Shown: piece after piece, positions 1-45,322 of the stretch | Layout: each line of letters begins with the position of its first letter | How positions within the stretch are numbered: position 1 is the first letter of the stretch | Source of the DNA: a virus | Strand: one strand, 5' to 3' | Length of the DNA: 45,322 bases | IMG/VR virus record: IMGVR_UViG_3300049893_001592 | Coordinates: 1 to 45,322 of that record | Position numbers and translations under genes: made by a program | Notes under the pieces: generated by a model | What the model was told of the DNA's origin: nothing | Databases searched by the model: none | What the model saw: the letters and a program-made list of their open reading frames with translations, nothing else

Positions 1-915
1 AAGACTAAAGAGTTTTTCGGCGGCATTAAGGCTGACCCCGGCCACGTGCTAGTCTACAGCGACGCATCATCGCTGGAGCCTACTGTCATGGCGTACTACT
101 CGCGAGATCCGGGCATGCTCAAGCTGTATCAGAAGGGCCGCCCCAAGAATGACCCCTACATCCTTTTTGGCATGTCCATACCTGAGTACGCCGACAAGTT
201 CCGCGCCCTTGGCTATGACCCAGACGCACCAACCAAGGCAGCCATCTCCGCTGTCAAGAAAGAATATGGTAACATACGCGACACCATTCTTAAGTCCACG
301 TTTCTCGGCAAGCAATACGGCATGGGAGCAGGCAAGCTGCTAGAGGGTCTGCTGCTGGCCGGCCTTAAGAAGAAGGTAGTGATAAACGGAGTCGAGATGG
401 AGGTGCCGTACGACCTGGATGATGCTAAGTTCTTTAGTGATTCCTACGACCGTGCTTTTCCTGGCATCAAGAGGTTTGGCCTAGCCCTCAAAGACCAGTG
501 GAAGCGGAACGGCGGTAGCGACAGCCAGGGCAGCTGGATCCTGGGGCCGCGCGGCGAGCCGATCACTGTGCCAAAGCCGCATCGTTTTTGGAACGAGGCC
601 AAGCAGAAGTGGGACAAAGTGGACTATACCAAGGACTTAGGTAACCGCTTCGTACAGCGGGCCGGGCACAACATCCACATGCGCATGATCTATCATCTCA
701 ACAGGCTGCGCCTGGATGGCGGCTTGCACTTCACGCCGTTCCATATCGACTGGCATGACAGTTTAACCATCCAGGCCCTTGAAGACGAGGCGGACCAAGC
801 GGCGGAGGCTGTTGTTGAGGCGTCGAATATTATTGACAAGGAACTTGGGTGGGATGTAAACATCACGTACCAGCCAAAGGTCGGCAAGACTATGGCAGAT
901 TTTTTGGGAGACTAA
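1..915 (+). CDS. polA: DNA polymerase family A (Pol I-like), C-terminal part, 5' end outside window
   Basis: This is the C-terminal polymerase domain of a family A replicative DNA polymerase. The reading frame is open from base 1, so the true start and any 3'-5' exonuclease domain lie upstream. Three palm and finger motifs are visible. Motif A is SDASSLEPTVMA, with the metal-binding Asp. Motif B is KSTFLGKQYGMG, the O-helix that contacts the nucleotide. Motif C is HIDWHDSL, with the second catalytic Asp. At the site equivalent to E. coli Pol I Phe762 (four residues before the motif B Tyr) this enzyme has Leu. The basic residue normally four positions before the motif B Lys is displaced by one. 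Context supports the replication polymerase: primase, helicase and resolvase genes follow on the same strand. Family assignment is firm. Confidence 0.93.
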   Translation, partial: KTKEFFGGIKADPGHVLVYSDASSLEPTVMAYYSRDPGMLKLYQKGRPKNDPYILFGMSIPEYADKFRALGYDPDAPTKAAISAVKKEYGNIRDTILKSTFLGKQYGMGAGKLLEGLLLAGLKKKVVINGVEMEVPYDLDDAKFFSDSYDRAFPGIKRFGLALKDQWKRNGGSDSQGSWILGPRGEPITVPKPHRFWNEAKQKWDKVDYTKDLGNRFVQRAGHNIHMRMIYHLNRLRLDGGLHFTPFHIDWHDSLTIQALEDEADQAAEAVVEASNIIDKELGWDVNITYQPKVGKTMADFLGD

Positions 916-917
916 CT

Positions 918-1106
918 ATGCGTTACCTATGGCGCTGCAAAAGCTGCGGCCGCACCGAGGAAGTGGACCGCCCCCTGGCTGATATTGATGTGCCGCCTGA
1001 GAGCGGGCATGGAGATTGCATGCAGGAGTGGCAGAGGCTGATCGCGCCGTCGTCCTTCATACTAAACGGCGGCGGATGGTACAAAGACTCTTACAGTAAA
1101 GGATAA
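918..1106 (+). CDS. Small zinc-ribbon protein, FmdB-like
   Basis: 62 residues, starting at the ATG two bases after the polymerase stop. The N-terminal WRCKSCGR holds a CxxC zinc knuckle and the C-terminal GGGWYKDSY matches the tail of FmdB-type putative regulatory zinc ribbons. The second knuckle, usually CPxCG, is reduced here to GHGDC, so metal binding may be altered. FmdB-like ribbons are common small phage proteins of unknown biochemical role; a nucleic-acid or protein-binding function is only inferred. A second protein of the same general type lies at 8981-9292. Confidence 0.75.
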   Translation: MRYLWRCKSCGRTEEVDRPLADIDVPPESGHGDCMQEWQRLIAPSSFILNGGGWYKDSYSKG

Positions 1107-1109
1107 AGC

Positions 1110-1361
1110 ATGAACTTGTTTGGATTAATTATCACTACCCAGGCCGAGATAGACAAACAGATAGAGGAAAGCGTAAGCCGCGCTAAGCAGGATCTGGTTG
1201 ACTATGAGCGCCAAATTGAGGCCAGGCGTAAAGAGTACCAACAGTACTTTGACGCCTCTAAAAAAGACATTGAGGAGGCTTGGAAAAAGGTAGAGGAAGC
1301 TGAGGCCAGCCTTATTCTTAAAGAAATTGCTAACGTCATGGGCGGCCGTTGGAGGGGTTGA
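1110..1361 (+). CDS. Hypothetical coiled-coil protein
   Basis: 83 residues, start three bases after the previous stop. From about residue 12 to 70 the chain is almost entirely charged heptads (EIDKQIEESV, KQDLVDYERQ, KKVEEAEASL), predicting one long coiled coil; the C-terminus is short and glycine and arginine rich. It has no Cys and no signal peptide. It belongs to the translationally coupled ladder of small genes downstream of the polymerase. No family recognised. Confidence 0.7.
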   Translation: MNLFGLIITTQAEIDKQIEESVSRAKQDLVDYERQIEARRKEYQQYFDASKKDIEEAWKKVEEAEASLILKEIANVMGGRWRG

Positions 1362-1362
1362 C

Positions 1363-1512
1363 ATGTTCTACATTTTTCTGCTAGATCAAGATGGCGGCTA
1401 CGTGGATGAACGAGAGTACGACACGGCCGACGAGCTACTTAGAGACTACCCCTACGCCCAATATCAGGGCGATGGTTGTTATGAAGATTGGATTGGAGGA
1501 TATAGAATATGA
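1363..1512 (+). CDS. Hypothetical small acidic protein
   Basis: 49 residues, chosen from the ATG one base after the preceding stop because GGAGG lies just upstream; an upstream ATG in the same frame would overlap the previous gene heavily. The protein is acidic and aromatic (many Asp and Tyr), beginning MFYIFLLDQDGG. Its stop overlaps the next start by four bases. No family recognised. Confidence 0.6.
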   Translation: MFYIFLLDQDGGYVDEREYDTADELLRDYPYAQYQGDGCYEDWIGGYRI

Positions 1513-1880
1513 GCAACTGGAAACCCGGCCAACGCCTCAACACAGCTGAGGAAGTGATGCAAGCGCTGTTGGATGGACAAAAGATTCACCCGATCTGGCA
1601 TCCACCCGGCAGTACCTACTACCTCCACCTAGTTGACGGTGAATTGCGAACTCGGACTGGCGCTGAGACAAGTAACGATATTTGTGACCCTCGCAAGTAT
1701 TGCATCTACACTCCACCCAAGCGCAAAGTGACGCGAGAGGTGACGGTGTGGGTAAATGTCTATCCTGACGACGATTACCGCGTGTTTAATAACAAGTCAA
1801 ACGCTGAGTTTTTCACAGAAGACGCCCTAGCCGTAGCCGTGCCACACACGTTGACGATTGAGGTGGAGGTTAGCGAATGA
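1509..1880 (+). CDS. Hypothetical protein
   Basis: 123 residues with a 4-nt ATGA overlap at each end, which fixes both boundaries. The N-terminal half (GQRLNTAEEVMQALLDGQKI, then a WHPPGSTYYLHL strand) looks like the small phage fold in which a helix precedes a beta sheet that displays the value of a parameter. The C-terminal half is beta-rich and acidic, ending LTIEVEVSE. No function is assigned. Confidence 0.7.
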   Translation: MSNWKPGQRLNTAEEVMQALLDGQKIHPIWHPPGSTYYLHLVDGELRTRTGAETSNDICDPRKYCIYTPPKRKVTREVTVWVNVYPDDDYRVFNNKSNAEFFTEDALAVAVPHTLTIEVEVSE

Positions 1881-2353
1881 TCTACATACCTGTCAGCGCG
1901 GATAAACTAATGGTTGTGGATGATGACGATGATGTACTGGACATTGTCATAGGCCGGGCCTGGACACTGGATAGATATGGCTATGTTCGCATGCGTAGAT
2001 TAGGTAAGTCGCTGTATATCCACAACCTTGTGTTAGGCAATAAGTCTCGTTGTGACCACATTAATAGAGATCGCCTCGACAATCGCCGGGCAAATCTTAG
2101 GCCCGTAACTTTGCGGGCAAACAGATTGAATGCGGAGAAGAATTCGAACAATACCTCCGGCTTTAGGGGAGTAACCGCAAAAGGCAATAAATGGCAGGCT
2201 CAAACCAAAATAAGTAATAAGTCAAAGTATCTTGGGTTGTTTGAATCTAAAGAAGACGCGGCGACCGCATACAATTTTGCAGTGTTTGACCCTTTAGACC
2301 CTTTCATACAGCTCAACACAGTTAGCCAACCTTGGCTGGAGGAGCAATTATGA
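1877..2353 (+). CDS. HNH homing endonuclease with AP2 DNA-binding domain
   Basis: 158 residues. The central region reads IHNLVLG (residues 48-54), then CDHINRDRLDNRRANLR (59-75), the beta-beta-alpha HNH fold with catalytic His at 61 and the Asn/Arg track. The C-terminal SGFRGVTAKGNKWQAQ to GLFESKEDAATAYN (94-133) is an AP2/ERF DNA-binding domain. This HNH-AP2 arrangement is typical of free-standing phage homing endonucleases, which nick a related intron-less or gene-less locus to spread. It overlaps its neighbours by four bases on both sides, so it is embedded in the operon without breaking it. The last 20 residues diverge from the usual ending. Confidence 0.88.
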   Translation: MIYIPVSADKLMVVDDDDDVLDIVIGRAWTLDRYGYVRMRRLGKSLYIHNLVLGNKSRCDHINRDRLDNRRANLRPVTLRANRLNAEKNSNNTSGFRGVTAKGNKWQAQTKISNKSKYLGLFESKEDAATAYNFAVFDPLDPFIQLNTVSQPWLEEQL

Positions 2354-2589
2354 ACTTGGATGAGATGATTAGTACTCTGTCTGACGGCGGAAGCAAGGCA
2401 GTCTTAACCAGGGTTGAAGCCGACTCACTCATAGCCGCCTTACGCGCTGGCCAACAGATGCGGGATGCTCTGGAGCTGTCGGAGTTTGATTCTGGTCATG
2501 TTGAGGGCTGGGTTAGGAGTAAGGACTATTATATCGCAGGTAAAGCCGTCCAAGATTGGGACGCCGCCGTTAAGGGAGACGTGGAATGA
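2350..2589 (+). CDS. Small paralogue 1 of the ALRAGQ family
   Basis: 79 residues, start fixed by an ATGA overlap with the endonuclease gene. Helical N-terminus (MNLDEMISTLSDGG) followed by the shared signature ADSLIAALRAGQQ at residues 24-36 and a C-terminal DWDAA motif. The three genes that follow carry the same layout, so this looks like a tandemly duplicated family. No enzyme motif and no membrane segment. The function is unknown; a small two-helix regulatory or decoy protein is possible. Confidence 0.72.
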   Translation: MNLDEMISTLSDGGSKAVLTRVEADSLIAALRAGQQMRDALELSEFDSGHVEGWVRSKDYYIAGKAVQDWDAAVKGDVE

Positions 2590-2813
2590 CACTTGAACGC
2601 ATGCTCCAGCTTCTCTTAGATTCTGAGAAGGAATGGGGGGACGTTTGGATTGATGGTGAGAGTTGCAAGGCCATTGCTGAGGCCCTACGCGCTGGGCAGG
2701 AATTATCCACTCTAGTCCTCCAAGGCGCGAGCATAGGCGCAAGAGGTGAACGCGATCTATTTGCTACTGCTTGCAAGTTTAAGAGCGCCACGACGAAGGG
2801 AGGTGAGAAATGA
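2586..2813 (+). CDS. Small paralogue 2 of the ALRAGQ family
   Basis: 75 residues, with ATGA overlaps at both ends. N-terminus MTLERMLQLLLDSEKE, then CKAIAEALRAGQEL, matching the signature of the genes on either side. The tail (GGEK) resembles that of the next copy (GEEK). Similarity is clear by eye in the central helix but weak elsewhere, so the duplication is not recent. Function unknown. Confidence 0.72.
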   Translation: MTLERMLQLLLDSEKEWGDVWIDGESCKAIAEALRAGQELSTLVLQGASIGARGERDLFATACKFKSATTKGGEK

Positions 2814-3028
2814 GCGTTAATGAGATAGTAGAAGCAATGCTAGCCAATGAGACTGAAGATGGGACCTGGGTAGACACTACAATGGCTCGGCAAATCATAG
2901 CCGCACTGAGGGCTGGGCAGGAGCTAGTAGACTATATTGAGCAATACTGCCCTGGGTTCACAAAAGAGGGTAGCCAATTACTGGCTAAAACGGAAGCTTG
3001 GGACGCAGCTACAGGAGAAGAGAAATGA
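2810..3028 (+). CDS. Small paralogue 3 of the ALRAGQ family
   Basis: 72 residues, with ATGA overlaps on both sides. N-terminus MSVNEIVEAMLANE, then ARQIIAALRAGQEL, then a C-terminal AWDAATGEEK that matches the DWDAA of copy 1. It therefore carries both conserved patches of the family and may be the best reference for it. Acidic overall. Function unknown. Confidence 0.72.
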   Translation: MSVNEIVEAMLANETEDGTWVDTTMARQIIAALRAGQELVDYIEQYCPGFTKEGSQLLAKTEAWDAATGEEK

Positions 3029-3192
3029 CTATTGATTTTATGATCACGTTATTAGAAGACGGTCACATGCTGTATGGCGAGGACGATGACCATGTGCTGC
3101 TAACTGTAAAGCAGGCGAACGCTATTGCCGGTGCACTGCGCGTTCTGCAAGCGCTGAAAGACACCACCGCAACCACCAATAAGGGAGGGTAA
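3025..3192 (+). CDS. Small paralogue 4 of the ALRAGQ family, diverged
   Basis: 55 residues starting at the ATG that overlaps the previous stop. N-terminus MTIDFMITLLEDG and central ANAIAGALRVLQAL align with the other three copies, but RAGQ has become RVLQ and the C-terminal WDAA patch is missing. It is the shortest and most diverged copy, possibly decaying. Function unknown. Confidence 0.68.
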   Translation: MTIDFMITLLEDGHMLYGEDDDHVLLTVKQANAIAGALRVLQALKDTTATTNKGG

Positions 3193-3194
3193 TA

Positions 3195-3398
3195 ATGAAA
3201 TTTTACGTAGTGAGTGAAACAACGCTTAGAGAGTTTTTGGATCGCCACGCGCAGGGGATGACCTTAGAAGACGAGGATGCTAGCGTCTTGCGGGCAACCC
3301 CGGTAATCCAATGGGCCTCGCATAACGCGTCGGGGTACGCAGACGCCCACACCGCGCTGTCGCAGGAGCTGGCTAAGGATTTGGGGGAGAAGTATTGA
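3195..3398 (+). CDS. Hypothetical protein
   Basis: 67 residues, start two bases after the previous stop and preceded by GGGAGG, a good ribosome binding site. N-terminus MKFYVVSETTLREFLDRHAQG suggests a beta strand followed by a helix. It lacks the ALRAGQ signature, so it is not counted in the tandem family. No family recognised. Confidence 0.65.
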   Translation: MKFYVVSETTLREFLDRHAQGMTLEDEDASVLRATPVIQWASHNASGYADAHTALSQELAKDLGEKY

Positions 3399-3425
3399 GA
3401 TGGGCGCGACGGCGAAGGGGGACGA

Positions 3426-3512
3426 ATGATCTGGGACTACCCGTTTCCATTTTTGCTCTGTGTGCTTACCGTGATTGTCACGTTGTTTTTATGCTGGGAG
3501 GATGACAAATGA
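3426..3512 (+). CDS. Tiny single-pass membrane peptide
   Basis: 28 residues: MIWDYPFPF, then a hydrophobic run (LLCVLTVIVTLFLCW), then EDDK. The acidic tail after one transmembrane helix is typical of tiny phage membrane peptides. An upstream GGGGGA serves as ribosome binding site and the stop overlaps the next ATG by four bases. Its function cannot be read from the sequence. The call depends on spacing and composition only. Confidence 0.55.
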   Translation: MIWDYPFPFLLCVLTVIVTLFLCWEDDK

Positions 3513-3646
3513 TCAAGCACTGGTTGGTGGGGTGCCACAAGTTTAAGTGGGTCGGCTGCTCCTCGAGCCCTGGAGCCATGAGCTTGCACAAGTTTCAGTG
3601 TGTCCATTGTGGGGCGTATTCTCAATCTAGTACGGGGATGGATTGA
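3509..3646 (+). CDS. Small cysteine-rich protein, DUF1660-like zinc knuckle
   Basis: 45 residues, ATGA-coupled to the membrane peptide before it, with GGGAGGATG as ribosome binding site. It shows HKFKWVG near residues 10-16 and HKFQCVHCGA near 27-36. A G-H-K-W-type start and one CxxC are typical of small phage DUF1660-like proteins. Two further Cys (9 and 17) could complete a zinc site. No function is known for such proteins. Confidence 0.55.
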   Translation: MIKHWLVGCHKFKWVGCSSSPGAMSLHKFQCVHCGAYSQSSTGMD

Positions 3647-3647
3647 T

Positions 3648-3845
3648 ATGACAAAATACCTTCTCATGACAGAGGCTGAGTTTGAGGCGTTGTGTGAAGC
3701 GGCATTGGGTGCGGACATAAATGATCCGCTTGATGTGGTAAAAGTAAATGAGGCTGAAGCCGCCTGCCGTGCTAGGGAAGTAGAAGAGTTTGAATTTGCC
3801 AGTTTTGCCGGTACTTATAGCATTTGGGCGGAGGTGAAGAAATGA
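3648..3845 (+). CDS. Hypothetical small acidic protein
   Basis: 65 residues, starting at the ATG one base after the previous stop. Rich in Glu and Ala (LMTEAEFEALCEAALGAD), predicted mostly helical, with net negative charge. It is coupled by an ATGA overlap to the next gene. No family recognised. Confidence 0.65.
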   Translation: MTKYLLMTEAEFEALCEAALGADINDPLDVVKVNEAEAACRAREVEEFEFASFAGTYSIWAEVKK

Positions 3846-4219
3846 AAGACACCCTTACACACCTTCGCAAGCTTGAAGCGGCCTTCTACAACCGTAAAGA
3901 ACCATCCGTACCTATCTACGCCTTGGTTGAGGTGTGGCGTGAGTTGCCGAAGCTGCTTGACAGGCTGGAGTGGTACGAGCGGGCCCATACACTTCAAAAC
4001 GTCCGTATTGGACAGCTGGAAGCTGCGGTTGAGTCGCACAGGAAGTTTGTCGCCTATTGTGAAGACCGCTTCACTTGGTCGGCAAAACCCTACGAATGGG
4101 AATACAGGACGGACGAGATTGAGTTGAAGAACGCAAAAGACGCCCTTGCGGCGTTGGAGGATCCGGTCAAACAACCAATAAAGGTTACTCGTAAAACACC
4201 TGATCCAGATTACACTTAG
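3842..4219 (+). CDS. Hypothetical helical/coiled-coil protein
   Basis: 125 residues, start fixed by the ATGA overlap and GGAGG upstream. Mostly alpha-helical with heptad-like stretches (LPKLLDRLEWYERAHTLQNVR, then IGQLEAAVESHRK), and a basic, proline-containing tail. Internal features do not identify a family. Position in the small-gene ladder suggests a host-interaction or auxiliary role; that is inference. Confidence 0.68.
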   Translation: MKDTLTHLRKLEAAFYNRKEPSVPIYALVEVWRELPKLLDRLEWYERAHTLQNVRIGQLEAAVESHRKFVAYCEDRFTWSAKPYEWEYRTDEIELKNAKDALAALEDPVKQPIKVTRKTPDPDYT

Positions 4220-4233
4220 GCGGGCGAAAAACT

Positions 4234-4398
4234 ATGTTTACTGTGTATTGTGTACTGGTTTTGCTAGTGATCACTGTTTTAAGCGTTTTGGTTTATGTGG
4301 CGGCAAAGGCCCCAATATCTTCAGAGACAGGTGAGGATAGACTAAAAACCTTTGAACTGTACACGCAAAATAATCGCATAAAGCCGGAGCAACCATGA
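4234..4398 (+). CDS. Small membrane protein
   Basis: 54 residues. The N-terminus is one hydrophobic helix (MFTVYCVLVLLVITVLSVLV) followed by a soluble tail of about 28 residues with both charges. The stop codon overlaps the primase start by four bases, so it is translated together with it. Resembles small phage inner-membrane proteins; whether it acts in lysis or anchors replication is unknown. Confidence 0.55.
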   Translation: MFTVYCVLVLLVITVLSVLVYVAAKAPISSETGEDRLKTFELYTQNNRIKPEQP

Positions 4399-5171
4399 TC
4401 TACTACGAGCATCGCCCGACTAAGATACGCCAGGGGCCGCCGCGCCTGGTTACTCGCGAGGAGCTTGACCAGCGCCGAGGCTTTCGCTCTGTATACGGAT
4501 GGCCAACCGAGGCCGCCGATCACGTCCGCACGACGGGCTCATCGGCCGGTCTTAAGTGGTTCCCTGTCTACAGCGACGAGCTGCTGCTGGATTTTGACGA
4601 CCGCCCGCATGACGCAAATGTAGCAATCACACTGATGGCTGAGTATGGTTATGCGTTTTCATGGTGGGAATCCGGCGGCCGATCTGTACACCTTCACATA
4701 AAAATTGAGCCTATGCTTGGGTCAAATGTGCCCGCCAGTCAAAAACAATTTGTGGCGGCTACATTTCCCGGCGCAGACCTGGCTTTTTATCATGCCGCCG
4801 GGATGTACCGCCTTCCTGGTACAGCACACGAGAAAAACCCTGGTCACTATAAACGCATGGTAGAAGAGTTTAGGGGCAGACCGCTGGCTATACCGCTTAT
4901 CAACCAGCCGCTGTTCCGACCGTCGGCATCAGGCGGCAGCCAGCGCGACCCGGCAGACCTGGATGCTATCCTTACACACATGTTATTTAAAACCGTCCAC
5001 GAGGGCGAAGGGAGAAACAAACATGCTTACAATATGGCTAAGCTACTTAAAGACCTGGGCCACGACTATGCGCGGGCGCTGGATGTTGTGGAGGGATGGA
5101 GCGGAGACTTCGCTGTCCCGCCTATTAGTCGAACAGAACTTGAAGCCACAGTTAGATCTGCCTACCGATGA
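4395..5171 (+). CDS. Archaeo-eukaryotic-type primase (AEP/prim-pol) with PriCT-like C-terminus
   Basis: 258 residues. The N-terminal catalytic domain shows the three AEP signatures: LLLDFDD at 63-69 (metal-binding DxD), GGRSVHLHI at 94-102 (the SxH motif) and FPGADLAF at 124-131 (third acidic position), followed by MYRLPGTAHEK. Residues about 190-258 (RNKHAYNMAKLLKDLG, then ISRTELEATVRSAYR) match the PriCT-1-like helical domain found behind AEP primases. It would synthesise primers for the family A polymerase. It is translationally coupled to the membrane protein before it. Phages more often use a DnaG/TOPRIM-type primase with a DnaB-type helicase, so this pairing is notable. Confidence 0.82.
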   Translation: MIYYEHRPTKIRQGPPRLVTREELDQRRGFRSVYGWPTEAADHVRTTGSSAGLKWFPVYSDELLLDFDDRPHDANVAITLMAEYGYAFSWWESGGRSVHLHIKIEPMLGSNVPASQKQFVAATFPGADLAFYHAAGMYRLPGTAHEKNPGHYKRMVEEFRGRPLAIPLINQPLFRPSASGGSQRDPADLDAILTHMLFKTVHEGEGRNKHAYNMAKLLKDLGHDYARALDVVEGWSGDFAVPPISRTELEATVRSAYR

Positions 5172-5193
5172 TCCCGCTGTAATTAAGCAAACC

Positions 5194-5730
5194 GTGCCGA
5201 GTTGGGTTGTATGTGGCGAGGGTAATCAGAAGTTTGCTGTGCTGATCGAGCGGCCCGGATACATCAACACCCGCATATTTCGCGGCGGGCCGTGGGACGG
5301 CAAGATAGAGCTTGACAACTCCGAAGTGCCAGACGACTATAAAGAACGCCGCTCTACGTGGCATAACCAAGGCGCAGAGCGCAGGAGAGAATATGTCTAC
5401 CGCCGCCCTAACTACAGAAATGAAGAAATTCCAGGCGAGTCTGCGGCCGCACAAGAGGGCGATATTGGAGGGGACGTTACTCTCAATAGATCCGGGGAGT
5501 ATATCCCTTGGATGGGCCTGGTTTATGAAGGGCACGATGGTCATATCTGGCGAGTACAAAGCTCCGCGTACAGTGCCGCCGCACAAGCGTCTGCCGATGA
5601 TAATGGACCAGCTGGCTCAATGGACCAATCCAGATGTGATGGCGATAGAGCTGTTGTTCAAACTAAATCACAGCCTACTTTGGGCTGCCGGCGCGGCCAT
5701 ATCTACGGCCCGCCCCGATTCCCTTATTAG
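5194..5730 (+). CDS. Possible hypothetical protein with a GGPWDG motif; start and end uncertain
   Basis: Between the primase stop and the resolvase start lie about 220 bases that look coding in one frame: FAVLIERPGY, RIFRGGPWDGKIELDNSE and a run of Arg/Tyr (RRREYVYRRPN). GGPxDG with a basic, Tyr-rich end is a pattern of small phage hypothetical proteins. No ATG fits; GTG at 5194 is used here without a convincing ribosome binding site, and in-frame ATGs at 5068 and 5083 lie inside the primase gene. The frame then runs on through 338 bases of the resolvase gene, where it no longer looks coding. A frameshift, a truncated remnant or a truly overlapping gene are all possible. Confidence 0.35.
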   Translation: MPSWVVCGEGNQKFAVLIERPGYINTRIFRGGPWDGKIELDNSEVPDDYKERRSTWHNQGAERRREYVYRRPNYRNEEIPGESAAAQEGDIGGDVTLNRSGEYIPWMGLVYEGHDGHIWRVQSSAYSAAAQASADDNGPAGSMDQSRCDGDRAVVQTKSQPTLGCRRGHIYGPPRFPY

Positions 5731-5845
5731 CGTGCCAATCCGCGTGTGGAAAGCGCTGGCTGACGACACGTATGAAAAGAGCGACCAGGCGGATGCCGAG
5801 CTGATTGGCAAAGCTGTAATACATTTTGCGCGAGGACTTAAATGA
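5393..5845 (+). CDS. RuvC-like Holliday junction resolvase
   Basis: 150 residues, start chosen for the strong AGGAGAG just upstream. The RNase H-like fold residues are visible: LLSIDPGSISLGWA at 29-42 with catalytic Asp33, DVMAIELLF at 81-89 with Glu86, and the C-terminal SDQADAELIGKA at 130-141 with paired Asp. This matches RuvC-type structure-specific endonucleases. In phages they resolve branched replication or recombination intermediates before packaging. Length is close to bacterial RuvC. Specific partner unknown; placement between primase and helicase genes supports a replication role. Confidence 0.8.
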   Translation: MSTAALTTEMKKFQASLRPHKRAILEGTLLSIDPGSISLGWAWFMKGTMVISGEYKAPRTVPPHKRLPMIMDQLAQWTNPDVMAIELLFKLNHSLLWAAGAAISTARPDSLISVPIRVWKALADDTYEKSDQADAELIGKAVIHFARGLK

Positions 5846-6039
5846 ATATCTCACACCTAATTGGACGACTGTACATGCGACGAGCGCCCCTTCTAATTGG
5901 ACGGCGCAGGGTTGGTGTGACTGTTGGCCGAGAGCAAATTGACGGCGGGTTGTACAGGTCGCCCGTTTATGACTCAATAACATTTACCCTGGTTCATTGG
6001 TGGGGCGTGACTACTTTAATTTGGAGGTTACGCTTATGA
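5842..6039 (+). CDS. Hypothetical small basic protein
   Basis: 65 residues, with an ATGA overlap at each end (resolvase before, helicase after). Strongly basic N-terminal half (IGRLYMRRAPLLIGRRRVG) and a hydrophobic, Trp-containing end. It might touch nucleic acid, judging only by charge. No family recognised. Confidence 0.55.
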   Translation: MNISHLIGRLYMRRAPLLIGRRRVGVTVGREQIDGGLYRSPVYDSITFTLVHWWGVTTLIWRLRL

Positions 6040-7625
6040 GTATATTTGACCATATACCAGCAGGTTACGACTTGCGGCCAGTGCAGATCAAGATACTCTC
6101 AGAGCTTGAAGCCAACTGGGATAAGTACGATGTATTTGTCGTGCCAGCCATGGTCGGCTCCGGCAAGAGCGTTGTGGCCATCATCTTGTCAGCCTGGCTG
6201 AACGCTAAAGGCAAGACGTCGGCCATCGTCACGCCGCAGGTCGTATTGCAGGAGCAATATCACGACGACTTCCCCGACGTGCCAATGCTCAAAGGCAAGG
6301 GTCGCTATGCTTGCGAGAGTGCCGGCAATTGTGAAAAACACTACGACTTTGCTGAGGAATACTGCGAGGGTTGCCCCTACGTCGCCGCACGTTTTGCTGT
6401 CCGCCGCGCCAAGCAAGGCATCTTCAATTTTTCTAGCTACCTCTACAGCTACAAGTTTGTGTGGGGCAAGAAGGACAAAGAGGACACACACCACATTGCG
6501 ACCTACGCGCTGATTGCGGACGAGGCCCACAACCTTATGGACGCGCTGGCTGACCACTATAGCTGGCGCCTCTACAAAAAAGACGTGCGCAACTACAATA
6601 AAGTCAATACGATTGGCGAGGCACTGGTTGTCATGGAGGGCCAGCTTAAGGACTTAGAAGTCTACCTTGCGCGCCTAGACCGCCACGACCCCGCGCAAAA
6701 GGAAGAGTATCGCGAGACGACGCGCGCTATCGGTCGCCTGTCATTTGCCATTGAAGGCATCCAGCGCTCGCCCAAGGAGTTCTTCTTTGACAAAAAGAAG
6801 TCGCGCGTCGGCGAGTACATCCACGTCTTGCCGATCAATTTCTCGTCCCTCCAGCCGCACATATTGCGGTCGCCCAAAAAGATAGTGCTCATGAGCGGCA
6901 CTATCAATCACTTGGACGTTAACAAGCTGGGCCTAGGTAACCGCGCCGTGTACCGCGTCGAGTGCCCGTCAGCGATTGAAGCATCCAGGCGGCCCATCAT
7001 ATTCCAGCCGGCAGCCAACATGGGCTACAAGCATCAGGACATTAGCGTGCCAATCATGGCAAAGGCGCTGCTGGAGCTGCTGGATAAACATCCTACAGAG
7101 AAGGGCCTGATCCACATGCCCTATCAGCTGGCCGAGAAGTTTCGTGGACACCTTAGCCACCCGCGCCTTCTGTGGCACGAGAAGGGCCAGGACAAGGAAG
7201 ATAAGTACGATCTGTTCCGCGCTAGCCAGGAGCCGCTTGTGCTGGTTGCTTCCGGTATGGCCGAGGGCATTGACCTGCCGTATGACGCAGGCCGCTGGCA
7301 GGCTATCGTCAAGGTGCAGTACCCAAGCTTAGGCGACCCGCTGATGCAGTACTACTCGCAGAAGGAGAAGGACTACTACAGCTGGCTGACTATCCGCACG
7401 CTTGTGCAACAATCGGGCAGGATTTGCAGGACACCCACGGACTACGGATGCACTTACATCCTAGATGTTGCTTTTGAAAATTTGATACGTTATAATAGAA
7501 AACTGTTCCCAGCGTATTTCCTTGACGCTCTTAAAGTGGAGAAAAAGAATGCAAATAACACTGACGGTGGCCGAGCTGTACTCCCTACTGTCGCTAGCCA
7601 GGGCGGCTCAACGGGCAGCTTATGA
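6036..7625 (+). CDS. Superfamily 2 DNA helicase, XPD/DinG-like with putative iron-sulfur cluster
   Basis: 529 residues, start chosen for the GGAGG upstream and the ATGA overlap. Walker A is AMVGSGKS (38-45). Cysteines 93, 99, 110 and 113 in the segment after motif Ia match the 4Fe-4S domain of XPD/Rad3/DinG helicases. Motif II is ADEAH (161-165), motif III is MSGT, and motif VI is QQSGRICR near the C-terminus; GMAEGIDLPYD corresponds to motif V. Such enzymes unwind DNA 5' to 3'. No DnaB-type helicase is visible in the window, so this may be the replicative or a repair/restart helicase. It could also displace R-loops. The C-terminal 20 residues are low complexity. Confidence 0.85.
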   Translation: MSIFDHIPAGYDLRPVQIKILSELEANWDKYDVFVVPAMVGSGKSVVAIILSAWLNAKGKTSAIVTPQVVLQEQYHDDFPDVPMLKGKGRYACESAGNCEKHYDFAEEYCEGCPYVAARFAVRRAKQGIFNFSSYLYSYKFVWGKKDKEDTHHIATYALIADEAHNLMDALADHYSWRLYKKDVRNYNKVNTIGEALVVMEGQLKDLEVYLARLDRHDPAQKEEYRETTRAIGRLSFAIEGIQRSPKEFFFDKKKSRVGEYIHVLPINFSSLQPHILRSPKKIVLMSGTINHLDVNKLGLGNRAVYRVECPSAIEASRRPIIFQPAANMGYKHQDISVPIMAKALLELLDKHPTEKGLIHMPYQLAEKFRGHLSHPRLLWHEKGQDKEDKYDLFRASQEPLVLVASGMAEGIDLPYDAGRWQAIVKVQYPSLGDPLMQYYSQKEKDYYSWLTIRTLVQQSGRICRTPTDYGCTYILDVAFENLIRYNRKLFPAYFLDALKVEKKNANNTDGGRAVLPTVASQGGSTGSL

Positions 7626-7713
7626 CGAAAACTGGCAAACAATGTATTTATGTGAAGGCCGAATTGACGACATGATTAACTTGTTTAAAACCCGCACGCA
7701 GGAGACCGTATGA
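7549..7713 (+). CDS. Hypothetical small helical protein
   Basis: 54 residues, start supported by GGAG about eight bases upstream. It overlaps the helicase C-terminus by 77 bases in another frame and is joined to the next gene by an ATGA overlap. Predicted helical (TVAELYSLLSLARAAQRAAY, then an acidic DDMINLFK end). The downstream overlap makes it likely real despite its size. No family recognised. Confidence 0.5.
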   Translation: MQITLTVAELYSLLSLARAAQRAAYDENWQTMYLCEGRIDDMINLFKTRTQETV

Positions 7714-8423
7714 AATTAAAGGACTTTGACTACAGGTCAAAGAATGTGCTGCTGTTGTCAGACATGCACATCCCTTATCACCACCCAGATGCGTTCAAGT
7801 TTCTGGCCGCCGCTAAAGAAAGATACAAGCCCGACCTGGTTGTGTCGCTGGGAGACCTGGTTGACTGGCACTCCATCAGCTTTCACCCAAAGGACCCGGA
7901 ACTGGCGGCGGCCGGACACGAGCTAGCTTTGATACGGAAACATGTAGCCGTGTTGGAAAAGCTGTTTCCATCAATGATTATCATAGGGTCTAACCATGGC
8001 GACCTGCCGTTGCGCAAGTTTAAAGACGCCGGCTTGCCGAGAGATCTGTTGCGAAACTACAACGACATTTATGACGTCAGCAAACAATGGAAATTTGTAG
8101 ACGATCTGACCATTACGTCAGGTGAGGATATTGTTTACTTCACGCACGGCATATCAAAGAACGGCTTAAAGCTGGCCACCCAGCGCGGCATTAACGTCTG
8201 CCAGGGTCACTACCACACCGAGTTTAGGGTAGACTACGCCAGCAATCCTCGCAACCTTATCTGGAGCTTGCAGGCCGGGTGCATGATCGACAAGGACGCT
8301 TTGGCGTTTGCTTATGATCGTCTGAACCTGCAGCGTCCCATCATAGGTACGGCGGCAATTCTTAAGGGGCACCCAACTCTGCTGCCCATGCTGCTTAATG
8401 GGGACGGAAGGTGGAAAGGATGA
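7710..8423 (+). CDS. Calcineurin-like metallophosphoesterase
   Basis: 237 residues. The ordered metal-binding motifs of the family are present: LLSDMHIP (15-22, DxH), SLGDLVDW (46-53, GDxxD), IIGSNHGD (GNH-type) and CQGHYHTEF near the C-terminus (GHxH). It therefore has the dimetal core of phosphodiesterases, but the substrate (nucleic acid, nucleotide or protein phosphate) cannot be read from sequence. Related phage enzymes sit in replication or nucleotide-metabolism clusters, as here, between the helicase and a MazG-like enzyme. Not closely similar to the lambda protein phosphatase by eye. Confidence 0.85.
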   Translation: MKLKDFDYRSKNVLLLSDMHIPYHHPDAFKFLAAAKERYKPDLVVSLGDLVDWHSISFHPKDPELAAAGHELALIRKHVAVLEKLFPSMIIIGSNHGDLPLRKFKDAGLPRDLLRNYNDIYDVSKQWKFVDDLTITSGEDIVYFTHGISKNGLKLATQRGINVCQGHYHTEFRVDYASNPRNLIWSLQAGCMIDKDALAFAYDRLNLQRPIIGTAAILKGHPTLLPMLLNGDGRWKG

Positions 8424-8581
8424 GCATCAAGTTTTTAGCAGGCTTTGCCTGCATGACCATGGCCGTCCTTTGTTGCGCCGGCGTGTATATCTGGGTTGAA
8501 GCTGACAGCTACTGGTGGGCGGCGTTCTGCGCAGGCGGCGCGCTGTCTTGGGTTTACCATGCAATGAGGTGCGTAGAATGA
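8420..8581 (+). CDS. Small membrane protein
   Basis: 53 residues, ATGA-coupled on both sides. Two hydrophobic segments are visible: FLAGFACMTMAVLCCAGVYIW, roughly residues 5-25, and WWAAFCAGGALSWVY, 32-46, separated by a short acidic turn. This is a helical hairpin, a layout seen in many phage holin-like or antiholin-like proteins. A lysis role is not supported by the replication-gene context, so the function is left open. Confidence 0.55.
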   Translation: MSIKFLAGFACMTMAVLCCAGVYIWVEADSYWWAAFCAGGALSWVYHAMRCVE

Positions 8582-8991
8582 ATGTTCAAGAATTCCAAAA
8601 GTTTATCAATGGGCGCTACACTGTCGATCGCGTGCCGGTCCGTGCTTCTAATTTGGCACACAACGCCGAGCTGGTCCATGCCCTGCTGGGTCTGAACGGC
8701 GAGGTGGGTGAGCTGACCGACCTGATTAAAAAGCACCTAATGTACAATAAGCCGCTCGATTGGAAGGCAGCCGTTCTAGAGCTTGGCGACGTGCAACACT
8801 ATCTGATGCGGGTCATGTGGATGCTCAACATACCTTTTGAGGCCGTGCTGGAGACCCACAAGATAAAGTTAGAAGAGCGGGACCGCACTAATCCCGACCA
8901 CTACATGACCGACAACCAGCTGGTTGCTGACCTTAATGCCGTACTCCAGCAGCAGCTGGACGCAGCTAAGGAGGCCAGCCGTGGCTCTTGA
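8578..8991 (+). CDS. MazG-like nucleotide pyrophosphohydrolase
   Basis: 137 residues, start taken at the ATG overlapping the preceding stop. The alpha-helical MazG signature is clear: LNGEVGELTDLIKK (39-52, ExxE) followed by VLELGDVQHYL (66-76, ExxD), the four acidic residues that bind magnesium. Family members hydrolyse (d)NTPs to monophosphates. In phages they are proposed to alter nucleotide pools or (p)ppGpp signalling, but the phage substrate is often undetermined. The C-terminal tail is a short helical extension. Neighbour of metallophosphoesterase, consistent with nucleotide handling. Confidence 0.85.
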   Translation: MNVQEFQKFINGRYTVDRVPVRASNLAHNAELVHALLGLNGEVGELTDLIKKHLMYNKPLDWKAAVLELGDVQHYLMRVMWMLNIPFEAVLETHKIKLEERDRTNPDHYMTDNQLVADLNAVLQQQLDAAKEASRGS

Positions 8992-9292
8992 GTCAATGCG
9001 CCTCGGCTGTCTGTCTTGCGGCCACACGCACGACGACCTAATCGAGCGCGCCCACCGCGACGAGTGGTTTACCTGCCCGGCCTGCGGAGAGCAATCACTG
9101 CGCCGCATGTTGGCTGCCCCCAACGTAAGAACCAGGCAGAGCGCCAGCTACATCGACGGCACTAAGCGCTTTGGCATGGTTCGTGAAAGCAACCAGCTCA
9201 AGCGCGCCTTTGCTGAAGCTAAGAAGGCCGGCGACAAAGAGACAATGAAAGATGTAAAGAAAGAGCAATCAAAACTTGGAGGTAAAGACTGA
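8981..9292 (+). CDS. Zinc-ribbon protein (FmdB-like) with basic C-terminus
   Basis: 103 residues, start taken as GTG at 8981 because GGAGG lies seven bases upstream; later ATG codons lack such a site. LGCLSCGH and FTCPACGE form two CxxC knuckles separated by about 20 residues, a complete zinc ribbon, followed by RMLAAPNVRT, which is common behind FmdB-like ribbons. The C-terminal 40 residues are Lys-rich (EAKKAGDKETMKDVKKEQSK), suggesting contact with nucleic acid or acidic protein. It overlaps the MazG gene by 11 bases. Confidence 0.75.
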   Translation: MALESMRLGCLSCGHTHDDLIERAHRDEWFTCPACGEQSLRRMLAAPNVRTRQSASYIDGTKRFGMVRESNQLKRAFAEAKKAGDKETMKDVKKEQSKLGGKD

Positions 9293-9405
9293 TGGAATGG
9301 ATCAACAATCTTACATGGCCCGGCGCTGTGGCGGTTGCCGCGATGGCGCTGGCTGCCGGATACGCCGTTGGCAAATTTATTGATTTCCATAAGGAGTTCT
9401 TTTAA
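9292..9405 (+). CDS. Tiny single-pass membrane peptide
   Basis: 37 residues: a short start (MEWINNLTWPG), one Ala/Val-rich transmembrane helix (AVAVAAMALAAGYAVG) and a charged tail. TGATG overlap with the previous gene and GGAGG at about 9279-9283 as ribosome binding site. Function unknown. Confidence 0.5.
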   Translation: MEWINNLTWPGAVAVAAMALAAGYAVGKFIDFHKEFF

Positions 9406-9406
9406 G

Positions 9407-9763
9407 ATGGATGTATTAAACAAAGCCGGTATTGGCATCGCTATGAAGAAGGGCTGGCTGCGCGTTGACGGCGCTCACGAGGTCGAGGACGCTATCTACC
9501 TGCCGCCTGTATTGGAGTTCGCCGTCAAGGCCAAGAAGCCGATTGTCTACACGATGGATCAGGACGTTAAGCTTGGCAACCGCTACCTGGCGCTGGTTGA
9601 GTACCATCCAGACCTGCGCACCAAAGGCACGCTCAACGGCCCGGCCGTGTTGACTGGCGACGAGTTGGACAAGATTGCGTTCCGCTTCATGGGCGACGAG
9701 GACCTGGACTTTACGGCCTACCCCTGGATCGTCAAACTTATCATTGCTAACATCAAACACTGA
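9407..9763 (+). CDS. Hypothetical protein
   Basis: 118 residues, start one base after the previous stop with AAGGAG upstream. Mixed alpha/beta composition, no Cys. It contains a stretch typical of small globular proteins (PIVYTMDQDVKLGNRYLALV) and an acidic patch (GDELDKIAFRF). No family recognised. It is in the same rightward array and likely cotranscribed with the zinc-ribbon gene. Confidence 0.65.
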   Translation: MDVLNKAGIGIAMKKGWLRVDGAHEVEDAIYLPPVLEFAVKAKKPIVYTMDQDVKLGNRYLALVEYHPDLRTKGTLNGPAVLTGDELDKIAFRFMGDEDLDFTAYPWIVKLIIANIKH

Positions 9764-9773
9764 GGAGACCGAT

Positions 9774-10034
9774 ATGCAATTGGATGTAAAATCGCTGCGC
9801 GACTGGATGACCCGTCAGCACGATCATGTTAAGACAATCATCAACCAGCCCATAGCTGACGCCGGAGACGCTGCCCAGTATATCCGAGCCCTCGGCGGAG
9901 TAGACATGCTGGTTGCTTTAGAGCAGGCAATACAAGGTGCGGAACAACGTTATATCACTAGATTGGAAGAGGAAACAGCGAACAACCTTCCCTCGTCCGC
10001 AGTCGCAACACTCGTCGAAGCCGCTATCGACTAG
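9774..10034 (+). CDS. Hypothetical helical protein
   Basis: 86 residues, with a strong AGGAG eight bases before the ATG. Predicted almost fully helical (LRDWMTRQHDHVKTIINQPI, then GGVDMLVALEQAIQGAEQR), acidic at the C-terminus. Resembles small phage proteins of unknown role. It is the last well-supported gene of the rightward arm. Confidence 0.65.
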   Translation: MQLDVKSLRDWMTRQHDHVKTIINQPIADAGDAAQYIRALGGVDMLVALEQAIQGAEQRYITRLEEETANNLPSSAVATLVEAAID

Positions 10035-10225
10035 CCAAGATCAGCGTCAGATGAGTAATCTGGTTTGCGAGGTTGAGGATCTGCGTCGCGAGCTGGAGGA
10101 AGTGAGGAGCCTGCTTCAGCGGGCTCTTCTTCTTTTTGGCAGTAAGCACAAAGCCCACAGCGGCGCCAGCGGGAATGATAGTCAATCCTAAGCATCCAGC
10201 TGAGCACGCAGTGTGGGCATCGCAT
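10031..10225 (-). CDS. Possible small zinc-ribbon protein at the end of the leftward arm
   Basis: 64 residues. MRCPHC at the start and RRCGLCAYC about 18 residues later give two CxxC pairs, the layout of a small zinc ribbon; the last 35 residues are low complexity, rich in Pro, Asp and Ser. The start overlaps the preceding stop as TAATG, which suggests coupling, but no clear ribosome binding site is seen. It is fully antisense to the rightward frame at 10051-10191 and only one of them need be real. Confidence 0.42.
   Translation of the reverse strand: MRCPHCVLSWMLRIDYHSRWRRCGLCAYCQKEEEPAEAGSSLPPARDADPQPRKPDYSSDADLG
10051..10191 (+). CDS. Possible short coiled-coil protein at the end of the rightward arm
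   Basis: 46 residues with a short heptad helix (VEDLRRELEEVRSLLQRALL) and a polar tail. There is no convincing ribosome binding site, a terminator hairpin lies inside the frame, and a leftward zinc-ribbon frame overlaps it completely. Composition is plausible for a real gene, but only one of the two overlapping frames is likely used. Confidence 0.3.
   Translation: MSNLVCEVEDLRRELEEVRSLLQRALLLFGSKHKAHSGASGNDSQS
10107..10138 (+). terminator. Intrinsic terminator of the rightward arm
   Basis: GAGCCTGC, loop TTCA, then GCGGGCTC: an 8-bp stem with one G-T wobble, followed at once by TTCTTCTTTTT. It reads rightward only; the other strand has no U run. It lies where the rightward and leftward gene arrays converge, the expected place for a stop to transcription. 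Confidence 0.65.
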
Positions 10226-10446
10226 TAGTTAGAGCCCATGATGTTCTGAGGAACGTTAACTGCTTCCTCTTCTTCAAACACAGGCAGCTTCTTGGGAGGC
10301 TTGGGCATTTGGTCCATTGTCGCCTCTGGCTCAGCAGACGGCAGGCCGCCTACGTAGAGTTTATCCAGAAGCTGGAGCAGACTGGAAGCGCCCGCCCTGT
10401 CGCTCTGAAAATCGGTGTTCTTGCGAGGCGGCACGCGGCTACCCAT
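10225..10446 (-). CDS. Hypothetical proline- and acid-rich small protein
   Basis: 73 residues, with a TAATG overlap at both ends. A basic start (GSRVPPRKN), a helical middle (SSLLQLLDKLYVGG) and an acidic, Pro-rich end (PKPPKKLPVFEEEEAVN). Likely flexible. It follows the internal virion protein genes and may be a minor virion component; that is inference. Confidence 0.55.
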   Translation of the reverse strand: MGSRVPPRKNTDFQSDRAGASSLLQLLDKLYVGGLPSAEPEATMDQMPKPPKKLPVFEEEEAVNVPQNIMGSN

Positions 10447-10490
10447 TACCGACTCCCTGTTCTTCCGCCACGTTTAGCTGGCTTTGCCAT
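10446..10490 (-). CDS. Micro-ORF, 14-residue basic peptide
   Basis: Sequence MAKPAKRGGRTGSR, net charge strongly positive. AAGAGGT lies five to eight bases before the ATG and the stop overlaps the next start as TAATG. Either a real tiny peptide or a leader that delivers ribosomes to the next gene. Too short for statistics. Confidence 0.35.
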   Translation of the reverse strand: MAKPAKRGGRTGSR

Positions 10491-10500
10491 GGTATACCTC

Positions 10501-10557
10501 TTAGCGTTTAGTTGGTTTTTTGTAGTCTTTGACAGCAGTAGGACGGCGAACGGCCAT
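10501..10557 (-). CDS. Micro-ORF, 18-residue basic peptide
   Basis: Sequence MAVRRPTAVKDYKKPTKR, very basic. A strong AGAGGAGA lies six bases before the ATG, and it starts three bases after the previous gene ends. Together with the 14-residue peptide that follows it forms a pair of tiny Lys/Arg-rich reading frames, each with its own ribosome binding site. Confidence 0.4.
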   Translation of the reverse strand: MAVRRPTAVKDYKKPTKR

Positions 10558-10559
10558 GG

Positions 10560-10727
10560 TCAGTCTCCTCTGAGATGTTTTTCGACGAGCGCAATAAAGT
10601 CGTCGTCTGCCTTAGTGTCGGTTCTCTTTACAACTTCTTTAGCCACAAACAGAATAAAGTCTTCCAGCGCCCGGCTGGTTAGCAGCTTTACGCCGATCGA
10701 AAGCAGGGTCTTAACTAGTAAATCCAT
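10560..10727 (-). CDS. Hypothetical small helical protein
   Basis: 55 residues; the start is the ATG preceded by GAGGAAT rather than the longer upstream extension inside the previous gene. Two amphipathic helices (MDLLVKTLLSIGVKLLTS and ALEDFILFVAKEVVKRT) with a charged tail. The first helix is hydrophobic enough to associate with a membrane. Placed directly after the largest internal virion protein gene. Function unknown. Confidence 0.6.
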   Translation of the reverse strand: MDLLVKTLLSIGVKLLTSRALEDFILFVAKEVVKRTDTKADDDFIALVEKHLRGD

Positions 10728-10728
10728 A

Positions 10729-13713
10729 TCATTCCTCATCTTCTGATGGTGGTAGTATCTCGCCCTTTTCCAAACGATTCTTGGTAAACTTGGCAAAGCC
10801 GTAGCCCGGAATAAACGGCGCTGCAGCATCCAGGATTTTGACGCCCGTCTTTGCTACGTGCGCCGGCATCTCTTCGGGCTCTAGATCGCCCATGCCGGAC
10901 AAACCTTTGGTTGCGGCTGTTGTGGCTTTAGCAACAGATCCAACAAACGGAGGCGGCTGAAGTACGATGCCCAAAGCCGGCGACAGTTCTCTAAAGTTAT
11001 CGCCAAAAACCAGCTTTAGTTTAGGGTCCATGTTCTCTCGCGCATCCTTGGTGTAGGAGTCGGCGGCTATCAAAGCAGCCAGCGGGAACAGGTACTTCTT
11101 GGTAACGGGAAACGCGCCGGCCAGGCCGTTCTTATAGAACTCTTGCTCGACATCGCTGGCTACAGAAGTTGGGAACTTAGTAAAGGCAGTCAGCATAGAG
11201 CCAAACTCGCGGCCCAAGCGGCTCATGTCGGCCGTTGTGTACGAGTACTGGTGCTGGATATTAAACCAGCGGCGCAACTGATTTTGCACTTCCACCTGGT
11301 TGCCGGCCGCAATGGCCTGGTTGACGCGAGCCTTGATGCCTTTCGGCAAGCTCGCCACAATCTTTAGTGCATTTGGGTTATTGGCCGCCACGTCCTTGGC
11401 GACGCGATCAGCCATGTTCATGGTCCACCGGCGATTGATGTCGTCGGCTTTGGAATAGGCCTGCATCAGCGTGGACGCAAACTTTTCATAGCCTTTAATG
11501 CCGCCCAAGACAGCCTCAGGTACGCCTGATTCGCGCAGGCCCTTGATGATGCCCTGGGTAGCTTCGTTACGCAGCGGCCCCTCATTAGCCAGGCCGATCA
11601 CGTTGGGCTTATCCGCTCCTCGTTTAAGCATGTCCTTTAGGCCCAGTGCCGTTATCTTTGACGCGTAAGCCGTGTTGGTCTTGGCCGCAATGTCAGTTGA
11701 TCCGCCCATGATCGGTTGCGTCAGGTTGCGCATGATCGAGTATGGGTTGGCGTTCAGCAAGTTATAGTACATGTTGCCCATGGACCACGGTATGAAGTCT
11801 GGCACCGTCCGCTGCAGCATGCCCTGCATCTTGCCAAGCGGCGTGCTGGCGTCATCCATCGTGCGCTGACCAAGCAGGCGCCATTGGCTGGCCCTCTCCT
11901 GCATCTTGGCCTTCCAGCCGCTTGGCGTGCCCATAAGGCTGTCCTGCACCTGCTGAAAATACTCCGCTGTCTTGGGCAAACCAAGCGTCCTGGCCGCCTC
12001 AATCTGCGCGCTCATGCGGGCCATCGGCACCTGATACAAGCCGGCCTTCATGTTACCGTTGACGTAGTTGGCCATCAGCTTAGGTATGTCATACTCTACG
12101 ATGTAGGGCGGCAGGTCATGGTCGCGGCCGAATGCGGCGGCGGCTTCCAGCCTCTTGACCGCGCCTCGGTCCTCGGCCGTCTTTAGCAGCTTCTTTTCGA
12201 TAAACTGTTTAAGGTCTACCTTGCTGGCTGTTGGATCAAGCGTCTCTCCAAACTCATTGCCAAGGTAGCGCATGGCGTCCCAATAAGCTTTTTGCTCTTT
12301 GGCTGGCATGCTTCCTGCAAACAAACGATCCGTCGCGCGATCGAGCTTGAGCCGCATACTATCCAGGTCCATGCGCGTGCGCGGCAGGTAGACAGTCTGC
12401 TTGCCGTAAGGCTGCAGCTTCTGGATGTTGAGGCCGTACTCTTTGTTGAGCGTGTCGCGGGCATCATCAAAATATTGCGCGATGCGGCTCTCTAACGAAC
12501 CGGGCTTAAACTTGCCTTGGGTTATGCGCATGTAGAGATCGCGGCTGTAGTCGTCAAAGCTATTGAACTTGCCGGATTCCTTCATAGCGTCCGCCATCTC
12601 TTTTTCAAACGACAGCGCCTTCTTTAGATAGGGCGTTGCGCCGGAAGCCAGCTTGTTCTCTGCTTCGACGGCATCCAGCAGTGCCCCGGTAAAGTCCGAC
12701 CCGTACTTAGTATCGACGCGCTGCGCGTTAAAGTTGGCAGGTCGTATCCAAGACATCCAGCCCTGGACCGGATCGTACTCGGTTACGCGCAGTTTGTTCA
12801 TAAACTGGCTCTTGAGATCGCGAGCGGCCTGCGTTACGGCTTGCGCGCCCCGGTACTCGTCGTACATCTGGGCTCGAAGCTTGGGGTCAAACTGGTTCAT
12901 GACGCGTTCAAACTGCTCGTAATTATCTACGGCTCGGTCCATGACCTTGGCTGCGCGCTGGTTCTGCTTGCCGCCAGCTTTTTGAAACGCCTCCTCCACA
13001 GTCTCCGGCACTTTGGTGCGCAGTACGTACTGCATAAACTGCGCATCTTTACCTTGCAGAGCGTCGTCAAGGTTGTCTGGGATTGTGTCTTTAATCTTCT
13101 GCGCCAGCGGCGTAATTTCGGGCAGGGATCGGGCCACCTGCTTGGCCGCCTTTCCGCCTCCCATAAGAGCGCCCGCGCCTTTGATAACTCCGGCCAGGGC
13201 ACCGCCCGCTGCTCCACCAAGGGCCGCTCCAGTGGCCGCGTCTTTGAGCTGCTCGCCAACGTCGCCTTCGGCTGCGCCAAAGCCTGACAAGCCACCAGCA
13301 ATCGCACCGGCGCGCACGGCCGTGCCTATAGTCTTGCCGCTAGCTAGCCAGCCGGCCCCAGGTACGGCGACACCGCCAGCCAGTTGACCTGCCAGGAATG
13401 TCTTAGGGTTTGCTTTTTCGGCCGCACTGTAGGCCGCGCGGGACTCATCGCGGTATCGAGAATATAGATCTCCAAACGATTCTCGACTGCCCTCGGCTTT
13501 GGCGGCCAATGCTTCAGTGAGCCCGGTTATCTCGTCGGCAGCGTTAAAGGTGACGCCCTGAGCCGCGCCTCGAATAGCAGACTCGGTATACCCCGGCTGC
13601 TCGCCAAAACCTTGCTCAATAGAGGAAAAGGGGTCAGACGTATCTGCCCCTTCCAGCTGGCTAAACGGGTCGGCAACCTGCGTGTTCTCAAGCTCCTTGA
13701 ATGGATCAGCCAT
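10729..13713 (-). CDS. Large internal virion / DNA ejection protein
   Basis: 994 residues. The N-terminus repeats a short motif (ADPFKELE, ADPFSQLE, SDPFSSIE within residues 2-33), then AIRGAAQGVTFNAADEITG. Residues about 100-190 are Gly/Ala-rich with several GxxxG-like hydrophobic stretches (AGAIAGGLSGFGAA, GAALGGAAGGALAGVIKGAG), able to insert in or cross a membrane. The rest is long, helical and charged. Podophage ejection proteins, which leave the capsid and form a channel through the envelope, have this composition and position (last large gene after the tail cluster). No lysozyme or protease motif was recognised. Start overlaps the previous stop as TAATG. Confidence 0.7.
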   Translation of the reverse strand: MADPFKELENTQVADPFSQLEGADTSDPFSSIEQGFGEQPGYTESAIRGAAQGVTFNAADEITGLTEALAAKAEGSRESFGDLYSRYRDESRAAYSAAEKANPKTFLAGQLAGGVAVPGAGWLASGKTIGTAVRAGAIAGGLSGFGAAEGDVGEQLKDAATGAALGGAAGGALAGVIKGAGALMGGGKAAKQVARSLPEITPLAQKIKDTIPDNLDDALQGKDAQFMQYVLRTKVPETVEEAFQKAGGKQNQRAAKVMDRAVDNYEQFERVMNQFDPKLRAQMYDEYRGAQAVTQAARDLKSQFMNKLRVTEYDPVQGWMSWIRPANFNAQRVDTKYGSDFTGALLDAVEAENKLASGATPYLKKALSFEKEMADAMKESGKFNSFDDYSRDLYMRITQGKFKPGSLESRIAQYFDDARDTLNKEYGLNIQKLQPYGKQTVYLPRTRMDLDSMRLKLDRATDRLFAGSMPAKEQKAYWDAMRYLGNEFGETLDPTASKVDLKQFIEKKLLKTAEDRGAVKRLEAAAAFGRDHDLPPYIVEYDIPKLMANYVNGNMKAGLYQVPMARMSAQIEAARTLGLPKTAEYFQQVQDSLMGTPSGWKAKMQERASQWRLLGQRTMDDASTPLGKMQGMLQRTVPDFIPWSMGNMYYNLLNANPYSIMRNLTQPIMGGSTDIAAKTNTAYASKITALGLKDMLKRGADKPNVIGLANEGPLRNEATQGIIKGLRESGVPEAVLGGIKGYEKFASTLMQAYSKADDINRRWTMNMADRVAKDVAANNPNALKIVASLPKGIKARVNQAIAAGNQVEVQNQLRRWFNIQHQYSYTTADMSRLGREFGSMLTAFTKFPTSVASDVEQEFYKNGLAGAFPVTKKYLFPLAALIAADSYTKDARENMDPKLKLVFGDNFRELSPALGIVLQPPPFVGSVAKATTAATKGLSGMGDLEPEEMPAHVAKTGVKILDAAAPFIPGYGFAKFTKNRLEKGEILPPSEDEE

Positions 13714-14963
13714 TACTTGACCTCAAATGCTGGGTTGTTTCTGGCCTTAGCTACGGCCGGATCATTGGCTGGGTACTGCTTGCTGGCTCCTGACGCCTTA
13801 TGCGTAACGGTAACCATGGGTACCGGTGGCGTGCTTTGGCCAGCCGCAGCGGCAGCAGCACTGGCTGAGGGCGTGTTAGCTATAGCCAGCTCGCTAAGTT
13901 TCTGTGTAATAGCCGCTAGTGCCTCGTCAGCCTTCTTGGGGTTTTTGCCAAACAGCATACCCTCTTCTTGCAACGCGTCCTCCCACTCGGCCTTGTCAAT
14001 AGCTTTTGTCAGCGGGTTGGTTTGCAAGATGGCCATAGCCTTGGCGGCTTTGACTGTGCCCGTCTCTTTGCCTTTGTAGATACTGTTGATCTGCTGCGCC
14101 AGTCGAGAGTATTGCTCTTCGCGCTTGAGGGCTGCCTTATCTACGGCCGCTGCCGCTTGCTCAGCCTCTTTAGCTTTGGCCAGTTCGCGCCGCGTGCGCA
14201 AATTTTCAGCAGTTAGCAGGCCGCGAGCTTCGGTGCTCAGGCCCTGCAGTCGCGCTGCCTCTTCGGCTCGGAACTTGTTCAGGTCGTAATCTTCTTGCGC
14301 TGCGGTCTCTTTATCAAGACGATCTGCCCGGCGCACCTTGTCACGCATGCCGGCTTCCGCAACGTCGCGCACATCAGCTTTCTGGCCTTTGTACTTAGCC
14401 AGCAGGCGCTCATACTCTCCTTCAAACTTTGGAGCCTCAGGCTTCAATCCAGCCAGGTCAATGCCGGCTTTTTGACCATACACGGCTGCCGCAAATTTTC
14501 CCAGCTGGGTAGCCAGCTCGCTGTACAACTGCCGCTTCTCAATGTCCTTTTGCGCGCTGTCTTGTTCTTGGTCAAGGGCAGCCAGGCGGTTTTTCAAGTC
14601 GTCAATGTCGGCACTCAGGTCAACACCTTCGCCACGCTCACGACGCCCTGGGAATTTGACTGACGCCATTTCTTTTTGAATTTGGTTAAGACGCGCAGCC
14701 AGGTCGGCAGGTTCCGCTGTAATATCAATCTCAGGAGCTTCGCCAGATGCCGCTGCGTTTTCCGCAATAAGCTGCTCGGCCGGCTCATCACCTGGAGCTG
14801 GGGCAGCGCTAAGGTCATCTTGAACAGGAAGGAGAGGCCCGGCCGGAAACTTAGCCACGCGGGCAGCAAGGTCTTCCTCGGCCGTCATCATGTCTTCATC
14901 GGCGTCATACTCATCATTGAGAATGATACGATCCGGCGTGTACGGTCTCTTATAAGTAGCCAC
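13713..14963 (-). CDS. Internal virion protein, coiled-coil rich
   Basis: 416 residues from a GTG start with AAGGAGG seven bases upstream; no in-frame ATG nearby is better placed. The acidic, Pro/Ala-rich first 100 residues look disordered; residues about 100-290 are a highly charged coiled coil (IDDLKNRLAALDQEQDSAQK and EAARLQGLSTEARGLL); an Ala-rich linker then leads to a compact end (VTVTHKASGASKQYPAND) that resembles a short beta-domain. It lies in the block of five large Ala/Gln-rich genes and is probably an ejected or core protein. Confidence 0.62.
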   Translation of the reverse strand: MATYKRPYTPDRIILNDEYDADEDMMTAEEDLAARVAKFPAGPLLPVQDDLSAAPAPGDEPAEQLIAENAAASGEAPEIDITAEPADLAARLNQIQKEMASVKFPGRRERGEGVDLSADIDDLKNRLAALDQEQDSAQKDIEKRQLYSELATQLGKFAAAVYGQKAGIDLAGLKPEAPKFEGEYERLLAKYKGQKADVRDVAEAGMRDKVRRADRLDKETAAQEDYDLNKFRAEEAARLQGLSTEARGLLTAENLRTRRELAKAKEAEQAAAAVDKAALKREEQYSRLAQQINSIYKGKETGTVKAAKAMAILQTNPLTKAIDKAEWEDALQEEGMLFGKNPKKADEALAAITQKLSELAIANTPSASAAAAAAGQSTPPVPMVTVTHKASGASKQYPANDPAVAKARNNPAFEVK

Positions 14964-14975
14964 CTGGTTGCCTCC

Positions 14976-15929
14976 TTAGATTGTTGATGCGCCGGCAGCT
15001 GTCCCGACGGCTCCGCCTACTTGCGCTCCCACCGCCGTTCCTGCTCCTGGAGCCACTGCGCTTCCAACAGCCGCGCCTATAATGGTGCCGGCTGCCTGCC
15101 ATGCCGCAGCGTTGTTGCGCTTTTTTGCCATCTCTTTTTCTTTCTTTTTCTGGATCTCTTGTTTCATGCGCGCAAGTTCGATGCCCATGGCGCGATCCAG
15201 GTCTCCCTTTTCGCGGATGTAACCCTGCTTTAGAGCCTGGCTAATTTTGTTTTCCATCATATCCAACGTAAGGATATACTGGTCGGTTTCCTTTATTAGC
15301 GAACGCATTTCGCTGTCAAACTCTTGCTGCGTCCGAGCATTGCTCAAAATGTAATCAGACAGTTGCCGGTCATTTGTAAATTTGCGCCCCATATCGTCGC
15401 GCTCAAACCGAAGGCGGCTGTCAACCAGCTTGTCTTTTACGTCGCTACCCAGGCGCTGCAAATCTTTGCGCTGCTGGATGGTTGCCATTTGCAGCGAGTT
15501 GTCTTGGTCAATGCCAAACGTCTGAAGCGCGTCAGCCGCCTGAATCTCTTGGTCCATTACTCGCTTGCGGGACTGTAGCATAGCGTTAGCCATCTCGTCC
15601 TGCTTGAGAGACGACAGATCCGCCAGCGCTTTATTTTGTACGAGTTTGCGCTGCGCGAGCTGAGCTGACGCCTGATTCTGAAGAGCCGCATTACTGACCT
15701 GCTGAGCTTGCGCGGCGGTCTGTGTTTGGGCTTGCTGGAGGGCTCCTGCATCTTGTCCTGCCTGTTGTGTCATTGCGCCAGCCAGTTGCTGACTAGCCTT
15801 GGCCTCGGCTTGTTGAGTAGGTAAAGCGCCAATCTGCCGCTGCAGCAGAATATCACGAGCCGCTTTTTGCTGGCTAGCAGTTTGTTCGTTTATACCTGGC
15901 ACGGTTTGTGCAAGTGCGTCAAAATCCAT
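14976..15929 (-). CDS. Internal virion protein with C-terminal glycine-zipper membrane segment
   Basis: 318 residues, start taken as ATG at 15929 (GAGG six bases upstream) rather than the GTG six bases earlier. The first half is Gln/Ala-rich helix (QQAEAKASQQLAGAMTQQAG); the middle is a charged coiled coil; the last 40 residues are a hydrophobic Gly/Ala zipper (AAGTIIGAAVGSAVAPGAG, then VGGAVGTAAG). This is the pattern of podophage inner-core proteins comparable in role to T7 gp14 or gp15, although sequence similarity was not testable here. Confidence 0.65.
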   Translation of the reverse strand: MDFDALAQTVPGINEQTASQQKAARDILLQRQIGALPTQQAEAKASQQLAGAMTQQAGQDAGALQQAQTQTAAQAQQVSNAALQNQASAQLAQRKLVQNKALADLSSLKQDEMANAMLQSRKRVMDQEIQAADALQTFGIDQDNSLQMATIQQRKDLQRLGSDVKDKLVDSRLRFERDDMGRKFTNDRQLSDYILSNARTQQEFDSEMRSLIKETDQYILTLDMMENKISQALKQGYIREKGDLDRAMGIELARMKQEIQKKKEKEMAKKRNNAAAWQAAGTIIGAAVGSAVAPGAGTAVGAQVGGAVGTAAGASTI

Positions 15930-15931
15930 GC

Positions 15932-16924
15932 TCACCTCGTAGGTTCAAAATAGTTTGGTTTAAAGCTGTCCGCGCCTGTCACATCAAACGAAGTAGAGGA
16001 CGTTGCTTGCGGTTTCTCAGCAAAAGCCGAAGAGTCCGGAGCTTCATATTCTGATGCAAACTTGCTCCAATCGGCACCCGCCGCTGCTGATCCGGCGCTG
16101 ATCCCGGCTTCCCACATAGCACGGGTAGCCTGATCTCTCATTGCCGCTTCGGCCATTGAGATGGCTGTGTCGATATCTATCTGAGCCAGCTGGCGCTGGT
16201 ACTCGCGGTTAGACACGTCTTCGCCTCGCTGAAAGTTTAAGTCGCGCATCAGGCCGTCAAGCGTCTCTCCGTAGATGATGCGGGCCTTTTCTTTTTCCCA
16301 ATTTGATCGGTCATACAACTTACGCTTTTCGCCGATGCGGTTAAGCTCGTCAATATACTTACGATCTTGCAAAGCAAGAAGTGTGCCAAGCTGCTCAAGC
16401 TGTGCGGCGTCGCGGCGAAACTCAAGCTCCTGATTAGAACGTTTAAAGTCCGCAAATATATCGTCAGCATCCATGCGGCCCTGAGCAGCCAGTGCTCGCA
16501 GCTGGGCTTCCGCCTGGCTGTTGATGCTGCGAAGCTTGCGCTGTTTAGCGGCATCCAGCTCGACCGTTTGCATCTGCTCTTGGCCAGCTAATGTACCAAG
16601 ATTTCGGTTGGCTTCTGCAGTCATCCCTTGGCGCTGTAGATCAAACGCTTGCTGCTGAGCGGCCCCCTGCTGCGCTATCTCTTGCTCTAGGCCCTGGCGC
16701 TGGGTATTGATAGCGGCGCCCTGAAGCGCGCTTTGCAGGCCTTGCTGCTGCAGTGCGGTCTTGGCTTGGTCGCCAGCCACTTGCTCTCCGACGTTGGATA
16801 CAGGAGCCGGGGCGGACGCCACCTTGCCCTTCTTGGCCGCCAGCAGCTGCTCAATGCGGCTCTGCTGGTTAACGGGCAGCTGTGGCGCTGCCGGCTGAGA
16901 AAGCTTATCAAACAACGTAGCCAT
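15932..16924 (-). CDS. Internal virion protein, Gln/Ala-rich
   Basis: 330 residues from the ATG at 16924; GTG codons at 16936 and 16933 would overlap the previous gene and lack a ribosome binding site. The first 150 residues are a Gln- and Ala-rich helix (QQGLQSALQGAAINTQRQG), the middle is a charged coiled coil, and the C-terminus is flexible and Ser/Pro-rich. Low-complexity composition and position match a core or ejection protein. No enzyme motif. Confidence 0.62.
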   Translation of the reverse strand: MATLFDKLSQPAAPQLPVNQQSRIEQLLAAKKGKVASAPAPVSNVGEQVAGDQAKTALQQQGLQSALQGAAINTQRQGLEQEIAQQGAAQQQAFDLQRQGMTAEANRNLGTLAGQEQMQTVELDAAKQRKLRSINSQAEAQLRALAAQGRMDADDIFADFKRSNQELEFRRDAAQLEQLGTLLALQDRKYIDELNRIGEKRKLYDRSNWEKEKARIIYGETLDGLMRDLNFQRGEDVSNREYQRQLAQIDIDTAISMAEAAMRDQATRAMWEAGISAGSAAAGADWSKFASEYEAPDSSAFAEKPQATSSTSFDVTGADSFKPNYFEPTR

Positions 16925-16929
16925 TCCTG

Positions 16930-19560
16930 TCACCACTTAGTATTTTGGAGGTTTGGGTCAAGCGCTAAAAAGACGTTTCCTCGGGCTTTGCCAAAGTTTA
17001 CCAGCTCGTTCCGAAGAGACTTATCGGATAAATCCAATCTAAATGTAGGGTCTTTTGACGTCTTGCTGGACATAAACTCCCGTAATGCTTGGGCCTGTTG
17101 GACAGTGATCTGGCCTTTGCCGGTCGGATCTATTGCTAGGGCCAAATCGTCATAAGCCTTGCCGGCGCCTTTTGCCACCTTATCTGTGGACTTGCCGTTT
17201 ATGGCTGGATAATCTACCTTGCTACGCAGCGTCCGCAACTTATCGCCGCCAATCCGGTAGGCCCAATTAGCCATCGGATGTTTGTCAGTCTTGTATTTAG
17301 ACAGGATCTTGCTGTACGCTTCTATAGAGTTGCGATCCTCAGTCAGAAGACTGTCTGCCTCTTGGCGCACATTGTCTAAGTATTTGTCTTTCATGGCTTC
17401 TCTTACGCCATTAAGCTTTGCGATTGTAGGCGAATCCTTGCTTAGGCCGCTAGTTTGCGCCGCCTTAATCAGGCGATCAATCTGGTCAAACGACGCCGGG
17501 TCGCCCCATTGCGATTCTGTAAACCGCGAAAAGTCACCAGATGTGATAGCATCCTGCAGCTCGCTATAGATACCTTTGGCAGTGTTCTGCACCAGCCCTT
17601 GCCCGCCAGCATTGGTTTGTTCGGCCAACGTCTGATATCCTTTGCTGCCAGTGCCGTACTGCTGTCTGAAGTAGTCGGCATCCTTGCCAGCCAGTTCGGC
17701 TTTACGAGCAGCAGCCAGTTGTCGTGCATCTGCGGCGTCGATAACTCCGTCCGGTTTGCCGTCAGGCCCACCAGTAACATCGTACTGTTTCATCTGCTGT
17801 AGCGCTTGAACAGCGTCTTGGTCGCCGTAGGCTGCCCTGGCCTCAAGCTCTTTGCGTTTATCATTTAGCGCCTGGGCTGTTCCACCAAACACCTGCGTAA
17901 CGGCCGCGTCGTCGCTTTCGGCAATCATAGCTTTTTGCTCAGCTAAAAACTGTTTGAACTCGTCAACCATCTCGCCGTTTAACTGGCCGTCGCGATCAAA
18001 ATATTTGAGCTGGTCAATTGTCAGCGACTTAAAATCTGGATCGGTGCCTATCGTCTGAAGGTAGGTTGGCAGTCGCGTAAAGTTGTCAATAGCATTCAGC
18101 TGCGACTGGCTGTACACTTTGGTTGAAGGATCCAGGTCGTAGCGAGACTGTAGTCCAGGGCTGCCTTTGACTTTAGTATACGCGTTTGCCTGCTGCTGCA
18201 AATCGGTCATGTTCATGCCCTGCAGCTGCGGCAGCTCTTCTGGCTTAAAACTGTTAATGTACGCGCGGCCTTCCGGGCTGGACTTTGCAAACTGGTACGC
18301 CGGAGAGGACTGCAGCTGTTGTTGAAAATTGGCCAGATCTGATGCAGTGTACGCCTTGGTCTTATCAAAGCCAGGAACCAGGGCCGCGATAAGATTTTTA
18401 TCTTGGATAGCGTCTGCTCCAAGCTGTTGAACTTGCTGCTGGGTTTGGCCGAATTGCTGCTGCGCCTGTTGGCCCGCTTGCGCCGCCTGTTTGATGGCCT
18501 GCTCGTTTTGCGTCATCCACTGCACAAGCCCGCCAAATTGAGCAGAGGGGATCAATTTCTCGCGTTCTTCTGGCGACGAGATGGCCCACTGTTCAATCAG
18601 GTCAGAAAACTCTTGGTCCTGCAGCAGCTGGTCTACGCGCATGTCCTCTTCGCCGACTTTAACGGTAGCGGCCATGTCAATCGGTTGAAGCGCACGCTCG
18701 ACGGCTTGCTCCTGCCCGACACCTCCAGCCTGGTAAAACTGGCCCAGCTGCGTCATAGCCGCTTGCTGCTGCATGCCGGTCTGACCAAGCGCTTGGGCCT
18801 CCAGCTTTTCTTTTTCTGCCGTCACCTTATTGCGGTACGCCTGCACCTCTTTGACCAGATCCTCTACACCTAGCGTAGATACGTCTTTGCCCAGCTGCTG
18901 GCTGAGTTCTAATACGCCGCCCGCATACCCCATTTCTTTCAAGGACGCGTCCAGATCGCTGCCTCGGATAGCAGTAGGATCAGCAGCGCGGCCTAATGCA
19001 GCGTCTGTTGTTTCCAGCAGGCCGGTAACTTGCGCCGGCGTGATGCCCAAGTTCTGCAAAGTAACCAGGGCCTGCTCTTGTTTGGCTGGGTCATTGGCGT
19101 AATCAGCCAGGGCGGCGGCGGCCTGCTGGTACCGTGCGTCGGTCATTGGTATAACCTTGCTTAGCTCGGTCTCACTTGCTTGGCGCTGCACCGGTTGTTG
19201 GCCGGCCTGGTTGACGCGCTCCTCTACCAGTTTTTGTATGCGAGTATCCAGGCCAGCCAATTGAGCGAGCCTCTGCGCCTCTGTCAACTGCTGCTGCTGA
19301 CCGCCAGTTAGAGCGGCCTGCTGCTGAGCGTACCGCTGCGACAAAGGCAACTGGTCCTGTTTAGGGGCCAGATTCTCTTTGATGACGGCTTGCTTGCGCG
19401 CTTGTGTGCCGGCCATGTCGGCCTGTTTGGCTGTTGCCCCAAGAGCATCGGCTTGGGCCGCACTGGTTGTTTGCGGAAGGTCCAGGCGCTGCATCCTGTC
19501 CTTCAGCGTCTCGGCGTTGGCTTCCTGCAAACCTTTAGCTGTGCGAATAATAGCCATCAT
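16930..19560 (-). CDS. Large internal virion protein with EF-hand-like loop
   Basis: 876 residues, two adjacent ATG codons at the start with AGGAG just upstream. Gln/Ala-rich helical throughout the first 500 residues. Near residue 600 the loop DGKPDGVIDAAD fits the calcium-binding EF-hand/dockerin pattern (acidic residues at loop positions 1, 5, 9 and 12, Gly at 6), with Lys at position 3 instead of Asp or Asn. A second, weaker DRDGQLNGE loop lies near residue 517. Size and neighbours suggest a major internal core protein. No lytic transglycosylase motif was found. Coupled to the nozzle gene by an ATGATG overlap. Confidence 0.62.
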   Translation of the reverse strand: MMAIIRTAKGLQEANAETLKDRMQRLDLPQTTSAAQADALGATAKQADMAGTQARKQAVIKENLAPKQDQLPLSQRYAQQQAALTGGQQQQLTEAQRLAQLAGLDTRIQKLVEERVNQAGQQPVQRQASETELSKVIPMTDARYQQAAAALADYANDPAKQEQALVTLQNLGITPAQVTGLLETTDAALGRAADPTAIRGSDLDASLKEMGYAGGVLELSQQLGKDVSTLGVEDLVKEVQAYRNKVTAEKEKLEAQALGQTGMQQQAAMTQLGQFYQAGGVGQEQAVERALQPIDMAATVKVGEEDMRVDQLLQDQEFSDLIEQWAISSPEEREKLIPSAQFGGLVQWMTQNEQAIKQAAQAGQQAQQQFGQTQQQVQQLGADAIQDKNLIAALVPGFDKTKAYTASDLANFQQQLQSSPAYQFAKSSPEGRAYINSFKPEELPQLQGMNMTDLQQQANAYTKVKGSPGLQSRYDLDPSTKVYSQSQLNAIDNFTRLPTYLQTIGTDPDFKSLTIDQLKYFDRDGQLNGEMVDEFKQFLAEQKAMIAESDDAAVTQVFGGTAQALNDKRKELEARAAYGDQDAVQALQQMKQYDVTGGPDGKPDGVIDAADARQLAAARKAELAGKDADYFRQQYGTGSKGYQTLAEQTNAGGQGLVQNTAKGIYSELQDAITSGDFSRFTESQWGDPASFDQIDRLIKAAQTSGLSKDSPTIAKLNGVREAMKDKYLDNVRQEADSLLTEDRNSIEAYSKILSKYKTDKHPMANWAYRIGGDKLRTLRSKVDYPAINGKSTDKVAKGAGKAYDDLALAIDPTGKGQITVQQAQALREFMSSKTSKDPTFRLDLSDKSLRNELVNFGKARGNVFLALDPNLQNTKW

Positions 19561-22500
19561 CTTGCTCCTGGGTTAATTTCATTGACGCCGAGGTAAGACA
19601 AGCCGCTAACGGTGTAATCCACGCCAGCAAGAATGACCGACTCGTCTTTGGTAGAGTTGGTGTACTTGACCTGGATATAGTTAGACTTGCGGCGCGGCAC
19701 CGAAGCCTGGGCAAACTTGACCTTAGTGTTGGCACTCTTTATAAAGTCAAACTCGCCGGCATCTTCAAAAGCCGTTTGCAGATCATAGGCGATCTGAATG
19801 GCTGTGTCAACGTTGTCGCTATAACGCATCTCAAAGTGCGACGTGACGTAGGCCACGGACTTGCGGATGCCCGCAGCTCCAAAGTCGTTGGCTCGCAGCA
19901 AAATCACCGTCTCGGCTACCGCGTCTGCGTCATCCCGGAAATCGGTGGCGTTATCCTGGTTGCGGATGGAGAACACAGATCCGGTGCTGGACGCAAAGTA
20001 CGCGTTATTACCCAGGTTCGCCCATCCGGTGGCTGGATGGTTGGTGTACTCAGTCCATGCGCCCAAGCCGTTTTCCTCTTCGCGCTGGTGATTGTAAACC
20101 AGCACGTTGCTGTTCTTGAGGCTGCCAACCAGCGGCACTGACAGCTTGTACGCACTGCCTATTGCATAATGCGTGCCAGTTGCGGCGGACAGAGCGTCGC
20201 GGTTAACTTCATCCTGGTAGATCTTTTCGATGTAGATACCGGCGTATACGACGTTGAGGTTGTTGTCCAATTTGTAGACGCCGCTGTTATTAGCAAACAT
20301 GATGCCGTCCCGCGTTGGCGCAATCGAGTACGGTGCCGTGCAGCCAAGGCCGCGCGTTCTGAGCTTGCTGGTTACGCCGTTGCCAATATCCACGGCGTAG
20401 ATGGAGTTCTCTTTGAACGCGATTAGGAACTCTTCTTGGTTAGCGGCGGTGAACGCCGACGTTCCAAAGAAGGGGAGGCCGCCTGTCAACTCCTCGCCAT
20501 CGGCAGCGTTGACGTCAATGACATGCGCGGATGGAGCGCTGAGCTGATCTGGCGAGTCAAAGATCTCCGGATAGTTTTCGTACGACGCTGTAATCCGCGA
20601 CTGGAACAGCGGCGTAAGAGCTTGAGCTGCGGATGCTGCCGCTCGCTTTGTTCCGTCCACAAACCAGTTTGCCCCCGTGATCGCGGCCGACAGCACTACT
20701 TCAAACGTAGTGTCGAGCACAATGTCCTGGCGCAACACCAAGCGGCCGGGCCCCTGCGTTGTACCGGCGGCGGCAGCTATCCACGGCGTAAAGTCCTCCT
20801 GGCCGGAGAGTGTGACGTCGGTAGCCCGCATGGTGGCATTGATGGCCGAAGCTAAGCGCTGGATGGCTGTCAGCTCATTGAGCACGTTGGCGCCGATTTG
20901 CGCGTAATTGCCGTCCGTGCCCAGGAATACCGGCACGTATCCGGTTGTGGCTTTTACCCATGTGTCTACATCGTTTGCCGACGTTGCCAGCGTGCCGACA
21001 GTCGTTACGCGGAACGTGGTTGTAAGCGGGGCTGACGCAACTTGGTACCAGCCTGCAAACGTCAGGTCATTATTGTTGCCTGTCGCGGCATGGTAAAGAT
21101 AGACCCAGTCTCCAACAGCCAGGCCGTGCGCAGCGCCTGTGGTTACTTCAAAGTAGCCGCTGGCGGATGTGACCGACGACACCGCCCCCGAGCTGGACGT
21201 TACAAACTCAAAGTTAATACGGTCTACCATGTTGGTCAGCAGCCCGGTATCATTAGAATCTTTGCGCAACAAGAAAGTCTTGCCGGTTAGAGCAGATGTA
21301 GCCAGCGAGCCAAAGCCGTTATCAGCAAGGAGCGACAGGTCCAGCTGCGGGTAGCCTTTGACGTTCATAAGCAGCAGTTTGTTGTTCATAGATGTCAGGT
21401 ATTTTGCGCGCAATGGCTGAGACCAAGAGACGCCAATCTCTTCGCCAAGCAAGGCGGTATTGACCGGATCCAGCGACGACAAGAACGTGTCGGCTGTAGC
21501 GTCTGTGAACTCAATATAGCCGGCTGCGTTGTTGAAGTTCAAATCAACCACGCCTACGCGATAGTACGGGCCGCTGCTGCCTACTAGGGTGCGGTACACC
21601 TTAACATCAAGCGAGTCATAGTTGTACATGCCAAAGGCTGGCAGGCCTACCAGTTTATGCTTGATCTGTCCCGCTGCGGTCATGTCAATAACGTAGTCAT
21701 CCAGGCCTGTTGCCGCGCCGGCTGTTATGTTGCCGTTGGCGTCAATGGCGTTTAGCCTGAAGTAATAGCGGTAGCGGTTAGCCAGCTGGATGCTGGTCAC
21801 GGAACCCGGAGTCAGGATAGACGACGTAACCGTCACAGTGCCGTTGCTGCCGGAGGATCCTACCGCCTGAACCGTGTACGTGTCGCCCAAGTTGGACACA
21901 ATGGTGCTGCCCACCGTAAACGCCGCTTGTGCGCCTAAAGCCACCGTAAACACAGAACCGGCCGCAGTGGCAGAGGCCAGCGTACCGTTGAGCGGTATAG
22001 ACGCCGTGCCGGTATCTACGTTACTGAATAGTTGCGGCGCCCAGTACTGGAGGCCCGCGCGATACACGTTGGTCCCGTCGTACTTCAGCACTTCGTCCTG
22101 GTTGTTGATAAAGTACATGTTATCCGCAATAACAGTAGAGCGGACGGTCGCCTGGTTGGTAAACCCGTCAGACGGCAGGTGCTGGTAGTAGGTCGAAAAC
22201 GGCAAGTTGTCGGACGTAACCGGAGACTCAAGCGGCACCCAACGCTCGGCTGTCTCGAGCGACATTGGGGAGGACGCGTCGTATAGGTCTATCTCTTCGT
22301 CTAACTGAAGCGTTGGGCCCACAATTGACGACGTCAAGCCGGACACTACCCAGGTTGCGGCCACGGTAAAAGACGACGTAGACGGAGCGGACAGGGCCTC
22401 ATACTCGCCGTTGATCGTGGCGTCAAAATCGCTAGTCAATATCACGCGCATGCCGGCGCGAAAGTTTATGACGGCGCTTGCGGTAACCGTGGCAGTTGTA

Positions 22501-24515
22501 CCATCGCTTGTGATTGTGCACGTTTGCGTCGCTGACGGGTTGATGCCGAGGATACGAGGCTGGTTGCTCATGCCTGTGACGTCTAGCATGTCGCCGCATA
22601 CAAAGTTGGTAGCTGCTACGACAGGAACCAGGGCGGACGTTCTAGACCCGTATATCTTGTTTGACGCGTAGAGCGGTATGTAGCTTTCTACACCGCGCAC
22701 ATGAACAGTAGTGGCATCCGAACCGGCGCACTCCAGTTCGACGTTAGACGAAAACGCTAGCATATCGCCATCCAGGAAGCGCGGCGACGGTCCCAAGACG
22801 GTGAACCTGTTGGTGTACACGCCAAGCTTGGCCAGCATGCCGCTCTCATTGTAGCGAGCCGATGTGACCCGGTCGTTTTCTACGGTTATGCTGTTTTCGG
22901 CGTCGCTTACTGACGAGATCCTAAACGTGCCGTTATGGATAGCTTGGCCGCAGCCGGTAACTGTGACGTAATCCGACGTTGTAAGAGCAGAGGCCAGCGT
23001 GCCTGTCTTGTTGGTCAGCGACAGCGTGTACTTAGACACGCCGGTTGATACAAACTCGACGGCAGTGCAGACGGCCTGGTGCGCCGACGTGATGTTGTCG
23101 GCACGAACGAGACCGGTTGTGCGAGCTGCGGTCTCGGCCGTCTGCGCAAACGCCGGGCCAATGTTCTGGTTGCTGTCGATACGAGCATCCAGCGACACGG
23201 TTGTCTCGCCAAACTTATAGGCTACGCCAGACTCTGCGGCCGTGTCCGCGCGCATGAGAACGCCGTTAATTCCGGCCATAAGCCGCTGCTCGCCCTCGCG
23301 CCTGTACGAGTCAATGTGCATAACTTTTGCGCCGTTGGGAGCGTCGGCAGCGTACAGGTCCCCCTGGTTAAACCCCCACACCGTCAGCTGGGGCCGCGTG
23401 TCGCTATAGACCGACGTGTCGCCTGGCGTGTCAAGTGTGATAAAGTTGGACTGCACGCCGGTCGGCATGAAGCACACGGTCACAGGCGTATTGATCGGCA
23501 GTGCGCTAAATGTGTAAGTTGCTTGCTGAGTCGCGGCGTCATAATCCACTGCATCAGGTAGCAGCATGCTGTTCGCACTGTAGCAAGTAAAGTGAAAGAA
23601 GTCGTAAGTAGTCGGAATTACAACTGTGCCTCCGCCACTGCTTACCGTGGTCTCAACGACGTCGGACGTGTCAGGGGCGTAGAAGAGGATCATAATGTCA
23701 GTAGTTGACGGAAACGATGTTGCCACATCAGCCAGGCCAAGCGATTGATCGATAGTAATAGCGTCCGGTATAAACTGCGTCCAGACGCCGGCATTGTCGT
23801 AATAACACTGGATGACTGGCGTCAAGTTATCGAGGGACGATATGTCTATCCCTTCGACGTTGGGCGATATTGTCGTGTAAGTATGAACTAGCTCTCTGCC
23901 AGCGGTGCCCGTAAAGTTATAGCTAGACACAAACACGTCAATGTCTGACGCCAAACCCGACCAGGTGACGGCTCCGTCAAACGGCGAAACGCTGTCTACG
24001 GTGTAGGTGTCTGCGTAGAACCATGAGCTATTGCCCGTGCCTGCCAAAGTGCTGCGCTGCGTCACAAAGAACAGCTGGTCGTTTGAGCCTGGGTTGAACC
24101 CGGTGCCTGTTCCGCTGGGCGCCGTAAACGTATAGGGGATTGACCCCGTAAACGTAGAGTAATAGTGAGCCGTATCGGATCCCGTTGTAAATTCTACCGG
24201 AGTGCCTGTTGCCGTAAGGTTGTTATCCAGGCGGCCGTAAACAACCAGGGGCACTACGCCGGAGTTGACAAAGGACACGTCGCCGTCGAAGAACAGCTTC
24301 AGCTTTTCGTCAGCTGTGTGTTGAGCTTCGCGAACCCGCAATGGCAACCAGCCGGCGTACCCCTGGTAGCCGCGCCTTTTTACCAAGGACGACAAATTAA
24401 TGTCAATGTTTGTAAGGCGCTCGGAAAAGCCGTCGGCCAGTTCGTTAGGCGACGACTTGGCGTTTATGCCTAGGCCAAAGTTTTTAAAGCTTATGGTCTG
24501 GTATTCGTAGGCCAC
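19557..24515 (-). CDS. Very large tail nozzle-like / stabilization protein
   Basis: 1652 residues from a GTG start with AAGGAG seven bases upstream. The N-terminus (ISFKNFGLGINAKSSPNELA, then LTNIDINLSSLVKRRGYQGY) has the layout of podophage tail nozzle or stabilization proteins: a Pro/Asn turn, then a statement of per-subunit variables, then a conserved RRG. The remainder is beta-rich with several repeated strands around short Ser/Thr/Gly loops. It follows directly after the adaptor gene, the order adaptor then nozzle being typical of short-tailed phages. It is about twice as long as T7 gp12 (known for T7), so it probably carries inserted beta-sandwich domains. Confidence 0.65.
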   Translation of the reverse strand: MAYEYQTISFKNFGLGINAKSSPNELADGFSERLTNIDINLSSLVKRRGYQGYAGWLPLRVREAQHTADEKLKLFFDGDVSFVNSGVVPLVVYGRLDNNLTATGTPVEFTTGSDTAHYYSTFTGSIPYTFTAPSGTGTGFNPGSNDQLFFVTQRSTLAGTGNSSWFYADTYTVDSVSPFDGAVTWSGLASDIDVFVSSYNFTGTAGRELVHTYTTISPNVEGIDISSLDNLTPVIQCYYDNAGVWTQFIPDAITIDQSLGLADVATSFPSTTDIMILFYAPDTSDVVETTVSSGGGTVVIPTTYDFFHFTCYSANSMLLPDAVDYDAATQQATYTFSALPINTPVTVCFMPTGVQSNFITLDTPGDTSVYSDTRPQLTVWGFNQGDLYAADAPNGAKVMHIDSYRREGEQRLMAGINGVLMRADTAAESGVAYKFGETTVSLDARIDSNQNIGPAFAQTAETAARTTGLVRADNITSAHQAVCTAVEFVSTGVSKYTLSLTNKTGTLASALTTSDYVTVTGCGQAIHNGTFRISSVSDAENSITVENDRVTSARYNESGMLAKLGVYTNRFTVLGPSPRFLDGDMLAFSSNVELECAGSDATTVHVRGVESYIPLYASNKIYGSRTSALVPVVAATNFVCGDMLDVTGMSNQPRILGINPSATQTCTITSDGTTATVTASAVINFRAGMRVILTSDFDATINGEYEALSAPSTSSFTVAATWVVSGLTSSIVGPTLQLDEEIDLYDASSPMSLETAERWVPLESPVTSDNLPFSTYYQHLPSDGFTNQATVRSTVIADNMYFINNQDEVLKYDGTNVYRAGLQYWAPQLFSNVDTGTASIPLNGTLASATAAGSVFTVALGAQAAFTVGSTIVSNLGDTYTVQAVGSSGSNGTVTVTSSILTPGSVTSIQLANRYRYYFRLNAIDANGNITAGAATGLDDYVIDMTAAGQIKHKLVGLPAFGMYNYDSLDVKVYRTLVGSSGPYYRVGVVDLNFNNAAGYIEFTDATADTFLSSLDPVNTALLGEEIGVSWSQPLRAKYLTSMNNKLLLMNVKGYPQLDLSLLADNGFGSLATSALTGKTFLLRKDSNDTGLLTNMVDRINFEFVTSSSGAVSSVTSASGYFEVTTGAAHGLAVGDWVYLYHAATGNNNDLTFAGWYQVASAPLTTTFRVTTVGTLATSANDVDTWVKATTGYVPVFLGTDGNYAQIGANVLNELTAIQRLASAINATMRATDVTLSGQEDFTPWIAAAAGTTQGPGRLVLRQDIVLDTTFEVVLSAAITGANWFVDGTKRAAASAAQALTPLFQSRITASYENYPEIFDSPDQLSAPSAHVIDVNAADGEELTGGLPFFGTSAFTAANQEEFLIAFKENSIYAVDIGNGVTSKLRTRGLGCTAPYSIAPTRDGIMFANNSGVYKLDNNLNVVYAGIYIEKIYQDEVNRDALSAATGTHYAIGSAYKLSVPLVGSLKNSNVLVYNHQREEENGLGAWTEYTNHPATGWANLGNNAYFASSTGSVFSIRNQDNATDFRDDADAVAETVILLRANDFGAAGIRKSVAYVTSHFEMRYSDNVDTAIQIAYDLQTAFEDAGEFDFIKSANTKVKFAQASVPRRKSNYIQVKYTNSTKDESVILAGVDYTVSGLSYLGVNEINPGAR

Positions 24516-24526
24516 GGCTCAGCTCC

Positions 24527-25486
24527 TTATTGGAAGTATCTAATCAAGCTGCCATTGGTGTTGCGGTAGTTGCCATTGGCTTTGCGAATACGTCCGGGCG
24601 GCTTTCTGCCGGCCCACATTTCTTCAAGCTCTTTGCTGATCCGCTCCAGGGCTTCAAGTTCTTCGCCAAGCGGCTCGCCAAAGCGGCGGCGAATGTCAAC
24701 TACTGAATACTGCAAAAGAAAGTCGCAGTACACGTCATCCAGCTCCGGTACGCAGGTGCCGGTGACCAGGCAAATATAGTCGTCTTCTGCCAGGTCTGTC
24801 GGCAGAGTCGTACTGATCGTAAGACCAAGCACAGACGTTCTCGTCAGGCCGCTCGTTTTAAACGTGATCTCATTGGTGTCAGTGTCAATGGCGGCAATCT
24901 GGCAAGAGCCCTTGACTGCTCCTGTGTTATAATCAATGAAGTTGACGTAAGATGCAAACCCAGATGTAGTAGTTGCAAGATCCGGACCAATAGCGTCTAC
25001 GCGCACGAGGTTATCGCCCGAGTCAACCAGGTTAATGCGGCCTTGTGACAGCACCAAGGGCTGGCTGCGTTTGATGTAGTACACGCGCACGCGTATACCT
25101 GACGTCGGGCGAGGCAAGAATTGTATGTGGTTCTTGTAGTTCAAGTAATAAATCGGCCTGGCTGATTGCGCGTTTGTACGGTAGTTGCTAGCCTGCACCT
25201 CAGTGATGCGGGCCATTGGATACGCAATCTCGTTATAGTACGACTCTACATGAACCACGCGGCGCCCGGCCGCTTCTGTCGGCAAATCGTAATTATATTC
25301 GCCGTCGGTAGTGATATCGACCCAATCTGTAAACAAATCCGGGTACTTGCGCGAGATGATATTGGTCGCATTGCGCTGCGCACGGTTGAGCGTCTGAAGT
25401 ATTTCAGTGTCGCTCTCGTATTCCGTGTTAATTTCGTCAGTTGCTGTTCGTATCTCGCTGACCAGCTGGTCTACAGTCGTCGGCAT
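24527..25486 (-). CDS. Tail adaptor protein (tail tubular A / gp4-like)
   Basis: 319 residues. Helical N-terminus (VDQLVSEIRTATDEINTEYES, LQTLNRAQRNATNIISRKYP), then a beta-rich body containing IQFLPRPTSGIRVRVYYIKR, a pattern of ring-forming head-tail adaptors, and a helical C-terminus (LEALERISKELEEMWAGRKP). Such proteins form the dodecameric ring between portal and nozzle. The adjacent nozzle-like gene supports the call. The start ATG is the first in the frame. Confidence 0.7.
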   Translation of the reverse strand: MPTTVDQLVSEIRTATDEINTEYESDTEILQTLNRAQRNATNIISRKYPDLFTDWVDITTDGEYNYDLPTEAAGRRVVHVESYYNEIAYPMARITEVQASNYRTNAQSARPIYYLNYKNHIQFLPRPTSGIRVRVYYIKRSQPLVLSQGRINLVDSGDNLVRVDAIGPDLATTTSGFASYVNFIDYNTGAVKGSCQIAAIDTDTNEITFKTSGLTRTSVLGLTISTTLPTDLAEDDYICLVTGTCVPELDDVYCDFLLQYSVVDIRRRFGEPLGEELEALERISKELEEMWAGRKPPGRIRKANGNYRNTNGSLIRYFQ

Positions 25487-25494
25487 AGGTCACC

Positions 25495-25722
25495 TCAGTA
25501 CATGGCCTCTTCTTCGTCTTCTTCCTCTTCTTCATCCATAAGATCGGCAGGAATGGGTTTAAATGGAGCGGCGCCTTGTTCCATTTCTTCGCCTTCTACC
25601 ATCATGTCTTCGCCCATGTCTTCCATACCTTCAGAAACTTTGGCTCGCAAGGCCTCGACTTCCTTGGCGGCTTCTGGGTGCATGTCCAAAAGTTCGTCCA
25701 GCATCATCTCAAAGTCTTTCAT
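25495..25722 (-). CDS. Small acidic protein
   Basis: 75 residues from the ATG preceded by GAGGAATATT; an earlier GTG in frame is less well placed. Extremely acidic: EGMEDMGEDMM, then a C-terminal run of Glu and Asp (MDEEEEEDEEEAMY). Low-complexity acidic phage proteins can mimic DNA or act as chaperones in the virion; here, beside a lysis candidate and the adaptor gene, neither role can be chosen. Confidence 0.6.
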   Translation of the reverse strand: MKDFEMMLDELLDMHPEAAKEVEALRAKVSEGMEDMGEDMMVEGEEMEQGAAPFKPIPADLMDEEEEEDEEEAMY

Positions 25723-25730
25723 AATATTCC

Positions 25731-25931
25731 TCACTTATGAAGTTTATCGGCTATATTAATCAGCCAGCCTGTCAACACGACAACGGCCGATCCTATCACG
25801 CCGCCCAGCCATTTAGCAAACCCAATCTGGCTTTCTACCTTAGTTACCCGCACGTCATGAGCGTTTAATTTCTCGATGATGGCGTCTAGTTTATCTTCTA
25901 CTCGCTTTGCCCACTCGGCGTTTTCAAGCAT
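25731..25931 (-). CDS. Holin-like membrane protein (XhlA/haemolysin type)
   Basis: 66 residues. Residues 1-38 form a charged coiled coil (AEWAKRVEDKLDAIIEKLNA) and residues 42-60 one transmembrane helix (LGGVIGSAVVVLTGWLINI) preceded by KW and followed by ADKLHK. This is the layout of XhlA-type cell-lysis proteins and some single-pass holins that act with an endolysin. It lies between the fibre gene and structural genes. A weak AAAGGTAA acts as ribosome binding site. No canonical endolysin gene sits beside it. Confidence 0.6.
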   Translation of the reverse strand: MLENAEWAKRVEDKLDAIIEKLNAHDVRVTKVESQIGFAKWLGGVIGSAVVVLTGWLINIADKLHK

Positions 25932-25977
25932 GGTACGTTACCTTTATAGGTGCCGGCCGTAGCCGGGCGCGGTTTGG

Positions 25978-28900
25978 TTAGGCAATGCGCGTTGCCACAA
26001 GGTTAGATTTAAATCTTGGTGTCGCGGCAGAGTAGCCGTCGCAATAGACCTTGTGGTACAAAGTGGTTCCGGTCGCAAAAGCTGTAGCATCGTCTATTCG
26101 AGTAATTGTAGTGCCATCACAACGGACTAAAAAACTAACGTTAGGTATTGTCTGTGTGTTTGCGGTTAACGACACATATATTGCCTGGGTAATGTTTGTA
26201 GGGTTAGAGAGTCCTGTTCCGCTATTACCAGACGTTGTAGAGACGCCGTGAAGAATAGCGCCACCTGAGGCTAGAGTTGCGCCGTTACGGTCAACATAAT
26301 ATTGAGCGTCAATGCGCCAAGTGCCGGCTGTTAGCACAATACTTCCTGCATCTCCGTATTGACCTGAAGTTGGGACCGAAGTCAGAGAAGTGATTGACGA
26401 GCGCAATACCTGCCCTATATACCCTGTGCCAATGAGTGCTCCAGAAGTATCCCCTGGCGCTTGCCCAGCCTTGTAAAGCCCAGCCGAGCCGTCTGTGCCT
26501 GCATTAGCAAACGGCAGCGCGGCTTTCTTGGTCTTGCGCACGCGCCAGCGATAATTCAGCCCAGAAAAGACAGACCAAGCTTGACCGTCGGCGGCGTATG
26601 TGGCTGCCCCAACGGGTCGCGCACCTTTGTTACCAAACGCGACGGTTACATCGGTGCTGTTTGTTATAGTAACCTGCAACCCGTATATTGAAGTGTTTAG
26701 GTAGGTAAACGGCAGTATGTTTTGTACTGGAAACCAGCCGTTTCCTCCGTTAACTTCAAGCGCAATTTCGTCATCTGCCTGAATGGGGTACTGAAAGCGG
26801 CAAACAAAGTCCGTCGTGCTGCTGACGGTAGTGGATGCAATACTTAGGAACGCGCTACCAGACCGACCGTATACAGTGTTTCCGACCGCGTTAGACGCTC
26901 CGGCCGTGGCGGTAGACCCACTGTTGCTAACAAACTCCTCAGCCGGCACAGGAGCGGTGTTAACGCTGCCTGCCCATTCGGCGATTGGTAGAGTAAACCG
27001 CATAGACAATATGCCGTTTGCCAGAAATGCAGCGCCAGTAGCGTTGTTTGCCGTGCCTGTGCGACTGATAGAAACCGTGGTCGTAGTTTGGTAAGTGACG
27101 TTTGCAGTATCCTCGAAGTTTGCGGCAAACGCACCAAACAGAGACGCGACCCCAAGACTTTGCACATTCCCTTGGCTTGTTATTTTGGTTGTGTCGGCAG
27201 TAAGTCCCGATGGGAGAGATACCGTAACCACTGCGCCGCCGCTTCCTGCGGACCCGTTTTTAACCCAAGCAACCAAACACTCTACGGAATCGCCAACTTG
27301 TCTCCAGTAACCATAGGGGGACGTAGCGAAGCCGCTCAAATTAGTGACGGTCGGAGTGTATGTTTGCCAGGGGCCAACCGGCGCCGTCTGCGACACTTGT
27401 GGGTAACCGAGGAACACGTTGCACACATTGAGTGTGGCGGAACCGGAACCGCTAACTCGTGCAAACCTCAGCGTGTAGGAGGTACTTGCAACCGCGTCAA
27501 ACGTCGTAGTAAAGCGGCCAGTGGTGTTGGGGATGTATGTAACGCCGCCGGAATCGGTGCTAAGCGTCTGCCTAGTGGAGCCCTGGTAGACTGAGACCGT
27601 CCACTCGTTACTGGCAAAGCCGGTGCCTGGGCGGAAGAAAAAGTCCACCTGCAGCTTGCCGTTCATTGCGGCCGAAGTGGTCACGGAATAAGAGTTATAC
27701 GTGCCGCTCTCGGCAGCTGAGCCGGTCGCTACAAACTGAATAGCTGAGCTGGTTGCGCCGCTAAGCGGAAGGTCGCCGCTGGTTGTTGTCGTAACAGGCG
27801 TGGCGAACACGGTGCCAGTCTCAGACCAGTTGCCCGCGTCTGAGGGGTTGGCAATCAACGTCACGCCGCCCGCGCCGGAACCTGACCCTACTTGGTCAAG
27901 GGAACTGCCATTGTCTACAAACAGCTTATTGAGCGACGTATCATAAACCAGCGTGCCCTGTTTGCGCGTCAGGCCGCTGAGGTTTGACGTCGTGTTTTTG
28001 GGGACAGTGATGCGGCTGGTGTTTGAAGCCGTGCCGCCGTCAATGTCTTTGTTAGTCAGCGTTTGCGTGCCGGTGAGCGTAGCCACGGTGCTGTCAATAG
28101 CCACGGTGGGGTTGCCGCTGACGCCGTCGCCGTTGGTGACTGATATGCCGGTGCCGGCGGCTACGGATCGCTGGGCCCAGGTGTCGGCGGCTGTACGAAC
28201 TGCTATGCCTGTACCTGACAAGCCTTCGAGAGCAGCCAGGTCGTTAGCCAGTGTCAGCGTGGGGTTTCCTGATACGCCGTCGCCATTGCTAACGGTAATA
28301 CCAGCGGCCGGGCCAGTTATGGTGCGGGTAGCCGCAGAACCTGAGCCGGTGCGCGCAATTAGACCCGTGGTTGAGAGGGCGGCCAGTGCGTCAAGATCGA
28401 CGTCAGCCGCCTGTTTGCCGGCAAGGTCGGTAACCAGGTTTGTTACCTGGCTTTCGGCTATCTGTATGCTTTGGTTGCCGGCAGCAGTTAATCGGCCCTG
28501 CTGATCTACTGTGAAAGTGGCCACCTGCGTGGCGGATCCGTATGAGCCTATAGTAACAGCCGTATCAGCCAGCGCGATTGTGCGGTTGGCCGAAAGATCT
28601 CCGCCGCCTGTAAGTCCGGTGCCGGCGCCGATCGTGGTTGTTTTGTCAGCTTTGGTGGCTAAGCCAGAAGATGCCGCATTGTCTGCGTATGTCTTTGCAG
28701 CCAGGGCGCTTGGCACTTGGGAGTCTGTTGCACCTGAAAGAGACGTACTTGTATTTAAAACGCCAGAAGCCAGCATGGCCAGCGTAAGGTTGCTGATGCT
28801 GTTGTTTGTGGCGTTAATGGTCTTGTTTGTAAGAGCCTGACTGGCTGCTGCTCCTACAAGGGTGTCGGCCGTGGTCGGAAGCGCGAGCACAATGTTGCTA

Positions 28901-28995
28901 GCGGGCGATCCGGCTTGCAGAGTTGTCTGCTGGCTGGTACCCTGGTTAAAGGTCACAGATAAGCCGTCAAGTTCGATTGTTCCTGAGATTCTCAT
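25978..28995 (-). CDS. Tail fibre / receptor-binding protein
   Basis: 1005 residues. The N-terminal 100 residues contain the tail-fibre repeat AASQALTNKTIN and LTGTQTLTNKDIDGG; the next 250 residues carry repeated GISVTNGDGVSGNPTL-type units that form trimeric beta-structures. Two bulky C-terminal modules (PWQTYTPTVTN..GYWRQVGDSVECLVAW and a last Gly/Thr-rich domain) have the look of carbohydrate-binding heads. It probably sets host range. The module built of repeats is prone to recombination, so the tip may differ strongly between relatives. Start ATG at 28995 with AAGGTC upstream. Confidence 0.82.
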   Translation of the reverse strand: MRISGTIELDGLSVTFNQGTSQQTTLQAGSPASNIVLALPTTADTLVGAAASQALTNKTINATNNSISNLTLAMLASGVLNTSTSLSGATDSQVPSALAAKTYADNAASSGLATKADKTTTIGAGTGLTGGGDLSANRTIALADTAVTIGSYGSATQVATFTVDQQGRLTAAGNQSIQIAESQVTNLVTDLAGKQAADVDLDALAALSTTGLIARTGSGSAATRTITGPAAGITVSNGDGVSGNPTLTLANDLAALEGLSGTGIAVRTAADTWAQRSVAAGTGISVTNGDGVSGNPTVAIDSTVATLTGTQTLTNKDIDGGTASNTSRITVPKNTTSNLSGLTRKQGTLVYDTSLNKLFVDNGSSLDQVGSGSGAGGVTLIANPSDAGNWSETGTVFATPVTTTTSGDLPLSGATSSAIQFVATGSAAESGTYNSYSVTTSAAMNGKLQVDFFFRPGTGFASNEWTVSVYQGSTRQTLSTDSGGVTYIPNTTGRFTTTFDAVASTSYTLRFARVSGSGSATLNVCNVFLGYPQVSQTAPVGPWQTYTPTVTNLSGFATSPYGYWRQVGDSVECLVAWVKNGSAGSGGAVVTVSLPSGLTADTTKITSQGNVQSLGVASLFGAFAANFEDTANVTYQTTTTVSISRTGTANNATGAAFLANGILSMRFTLPIAEWAGSVNTAPVPAEEFVSNSGSTATAGASNAVGNTVYGRSGSAFLSIASTTVSSTTDFVCRFQYPIQADDEIALEVNGGNGWFPVQNILPFTYLNTSIYGLQVTITNSTDVTVAFGNKGARPVGAATYAADGQAWSVFSGLNYRWRVRKTKKAALPFANAGTDGSAGLYKAGQAPGDTSGALIGTGYIGQVLRSSITSLTSVPTSGQYGDAGSIVLTAGTWRIDAQYYVDRNGATLASGGAILHGVSTTSGNSGTGLSNPTNITQAIYVSLTANTQTIPNVSFLVRCDGTTITRIDDATAFATGTTLYHKVYCDGYSAATPRFKSNLVATRIA

Positions 28996-29017
28996 GTGTT
29001 GACCTTATATGGAAGCA

Positions 29018-29033
29018 GGGGCATTGCTGCCCC
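29018..29033. other. Perfect hairpin with GCAA tetraloop between structural genes
   Basis: On the leftward transcript GGGGCA, loop GCAA, TGCCCC: a 6-bp GC-rich stem with a GNRA tetraloop, in the 45-base gap between the 29041-29397 gene and the fibre gene. No U run follows on the leftward strand, so it is not a standard terminator; mRNA processing or stability is possible. Confidence 0.5.
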
Positions 29034-29040
29034 ATTTGTA

Positions 29041-29397
29041 TTAGCCTACGCGAACCCAAGCGGACGACGTGCAGAAGAAGGCATAAGGGCCAGCTGCGGC
29101 GTCTGCAATAAGATCGGTACCGTCGGCCTGTTCGATTAGCACAGTTCCGGTAGAATCCGACACATACACGTTAACCACGCGGCCTAGGCTGTTTGCAACA
29201 GGAGGGAGGCGAAGGGTAGTGGTGCCCGACGTGCCGGCCATCGTGACGTGCGTGTAGCTCTCGGTGGCAGACATGGTGTAGGTTTCAGTAGCAGCAACTT
29301 GGAGCAAAGAGTATCCGCACGCGATCAGGCGAGCTTCACGCTTGTCAAAATTTTCTGGATAGTTGCCAAAGGCTTGCTGATGAGAAGTAGTTGACAT
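29041..29397 (-). CDS. Probable virion decoration or minor structural protein
   Basis: 118 residues, start with AAAGGAAAT upstream. After a polar N-terminus the sequence is Thr/Ser-rich beta (ETYTMSATESYTHVTMAGTS, then RVVNVYVSDSTGTVLI). Composition and size fit a small decoration protein or fibre-associated protein. It lies just beyond the terminator that follows the capsid gene. No family recognised. Confidence 0.6.
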   Translation of the reverse strand: MSTTSHQQAFGNYPENFDKREARLIACGYSLLQVAATETYTMSATESYTHVTMAGTSGTTTLRLPPVANSLGRVVNVYVSDSTGTVLIEQADGTDLIADAAAGPYAFFCTSSAWVRVG

Positions 29398-29417
29398 AAT
29401 TCATTTCCTTTGATAGT

Positions 29418-29450
29418 AAAAAGGGGCCCGGCCGTCATGACCCGGCCCCC
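29418..29450 (-). terminator. Intrinsic terminator downstream of the capsid gene
   Basis: On the leftward transcript a GGGG/CCCC stem continues, after one G-G mismatch, into CCGG/CCGG, loops over about nine bases, and is followed by UUUUU. It lies between the capsid stop and the next gene. T7-like phages also place a terminator (Tphi) just after the capsid gene, which raises capsid mRNA over downstream genes. Confidence 0.7.
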
Positions 29451-29465
29451 AAGGGAGCATGAGTA

Positions 29466-30827
29466 TTACGAACCCACGGTGAAGTTGGTGATGAGACCAA
29501 CTGCAGCAGGGTGAACGCAAGTCAGCGTGCCGTGACCCATCATGTAAGAACGGATGGTGTTGTCATGGCCGGAGCTGTTTGGCTTGAGGAAGAACTTCTG
29601 GCCGGCTTGTGGCTCGACGAATTCGAAGTCCGCTCCCCAGAACTGGAGGACGTCACCTTCGGGCACGCACCAGATAGCTTGGGTTGGGCAGAACTCGTCG
29701 GCTTCGAAGGCCAGCGTGTCTTTGCCGTGGACGTAGGCAAGGCCACCTTCCACACCGCGCTTGTTGTCTTTGATGGTCACAAACCGGCGATCGGTCTCGC
29801 GGCTTTCAACCAAGGCGTCAAGCGTTTCCCAGGCCATCATAGCACGGCTGTACTTGTAGCGGCTTGCGCCAACGTTCAACTTGACCTGGCTCATCAGCTT
29901 CTGGAAGTCGGAGCTGTCGATAGGGTTCCCGCCAACGTCGCGCTTGGTGCCTTTAACCGCGCCAGTCATGTTGATACCGTTGACCTTACGGCCATCGGAA
30001 GCAGCCAGCGACTGGAGGCCGGGGTAGTAGTACGACAGGCTGTTGTAGTCATCGGAAGTAGAGACAGACGACAAATCATTGATCTGCGAGCCGTACTTGT
30101 AGACAACCATGGTGTTGAGGATGTTGGTAGCAGTTACGGTCAAAGCAGTGCCGCTGGAGTTTTGGGCTTCCAGGACGACGGTGCCGGCTGCCCGGTCTTT
30201 GTCGTACACGGAGTACCAGGCAAAAGTGCCAGAGGATACGGTTGGGTCAGTCTGTACGCCAGCCAGCGTAGCAACAACCACGCGGTCACCCAGTTCGAGC
30301 CAGCCGATAAAGCCGCGCGAGCTGGAGGCGGAGCCGATTGGCAAGGTAATGCGGCCGGAGCTGATCGTGCCAGCGCCAGTTGCCTGAGCGAGTACGCCAG
30401 TACCGTCAGCATAAACGGCAGCGGAAAGCTGACGGCTGAGGGTGATAGTCTTGGCGCGGATCTCTTCAGCGATAGGCTCGCCGTAGCGGCTGAAGTCACT
30501 GATAGCGCGGGCGATAACATCGCGCTGCACTTCGATCGTGAGGGCAAAGTCTTTGTACTGTGCGGTACCTTCGTTCAGGCTGGACTTCTGGGCGTTGGGG
30601 AACGCGCCGCCGCCGATTGCCATGAAGTTAGCTGCCGATGCGCCGTATGCGGAACGGAGGAGGTAGCGGAGTTCGCGGCCTTCGTCAGTGCCCTTCTTCT
30701 TCTTCAGGATGTTTTCCCACATCGCTGAGTCTTCGGGCAAGTTGTTGTAAACTCCGCCTTTAGAGATAATCTTCAGGTACTTACCAATGTCCAATCCACC
30801 AAGGTTGGTTACTGCTGTCGTAGTCAT
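29466..30827 (-). CDS. Major capsid protein
   Basis: 453 residues. The N-terminal TNLGGLDIGKYLKI, the long helical segment (QYKDFALTIEVQRDVIARAI), a beta-hinge around TLSRQLSAAVYADGTGV and the C-terminal domain with GHGTLTCVHPAAVGLITNF are in line with an HK97-fold capsid protein of phage type. It follows the scaffold gene and precedes a strong intrinsic terminator, both typical. No protease cleavage site was assigned. Which capsid subfamily it belongs to cannot be decided without a search. Confidence 0.82.
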   Translation of the reverse strand: MTTTAVTNLGGLDIGKYLKIISKGGVYNNLPEDSAMWENILKKKKGTDEGRELRYLLRSAYGASAANFMAIGGGAFPNAQKSSLNEGTAQYKDFALTIEVQRDVIARAISDFSRYGEPIAEEIRAKTITLSRQLSAAVYADGTGVLAQATGAGTISSGRITLPIGSASSSRGFIGWLELGDRVVVATLAGVQTDPTVSSGTFAWYSVYDKDRAAGTVVLEAQNSSGTALTVTATNILNTMVVYKYGSQINDLSSVSTSDDYNSLSYYYPGLQSLAASDGRKVNGINMTGAVKGTKRDVGGNPIDSSDFQKLMSQVKLNVGASRYKYSRAMMAWETLDALVESRETDRRFVTIKDNKRGVEGGLAYVHGKDTLAFEADEFCPTQAIWCVPEGDVLQFWGADFEFVEPQAGQKFFLKPNSSGHDNTIRSYMMGHGTLTCVHPAAVGLITNFTVGS

Positions 30828-30837
30828 TTTCTATCCT

Positions 30838-31956
30838 TTAGCGTTTGCTGTTAAGAAATTTGAGTGCTTTGAATAACTTGTCTGGCGAAAGATTAGCCAG
30901 GTTCGACGTTTCTACATCTGGTTCGTAGTTCTTGGTTGACGCCGCTTCGGCTGCCGCACTGGCTGCCTGGCGCTTGCTATCTAAAGCCTTTGTCGTGCTT
31001 GCATCAACAGTCTGCTCGTGGAACACTTTGAGACGTTTGGCATTTTCAGCAAACGCTTTTTCCACCATCTTGTTGGTTACCTTGCCGTACTCCTTGTACA
31101 TCTTTTTAATGTCCAGGATCGACTTCTGATAAACCAGCTCCTTGACGCTGTCGTCTTGGATGCCGTCAGTGTGGCGGAAGTACTCGCGGTCGATGTTGGT
31201 CTTTAACCACTCTTGCTGAGCTTCGGCCTTAGCTGCCTCTGCGGCCTGACGCTTCTTCTCAGCTTCTGCGGCTTGCTTCTTGGTCATCTCTTCGCCAAGC
31301 TTAAGCCGCTCTTCCAGTGCGCGAATACGGTCTTGTTGTTCCAACAGGCGGCGCTCTTCCTCGGTGCCCATTGTCTTGATGTTGTGTTTAGCAACCTCTT
31401 CGCCAATGAACTCGTCGTACTTCTGGCCGGTGAACAGCTCAATCAACTTTGCTTTGTCGTAGCGCAAAGCTTCAACTTTATCCCAAAGTTGCGCTGCTTC
31501 GCGCGCTTGCTTGAGTTCAGCTTCCATTGCTTGCATTTTTTGCTTGTATTGCGCCGCTGCGTCAAAGGCTTTCTCTTTACCGTCAGCGATGGCAAGCTTA
31601 CGCTTCAGCTCTTCGATGGCTTCCGGCTTGGTCAGATCAATCGTCTTTTCCTTGCCGTTTGCTTTGTAGGTAATTGCGGCGGCTGCGGCTTTGGCTGCTT
31701 CATCAGCGCGAGCTGCGGCAGTCTTAGTCGCGTCGCTAGCCGGCTGTCCAGGAGCTTTCGCGTCCTGCTTGCCAGCATCCAGTCCTAACACGTCGCCGAA
31801 CTCTTTGCTCGGGTCGTCCCAAAAGGAGGGCTCGGGTACCTCAAAGTCGTCAGCTGCGGCCGGCTGCGGAATGTCCGCCTGTGGGACAGCGGCTGCCGGT
31901 GCCGAAGAATTTAGCGCAGCAATCTCTGCTGCAATGTCTACACTCAACTCATTCAT
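30838..31956 (-). CDS. Capsid scaffolding protein
   Basis: 372 residues, AAGGAG before the ATG. The first 130 residues are Ala/Pro/Asp-rich and disordered; residues about 130-250 are a long coiled coil (KQKMQAMEAELKQAREAAQL; DRIRALEERLKLGEEMTKKQ); the C-terminus is basic (SPDKLFKALKFLNSKR), where scaffolds bind the capsid protein. Position between portal and capsid genes is the classical scaffold place. No protease domain is fused to it. Confidence 0.78.
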   Translation of the reverse strand: MNELSVDIAAEIAALNSSAPAAAVPQADIPQPAAADDFEVPEPSFWDDPSKEFGDVLGLDAGKQDAKAPGQPASDATKTAAARADEAAKAAAAAITYKANGKEKTIDLTKPEAIEELKRKLAIADGKEKAFDAAAQYKQKMQAMEAELKQAREAAQLWDKVEALRYDKAKLIELFTGQKYDEFIGEEVAKHNIKTMGTEEERRLLEQQDRIRALEERLKLGEEMTKKQAAEAEKKRQAAEAAKAEAQQEWLKTNIDREYFRHTDGIQDDSVKELVYQKSILDIKKMYKEYGKVTNKMVEKAFAENAKRLKVFHEQTVDASTTKALDSKRQAASAAAEAASTKNYEPDVETSNLANLSPDKLFKALKFLNSKR

Positions 31957-31972
31957 CTAACTTTCTCCTTGC

Positions 31973-32027
31973 ATCCTGCACCTTGACAGGGTAGCGTTAT
32001 ATAAGAATCCTGCACCACGACAGGGTA
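31973..32027. repeat. Two 21-base imperfect direct repeats between portal and scaffold genes
   Basis: Copies at 31973-31993 and 32007-32027 read ATCCTGCACC, then TT or AC, then GACAGGGTA, with two mismatches in 21 bases, 34 bases apart start to start. Each contains a CCTG/CAGG inverted pair. No other copy was seen elsewhere in the window by eye. They lie in the only sizeable gap of the head-gene cluster. Candidate binding sites or an alternative promoter (for instance one read by the phage sigma factor). Confidence 0.6.
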
Positions 32028-32031
32028 TCTT

Positions 32032-33972
32032 TTAAACTACGCCGGCTTGCTGGAGAAGCGCGCCGGTATCTACGGGAGCCGGCATACCTGCTACCTCGGT
32101 AGGAGCTGCGGCAGGCTGCTGAGGCATCTCGTTTGCCATGAGCTGCTCCCGTTCGCGTATGTGCTGGCGGATCAGATCTTGCAGCTCAGGTTCCAGATAC
32201 TTAAACTCGGAAGTTTCCAGATATTGTTTAGCGGCAGCCAGGCGGCCCACATGGTTTTCCATTTCTTTTGGCGCTATATACGTGGGCTTACCGGCTCTGA
32301 AGAACGCGATCATTTCTTCAAACACTTCCATTTGGCGATCGGCCGCCATGTCGTTAATATCGTAGAGGCTTTCCAGCTCATTCAGTTTCAGGTGTTTGAG
32401 GATGGTCTGCATACTGATGCCGGCTTTCTCAAACATTGGCATCATGAGCATGATCGCTTCGCGACGCATGTTCGGGTCAATTGGCAAGCTGGTACCGTAT
32501 TCCGCAATGATATCATAGCCGTCTTTAATGTCGGCGCCTTTGAGCTTGATCGACTCGAAGGCTTTGTCTTTGCCTATGACCTTTACGATGCGCGGCGTGG
32601 TCCAGTACATCTTGACCAGCTCAAGATAGTCCTTGTAGATCTCGCGAATGACGCCCTCGTACTTTTTAAGCAGTCGGCGGTGAATGGCGGTACCGGCCTG
32701 GATGGCCGTCTGCTGCGACACGGCAGACTGCTCGCGCTGCTGGATGCCAAGCATGGAATCGTTAATGCCGTACATATCCTGCAGCTCTTGGCGGTAGCTG
32801 TCGCGGAACTGCCACATATCTGGCATAAGGGCCGGCGGATTCACGAAGCGGATCGAGTTGGCATCCTGCGCGCCGGAGACCTTAATCCAGTCCCAGCTGC
32901 TGTTAGACACATCGTCATCAGCCACGTCGGCCGTGTCGGGTATAACCATGCGCACGACGTTGTGAGCCTGTATGCTGTCTAGCGTGTTGCTGTCGATGCG
33001 GTTTAGCATGTCCTGCACGCGGCTTGCGTATTCAGCCACGGACTTGGCGTACACGCTGCCGGGCACGTCAACAAAGGTCAAGAACTTGTACGGCAGGCCG
33101 GCGTTAGGGTGCTTATTCTTGCAGGGCTTGCCCAAGAAAGTGAAGTCTTTCAAAAAGCATGCATAGCGGCCAACCATGCCATTAACGGGCAGGCCGCGTT
33201 CGGTGTAGTGAAAGATCTCGACGCACGGTTCTTTTTTGGCCGCGTCTTTCTGGCCCATGATAGGATCGTAGGATGCCTCGGGGTCGTACTCGAACTGGTT
33301 CTCTTCAATTTTGTCTTTGTGCTCCGGCCAACGGTAAACCGCCTCTTCAATCGTCATAAGCTCACGCTCAAAGACGTGGCGGATGCTACGAATATCCATG
33401 GCCTTCGGGTCTACCCAAAGGTTAAATATATTGATGTGGCGCACCTCATTGTCGCCCGTCATCTCCAGCTCGCCGCTCTCTTCGTCAAAGTCTTTGATTT
33501 CGCCGGCGTCTTTGTCGTGGTACACCTTGATGCAGCCAATGCCGCACACAAGTGCGTACAGGTTCATCAAGTCCACTTCTTCTGGAATGTCTTTGGTGTC
33601 GCGGGCATGGCGCGCAACGCGATCGGCGGCGTCAGCCTTTTGAGAGTCGGCCGGGTCGGTAGTAGCCGGGCGCACGATCACGCTGGGCGGGTTGGCTGAC
33701 AGTTGGCTGTGGATAAAGCGCGTGTATTTAAAGATGTAGTTGATGCCTATTGCGGAGTCGCCGCTTTCGACGTCGCCGCTAGCCAGCTGCGCCAAGTTCT
33801 CAAATGTTATGTTGGCGGTGCCGGCATTGCGGAAACCCATGTTTCCAGCGTACTGGCGAAGGTTGGCGGCCCAGGTAGCTTCGAAGGCGGCGCGGTAACC
33901 TTTGGCTTCAGCAAAGAGCATTTCCATGCGCTTGCGCCACTCATCCATGGTCCAGCTGACAACTTTAGCCAC
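32032..33972 (-). CDS. Portal protein
   Basis: 646 residues from a GTG start with AAGGAG upstream. Long helical N-terminus, then a region typical of podophage portals (AIGINYIFKYTRFIHSQLSA, NIFNLWVDPKA) and a Gln-rich stretch (QREQSAVSQQTAIQAGTA) where portals have the tunnel-loop region, ending in a Pro/Gln-rich tail. Portals form the dodecameric ring at one capsid vertex through which the terminase pumps DNA. Its place next to the terminase and scaffold genes fits. The sequence itself is diverged, so the exact family is open. Confidence 0.8.
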   Translation of the reverse strand: MAKVVSWTMDEWRKRMEMLFAEAKGYRAAFEATWAANLRQYAGNMGFRNAGTANITFENLAQLASGDVESGDSAIGINYIFKYTRFIHSQLSANPPSVIVRPATTDPADSQKADAADRVARHARDTKDIPEEVDLMNLYALVCGIGCIKVYHDKDAGEIKDFDEESGELEMTGDNEVRHINIFNLWVDPKAMDIRSIRHVFERELMTIEEAVYRWPEHKDKIEENQFEYDPEASYDPIMGQKDAAKKEPCVEIFHYTERGLPVNGMVGRYACFLKDFTFLGKPCKNKHPNAGLPYKFLTFVDVPGSVYAKSVAEYASRVQDMLNRIDSNTLDSIQAHNVVRMVIPDTADVADDDVSNSSWDWIKVSGAQDANSIRFVNPPALMPDMWQFRDSYRQELQDMYGINDSMLGIQQREQSAVSQQTAIQAGTAIHRRLLKKYEGVIREIYKDYLELVKMYWTTPRIVKVIGKDKAFESIKLKGADIKDGYDIIAEYGTSLPIDPNMRREAIMLMMPMFEKAGISMQTILKHLKLNELESLYDINDMAADRQMEVFEEMIAFFRAGKPTYIAPKEMENHVGRLAAAKQYLETSEFKYLEPELQDLIRQHIREREQLMANEMPQQPAAAPTEVAGMPAPVDTGALLQQAGVV

Positions 33973-33981
33973 GGTAGCTCC

Positions 33982-34134
33982 TTAGCGTCTAAGTTTGAGT
34001 TTGATAAGAAGTCGGCGCAGGTCCTCTTCTTTGGCAGCCAGCTCGCGGGCTTTCTGGTTAAGCGCAACCAGCTGTAGGCCGTTAAGGGCAAACACGAAGA
34101 GGCCGAGGTAGAATGCGGCGATCACTGCGTCCAT
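33982..34134 (-). CDS. Small membrane-anchored coiled-coil protein
   Basis: 50 residues: one hydrophobic helix (IAAFYLGLFVFALNGLQLVAL) followed by a charged heptad helix (RELAAKEEDLRRLLIKLKLRR). TGATG overlap with the terminase stop and GAGCTACC before the next gene. An N-terminal signal-anchor followed by a coiled coil is the layout of an inner-membrane spanin-like or holin-associated protein; between terminase and portal it may also be a head-assembly factor. Too short to decide. Confidence 0.55.
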   Translation of the reverse strand: MDAVIAAFYLGLFVFALNGLQLVALNQKARELAAKEEDLRRLLIKLKLRR

Positions 34135-35600
34135 CAGTACCAACCTCGGTTAATCTTTGGCCTTGGAATGCGACCAAAGGTAAGCTTGCGCTTTGTTTTA
34201 TCTTTTGTCGCGGCCGCTGTCTTGCGAGCTTGGTGCTGCATAACCAGCTGCTGTTCCCAGGACATATCGGCAGGGCGCGTCTCGGGCTTTGGTATCTGGT
34301 CGCAGAAATACTGAAGGCAATCAAGGATATGGTAATCGGACGAGCGGACGATCTTGTCCTCACGCGTCTCGGACCACTGGCAGGTGGCAAACTGCTCAAT
34401 GACTGCCTCGCCGGCCCAGTCAGTAATCTTGAGGCGGCCATCATCCAGGCGGTCTTGCAGCTGTTTAATTAACTCTAACTTGCGGTTATTGTTCTTGTTA
34501 AACACGCCGTGGTACACAATCTTTGCCTTGTTGGCTTCTTTGATGAACCACTGCTCGTGCGGATCGCTGATGCGGCGAATGAGGTTGACACCCTCGCTGC
34601 GCTTTTGGAAAGCTTGCAGCAGTTCGGACGCAGAATCGCCTTGCACGTTCTCGGCGCGGATTAGGTACCAGCTGTGGTTCTTGGGACTCTCGGCAAGGAG
34701 GGCGTAACCGGCATAGCCCGCTGCCGCTGGGTCCACGACTTCGACATGTCGCCACGACGGATGGTACCTCTCCGGGTTTTCCATGTGCTGCATCTCGTCA
34801 AAGCGGTACACGCCACGGTCGCCTATGAACCACTCGCCATACAGACGAGCGTTTCGCTCCCCCTCAGGAAGGGCGGAGTAGCGCGCCATCAGCTCTTCTT
34901 CGCGGCCGGCGTAGATCGGGTTGTCAAACATGGCAAACTTGTATTTTTTGCCGTAACGTGGGTCAACCGTCTCGATCTTCTTTTTGATCTCGGGGTTGCG
35001 GATCAGCGGCGTAAAAGTGCAGATAAACCGCCCCTTGGTAGCGATGGTACGCGTCTCAAGTTCGGAGAACAGCGACAGCGATGACGGCATTTCGTCCAGC
35101 CACACCCATTGCGCTACGAAGGCCTGCGAGTTTTTACGGGCGTCGTTTGCGTTATGGTGTGAGATAAACAGAATTTTATTTCCATTCTTACGGTGGCTGA
35201 CCGACTGGAGCACGCCACCTGAGCTGTGGACATGGTACTCGGCCGGGTCAAGATGGGGCTGTATCTTATTGCCCCAAATTTCAGTCTCAAGCTGCTTTGT
35301 CGTTTGACCAAGAATCAGCATGATTAGAGGTCGGTCCCCCCAGACGGCCTTGGTGTCTAGGTATGGATGAGTGTTGGTAAAGATCCAGGCTGCCTCCCGC
35401 CCTGCCAGCATCGTCTTACCTGACTGGTTACCGGCAACCACGTAGCGGGAGTAGAAGGCCTCTATATCACGCAGTACTTCCAGCTGCTTAGCTGTTGGCG
35501 CCGACCCTATGACGTGCGGGTCAAAGCTCTCCTTGCGGGCTAGAGCTTCGCGTCGCTGTAGCGCGGCAGCTAGTAGCTTCTTTTCGACATCGGCGTTCAT
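34134..35600 (-). CDS. terL: Terminase large subunit
   Basis: 488 residues. ATPase domain: Walker A VAGNQSGKT at 55-63, Walker B WVWLDE at 165-170, and the coupling motif TFTP at 195-198. C-terminal RNase H-like nuclease: acidic residues in HVEVVDPAA, IRRISDPHE and SSDYHILD. It cuts concatemeric DNA and pumps it into the procapsid through the portal. Start overlaps the preceding stop as ATGA. The length fits a full enzyme. Confidence 0.92.
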   Translation of the reverse strand: MNADVEKKLLAAALQRREALARKESFDPHVIGSAPTAKQLEVLRDIEAFYSRYVVAGNQSGKTMLAGREAAWIFTNTHPYLDTKAVWGDRPLIMLILGQTTKQLETEIWGNKIQPHLDPAEYHVHSSGGVLQSVSHRKNGNKILFISHHNANDARKNSQAFVAQWVWLDEMPSSLSLFSELETRTIATKGRFICTFTPLIRNPEIKKKIETVDPRYGKKYKFAMFDNPIYAGREEELMARYSALPEGERNARLYGEWFIGDRGVYRFDEMQHMENPERYHPSWRHVEVVDPAAAGYAGYALLAESPKNHSWYLIRAENVQGDSASELLQAFQKRSEGVNLIRRISDPHEQWFIKEANKAKIVYHGVFNKNNNRKLELIKQLQDRLDDGRLKITDWAGEAVIEQFATCQWSETREDKIVRSSDYHILDCLQYFCDQIPKPETRPADMSWEQQLVMQHQARKTAAATKDKTKRKLTFGRIPRPKINRGWY

Positions 35601-35971
35601 TTAGCGTCCAGCAACTTGTTGATAGCATCGCGCAATTCTGTAAGCGCTGCAGACATATCGGCAGTTTTACTGGGTTTATTTGGTCCGTCTGTGATCGGGT
35701 GCTTTACGCCAGGAGCTTTACCTAGCTGAAACATGTTACCAATGTAATCAAGGTTATCCAAGTAGTTGTCATCAGCCGGAGTTTCCGTATCCGGCTCATC
35801 CAAGATATCGGCCTTGGCGCGCCACGACGGACCAAGCAGGCTGTCCATAATTGACCTAGCCTCTTTCTCTTGTGCTTCAAATGGCTGTGTTTTATCTACG
35901 TCAGCCCGTATCATCTCCAACAGGCGCTGATGATAGTCAACCAGGCGGACGTCCGATCCGTTCTTAGGCAT
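35597..35971 (-). CDS. Hypothetical protein upstream of terminase, possible terminase small subunit
   Basis: 124 residues, ATGA-coupled to the terminase gene, with AGGAGC before its own ATG. Two helical regions (VRLVDYHQRLLEMIRADVDK and ALTELRDAINKLLDAK) flank a disordered Pro/Asp-rich middle. The place directly before terL is the usual place of the small terminase, but no helix-turn-helix is obvious, and the gene at 42864-43319 is an alternative candidate. It could also be a decoration or procapsid factor. Confidence 0.55.
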   Translation of the reverse strand: MPKNGSDVRLVDYHQRLLEMIRADVDKTQPFEAQEKEARSIMDSLLGPSWRAKADILDEPDTETPADDNYLDNLDYIGNMFQLGKAPGVKHPITDGPNKPSKTADMSAALTELRDAINKLLDAK

Positions 35972-36407
35972 AAGCGCTCCTAAGCTTTTGATATAGTTGG
36001 TAAGGGGTAATCATCGCGTCGGCCTGGCCAAACAATAGCTTGGTCACAAGTTCGGTGCAGATGTACATGCCTGACAGTTTCCACAAATTAGCACGCGGCA
36101 TAGACACTCCCAGCAAGCGGACGACATATCTGATGCCGAGGTACAGCAGTGCAGGGTAGTCATAGAACGACGAGTCGGTACATGTTATGAGCTTCATAGC
36201 TTCTGCGTCGTCCACCGGAACGGTCACTTCGTGTACGATTGTATTGCGCTCGGCAAAATACTGCAGCGTCCGTATCTCTGGGCCGAAGGTGGTGCTGTGG
36301 ATGATAAACTCGCCAACCTGTACGGCGCAGTGCGACACGGGCTCATGGGTAACCGCCATGATCAGGCGGCTAAGCGGCTTAGTGTTTTTTGAAAACAGAA
36401 TCTTCAT
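35964..36407 (-). CDS. Permuted NlpC/P60-like papain-fold protein
   Basis: 147 residues. VSHCAVQVGEFIIHSTTFG places a His (residue 26) ahead of MYICTELV (Cys117), the His-then-Cys order of circularly permuted NlpC/P60 (YiiX/YaeF-type) proteins, in which they form the catalytic pair. Such enzymes cleave peptide or acyl bonds, and in phages they may act on peptidoglycan peptides or lipids. It is the best-supported hydrolase in the lysis-poor leftward arm, yet the neighbours are head genes, so a virion-associated role is also open. The start is fixed by AAGGA upstream. Confidence 0.65.
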   Translation of the reverse strand: MKILFSKNTKPLSRLIMAVTHEPVSHCAVQVGEFIIHSTTFGPEIRTLQYFAERNTIVHEVTVPVDDAEAMKLITCTDSSFYDYPALLYLGIRYVVRLLGVSMPRANLWKLSGMYICTELVTKLLFGQADAMITPYQLYQKLRSAYA

Positions 36408-36409
36408 CG

Positions 36410-36820
36410 TCAGTCCTTCGGTATATGGCCGATCAGATTCAGGTATACGTGCCGAGCGTCCGCATCGGTAGCCTCATAGGCAATGCGGAGCGTCATGAAA
36501 GTTTGTAGAGCTGCCACGTATGGAATGTCGTAGTGAATTTGGAACACTTGCTCATGGTTGACGAACAGTCGCTTAGCGAATGTGTTGAGAATAGTGCCGG
36601 CCGGAGCGACGGTGCCGGCGACATCCACCACTTGCAACGACACTCTGTCACCTAATTTGCCGCCACTAACCAGTAGCGACCCGGCGTTAATTAGTCGCTT
36701 CTCGGGGAACTGCGTGTCGATGTTTGTTGTGCCGGTTGAGGTTACTGAGCCGCCGATGCCCTCAATGATCACGGTAACCTGGTCCGCACTAAAGTCCTGC
36801 ACATTAGTGGAGTACGGCAT
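36410..36820 (-). CDS. Probable virion structural protein
   Basis: 136 residues, with GAGGTAAGA before the ATG. Beta-rich, Ser/Gly/Thr composition (IIEGIGGSVTSTGTTNIDTQ, NAGSLLVSGG), few charges in the first half. Belongs to the block of beta-rich proteins upstream of the terminase, likely tail or neck components. No family recognised. Confidence 0.58.
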   Translation of the reverse strand: MPYSTNVQDFSADQVTVIIEGIGGSVTSTGTTNIDTQFPEKRLINAGSLLVSGGKLGDRVSLQVVDVAGTVAPAGTILNTFAKRLFVNHEQVFQIHYDIPYVAALQTFMTLRIAYEATDADARHVYLNLIGHIPKD

Positions 36821-36823
36821 TTC

Positions 36824-37978
36824 TTACCTCGTGAAATAGTCGAAGCTACCATAATAGATGGTAGACGTGGCGGTCTCAGGCAAAACCCAGAGTTCTACCT
36901 TGGCCGGACCAACCACAATGATTGGCGACTGGTAAATGCGCGTGATGGTAGACGATTGACCGTACAGGCGCACAAAGTCGGACACCTGCCGCAAAGGAGC
37001 GTTTGCTACGTTGATAGGCTGCGACCGTATGCGGTATCTAGCACCTGAGCCTACCGTTGTTCCGTTGTGTCCGGTGCTTAGCCCTGTCACATACAGTGTC
37101 TGGCCTGTCGCAACATAGTGTACCGCGTCAAAGCTCTGCAAGTCTCCTGTGCTGATCTGCTTGATTGCCACTCCGCCGCCGCCTGTTACGGACCGGACGG
37201 TAATGTTACCGGCAGCGACTCCGCCAGACCCGGCGGTGACGGCTTCCATCTTATCAATAAAGCAAATGTTGGTGGCTACTGTATTGACCGCAGTAGTGCC
37301 GTTTAGCGTGATAGTCTCTTCAAACGGACCTGTTCCTGTGGCGGTGAAGTAGGTGATCTTTACAGTCCGAACTCCTGTGCCAGCGGAAGAATCGTTGGCG
37401 CTGCTCGACACTACACTCCGTTGAGCATTGGCTGTCTGCTCCGTGTATGTAGCCTTGCGCAACAGCACTTCAGCAATGGCCGCCAGCTGTATTTGTCCGA
37501 ACGCAAAGCCGGAGTCTTCTGGGGACGGAGACGGTGTGCTGAGGACGTTGACGTCAATTGCGGACTGATCAGTGGCCAGCACGACCGGTAATGATTCTGC
37601 TGATGCTTGCTGCCCTGTTGCTCTCACTATCTCCTGCGGCGTCGTGCTATAGATAGTCTGCAGGCGGACGGTAGTAGCTGTGCTACCTGCTGTGTTTGTC
37701 ACAGAGACGCGCAAAAACTGACTGACCGCCGACACGCAGAAGCTGCGGCCTGACGAAGCCGGAATAGAGAACGTGTCGGATACATCCCAATTCGTGCCGT
37801 CCCTGCTTTGTTGAACAACCAAGGTTGTGTTCTGATTGGCAAACAGCGTGACGATGGCCGAAGACATCTGGCTGACGTCGTCTGCGGCTCCAATGAACGA
37901 GGCCCCGGCATTTATGGCCGCCGTCGAGCTGTTATTGGTGGACACTACATCATAGATGTCTTCGTACGACAGTCCCAT
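36824..37978 (-). CDS. Probable virion structural protein
   Basis: 384 residues. Contains the phrase SLPVVLATDQSAIDVNVLS, a motif seen in structural proteins of environmental phages, and long Thr/Ser/Gly beta-stretches. Its C-terminal half ends with a hydrophobic beta-strand set (SPIIVVGPAKVELWVLP). Likely a tail, neck or whisker protein. AGGGGTGATG precedes the start. Confidence 0.62.
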   Translation of the reverse strand: MGLSYEDIYDVVSTNNSSTAAINAGASFIGAADDVSQMSSAIVTLFANQNTTLVVQQSRDGTNWDVSDTFSIPASSGRSFCVSAVSQFLRVSVTNTAGSTATTVRLQTIYSTTPQEIVRATGQQASAESLPVVLATDQSAIDVNVLSTPSPSPEDSGFAFGQIQLAAIAEVLLRKATYTEQTANAQRSVVSSSANDSSAGTGVRTVKITYFTATGTGPFEETITLNGTTAVNTVATNICFIDKMEAVTAGSGGVAAGNITVRSVTGGGGVAIKQISTGDLQSFDAVHYVATGQTLYVTGLSTGHNGTTVGSGARYRIRSQPINVANAPLRQVSDFVRLYGQSSTITRIYQSPIIVVGPAKVELWVLPETATSTIYYGSFDYFTR

Positions 37979-37981
37979 TCA

Positions 37982-38218
37982 TCACCCCTGCGGCGTGGAA
38001 GCCTTGGTTGCTTTCGCTTTCTTAGGTGCCTCAGTAACTTTACCCAGCTCCAGTATGTTGGCCTCGATCTTGCGGCTCAACTCGTTGTACTTAATCAGCA
38101 TCTTATTGAAGTCAATCATGTCTTTTACAGACGCGTCCTTCACGTGCATGCGGTTCAAGATGAACTTGGCGAATTCTTGTGTAAAATCGAAATCTGCTTG
38201 CGTAAAATTGGCGTTCAT
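37982..38218 (-). CDS. Hypothetical small helical protein
   Basis: 78 residues, with AGGAGC directly downstream of the U run of the 38230-38249 terminator as its ribosome binding site. Helical (FTQADFDFTQEFAKFILNRM) with a Lys/Ala-rich flexible end (EAPKKAKATKASTPQG). Perhaps a chaperone or minor structural partner of its neighbours. No family recognised. Confidence 0.6.
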   Translation of the reverse strand: MNANFTQADFDFTQEFAKFILNRMHVKDASVKDMIDFNKMLIKYNELSRKIEANILELGKVTEAPKKAKATKASTPQG

Positions 38219-38229
38219 ACTTTGCTCCT

Positions 38230-38249
38230 AAAAGGGGGCCGAAGCCCCC
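38230..38249 (-). terminator. Intrinsic terminator with UUCG tetraloop
   Basis: On the leftward transcript GGGGGC, loop UUCG, GCCCCC, then UUUU. All six base pairs are perfect and the C-UUCG-G tetraloop is extra stable. It sits just after the 38257-39126 gene and just before the ribosome binding site of the next gene, so transcription of the downstream genes is probably reduced rather than stopped. Confidence 0.78.
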
Positions 38250-38256
38250 AGGGTGA

Positions 38257-39126
38257 TTAGCTGAGTTCCAGGTTGCGCACGTCTTGTGTGCCGCTGTCTG
38301 TAATCGCGTAGAGCGACACAGCTGCGCCGATACGAGCATCCAGGGCTGCGCCAGGGCTGAGGCGGAAGCCTTGGGCCACAGTGACACCAGAGCCGCCGAG
38401 GTAAATCGAGCGGTTGCCAAGGTTTTGCACAAACAGGTACTTGCGGTTGGCCAACGGAGAAGCAACCAAGTTGGTGGCCGTCGTGGTCACGCTGGTAGCG
38501 GCAGCTGCAAGAGCCGTATTAGCCAGCGCGGGGTCGCCTGTGCTGACGGTGTTGATCGAGCCATCGGCGTTGATGGCGAGGAAATCGGTACCGTCGCCAA
38601 TCTTCACGCTGTCTTGCGTGTGGCTAAGGTCGCGTATATCCAAGTTTGTTGCAGTGACAGTCACGGCGTTTGTGATGCTATCAATAGTCCAGGTGCCGCC
38701 TTGGTGAGCGGTCACGCTGTCGGTAGCAAACGCGAGGTCGCGAATGTCGAGGTTGGTGGCCGTAACGGTCACCGGGTTGGTGATGCTGTCGATGGTCCAC
38801 GTTCCGGACTGCGTGGCTGCCACTGTACCGTCAACGGTGATAGAACCGCCGTTGTCGGTGATGTTAATGGATCCGTCTGCGTTAACAGCCAGGAAGTCTG
38901 TGCCGTCACCGACTTTAACACTATCGCTGGTGTGCGACAGATCCCGGATGTCCAGGTTAGTCGCTTGCACTGTGATCGTGTTCAAGACATTGACGTCCAG
39001 GCCTTCGTCTGGGCCAACCGTAGTTGACGTGATGAGTGTGCCGCCTGCACCGTACAAGTAGCCGGCAATCTTATCGCCTTCGCTTGCATTGGCCGGATCG
39101 AACACGAGTCTTTCCTTACCTACCAT
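38257..39126 (-). CDS. Repeat-rich beta structural protein
   Basis: 289 residues, start with AGGAGG upstream. Contains internal repeats: ATNLDIRDL at residues 55-63, 123-131 and 159-167, GTWTIDSITN at 108-117 and 144-153, and SDSVKVGDGTDFLAVNADGSIN against QDSVKIGDGTDFLAINADGSIN (about 66-88 and 170-192). Repeated beta-strand units are typical of fibre, whisker or head-fibre proteins. Encoded upstream of the terminator with the UUCG loop. Confidence 0.68.
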   Translation of the reverse strand: MVGKERLVFDPANASEGDKIAGYLYGAGGTLITSTTVGPDEGLDVNVLNTITVQATNLDIRDLSHTSDSVKVGDGTDFLAVNADGSINITDNGGSITVDGTVAATQSGTWTIDSITNPVTVTATNLDIRDLAFATDSVTAHQGGTWTIDSITNAVTVTATNLDIRDLSHTQDSVKIGDGTDFLAINADGSINTVSTGDPALANTALAAAATSVTTTATNLVASPLANRKYLFVQNLGNRSIYLGGSGVTVAQGFRLSPGAALDARIGAAVSLYAITDSGTQDVRNLELS

Positions 39127-39143
39127 GTAAACCTCCTAAAGTA

Positions 39144-39473
39144 TTATACCCAGGACACGACCTCTAAGATGTCGTTGTCTTTGGTGCTTTGAACATAAAT
39201 GGCTAGCGGCGCGACCAGCAATAACCCTGTCTCCGAGTACGCACACCCCTGCGGCAGAGTTCGAAAGACGGTGGCGCTCTGTCCACTGGTATACGAGAAC
39301 TGCAGCTTGCCATATAAGCGTGATCTGATTTCAAATTGCGTGGTGCCTGTTGGCAATGTGGCGGTATATTCGGTTCCGGCGGTGGTCATGCTAACATTCT
39401 GGACCGTTGGGTTTGTCGATCCGGATGGTGTGACTTGTATGTTATTACCGGACGACGAAGAAAAGGTACTCAT
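39144..39473 (-). CDS. Probable virion structural protein
   Basis: 109 residues, Ser/Thr/Gly-rich N-terminus (SSSSGNNIQVTPSGSTNPTV) then beta strands (EYTATLPTGTTQFEIRSRLY). Member of the run of small beta-rich proteins that lie beyond the terminase genes. GGGCGG-type ribosome binding site. No family recognised. Confidence 0.58.
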   Translation of the reverse strand: MSTFSSSSGNNIQVTPSGSTNPTVQNVSMTTAGTEYTATLPTGTTQFEIRSRLYGKLQFSYTSGQSATVFRTLPQGCAYSETGLLLVAPLAIYVQSTKDNDILEVVSWV

Positions 39474-39482
39474 ACTACCGCC

Positions 39483-40124
39483 CTAGCTACCAGACTCCAT
39501 TATTCGAACGTCGATGGTTCCGGCGCTTGACGCGCCCCATATAGCTTGACCGGCTCCCAGATCAATGGCGATCGACGCGCCCATTGGGAGGGGCCAGCCG
39601 CTAGCCACTGCGGCTTCGCTTGCGGTAAACCCGACGTATAATATCGGACCTGCACCATAATTCATTAATATTAAACCTTGACGATCCTGTGTACTGGCGG
39701 GAATAATGACGGAAGGTGTTGTGGTAATTGGCACAGAGTAGGCGGTGGCCTGCGTTGGACTCAGCAGCACTGTGCTGGATGTGCCGCTCGACGACCCTTT
39801 GAGCGACACGATAATGTCGCAGTCGTCGCTATGCTGGATAACGACGCGCACGTTGGAGAGCGTGCCGGCCGCCTGCTTCATTACCAGATTAGCAGTAGGC
39901 GAAGTGATTAGAGGAAAGTCAATGATTTTAACATCCCCCTCCTGTGCAAAGGTGTACAGGTCTACCTTGACCGTACCGGTCAGCGCGCGCACGAAGATGG
40001 AGGCCAACACAGTGTCAGACTGCGCGACCGCCGTGTGCTCAACAGTTCCTGAACCGGTCAGCGGCCCATCGTGGACGCTGATGGTCTGGCCTTCCTGCAC
40101 TATGCTCGTGCGTATGCCGGCCAT
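39483..40124 (-). CDS. Probable virion structural protein
   Basis: 213 residues, almost entirely beta-strand composition (TVEHTAVAQSDTVLASIFVR; NVRVVIQHSDDCDIIVSLKG), ending in a compact Gly-rich segment with WPLPMGASIAIDLG, common in small head or tail proteins. No ribosome binding site better than a GGTTG is seen, but the frame lies two bases after the previous gene, so coupling is likely. Confidence 0.58.
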   Translation of the reverse strand: MAGIRTSIVQEGQTISVHDGPLTGSGTVEHTAVAQSDTVLASIFVRALTGTVKVDLYTFAQEGDVKIIDFPLITSPTANLVMKQAAGTLSNVRVVIQHSDDCDIIVSLKGSSSGTSSTVLLSPTQATAYSVPITTTPSVIIPASTQDRQGLILMNYGAGPILYVGFTASEAAVASGWPLPMGASIAIDLGAGQAIWGASSAGTIDVRIMESGS

Positions 40125-40126
40125 GG

Positions 40127-40426
40127 TTATTCAACCACGTAGACGCGGCAGTCGGTTGCTGTACCGGCGGTAGCCACCACTCGTGCGTATGGCATAGTGA
40201 AGTACGCGCCGGACCAGCTGAAGAAGCCGGAAGCGGTCGTAGTCAGCGCAGCAGCCGGGCCGATCCAAGTAGCCCCGCCGTCGATAGAAAACTCTAACTT
40301 AGCTGCCGTAGCGCCGGGCATATAAACAGACCCACCAAACGCTTTGGAGTCACCAGGCAGCGTGAATGCGGCGCTTGTGTTGGGCGTAGCGGCCTGGAAA
40401 ACTTTCTTTTGTACGTGACCTAACAT
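40127..40426 (-). CDS. Probable virion structural protein
   Basis: 99 residues with AAGGGAAAATG before the ATG. Beta-rich (SAAFTLPGDSKAFGGSVYMPG, FSIDGGATWIGPAA) with a C-terminal strand pair. Small size and neighbours suggest a decoration or stopper protein. No family recognised. Confidence 0.57.
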   Translation of the reverse strand: MLGHVQKKVFQAATPNTSAAFTLPGDSKAFGGSVYMPGATAAKLEFSIDGGATWIGPAAALTTTASGFFSWSGAYFTMPYARVVATAGTATDCRVYVVE

Positions 40427-40427
40427 G

Positions 40428-40790
40428 TCATTTTCCCTTCACTTTGAAAAAGAAATCATACGTGGCATCAGGATCTTGCTTGTCAATGTCGTCCATCTTG
40501 AGTCTATCCAGCAGTGACTTGGCTTCCTTGCTGCCTTTTTTCGCCAGCTCAAGCGTCTGCTTGAACTTCTCGCGCGTCATGGCTGGGCGGTCCTCAAGCT
40601 CTTTATAAGCAGCCACGCCAGTGTCGATCTCGGCCTTGGCCTTTTCCTGCATGGTGCGGAACGGCGGTACTGGCCCTTTGCCAACCAGCTCGGAGCCGCG
40701 CGGCTTTTCTTTCTCCGCACGAACCACGCGCTCTTTTAGCGGCTCATCATCACCCATTAGCTTTTTCTTGATTTCGTCCAGCAATGGCAT
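40428..40790 (-). CDS. Hypothetical charged protein
   Basis: 120 residues from the ATG preceded by GAGGACTATAC; the longer upstream extension lies inside the neighbouring gene. Highly charged and helical (LKERVVRAEKEKPRGSE; REKFKQTLELAKKGSKEAK). Possibly a scaffold-like, regulatory or assembly factor. It overlaps the next frame by 41 bases. Confidence 0.55.
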   Translation of the reverse strand: MPLLDEIKKKLMGDDEPLKERVVRAEKEKPRGSELVGKGPVPPFRTMQEKAKAEIDTGVAAYKELEDRPAMTREKFKQTLELAKKGSKEAKSLLDRLKMDDIDKQDPDATYDFFFKVKGK

Positions 40791-41004
40791 GTATAGTCCT
40801 CTTTTTAGGTACTTGCGTCGTAAGTAATTGCATTGAATGAAGGCGGCTCTTGTCGCACACGTACACCGGCGCAGACTTGGCGCCAATGACGACGAACAGC
40901 GGCCCGGTTGACGTATCGACTACCGAGAAGCTGGTACCCTCTACCACAAGCTTTTCGGTTTTCTGCGACATTTCATTTACATACAGAGTTAATTCGAACT
41001 TCAT
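40750..41004 (-). CDS. Hypothetical protein
   Basis: 84 residues; start at the ATG that overlaps the upstream stop as TGATG. N-terminal beta strand pattern (MKFELTLYVNEMSQ, then VVEGTSFSVVD) and a basic C-terminus (PKKRTIHAIAGRNQEKANG) that overlaps the following gene by 41 bases. No family recognised. Confidence 0.52.
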   Translation of the reverse strand: MKFELTLYVNEMSQKTEKLVVEGTSFSVVDTSTGPLFVVIGAKSAPVYVCDKSRLHSMQLLTTQVPKKRTIHAIAGRNQEKANG

Positions 41005-41678
41005 CAATACTTCCCAGCGGCTAGATTATCCATGTCGATGCCATGCTTTTCAAAGGCGCGCTGCTTTAACCGCACAAAATGGTTGACTGTGGCCGCCGGG
41101 AACTTGACGCTGTCGCCAAAGAACTCGCGGTGACCAGTAGCCAGATAGGCATGCAGTTCGTCTAGAAGGACGTCCGCGTGGTACCCCTCAGCCAGGACGC
41201 GCAGTGCTGCTTTCTTGACTTTCGCTGGGACCTTCTCTTCGATCGCCTTGATGACGCTGGCTTTGTATCGCGTGTCGGTATAAAAGAGGCCATGGCAGAT
41301 CTCGTGCTCCAGTGTGTTGTCTATTTTGCCGTACGTGCCGATCACGTAGTACGGGCCCTTCTTGCCGCGTAAGCAGCCAATCAGCTCCTTTTCGCCATCG
41401 GTCAGCGGGTCGAAGTCGCCGTCAAAGAACGGGCGCAAGATGTGGCTTGGAAAGTTAACACCCAGCACGCAGTGATCGTAGTCGTACACGGCGCCTTGCG
41501 TAGTGGCGTACCAGCTGCGGTACTCGCCTACGGTAAAGGGCCGCGTGCGGAAGTCGGGGTTGGTGCATTCGGCGCGCTCTTGAGGTCTGAGGAACATGTC
41601 GATCATTGCCGCTTGCGTAGACATATTAAAATGTACAATTTTATCAGTGATTTCGCCGTAACTCGCAATACTTTTCAT
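41004..41678 (-). CDS. Zinc-metallopeptidase-like protein (HEICH motif)
   Basis: 224 residues. HEICH at residues 125-129 fits the zinc-binding HExxH motif, and DELHAYLATG at 173-182 could give the third ligand (Glu174). The rest is mixed alpha/beta (REFFGDSVKFPAATVNHFVR) with several aromatic patches. No signal peptide. It could be a phage peptidase acting on virion or host proteins; whether it is active, and on what, is not shown. AAGGAGCAAGC precedes the start. Confidence 0.6.
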   Translation of the reverse strand: MKSIASYGEITDKIVHFNMSTQAAMIDMFLRPQERAECTNPDFRTRPFTVGEYRSWYATTQGAVYDYDHCVLGVNFPSHILRPFFDGDFDPLTDGEKELIGCLRGKKGPYYVIGTYGKIDNTLEHEICHGLFYTDTRYKASVIKAIEEKVPAKVKKAALRVLAEGYHADVLLDELHAYLATGHREFFGDSVKFPAATVNHFVRLKQRAFEKHGIDMDNLAAGKY

Positions 41679-41687
41679 GCTTGCTCC

Positions 41688-41825
41688 TTATGCCCAAAAC
41701 GGTGCCGTTAAACCGGCTACAACTACTGATATAAATATAGCAACACCAAACCACGTCAAAAAAGTTTCAATTATAACGTCGGCTTGTGATTTAGGACCGC
41801 GATGCAGCGTGCGTGGTGCGGGCAT
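41688..41825 (-). CDS. Small single-pass membrane protein
   Basis: 45 residues with CAGGAGTAAGT before the ATG. Charged N-terminus (APRTLHRGPKSQAD), then one long hydrophobic segment (VIIETFLTWFGVAIFISVVV). It lies between two HExxH-type genes. Function unknown; an inner-membrane lysis partner is conceivable. Confidence 0.58.
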   Translation of the reverse strand: MPAPRTLHRGPKSQADVIIETFLTWFGVAIFISVVVAGLTAPFWA

Positions 41826-41827
41826 AC

Positions 41828-42118
41828 TTACTCCTGTATAATTAACGCTTTATACCCGGTCTCCATGAGAACGCACAGCGCCTCTTCTTGTTCTGGCTGC
41901 AGACCTTCGCTGATGCCGGACAGCATGAGCAACGCGTGCATTACTTCGTGGCGTATGATTTCGTACGTGGCGTCTTTGCCGTGGCCGTTGTGGACGTAGA
42001 TCGTGCGCTCCTCCGGCACGATGTGTCCCTCGTAGTCTTCTTTACTGAAGTTGCGGTAGCGGATCTTATATTTGGTACCCAGCACGTCAATGCTGCGCGG
42101 GCGTTTCCAGTCTCTCAT
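41828..42118 (-). CDS. Zinc-metallopeptidase-like protein (HEVMH motif)
   Basis: 96 residues with GGAGGCACCG before the ATG, a strong site. HEVMH at 57-61 is preceded by ATYEIIR and followed by ALLMLSGISEGL and an acidic helix (EQEEALC, 76-82), as in compact ImmA/IrrE- or SprT-like zinc proteases with one metal site. Such proteins cleave regulators or repair-linked proteins, but the phage target is unknown. It is the first gene of the long leftward arm, right after the non-coding control region. Confidence 0.68.
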   Translation of the reverse strand: MRDWKRPRSIDVLGTKYKIRYRNFSKEDYEGHIVPEERTIYVHNGHGKDATYEIIRHEVMHALLMLSGISEGLQPEQEEALCVLMETGYKALIIQE

Positions 42119-42184
42119 CGGTGCCTCCGAACTGTCTAGAGCTTATCGGCTGGCTGGCTAATGTCGTGACCATCGCGATTTTGC

Positions 42185-42213
42185 TTGACTTTTCTTTGCG
42201 TATATGATAGGGT
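42185..42213 (+). promoter_or_regulatory. Weak sigma-70-type promoter candidate
   Basis: TTGACT, 17-base spacer, TAGGGT. Its -35 region and first spacer bases (TTGACTTTT.TTT) closely resemble the promoter at 42641-42669, which supports it, but the -10 is poor. It would read rightward into the antisense of the tRNA-like element. Confidence 0.35.
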
Positions 42214-42263
42214 ATATAGGGTTGTGGCGGGTGGGCATATATAACTATAATCATTATATTAGT

Positions 42264-42367
42264 TACGTGCTGAGGGATTCGAACCCTCGTGCGCCCAGCA
42301 TACTGTCTAGTCAGGCCCGCTGTACACTATCCACTAGATAAGGCTTAAGCCGCTCGCCCAAGCACGC
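42264..42367 (-). tRNA. tRNA-like gene with non-standard central region, anticodon not assigned
   Basis: Reading leftward, a 7-bp acceptor (GCGTGCT with AGCACGT, one G-T pair) encloses a perfect T arm (GAGGG, loop TTCGAAT, CCCTC). Behind the acceptor lies a class-II-like D arm (GGC, loop, GCC). The remaining 50 or so bases are too long for a normal tRNA: they contain a second D-arm-like stretch (TATCTAGTGGATAG), a UUAUC/GAUAG hairpin and a CAGC/GCTG hairpin, and no standard 7-base anticodon loop. No 3' CCA is encoded. It may be a tRNA with a large variable arm, an intron, a pseudogene, or a tRNA mimic. Confidence 0.5.
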
Positions 42368-42397
42368 AATTAAAGTGGTCGAGGGGGACGCTACGCC

Positions 42398-42546
42398 CCT
42401 GAGCCGTTACTGTGGGTTTGGGCGGAAGGGCTTTTCATCCTTCCTTTAACCCGCTCAGGTTGTTAGCCTGTACACCCGCTTCCCACGTGTTCACGGCGCT
42501 CTATTGTCTTTCGTGTTGGCCTCCAGGGCATCCCTCTCCACGAAGG
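42398..42546 (-). ncRNA. Structured RNA region: two nested stem-loops between a promoter and the tRNA-like gene
   Basis: Stem-loop 1 (42398-42459): CCTGAGC pairs with GCTCAGG and, on the same strand, GGGTT with AACCC, then GGAAGG with CCTTCC across a nine-base loop; about 18 pairs. Stem-loop 2 (42508-42546): CTTTCGTG with CACGAAGG (one T-G), and AGGG with CCCT inside it. Only frames without gene-like features run through it. A consensus promoter (42596-42624) reads into it leftward. It may be an untranslated leader, an RNA-protein site, or a free RNA. No known RNA family was recognised. Confidence 0.5.
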
Positions 42547-42595
42547 GTTTGGGTCTATCTTTTCTGCCCAGCTACCGACTTCTCGACCTACGCTT

Positions 42596-42624
42596 ACTAT
42601 ATCAACAACCAGCGCCGCTGTCAA
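42596..42624 (-). promoter_or_regulatory. Strong sigma-70-type promoter, leftward
   Basis: TTGACA, 17-base spacer, TATAGT on the leftward strand: a perfect -35 and a -10 with four of six consensus bases plus the key T and A positions. Its start would be near 42589, leading into the structured RNA, the tRNA-like element and then the virion genes. Confidence 0.68.
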
Positions 42625-42640
42625 CCCTAAAAATACACGC

Positions 42641-42669
42641 TTGACTTTTGTTTCGAAATATGGTATTGT
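42641..42669 (+). promoter_or_regulatory. Sigma-70-type promoter, rightward
   Basis: TTGACT, 17-base spacer, TATTGT. An inverted repeat (GTGAG, six bases, CTCAC, 42668-42683) overlaps the -10 and the start site and may be an operator or 5' hairpin. Faces the promoter at 42764-42792, about 95 bases away. Confidence 0.6.
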
Positions 42670-42683
42670 GAGTTTGTACTCAC

Positions 42684-42730
42684 GGCTACACGTTAACATA
42701 TGCGAGGTGTGTGTAGCCTGGGCCGCATAT
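42684..42730. repeat. Interlocked inverted repeats able to form an H-type pseudoknot
   Basis: Stem 1: GGCTACAC at 42684-42691 with GTGTAGCC at 42711-42718 (8 bp). Stem 2: ATATGCG at 42698-42704 with CGCATAT at 42724-42730 (7 bp). Stem 2 begins inside the loop of stem 1 and closes beyond it, the topology of an H-type pseudoknot with loops of 6, 6 and 5 bases. Both RNA strands could form it. It lies between two face-to-face promoters. Confidence 0.6.
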
Positions 42731-42763
42731 TAGTGGAAGGGCAGCATTTTCGCCCAACCTGTC

Positions 42764-42792
42764 ATTGTACCGAATCCATGGCTATATGTCAA
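42764..42792 (-). promoter_or_regulatory. Strong sigma-70-type promoter, leftward
   Basis: TTGACA, 17-base spacer, TACAAT on the leftward strand, the same -35/-10 pair as the promoter at 44279-44307. It reads through the pseudoknot element towards the promoter at 42596-42624 in tandem. Confidence 0.68.
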
Positions 42793-42841
42793 CAATAAAA
42801 TTGGCAGGCATTCGCGTTTTATGAATACAGAGAAAATCGTG

Positions 42842-42868
42842 AATAGCCAGTGGCTGCCCCTGGTTATT
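42842..42868. other. Hairpin across the stop codon of the 42864-43319 gene
   Basis: AATAGCCAG, nine-base loop, CTGGTTATT: nine pairs with one G-T. No U run follows on the leftward strand, so at best a weak terminator or a stability element. Confidence 0.4.
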
Positions 42869-43319
42869 GACCGGCTGATTTAAGCTTCTTACTCTTAGAC
42901 GCAATGTAAGAATCCAGCTCGGCGGCCGACATCTTGTCGAGGTCCTTGCCGATGACCCCTGGCTGCTCTTTAGCTGGGCCGTAACCAGCGTATCTCAATA
43001 GCATTTCGGCCGCGCGCACTTGGTCGGACGTCTTGGCTTCCGCGTCTTTGCCGATCAGGTCACTACCGCTCATCTCCACAATGTCGATCAAACGGCGAAT
43101 GGCCGCTTCGACGCCCGCTTCGAGGAGCGCCTCATTGGCTGATTCATCTAGGAACCACTCGCGGAACTCATTGTTTTTAAGGGAGATTTGCACGTCGAGG
43201 CAGCCGGAAACGCGCGCAATGGCGGCGTCGTCCATGTCGTCGGGCACGAGCGCCTGGTTCTTAGCGATGCGTTGCCAGAACTTCGCCTTGGCTATCTTGT
43301 GCTTGCGGCTGATTTGCAT
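42864..43319 (-). CDS. Helical DNA-binding protein, terminase-small-subunit-like (tentative)
   Basis: 151 residues with AAAGGAAAC before the ATG. Central helices fit small terminase or related phage HTH proteins: DDAAIARVSGCLDVQISLKNN followed by FREWFLDESANEALLEAGVE and a C-terminal helix region DQVRAAEMLLRYAGYGP. Such proteins bind DNA and, with the terminase large subunit, start packaging. It is far from terL (about 7 kb away) and shares an operon with a sigma factor, so a regulatory role is equally open. The start overlaps the sigma gene by 59 bases. Confidence 0.55.
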   Translation of the reverse strand: MQISRKHKIAKAKFWQRIAKNQALVPDDMDDAAIARVSGCLDVQISLKNNEFREWFLDESANEALLEAGVEAAIRRLIDIVEMSGSDLIGKDAEAKTSDQVRAAEMLLRYAGYGPAKEQPGVIGKDLDKMSAAELDSYIASKSKKLKSAGQ

Positions 43320-43821
43320 AAGTTTCCTTTAATTTTGCGATGATGGCGCTGAACAGCTGCGACACGCGCGACTCGCTGACGCCAAAGACGCGGCCGATCT
43401 CTTTGAGGGTCATGCCGCTCAGGTAGTAGCCAGCCATGTCGTAGTCGCGGCCGTCGAGCGTTTCGAGTGCGGCGTAAAGATCCAGCCGCTCCTCGGCGCC
43501 TATCTTGTCGGAATTCTTGTGGAGAACATCAGCCAGCGCCGTAATGTGGCTGTTGAAGGCAGCGACGGCCTCCGCTTTATCGTGGTTGCGCGGCTTGTGG
43601 TATTTGCGGTACCAGTCCATGAAGGCGCTCTTGACGGCGTGATCGGCGAAGGTGCGGAGGGAGGCGCGCTCTGGCTGCCAACGGGGAAGGCGCTCGAGGA
43701 CGGTCACCCACGCCATGGATGCCATGTCTTCACACTCCTGCGGCCCCAGACTCTTCCAACGGCGTAGGTTGGCGCTGATGACTCCTTGCACGACGGTCGT
43801 CTGCTCTTTTGACAGTTTCAT
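43261..43821 (-). CDS. Phage RNA polymerase sigma factor (sigma-70 family, ECF/FliA-like)
   Basis: 186 residues. Region 2-like segment: QECEDMASMAWVTVLERLP, then FADHAVKSAFMDWYRKYHK, with the aromatic and basic residues that bind and melt the -10 element. Region 4: AALETLDGRDYDMAGYYLSG, then MTLKEIGRVFGVSESRVSQLFSAI, a clear helix-turn-helix of the kind that reads -35. No region 1. A phage-encoded sigma would redirect host polymerase to phage promoters. The gene follows a strong host-type promoter at 44279-44307 through two small genes. GGGAG is about ten bases before the ATG, a rather long spacing. Confidence 0.8.
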   Translation of the reverse strand: MKLSKEQTTVVQGVISANLRRWKSLGPQECEDMASMAWVTVLERLPRWQPERASLRTFADHAVKSAFMDWYRKYHKPRNHDKAEAVAAFNSHITALADVLHKNSDKIGAEERLDLYAALETLDGRDYDMAGYYLSGMTLKEIGRVFGVSESRVSQLFSAIIAKLKETYANQPQAQDSQGEVLATHR

Positions 43822-43882
43822 GGCGTTGCTGCTCCCTTAGAGTAAGGCCGCGTTACCTTGCGGCAAATGGTTTAAATATCCG

Positions 43883-44143
43883 CTAGTTATCCTGCTCGTG
43901 ACTCGCGTCAGGCAGGGCAATGCTAAATGACCAGATTTTATGGCGTTTTTTGACGTCGTAAAAGAGCGCGCAGTCCACGCCCTCAGCGATGTAGTCTTTT
44001 AGGCGCGCGGTCGTCGTCGATAAGTAGGCGGCAGCAGTAGGCAAATGCATGAAGACGCGATGCCCTCTCCTCTCGGATCCGGGTATGCGGCCGAGGGCTA
44101 GTAGCGCGTAGAGCCTGTAGTGCCACAGTGAGGTTTTGTGCAT
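43883..44143 (-). CDS. Possible winged-helix DNA-binding protein
   Basis: 86 residues from the ATG at 44143. YALLALGRIPG and LPTAAAYLSTTTARLKDYIAEG resemble a helix-turn-helix with a following wing (CALFYDVKKRHKIWSFSI). No clear ribosome binding site; a TTG at 44245 would give a 120-residue protein overlapping the membrane protein gene. A role in control of phage transcription is likely from neighbours (sigma factor directly downstream). Confidence 0.5.
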   Translation of the reverse strand: MHKTSLWHYRLYALLALGRIPGSERRGHRVFMHLPTAAAYLSTTTARLKDYIAEGVDCALFYDVKKRHKIWSFSIALPDASHEQDN

Positions 44144-44262
44144 ACGGTAAAAGTACCCCATATGAGCCAGAAGAGAAACCAGGGCCAACTCATGCAGCCG
44201 ATGAGGGCGGCAAAACCGTTTGTACCTGCTTGGAATAACAGCCAATTCTTAAAGCGTACCAT
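44098..44262 (-). CDS. Small membrane protein, first gene of the control operon
   Basis: 54 residues with AAGGAG six bases before the ATG and a perfect-type promoter 15 or so bases upstream. N-terminal helix (MVRFKNWLLFQAGTNGF) and a Trp/Phe-rich transmembrane segment (CMSWPWFLFWLIWGTFTVC). The C-terminus contains Cys and a charged end. Overlaps the next gene by 46 bases. Unknown function; an early host-membrane protein is plausible. Confidence 0.58.
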   Translation of the reverse strand: MVRFKNWLLFQAGTNGFAALIGCMSWPWFLFWLIWGTFTVCTKPHCGTTGSTRY

Positions 44263-44278
44263 TTTCGTCTCCTTACAA

Positions 44279-44307
44279 ATTGTAAGATAAATGTGACAGA
44301 TTGTCAA
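44279..44307 (-). promoter_or_regulatory. Strong sigma-70-type promoter with two overlapping palindromes
   Basis: TTGACA, 17 bases, TACAAT on the leftward strand. TTACAA-A-TTGTAA covers the -10 and TGACA-ATC-TGTCA covers the -35, both perfect inverted repeats, so a dimeric repressor may act here. It drives the membrane protein, winged-helix and sigma factor genes. Confidence 0.7.
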
Positions 44308-44313
44308 CACCTT

Positions 44314-44322
44314 ATTATAGCA
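44314..44322 (-). promoter_or_regulatory. Possible extended -10 promoter, tandem to the one above
   Basis: TGCTATAAT on the leftward strand matches an extended -10 (TGnTATAAT) without a good -35. It would add a second, weaker start just upstream of the 44279-44307 promoter. Confidence 0.35.
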
Positions 44323-44631
44323 AGGATTGTGCCAGGTTATAGGGCACTTTCCGTGCCAAACTCGCCGGATTGTGGGAGGGGAAATTCACTTTCGACACGG
44401 GTACCGAGCCCCACTTCCCCTTTCTTACTGCTGGCCTCAGACGCGTAATATTTGGTGGGCGCGCAAGTGTCCGAATATGGGACGGCGGGGATGGTGTGGG
44501 TGGTCGGCGAGCGTAGCGAGGTAGGGGACAGGGGTAAGTTACCAGCCTGCTTACCGGCCTGCCTCGTAGTACTTAGGCACGCGCCTTGCATACTCTCCGC
44601 CAGCGCAATGCCGCGCTAGGGAGATACGTCC
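44323..44631. other. Intergenic region without a supported gene, with hairpins
   Basis: About 300 bases between the divergent leftward control operon and the rightward small genes. GGTAAG with CTTACC (44533-44538 and 44550-44555) and TGCCT with AGGCA (44560-44564 and 44575-44579) are the clearest hairpins. No convincing promoter for the rightward genes was seen. Two frames of 65 and 84 residues exist but have no gene-like content. Confidence 0.5.
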
Positions 44632-44706
44632 ATGTCTGACATACTGTCTGGTCTCTGGTGGTTCGCAGCCATTGTATTCATCGTCTACTGCGCAGCTAAT
44701 TATTAA
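44632..44706 (+). CDS. Tiny single-pass membrane peptide
   Basis: 24 residues: MSDILSGLWWFAAIVFIVYC, then AANY. AGGGAGA lies seven bases before the ATG. One transmembrane helix almost fills it. Followed after 33 bases by the next rightward gene. Function unknown. Confidence 0.55.
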   Translation: MSDILSGLWWFAAIVFIVYCAANY

Positions 44707-44739
44707 TAGTGCCGCAATTTCAATCAAAGGAGCAACGCT

Positions 44740-45045
44740 ATGAGCGCTGTTATCGACCGTAATCCGATCCTTGACCTCGTGCACGATATAGTAGAGAAGA
44801 GTAACCAGCCCATGAGCCCAGACGAAATCAAAGGCCGCTTCCAATTAAACTTTCCTTTCACCGTGCGCCGCGTCATTGAGGGTACAGCGGCATGCGCATG
44901 CGGCGAGCCTTACAACGCGGTCGGTGCCCTGCTGACTTTTGTTGAATTTTCAGACACGGGCTCATACGTCTACGCTGACTGCAACTGCGACACTTTTTCG
45001 CAATTATGTATATTGCCCGATGCTAAACGTTTCGTGCTCGTATAA
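44740..45045 (+). CDS. Hypothetical cysteine-containing protein
   Basis: 101 residues with AAAGGAG before the ATG. The N-terminal part (LVHDIVEKSNQPMSPDEIKGR, then FPFTVRRVIEG) looks like a winged-helix domain and the C-terminal part has two Cys pairs (CACGEP near 52-57, and CNCDTFSQLC near 80-90), possibly metal-binding. This would fit a rightward early regulatory gene, but no family is recognised. Confidence 0.6.
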   Translation: MSAVIDRNPILDLVHDIVEKSNQPMSPDEIKGRFQLNFPFTVRRVIEGTAACACGEPYNAVGALLTFVEFSDTGSYVYADCNCDTFSQLCILPDAKRFVLV

Positions 45046-45058
45046 CCGCGTGTGGCAG

Positions 45059-45105
45059 CCTATAGGACGCCATGGCGCACGCTAATGGCACCTTATAGAA
45101 CGCCA
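45059..45105. repeat. Imperfect direct repeat
   Basis: CCTATAGGACGCCA at 45059-45072 and CCTTATAGAACGCCA at 45091-45105, 32 bases apart (three helical turns), differing by one base and one insertion. Protein-binding site or iteron is possible. Confidence 0.45.
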
Positions 45106-45140
45106 AAAGACCAGTCAGCGGCGCATGACGTTTATTATAA

Positions 45141-45175
45141 TGTACTTTAGGCGCGCAAATCCGCGTTAAAGTACA
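45141..45175. repeat. Perfect inverted repeat in an AT-rich region
   Basis: TGTACTTTA at 45141-45149 and TAAAGTACA at 45167-45175 (9 bp), with inner CGCG pairs (45152-45155 and 45162-45165) and a six-base loop, flanked by AT-rich sequence on both sides. Operator, origin element or bidirectional terminator cannot be told apart. Confidence 0.55.
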
Positions 45176-45233
45176 CTTATTTATACGCTGCGTCCAAAGC
45201 TTCGACGGCGCCGCTTTCTTGACGCCTACCTAA

Positions 45234-45317
45234 CCAGCCGCCATGCCTGGATGCTTACGTTTCGACCTTGACAGCCGGCTCTCAGCTGCGCTACCAACCA
45301 TCCAGTGGCGGCGCTGG
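45234..45317. repeat. Long interrupted hairpin at the right edge
   Basis: CCAGC, CGCCA, CTGGATG on the left (45234-45253) pair with CATCCAG, TGGCG, GCTGG on the right (45299-45317), 17 pairs with bulges of three and two bases and a 45-base loop. A tRNA was considered and rejected. It runs almost to the window end. Confidence 0.6.
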
Positions 45318-45322
45318 CTTAC

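Follow-up and report, generated by a model that had tools for sequence, protein, structure and literature searches.

The CI RNA of phage P4 and the C4 RNA of phages P1 and P7 are immunity RNAs processed by RNase P, and release by that enzyme from a longer transcript, if it occurs here, would be common to them and the locus described below, where no Rfam family matched the candidate RNA. GOLLD and ROOL are non-coding RNAs of phages and prophages that lie beside a tRNA (PMC12286853), as does the candidate RNA here (RNA2); they are, however, large and described by conserved covariance models, many of the GOLLD RNAs being longer than 800 nt, and neither family gave a covariance match at the locus in Rfam. 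HDV-like theta ribozymes adjoin phage tRNAs, lying within 5 nt of them, and have been proposed to process the 3' trailer (PMC10879173). They resemble the present case in the adjacency of a phage RNA to a tRNA; Rfam returned no HDV-family match at the locus, and a home-made scan for theta and HDV-like motifs gave a sense-strand count not above that of the other strand, with none at the tRNA 3' end. The put RNA of HK022, ~70 nt long, carries two stem-loops with fixed stems behind an early promoter (PMC9378689); RNA2 likewise has two drawable stem-loops behind a promoter, but its predicted length is 216 nt and its stems are minority folds. Compared with phage tRNA genes (RF00005), the tRNA-like element that follows RNA2 has the acceptor stem, a D-like arm and a perfect T arm, but it differs in having no 7-nt anticodon loop, a variable region of ~39 nt and no ARAGORN call. 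The literature offered analogies only, and no account of the locus was found in it.

The locus was analyzed in a linear virus record of an uncultured phage (IMGVR_UViG_3300049893_001592, positions 1 to 45,322), the whole 45,322-nucleotide stretch being referred to as the window. A long run of minus-strand genes in the window includes those for the portal protein (32032-33972), the large terminase (34134-35600) and a sigma-factor-like protein with Sigma70 regions 2 and 4 (43261-43821). A 745-base gap holds the locus, between the gene for a 151-aa protein (42864-43319) and a small gene (41828-42118) that gave a DA1-like match in a Pfam search and whose product, judging from an HEVMH motif, may be a peptidase. 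Relatives were sought among viral contigs by means of the portal, terminase, sigma-factor and 151-aa proteins and a repeat found at the locus; only three related contigs were recovered (portal identities of 89, 79 and 79%), and the bacterial genomes searched contained no relative of the phage. Two of these relatives, L002 and L004, cover the locus, which was compared in both. The features are collected in Table 1.

Table 1. Predicted features in and around the intergenic locus, listed in minus-strand order.
Feature	Coordinates	Strand	Characteristics
Promoter P1	42764..42792	-	TTGACA-17-TACAAT, 11/12 match; L002 has a promoter of this class in the equivalent position (1658)
RNA1, candidate structured RNA	42667..42757	-	z -2.6 to -3.1; possible H-type pseudoknot; behind P1
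Promoter-like repeat, copy A	42641..42669	+	TTGACT-17-TATTGT, reverse, faces into RNA1
Promoter P2	42596..42624	-	TTGACA-17-TATAGT, 11/12 consensus match, TG before -10; L002 counterpart 1863
RNA2, predicted transcript and tRNA-like leader	42374..42589	-	Terminal helix GGUCGAG 42588-42582 / CUCGACC 42383-42377
Second hairpin	42510..42544	-	MFE fold of isolated piece; pair probability ~0.3 in full transcript
18-pair nested hairpin	42398..42459	-	MFE fold of isolated piece; outer parts 4-14% in full transcript
tRNA-like element	42264..42367	-	Rfam tRNA 32.3 bits; 7-pair acceptor, D-like arm, perfect T arm GAGGGTTCGAATCCCTC
TATAAT box, probable operon promoter	42253..42258	-	TATAATGA in all 3 phages
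Conserved C-rich block	42214..42254	-	Aligned in 3 phages; no other copy in window
Promoter-like repeat, copy B	42185..42213	+	TTGACT-17-TAGGGT, reverse, faces into tRNA-like element

Only three intergenic sites in the whole window had an 11/12 match to the sigma-70 consensus, and all three were on the minus strand: one at 44307, belonging to the sigma operon, and P1 and P2 at the locus. P2 had been proposed in the sequence-only reading and was found exactly as described; as a sequence element it constitutes good evidence, unlike the hairpins behind it. L002 carries a matching trio in the same order and at comparable spacing (233, 1658 and 1863). The sigma-operon promoter is also present in L004 (1113), where no forward promoter of the P1/P2 class was found ahead of the candidate RNA; a strong promoter close by in the gap, a 12/12 site at 2758, points backwards, and a forward promoter (2793) lies just before the operon. 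An inverted repeat (TAACGCTCA/TGAGTGTTA, L004 2709-2744) flanks the -10 of the 12/12 promoter in an operator-like manner, and a dyad at L004 2699-2744 that had been considered as a pseudoknot was dropped because of its overlap with a promoter and its operator-like appearance. Upstream of the sigma operon, a motif (GTGAATTTCCCC) is common to the three phages (window 44370-44395, L002 140-170, L004 1030-1055).

A tRNA-like gene had been expected beyond the hairpins, and one was recovered at 42367-42264 on the minus strand, where the score exceeded the Rfam RF00005 cut-off of 29 bits; neither this record nor the three related ones gave any other tRNA match. A short loop replaces the anticodon loop, and no anticodon arm with a 7-nt loop and U33 was found, the model leaving a 31-nt insert at the anticodon region. 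The favored hairpin there has a loop of 3-5 nt, and an alternative 6-pair stem (UCUAGU/ACUAGA) costs ~6 kcal/mol. Because these models provide no usable anticodon arm, the element is unlikely to decode, and its tRNA-like fold may have a role in processing or stability. When named phages were searched at the DNA level, tRNA-like matches spanned little beyond the T arm and had chance E-values, and neither RNA1 nor RNA2 had a homologue. Assignment as a tmRNA was rejected, as relaxed ARAGORN calls overlapped and contradicted each other and a span of 104 nt contains both acceptor strands.

The predicted RNA2 can be closed by a terminal helix (GGUCGAG/CUCGACC) that begins at the predicted start site and ends just 5' of the tRNA-like element. 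This helix dominates the ensemble of the full transcript, with pairing probabilities of 0.98-1.0, and was matched in 259 of 2000 shuffles in an anchored-helix test, which alone is not significant. The covariance search that had been suggested for the region assigned the hairpins to no family: at both curated and permissive thresholds, nothing in Rfam matched RNA2 at or near the gathering score, and the tRNA was the sole match at the locus. The hammerhead CUGANGA core was absent from the three intergenic regions, and an HDV-like motif near 42456 was rejected as chance. Elsewhere, in the related contig L008, a type II hammerhead ribozyme (2691-2753, minus strand, 45.2 bits) lies between two leftward genes, just before a start codon. 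In line with the earlier statement that the region lacks a gene-like frame, neither the 78-aa minus-strand frame nor the 71-aa plus-strand frame crossing it matched a Pfam family.

Two large stem-loops of about 18 and 12 pairs had been drawn by eye over 42398-42546. Both were present in the MFE fold of this 149-nt piece (minus strand), the larger with the full 18 pairs (CCUGAGC/GCUCAGG, GGGUU/AACCC and GGAAGG/CCUUCC) and the second with 10 (UUCGUG/CACGAA and AGGG/CCCU), and the plus-strand text AACCCGCTCAGG ran unbroken along one side, as claimed. Their stability, however, was no better than that of shuffled sequences. The z-score was -1.28 for the piece (21 of 200 shuffles folding equally well), -0.80 for 42380-42590 and -1.25 for the predicted transcript (23 of 200 shuffles as good), while sliding 120-nt windows across the region gave values between +0.7 and -1.7, coding sequence giving -0.21 ± 1.09 as background; the plus-strand fold of 42374-42589 was not superior (z -1.24). 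When the full transcript was folded, the 18-pair hairpin had probabilities of 0.04-0.05 for its outer 7 pairs and 0.12-0.14 for its middle 5, so that the apical GGAAGG/CCUUCC stem (~0.95) was its only firm part. Alternative stems (GCCGU/ACGGC and GUGGG/CCCAC, ~0.78) are incompatible with the middle and outer stems, and forcing the drawn stems cost 2.4 kcal/mol (-70.4 versus -72.8 kcal/mol), a difference within model error that makes the two folds inseparable by calculation. The presence of the drawn stems also varied with the point at which the RNA was cut. As modeled, the drawn hairpins are one among several near-equal internal folds of RNA2, not a fixed architecture, and their chance-level stability together with their absence from relatives makes it improbable that they form a specific RNA machine.

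The flanking genes of the three phages are 66-91% identical (81 and 66% for the 151-aa protein), whereas no counterpart of RNA2 or of the tRNA-like element exists in L002 or L004, where the sequence could not be aligned. This amounts essentially to the random change in the stems that had been named as a refutation, and it argues against a conserved RNA but leaves room for a phage-specific one. At the same place, L002 has an unrelated short candidate RNA behind its second promoter (z -1.71), closed by a 9-pair helix (GUCGCGGUC/GGCCGCGAC) that starts 4 nt from the predicted start and was equalled in 22 of 2000 shuffles in the anchored-helix test, and in L004 the corresponding element, also unrelated, is closed by a long helix at ~2518-2600 (z -2.85). 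The best-structured piece at the locus was RNA1, just upstream of the hairpin region. Its possible pseudoknot consists of two 8-pair stems, AUAUGCGG (42730-42723) with UCGCAUAU (42705-42698) and GGCUACAC (42718-42711) with GUGUAGCC (42691-42684), and was equalled by 2 of 100 shuffles; a hairpin (GUGAGU/ACUCAC) lies at 42683-42668. Aligned ungapped from the -10 onward, RNA1 and its L002 counterpart matched at 33 of 81 positions (p = 0.0024), and RNA1 may be a small RNA or merely an ancestral promoter region.

The reading we tentatively prefer, with somewhat less than even confidence, is that the phage has here a fast-evolving accessory locus for non-coding RNA, comprising host promoters, RNA1 and an RNA2 released from the tRNA-like element. 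Two host sigma-70-type promoters would fire toward the virion operon, P1 yielding RNA1 and P2 yielding an RNA2 of ~220 nt that runs into a tRNA-like element probably unable to decode; RNase P would cut at the 5' end of this element and free RNA2, closed by its terminal helix, so that the tRNA-like fold would serve as a processing or stability device. The RNAs might then act on host or phage. Among the three possibilities raised from sequence alone (operon leader, regulatory RNA, or small RNA cut out beside the tRNA-like element), the last fits best. The location of two of the three strong window promoters here, the L002 promoter trio, the tRNA score, the terminal helix with probability near 1, the closing helix in L002, the absence of a coding family, the RNA1 z-score near -3 and the conservation of flanking proteins but not of the RNA all favor this interpretation. 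It is disfavored by an RNA2 fold equal to shuffles, the shuffle result for the window helix, the lack of a forward promoter in L004, the opposing repeats, the missing terminator, the 22-aa frame described below and the restriction to two relatives, which yields no covariation. Interest in the locus is modest and attaches to the whole of it, not to the hairpins: if the RNAs are made, the phage group would provide a natural collection of non-coding RNAs exchanged at a single genomic position and would employ a tRNA-like fold for processing, not decoding.

The locus could also contain a neutral spacer: a tRNA gene once served by P2 would have decayed, leaving between them sequence free of constraint, in which it is always possible to draw hairpins. 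We consider this somewhat unlikely; structure at chance level, a tRNA-like element without an anticodon arm and the lack of any sequence shared with relatives agree with it, but a near-consensus promoter has been retained, the acceptor and T stems that decay would spoil are intact, and the adjoining RNA1 is significantly structured. If the RNAs are not made, the hairpins would stand as a caution that big stem-loops picked out by eye in GC-rich sequence seldom exceed chance. An arrangement of wider scope, which appears unlikely, is a hypervariable RNA cassette (promoter, structured RNA and tRNA- or cloverleaf-like element) bounded by opposing-promoter repeats, its RNA cargo swapped among close relatives and its flanks kept; such wholesale swapping would be similar to that of accessory gene cassettes, except that the cargo is RNA. 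The repeat concerned, close to CATATNCGCAANNAAAAGTCAA, occurs after RNA1 and again after the tRNA-like element in the window, likewise twice in L002 (1805 and 2066) and once in L004 (789), these five copies in three phages scoring 21.7-30.3 against shuffle maxima of ~15. Direct repeats flanking the P2-RNA2-tRNA unit would ease its wholesale replacement, which fits the turnover seen. Read on the opposite strand, each copy consists of TTGACT, 17 bases, in part a TGn, and a TA-rich hexamer, and the repeats could be promoters directed into the RNAs, or else operators or recombination sites; because they face the locus from the other side, the functional strand is uncertain. Were they promoters, RNAs complementary to RNA1 and to RNA2 with the tRNA-like element would be transcribed, giving sense-antisense control. 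The matching positions of the window and L002 copies speak for this scheme, which we nevertheless regard as quite improbable in view of the poor -10 boxes of copy B in the window (TAGGGT) and in L002 (TATTTT), the location of the L004 copy elsewhere, upstream of the sigma operon, and the alternative roles of the repeats.

Translation of short leader peptides is highly improbable. Two AUG frames with purine-rich ribosome sites are visible on the minus strand, one of 22 aa (42531-42463) with a good site, which forms the last part of the 78-aa open frame, and one of 15 aa (42438-42391) inside the apical hairpin, but they are tiny, no counterpart was seen in the relatives and the 78-aa frame has no Pfam family. 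In the 15-aa frame, the start codon lies in the apical loop, and pairing within the GGAAGG/CCUUCC stem occupies the ribosome site. It is also distinctly unlikely that the region serves the virion operon as a long untranslated leader, perhaps acting by RNA-based antitermination like the put RNA. The operon is on the same strand, two stem-loops can be drawn shortly after the promoter and no terminator was found on the minus strand between P2 and the operon, so that read-through from P2 is possible; put RNA, however, is far shorter with two defined stems (PMC9378689), and the intervening tRNA-like element would be cut. The leader proposal is further weakened by the TATAATGA box and the C-rich block (TATATGCCCACCCGCC in the window, beyond the tRNA-like element and the box), which separate the RNA from the first operon gene in all three phages, the box in L004 being part of a near-consensus promoter that lies downstream of that interval. 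Because both elements recur in this way, the virion operon probably has its own promoter, and a leader reading is not needed. A G-quadruplex motif coincides with the conserved block in the window (42210-42235, plus strand) and in L002 (2039-2055, minus strand), and in the L004 block one loop is too long.

Follow-up and report, generated by a model that had tools for sequence, protein, structure and literature searches.

Predicted opposed promoters at a phage sigma-operon boundary: a partly conserved arrangement around an over-read RNA element

Introduction

Do two promoters that face each other in a phage genome, with interlocked inverted repeats between them, constitute an RNA switch? The locus lies in the window, by which we mean the whole 45,322-base virus record IMG/VR IMGVR_UViG_3300049893_001592. 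A sequence-only reading of this DNA had described a rightward TTGACT-17-TATTGT promoter (PR) and a leftward TTGACA-17-TACAAT promoter (P2) flanking a pseudoknot-capable element, and had proposed that their overlapping RNAs form a switch or that the RNA itself is a sensor. Our analysis leads to a different emphasis: the promoter arrangement is real and partly conserved, and the RNA element was over-read. If PR works as proposed, an opposing antisense promoter controls the hand-over from the sigma operon to the structural genes in these uncultivated phages; the more familiar cases of opposed promoters come from lysis-lysogeny switches of temperate phages. The locus is of moderate interest because of the uncharacterised phage group and the sigma-operon boundary, and it would provide a 29-bp promoter signature for a group to which nothing in the searched collection of annotated phages is closely related.

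Genomic context and relatives

The rightward genes at the left end of the window are those of replication (part of DNA polymerase A, an HNH endonuclease, a helicase, a phosphoesterase and a MazG-like protein), and among the leftward genes, which extend from about 44.3 down to 10.7 kb, are those for a sigma-70-like factor, the terminase, the portal and an SU10-type adaptor. The promoter element sits in a 745-bp gap (42119–42863) without convincing genes, bounded by the sigma operon's final gene (42864–43319) and by the next leftward gene (41828–42118). Near the promoter pair are the genes for the sigma factor, which also matches the PHROG 1740 sigma factor (1.6e-13), for unknown proteins and for a DA1-like/phrog_1233 protein. 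As the sequence-only reading had observed, no rightward gene lies directly downstream of PR, and the next leftward gene begins more than 560 nt downstream of the interlocked repeats.

The region is covered by two IMG/VR relatives only, 3300033067_000948 (L002/L006) and 3300031885_000026 (L003/L008), whose flanking proteins are 82% and 66% identical, respectively, to that of the window. The coding DNA of L002 aligns with the window at 77%, and its intergenic DNA is unalignable except for a stretch of about 80 bp close to the gene downstream; the intergenic DNA of L003 is likewise unalignable, and a comparison of the complete intergenic DNA with the relatives' records returned no similar stretch. 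In the phage division of GenBank, neither a DNA search with 41.0–43.9 kb nor a tblastn search with the flanking protein gave a match. Profile and terminase searches of viral contigs returned the same relatives and one short fragment that stops short of the region, and the flanking protein was not found in the bacterial genomes searched.

The promoter cluster

A promoter scan of 5.3 kb gave 11 sites, against 3.5 ± 2.1 in shuffles. When the sequence was read directly, every element listed by the sequence-only reading was found in its place (Table 1), and two that it had overlooked were added: P3 (42624–42596), which like P2 points toward the structural operon on its left, and a further PR copy at 42185. 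The leftward trio P1, P2 and P3 lies at 44307, 42792 and 42624 in the window and at 233, 1658 and 1863 in L006. The order and orientation of P2, P3 and PR are alike in the window and in L002, the nearest relative. The facing promoters look real.

Table 1. Predicted features at the sigma-operon boundary, in window coordinates. Transcription starts were placed 7 nt past the −10 box.
Feature	Position	Strand	Details
P1, sigma-operon promoter, TTGACA-17-TACAAT	44279–44307	−	Conserved: L006 233–261, L008 2730–2758
Sigma-70-like factor gene, regions 2 and 4	43261–43821	−	Pfam Sigma70_r4 7e-9, r2 4e-6
Gene of unknown function, 3' end toward PR	42864–43319	−	ORF; identity 82% in L002, 66% in L003
P2, sigma70-type, TTGACA-17-TACAAT	42764–42792	−	11/12 consensus; TTGACA 42792–42787, 17 nt, TACAAT 42769–42764; predicted start ~42757; L002 counterpart TTGACA-17-TATTCT, 1658–1686
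Interval separating the P2 and PR −10 boxes, 94 bp	42670–42763		
Two inverted repeats that interlock, of 8 and 7 bp; H-type pseudoknot possible in either transcript	42684–42730		8-bp arms GGCTACAC 42684–42691 and GTGTAGCC 42711–42718; 7-bp arms ATATGCG 42698–42704 and CGCATAT 42724–42730; inter-arm distance 19 nt in both
Palindrome GTGAGT-TTGT-ACTCAC, perfect 6 bp, over predicted PR start	42668–42683		
PR, TTGACTTTTGTTTCGAAATATGGTATTGT, extended −10	42641–42669	+	9/12 match; TTGACT 42641–42646, 17 nt, TATTGT 42664–42669; TG one base ahead of −10; predicted start ~42676
P3, TTGACA-17-TATAGT with TG	42596–42624	−	11/12; back to back with PR; counterparts L002 1863–1892, L003 6743–6771
Second PR-type copy, TTGACTTTTCTTTGCGTATATGATAGGGT	42185–42213	+	Top match of the relatives-only matrix

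L002 carries a near-copy of PR (TTGACTTTTGCTTGCGGATATGCTATAAA) on its reverse strand at 1828–1800, just upstream of its P3, and the motif common to both is TTGACTTTT..TT....ATATG.TA. The corresponding gap of L003 is without a PR copy; the PR-type element of that relative, at 4762 (−), belongs to a different stretch of intergenic DNA, which is upstream of P1. At the antisense position matching PR, L003 has a perfect (12/12) TTGACA-17-TATAAT of different sequence, 34 bp from its P3. When a scoring matrix built solely from the L002 and L003 copies was run over the 45-kb window, the site at 42185 (+) ranked first (21.5 bits) and PR itself ranked second (15.2 bits). None of 200 shuffles of the whole window reached 21.5 bits and 43 of 200 reached 15.2 bits; when only the intergenic region was shuffled, 8 of 2000 attained the latter score. 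Support is therefore strong for the site at 42185 and moderate for PR, whose case is helped by the corresponding location of the near-copy in L002; PR is conserved in that relative. The two copies in the window agree in 21 of 29 core positions and their flanks are unrelated (10/40 and 7/40), as expected of a constrained motif and not of a duplication. All four phage sites of this type have TTGAC, a 17-bp spacer and TG before the −10 box, as in extended −10 promoters of the sigma70/SigA class.

Outside the phage group, a search of 2.9 million viral contigs with the strict core pattern TTGACTTTNNNTTGCGNATRTGNTA returned the two relatives alone, and the pattern also matches ten bacterial records (L015–L024), every one of which is labelled as Clostridia or belongs to that class. 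In all ten of the latter, the −10-like hexamer after the core ends in T, a base outside the search pattern, and in L023 a gene for tRNA-Met begins 15 bp past the −10 of the match. These promoter-like matches support the promoter reading and hint that the host may be a clostridium, with the caution that the core pattern itself includes promoter hexamers. As to the spacer marking a widespread clostridial promoter class, 394 genomes of one order gave two matches to the real spacer (one of them the seed) against none for a permuted spacer, numbers too small to support such a class.

The strongest alternative, but still an unlikely one, is that PR is a non-functional chance match and that P2 and P3 merely feed the structural operon. 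Promoter-like matches are plentiful in AT-rich DNA, and PR lies in such a context (G+C 0.33) and matches the consensus at 9 of 12 positions; against this, the 29-bp core has been kept in L002 amid unalignable intergenic DNA, and L003 has an independent 12/12 antisense promoter.

Antisense path and proposed mechanism

Between the predicted starts of P2 and PR there are 81 bp in the window and 100 bp in L002. In both phages the pair is convergent over a short distance, and the predicted RNAs would overlap, as had been suggested, by about 81 nt. The gap from −35 to −35 between PR and P3 is 16 bp in the window, 34 bp in L002 and 34 bp in L003 (there for its own antisense promoter), and P2 lies 72 bp past the stop of the upstream gene in the window and 31 bp past it in L002. 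The G+C content of 42676–42757 is 0.52, compared with 0.33 to 0.37 in the promoters. In the direction of PR, no terminator-like hairpins were found across the sigma operon of the window or of L002, and the antisense path of L003 holds weak terminator candidates. Small rightward reading frames, picked out by eye, are not conserved between the window and L002.

Our preferred reading, to which we assign a probability of about 0.5, is that a promoter cluster marks the boundary of the sigma operon and the structural operon, in which PR would oppose P2 and send antisense RNA through the sigma operon. The positions, orientation and conservation of these promoters and the lack of an obvious terminator are observed features of the DNA; the activity of PR, the timing and the interference we infer. 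Placed rightward, back to back with P3 and facing P2, an active PR would bring polymerase into collision with P2 or occlude it. Its RNA would probably be antisense to the sigma-factor genes, running through gene 42864–43319 and then the sigma gene without an intrinsic terminator between them, and collision, occlusion or antisense pairing would limit the output of P2 and of the sigma operon until PR is off. Which promoters act early and which act late is an assumption of the model. The structured 94-bp interval that separates PR from P2 would be a modulator at most, through pausing or RNA stability, and perhaps has no role.

Several points weigh against the opposed-promoter model: the 9/12 match of PR and its moderate score when judged from the relatives alone; the small number of informative relatives (two), of which L003 lacks P2 and has an antisense promoter of other sequence; and the presence of the L003 PR-type element (4762) in an intergenic region elsewhere.

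The nearest parallel is phage 186, in which pL is opposed by pR and undergoes about 5.6-fold interference (PMC6593788). Here too, a pair of phage promoters lies face to face a short distance apart, and one may interfere with the other. Unlike 186, whose pair is a lysis-lysogeny switch with the repressor CI, this locus adjoins a sigma factor and structural genes, and no lysogeny-repressor gene of the kind that defines the convergent 186 type was found next to the promoter pair; it would work like pR-pL at most by analogy. For cis-antisense transcription from opposing promoters in bacteria, tuning and switch behaviour are described (PMC4731013, PMC4519249). The likeness to those systems is a promoter that sits at an operon's 3' end and is aimed back into it, which in our case is predicted from sequence.

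The interlocked repeats and alternative readings

The interlocked repeats are present at 42684–42730, as the sequence-only reading had noted; as a working part they are not supported, being unconserved in L002 and L003 and belonging to no Rfam family. Our count took in every perfect interlocked stem pair of the whole window with a span of at most 60 nt. Interlocks of 8/7 bp or better number two, against a shuffle mean of 0.36, the second being inside the portal gene at 32393, and at least one was present in 9 of 25 shuffles of the window; for 7/7 bp or better, the window has three where 1.28 are expected. By a stacking-energy score over the 133-nt promoter interval, the pseudoknot ranks above 298 of 300 shuffles on either strand. 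It is thus locally unusual but, by the window-wide shuffle counts, not significant for a feature picked from 45 kb. In the equivalent interval of L002, interlocked GCUAGC/UCCCG stems are marginal (6/5 bp; 18 of 300 shuffles were as good), and interlocks in L003 are no better than chance, as are other pseudoknots at 42370–42595 of the window. The intergenic DNA of both relatives is unalignable for compensatory changes, the marginal interlock of L002 being the one counterpart. Loss of stem pairing while the sequence varies, which was to count against the element, is close to what was found, but the sequences are too diverged to align.

Rfam gave no match over the element to riboswitch, ribozyme or sRNA families at the gathering cut-off or at E up to 10; its low-threshold matches other than tRNA were at chance level. 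The stem-arm pattern had no further copy in viral contigs. Compared with shuffles, neither the leftward 498-nt RNA (z −0.74) nor the rightward 421-nt RNA (z −0.75) folds better. The pseudoknot is unconserved and may be of chance origin; a functional RNA at the repeats would rest on a single sequence and is not supported, or not yet.

The inverted repeat that had been noticed over the rightward start is present and extends to a perfect 6-bp GTGAGT/ACTCAC palindrome, which is possibly a hairpin or an operator. It occurs once in the window, where 1.32 matches are expected at up to two mismatches. An operator network was rejected, a second copy not being found in the window.

With the palindrome at the predicted start and the interlocked repeats about 8 nt further on, PR could be real and its product a structured trans-acting small RNA with a 5' hairpin and a pseudoknot, the antisense overlap being incidental. 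The pseudoknot ranking just given would suit such an RNA, and the PR-type core is conserved where the transcript is not. We regard this as distinctly unlikely, because the product has neither sequence nor convincing structure conserved in L002 and L003, no terminator delimits a short RNA and the folding z-score (−1.25) is ordinary.

The spacer of the PR-type element is more conserved than a plain sigma70 promoter needs, and two copies share one intergenic region, as might be expected if the element were the binding site of a phage regulator or of a replication or packaging protein and not a promoter. Such a role is improbable, given that promoter geometry is kept in all four phage copies, that all ten bacterial core matches have a −10-like hexamer ending in T, and that one of these lies 15 bp before a tRNA-Met gene.

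The opposed-promoter model also fares better than the original proposal, in which both of the overlapping RNAs adopt a pseudoknot fold and either act on one another or serve as ligand sensors. The repeats would lie within both transcripts, and L002 has its weaker interlock in the same interval. Nevertheless, this switch or sensor reading is very improbable: its stems are not preserved in the relatives, with L003 at chance level, neither Rfam nor the viral contigs hold a match to the element or a copy of its arms, and of the two interlocks of this size in the window (0.36 expected) one is in coding sequence. That a pseudoknot shared by the P2 and PR RNAs toggles between intramolecular folding and antisense pairing, and so times the shift from the sigma operon to the structural genes, is the least probable reading of all.

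Known phage RNA structures resemble the element in part. The T4 gene 32 leader is a phage RNA pseudoknot near a transcript 5' end (PMC535899); unlike that leader, the window element has no coding sequence close behind it. As with the theta (HDV-like) ribozymes of phages (PMC10879173), a pseudoknot-capable phage RNA has a tRNA-like sequence in its neighbourhood. Theta ribozymes lie at the tRNA 3' end and require a nested double pseudoknot (PMC10879173), whereas the window element precedes the tRNA-like sequence by about 320 nt and offers only 6-nt loops for the ribozyme P3 hairpin. An HDV-like or theta ribozyme, which would need that hairpin and a catalytic C and would cleave at the tRNA 3' end, was rejected, since 6 nt between arms cannot hold the P3 hairpin, the position relative to the tRNA-like sequence is wrong and there is no Rfam match. 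A type III toxin-antitoxin RNA, which requires tandem pseudoknot repeats immediately ahead of a toxin gene, was likewise discarded, as the element is a single copy without an adjoining rightward gene.

Other elements of the intergenic DNA

A tRNA-like sequence at 42264–42367 (−) matches the Rfam tRNA family with 32.3 bits (cut-off 29). Its acceptor, D and T arms are good and a normal anticodon arm is missing; ARAGORN calls it only as an intron-containing tRNA-Cys, with a score of 46. Transcripts from P2 and P3 would pass through it, and a transcript from the site at 42185 (+) would cross it antisense. The L002 position aligned to that site (2089–2061, reverse) is degraded.

Upstream of gene 41828–42118, an 84-bp stretch is 71% conserved between the window (about 42130–42254, minus strand) and L002 (2014–2097), and L003 has a similar CCC-rich motif. 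This stretch could be the start of a short peptide, judged by eye, or may be a DNA or RNA element. Just past its P3, L002 has a folded sequence of about 90 nt (1899–1991, plus strand) with an 11-nt closing stem and several hairpins (z −2.4), which is absent from Rfam and from the window. In L003, a hammerhead ribozyme of type II scores 45.2 bits (cut-off 37) at 3201–3263 (−), between two rightward genes.
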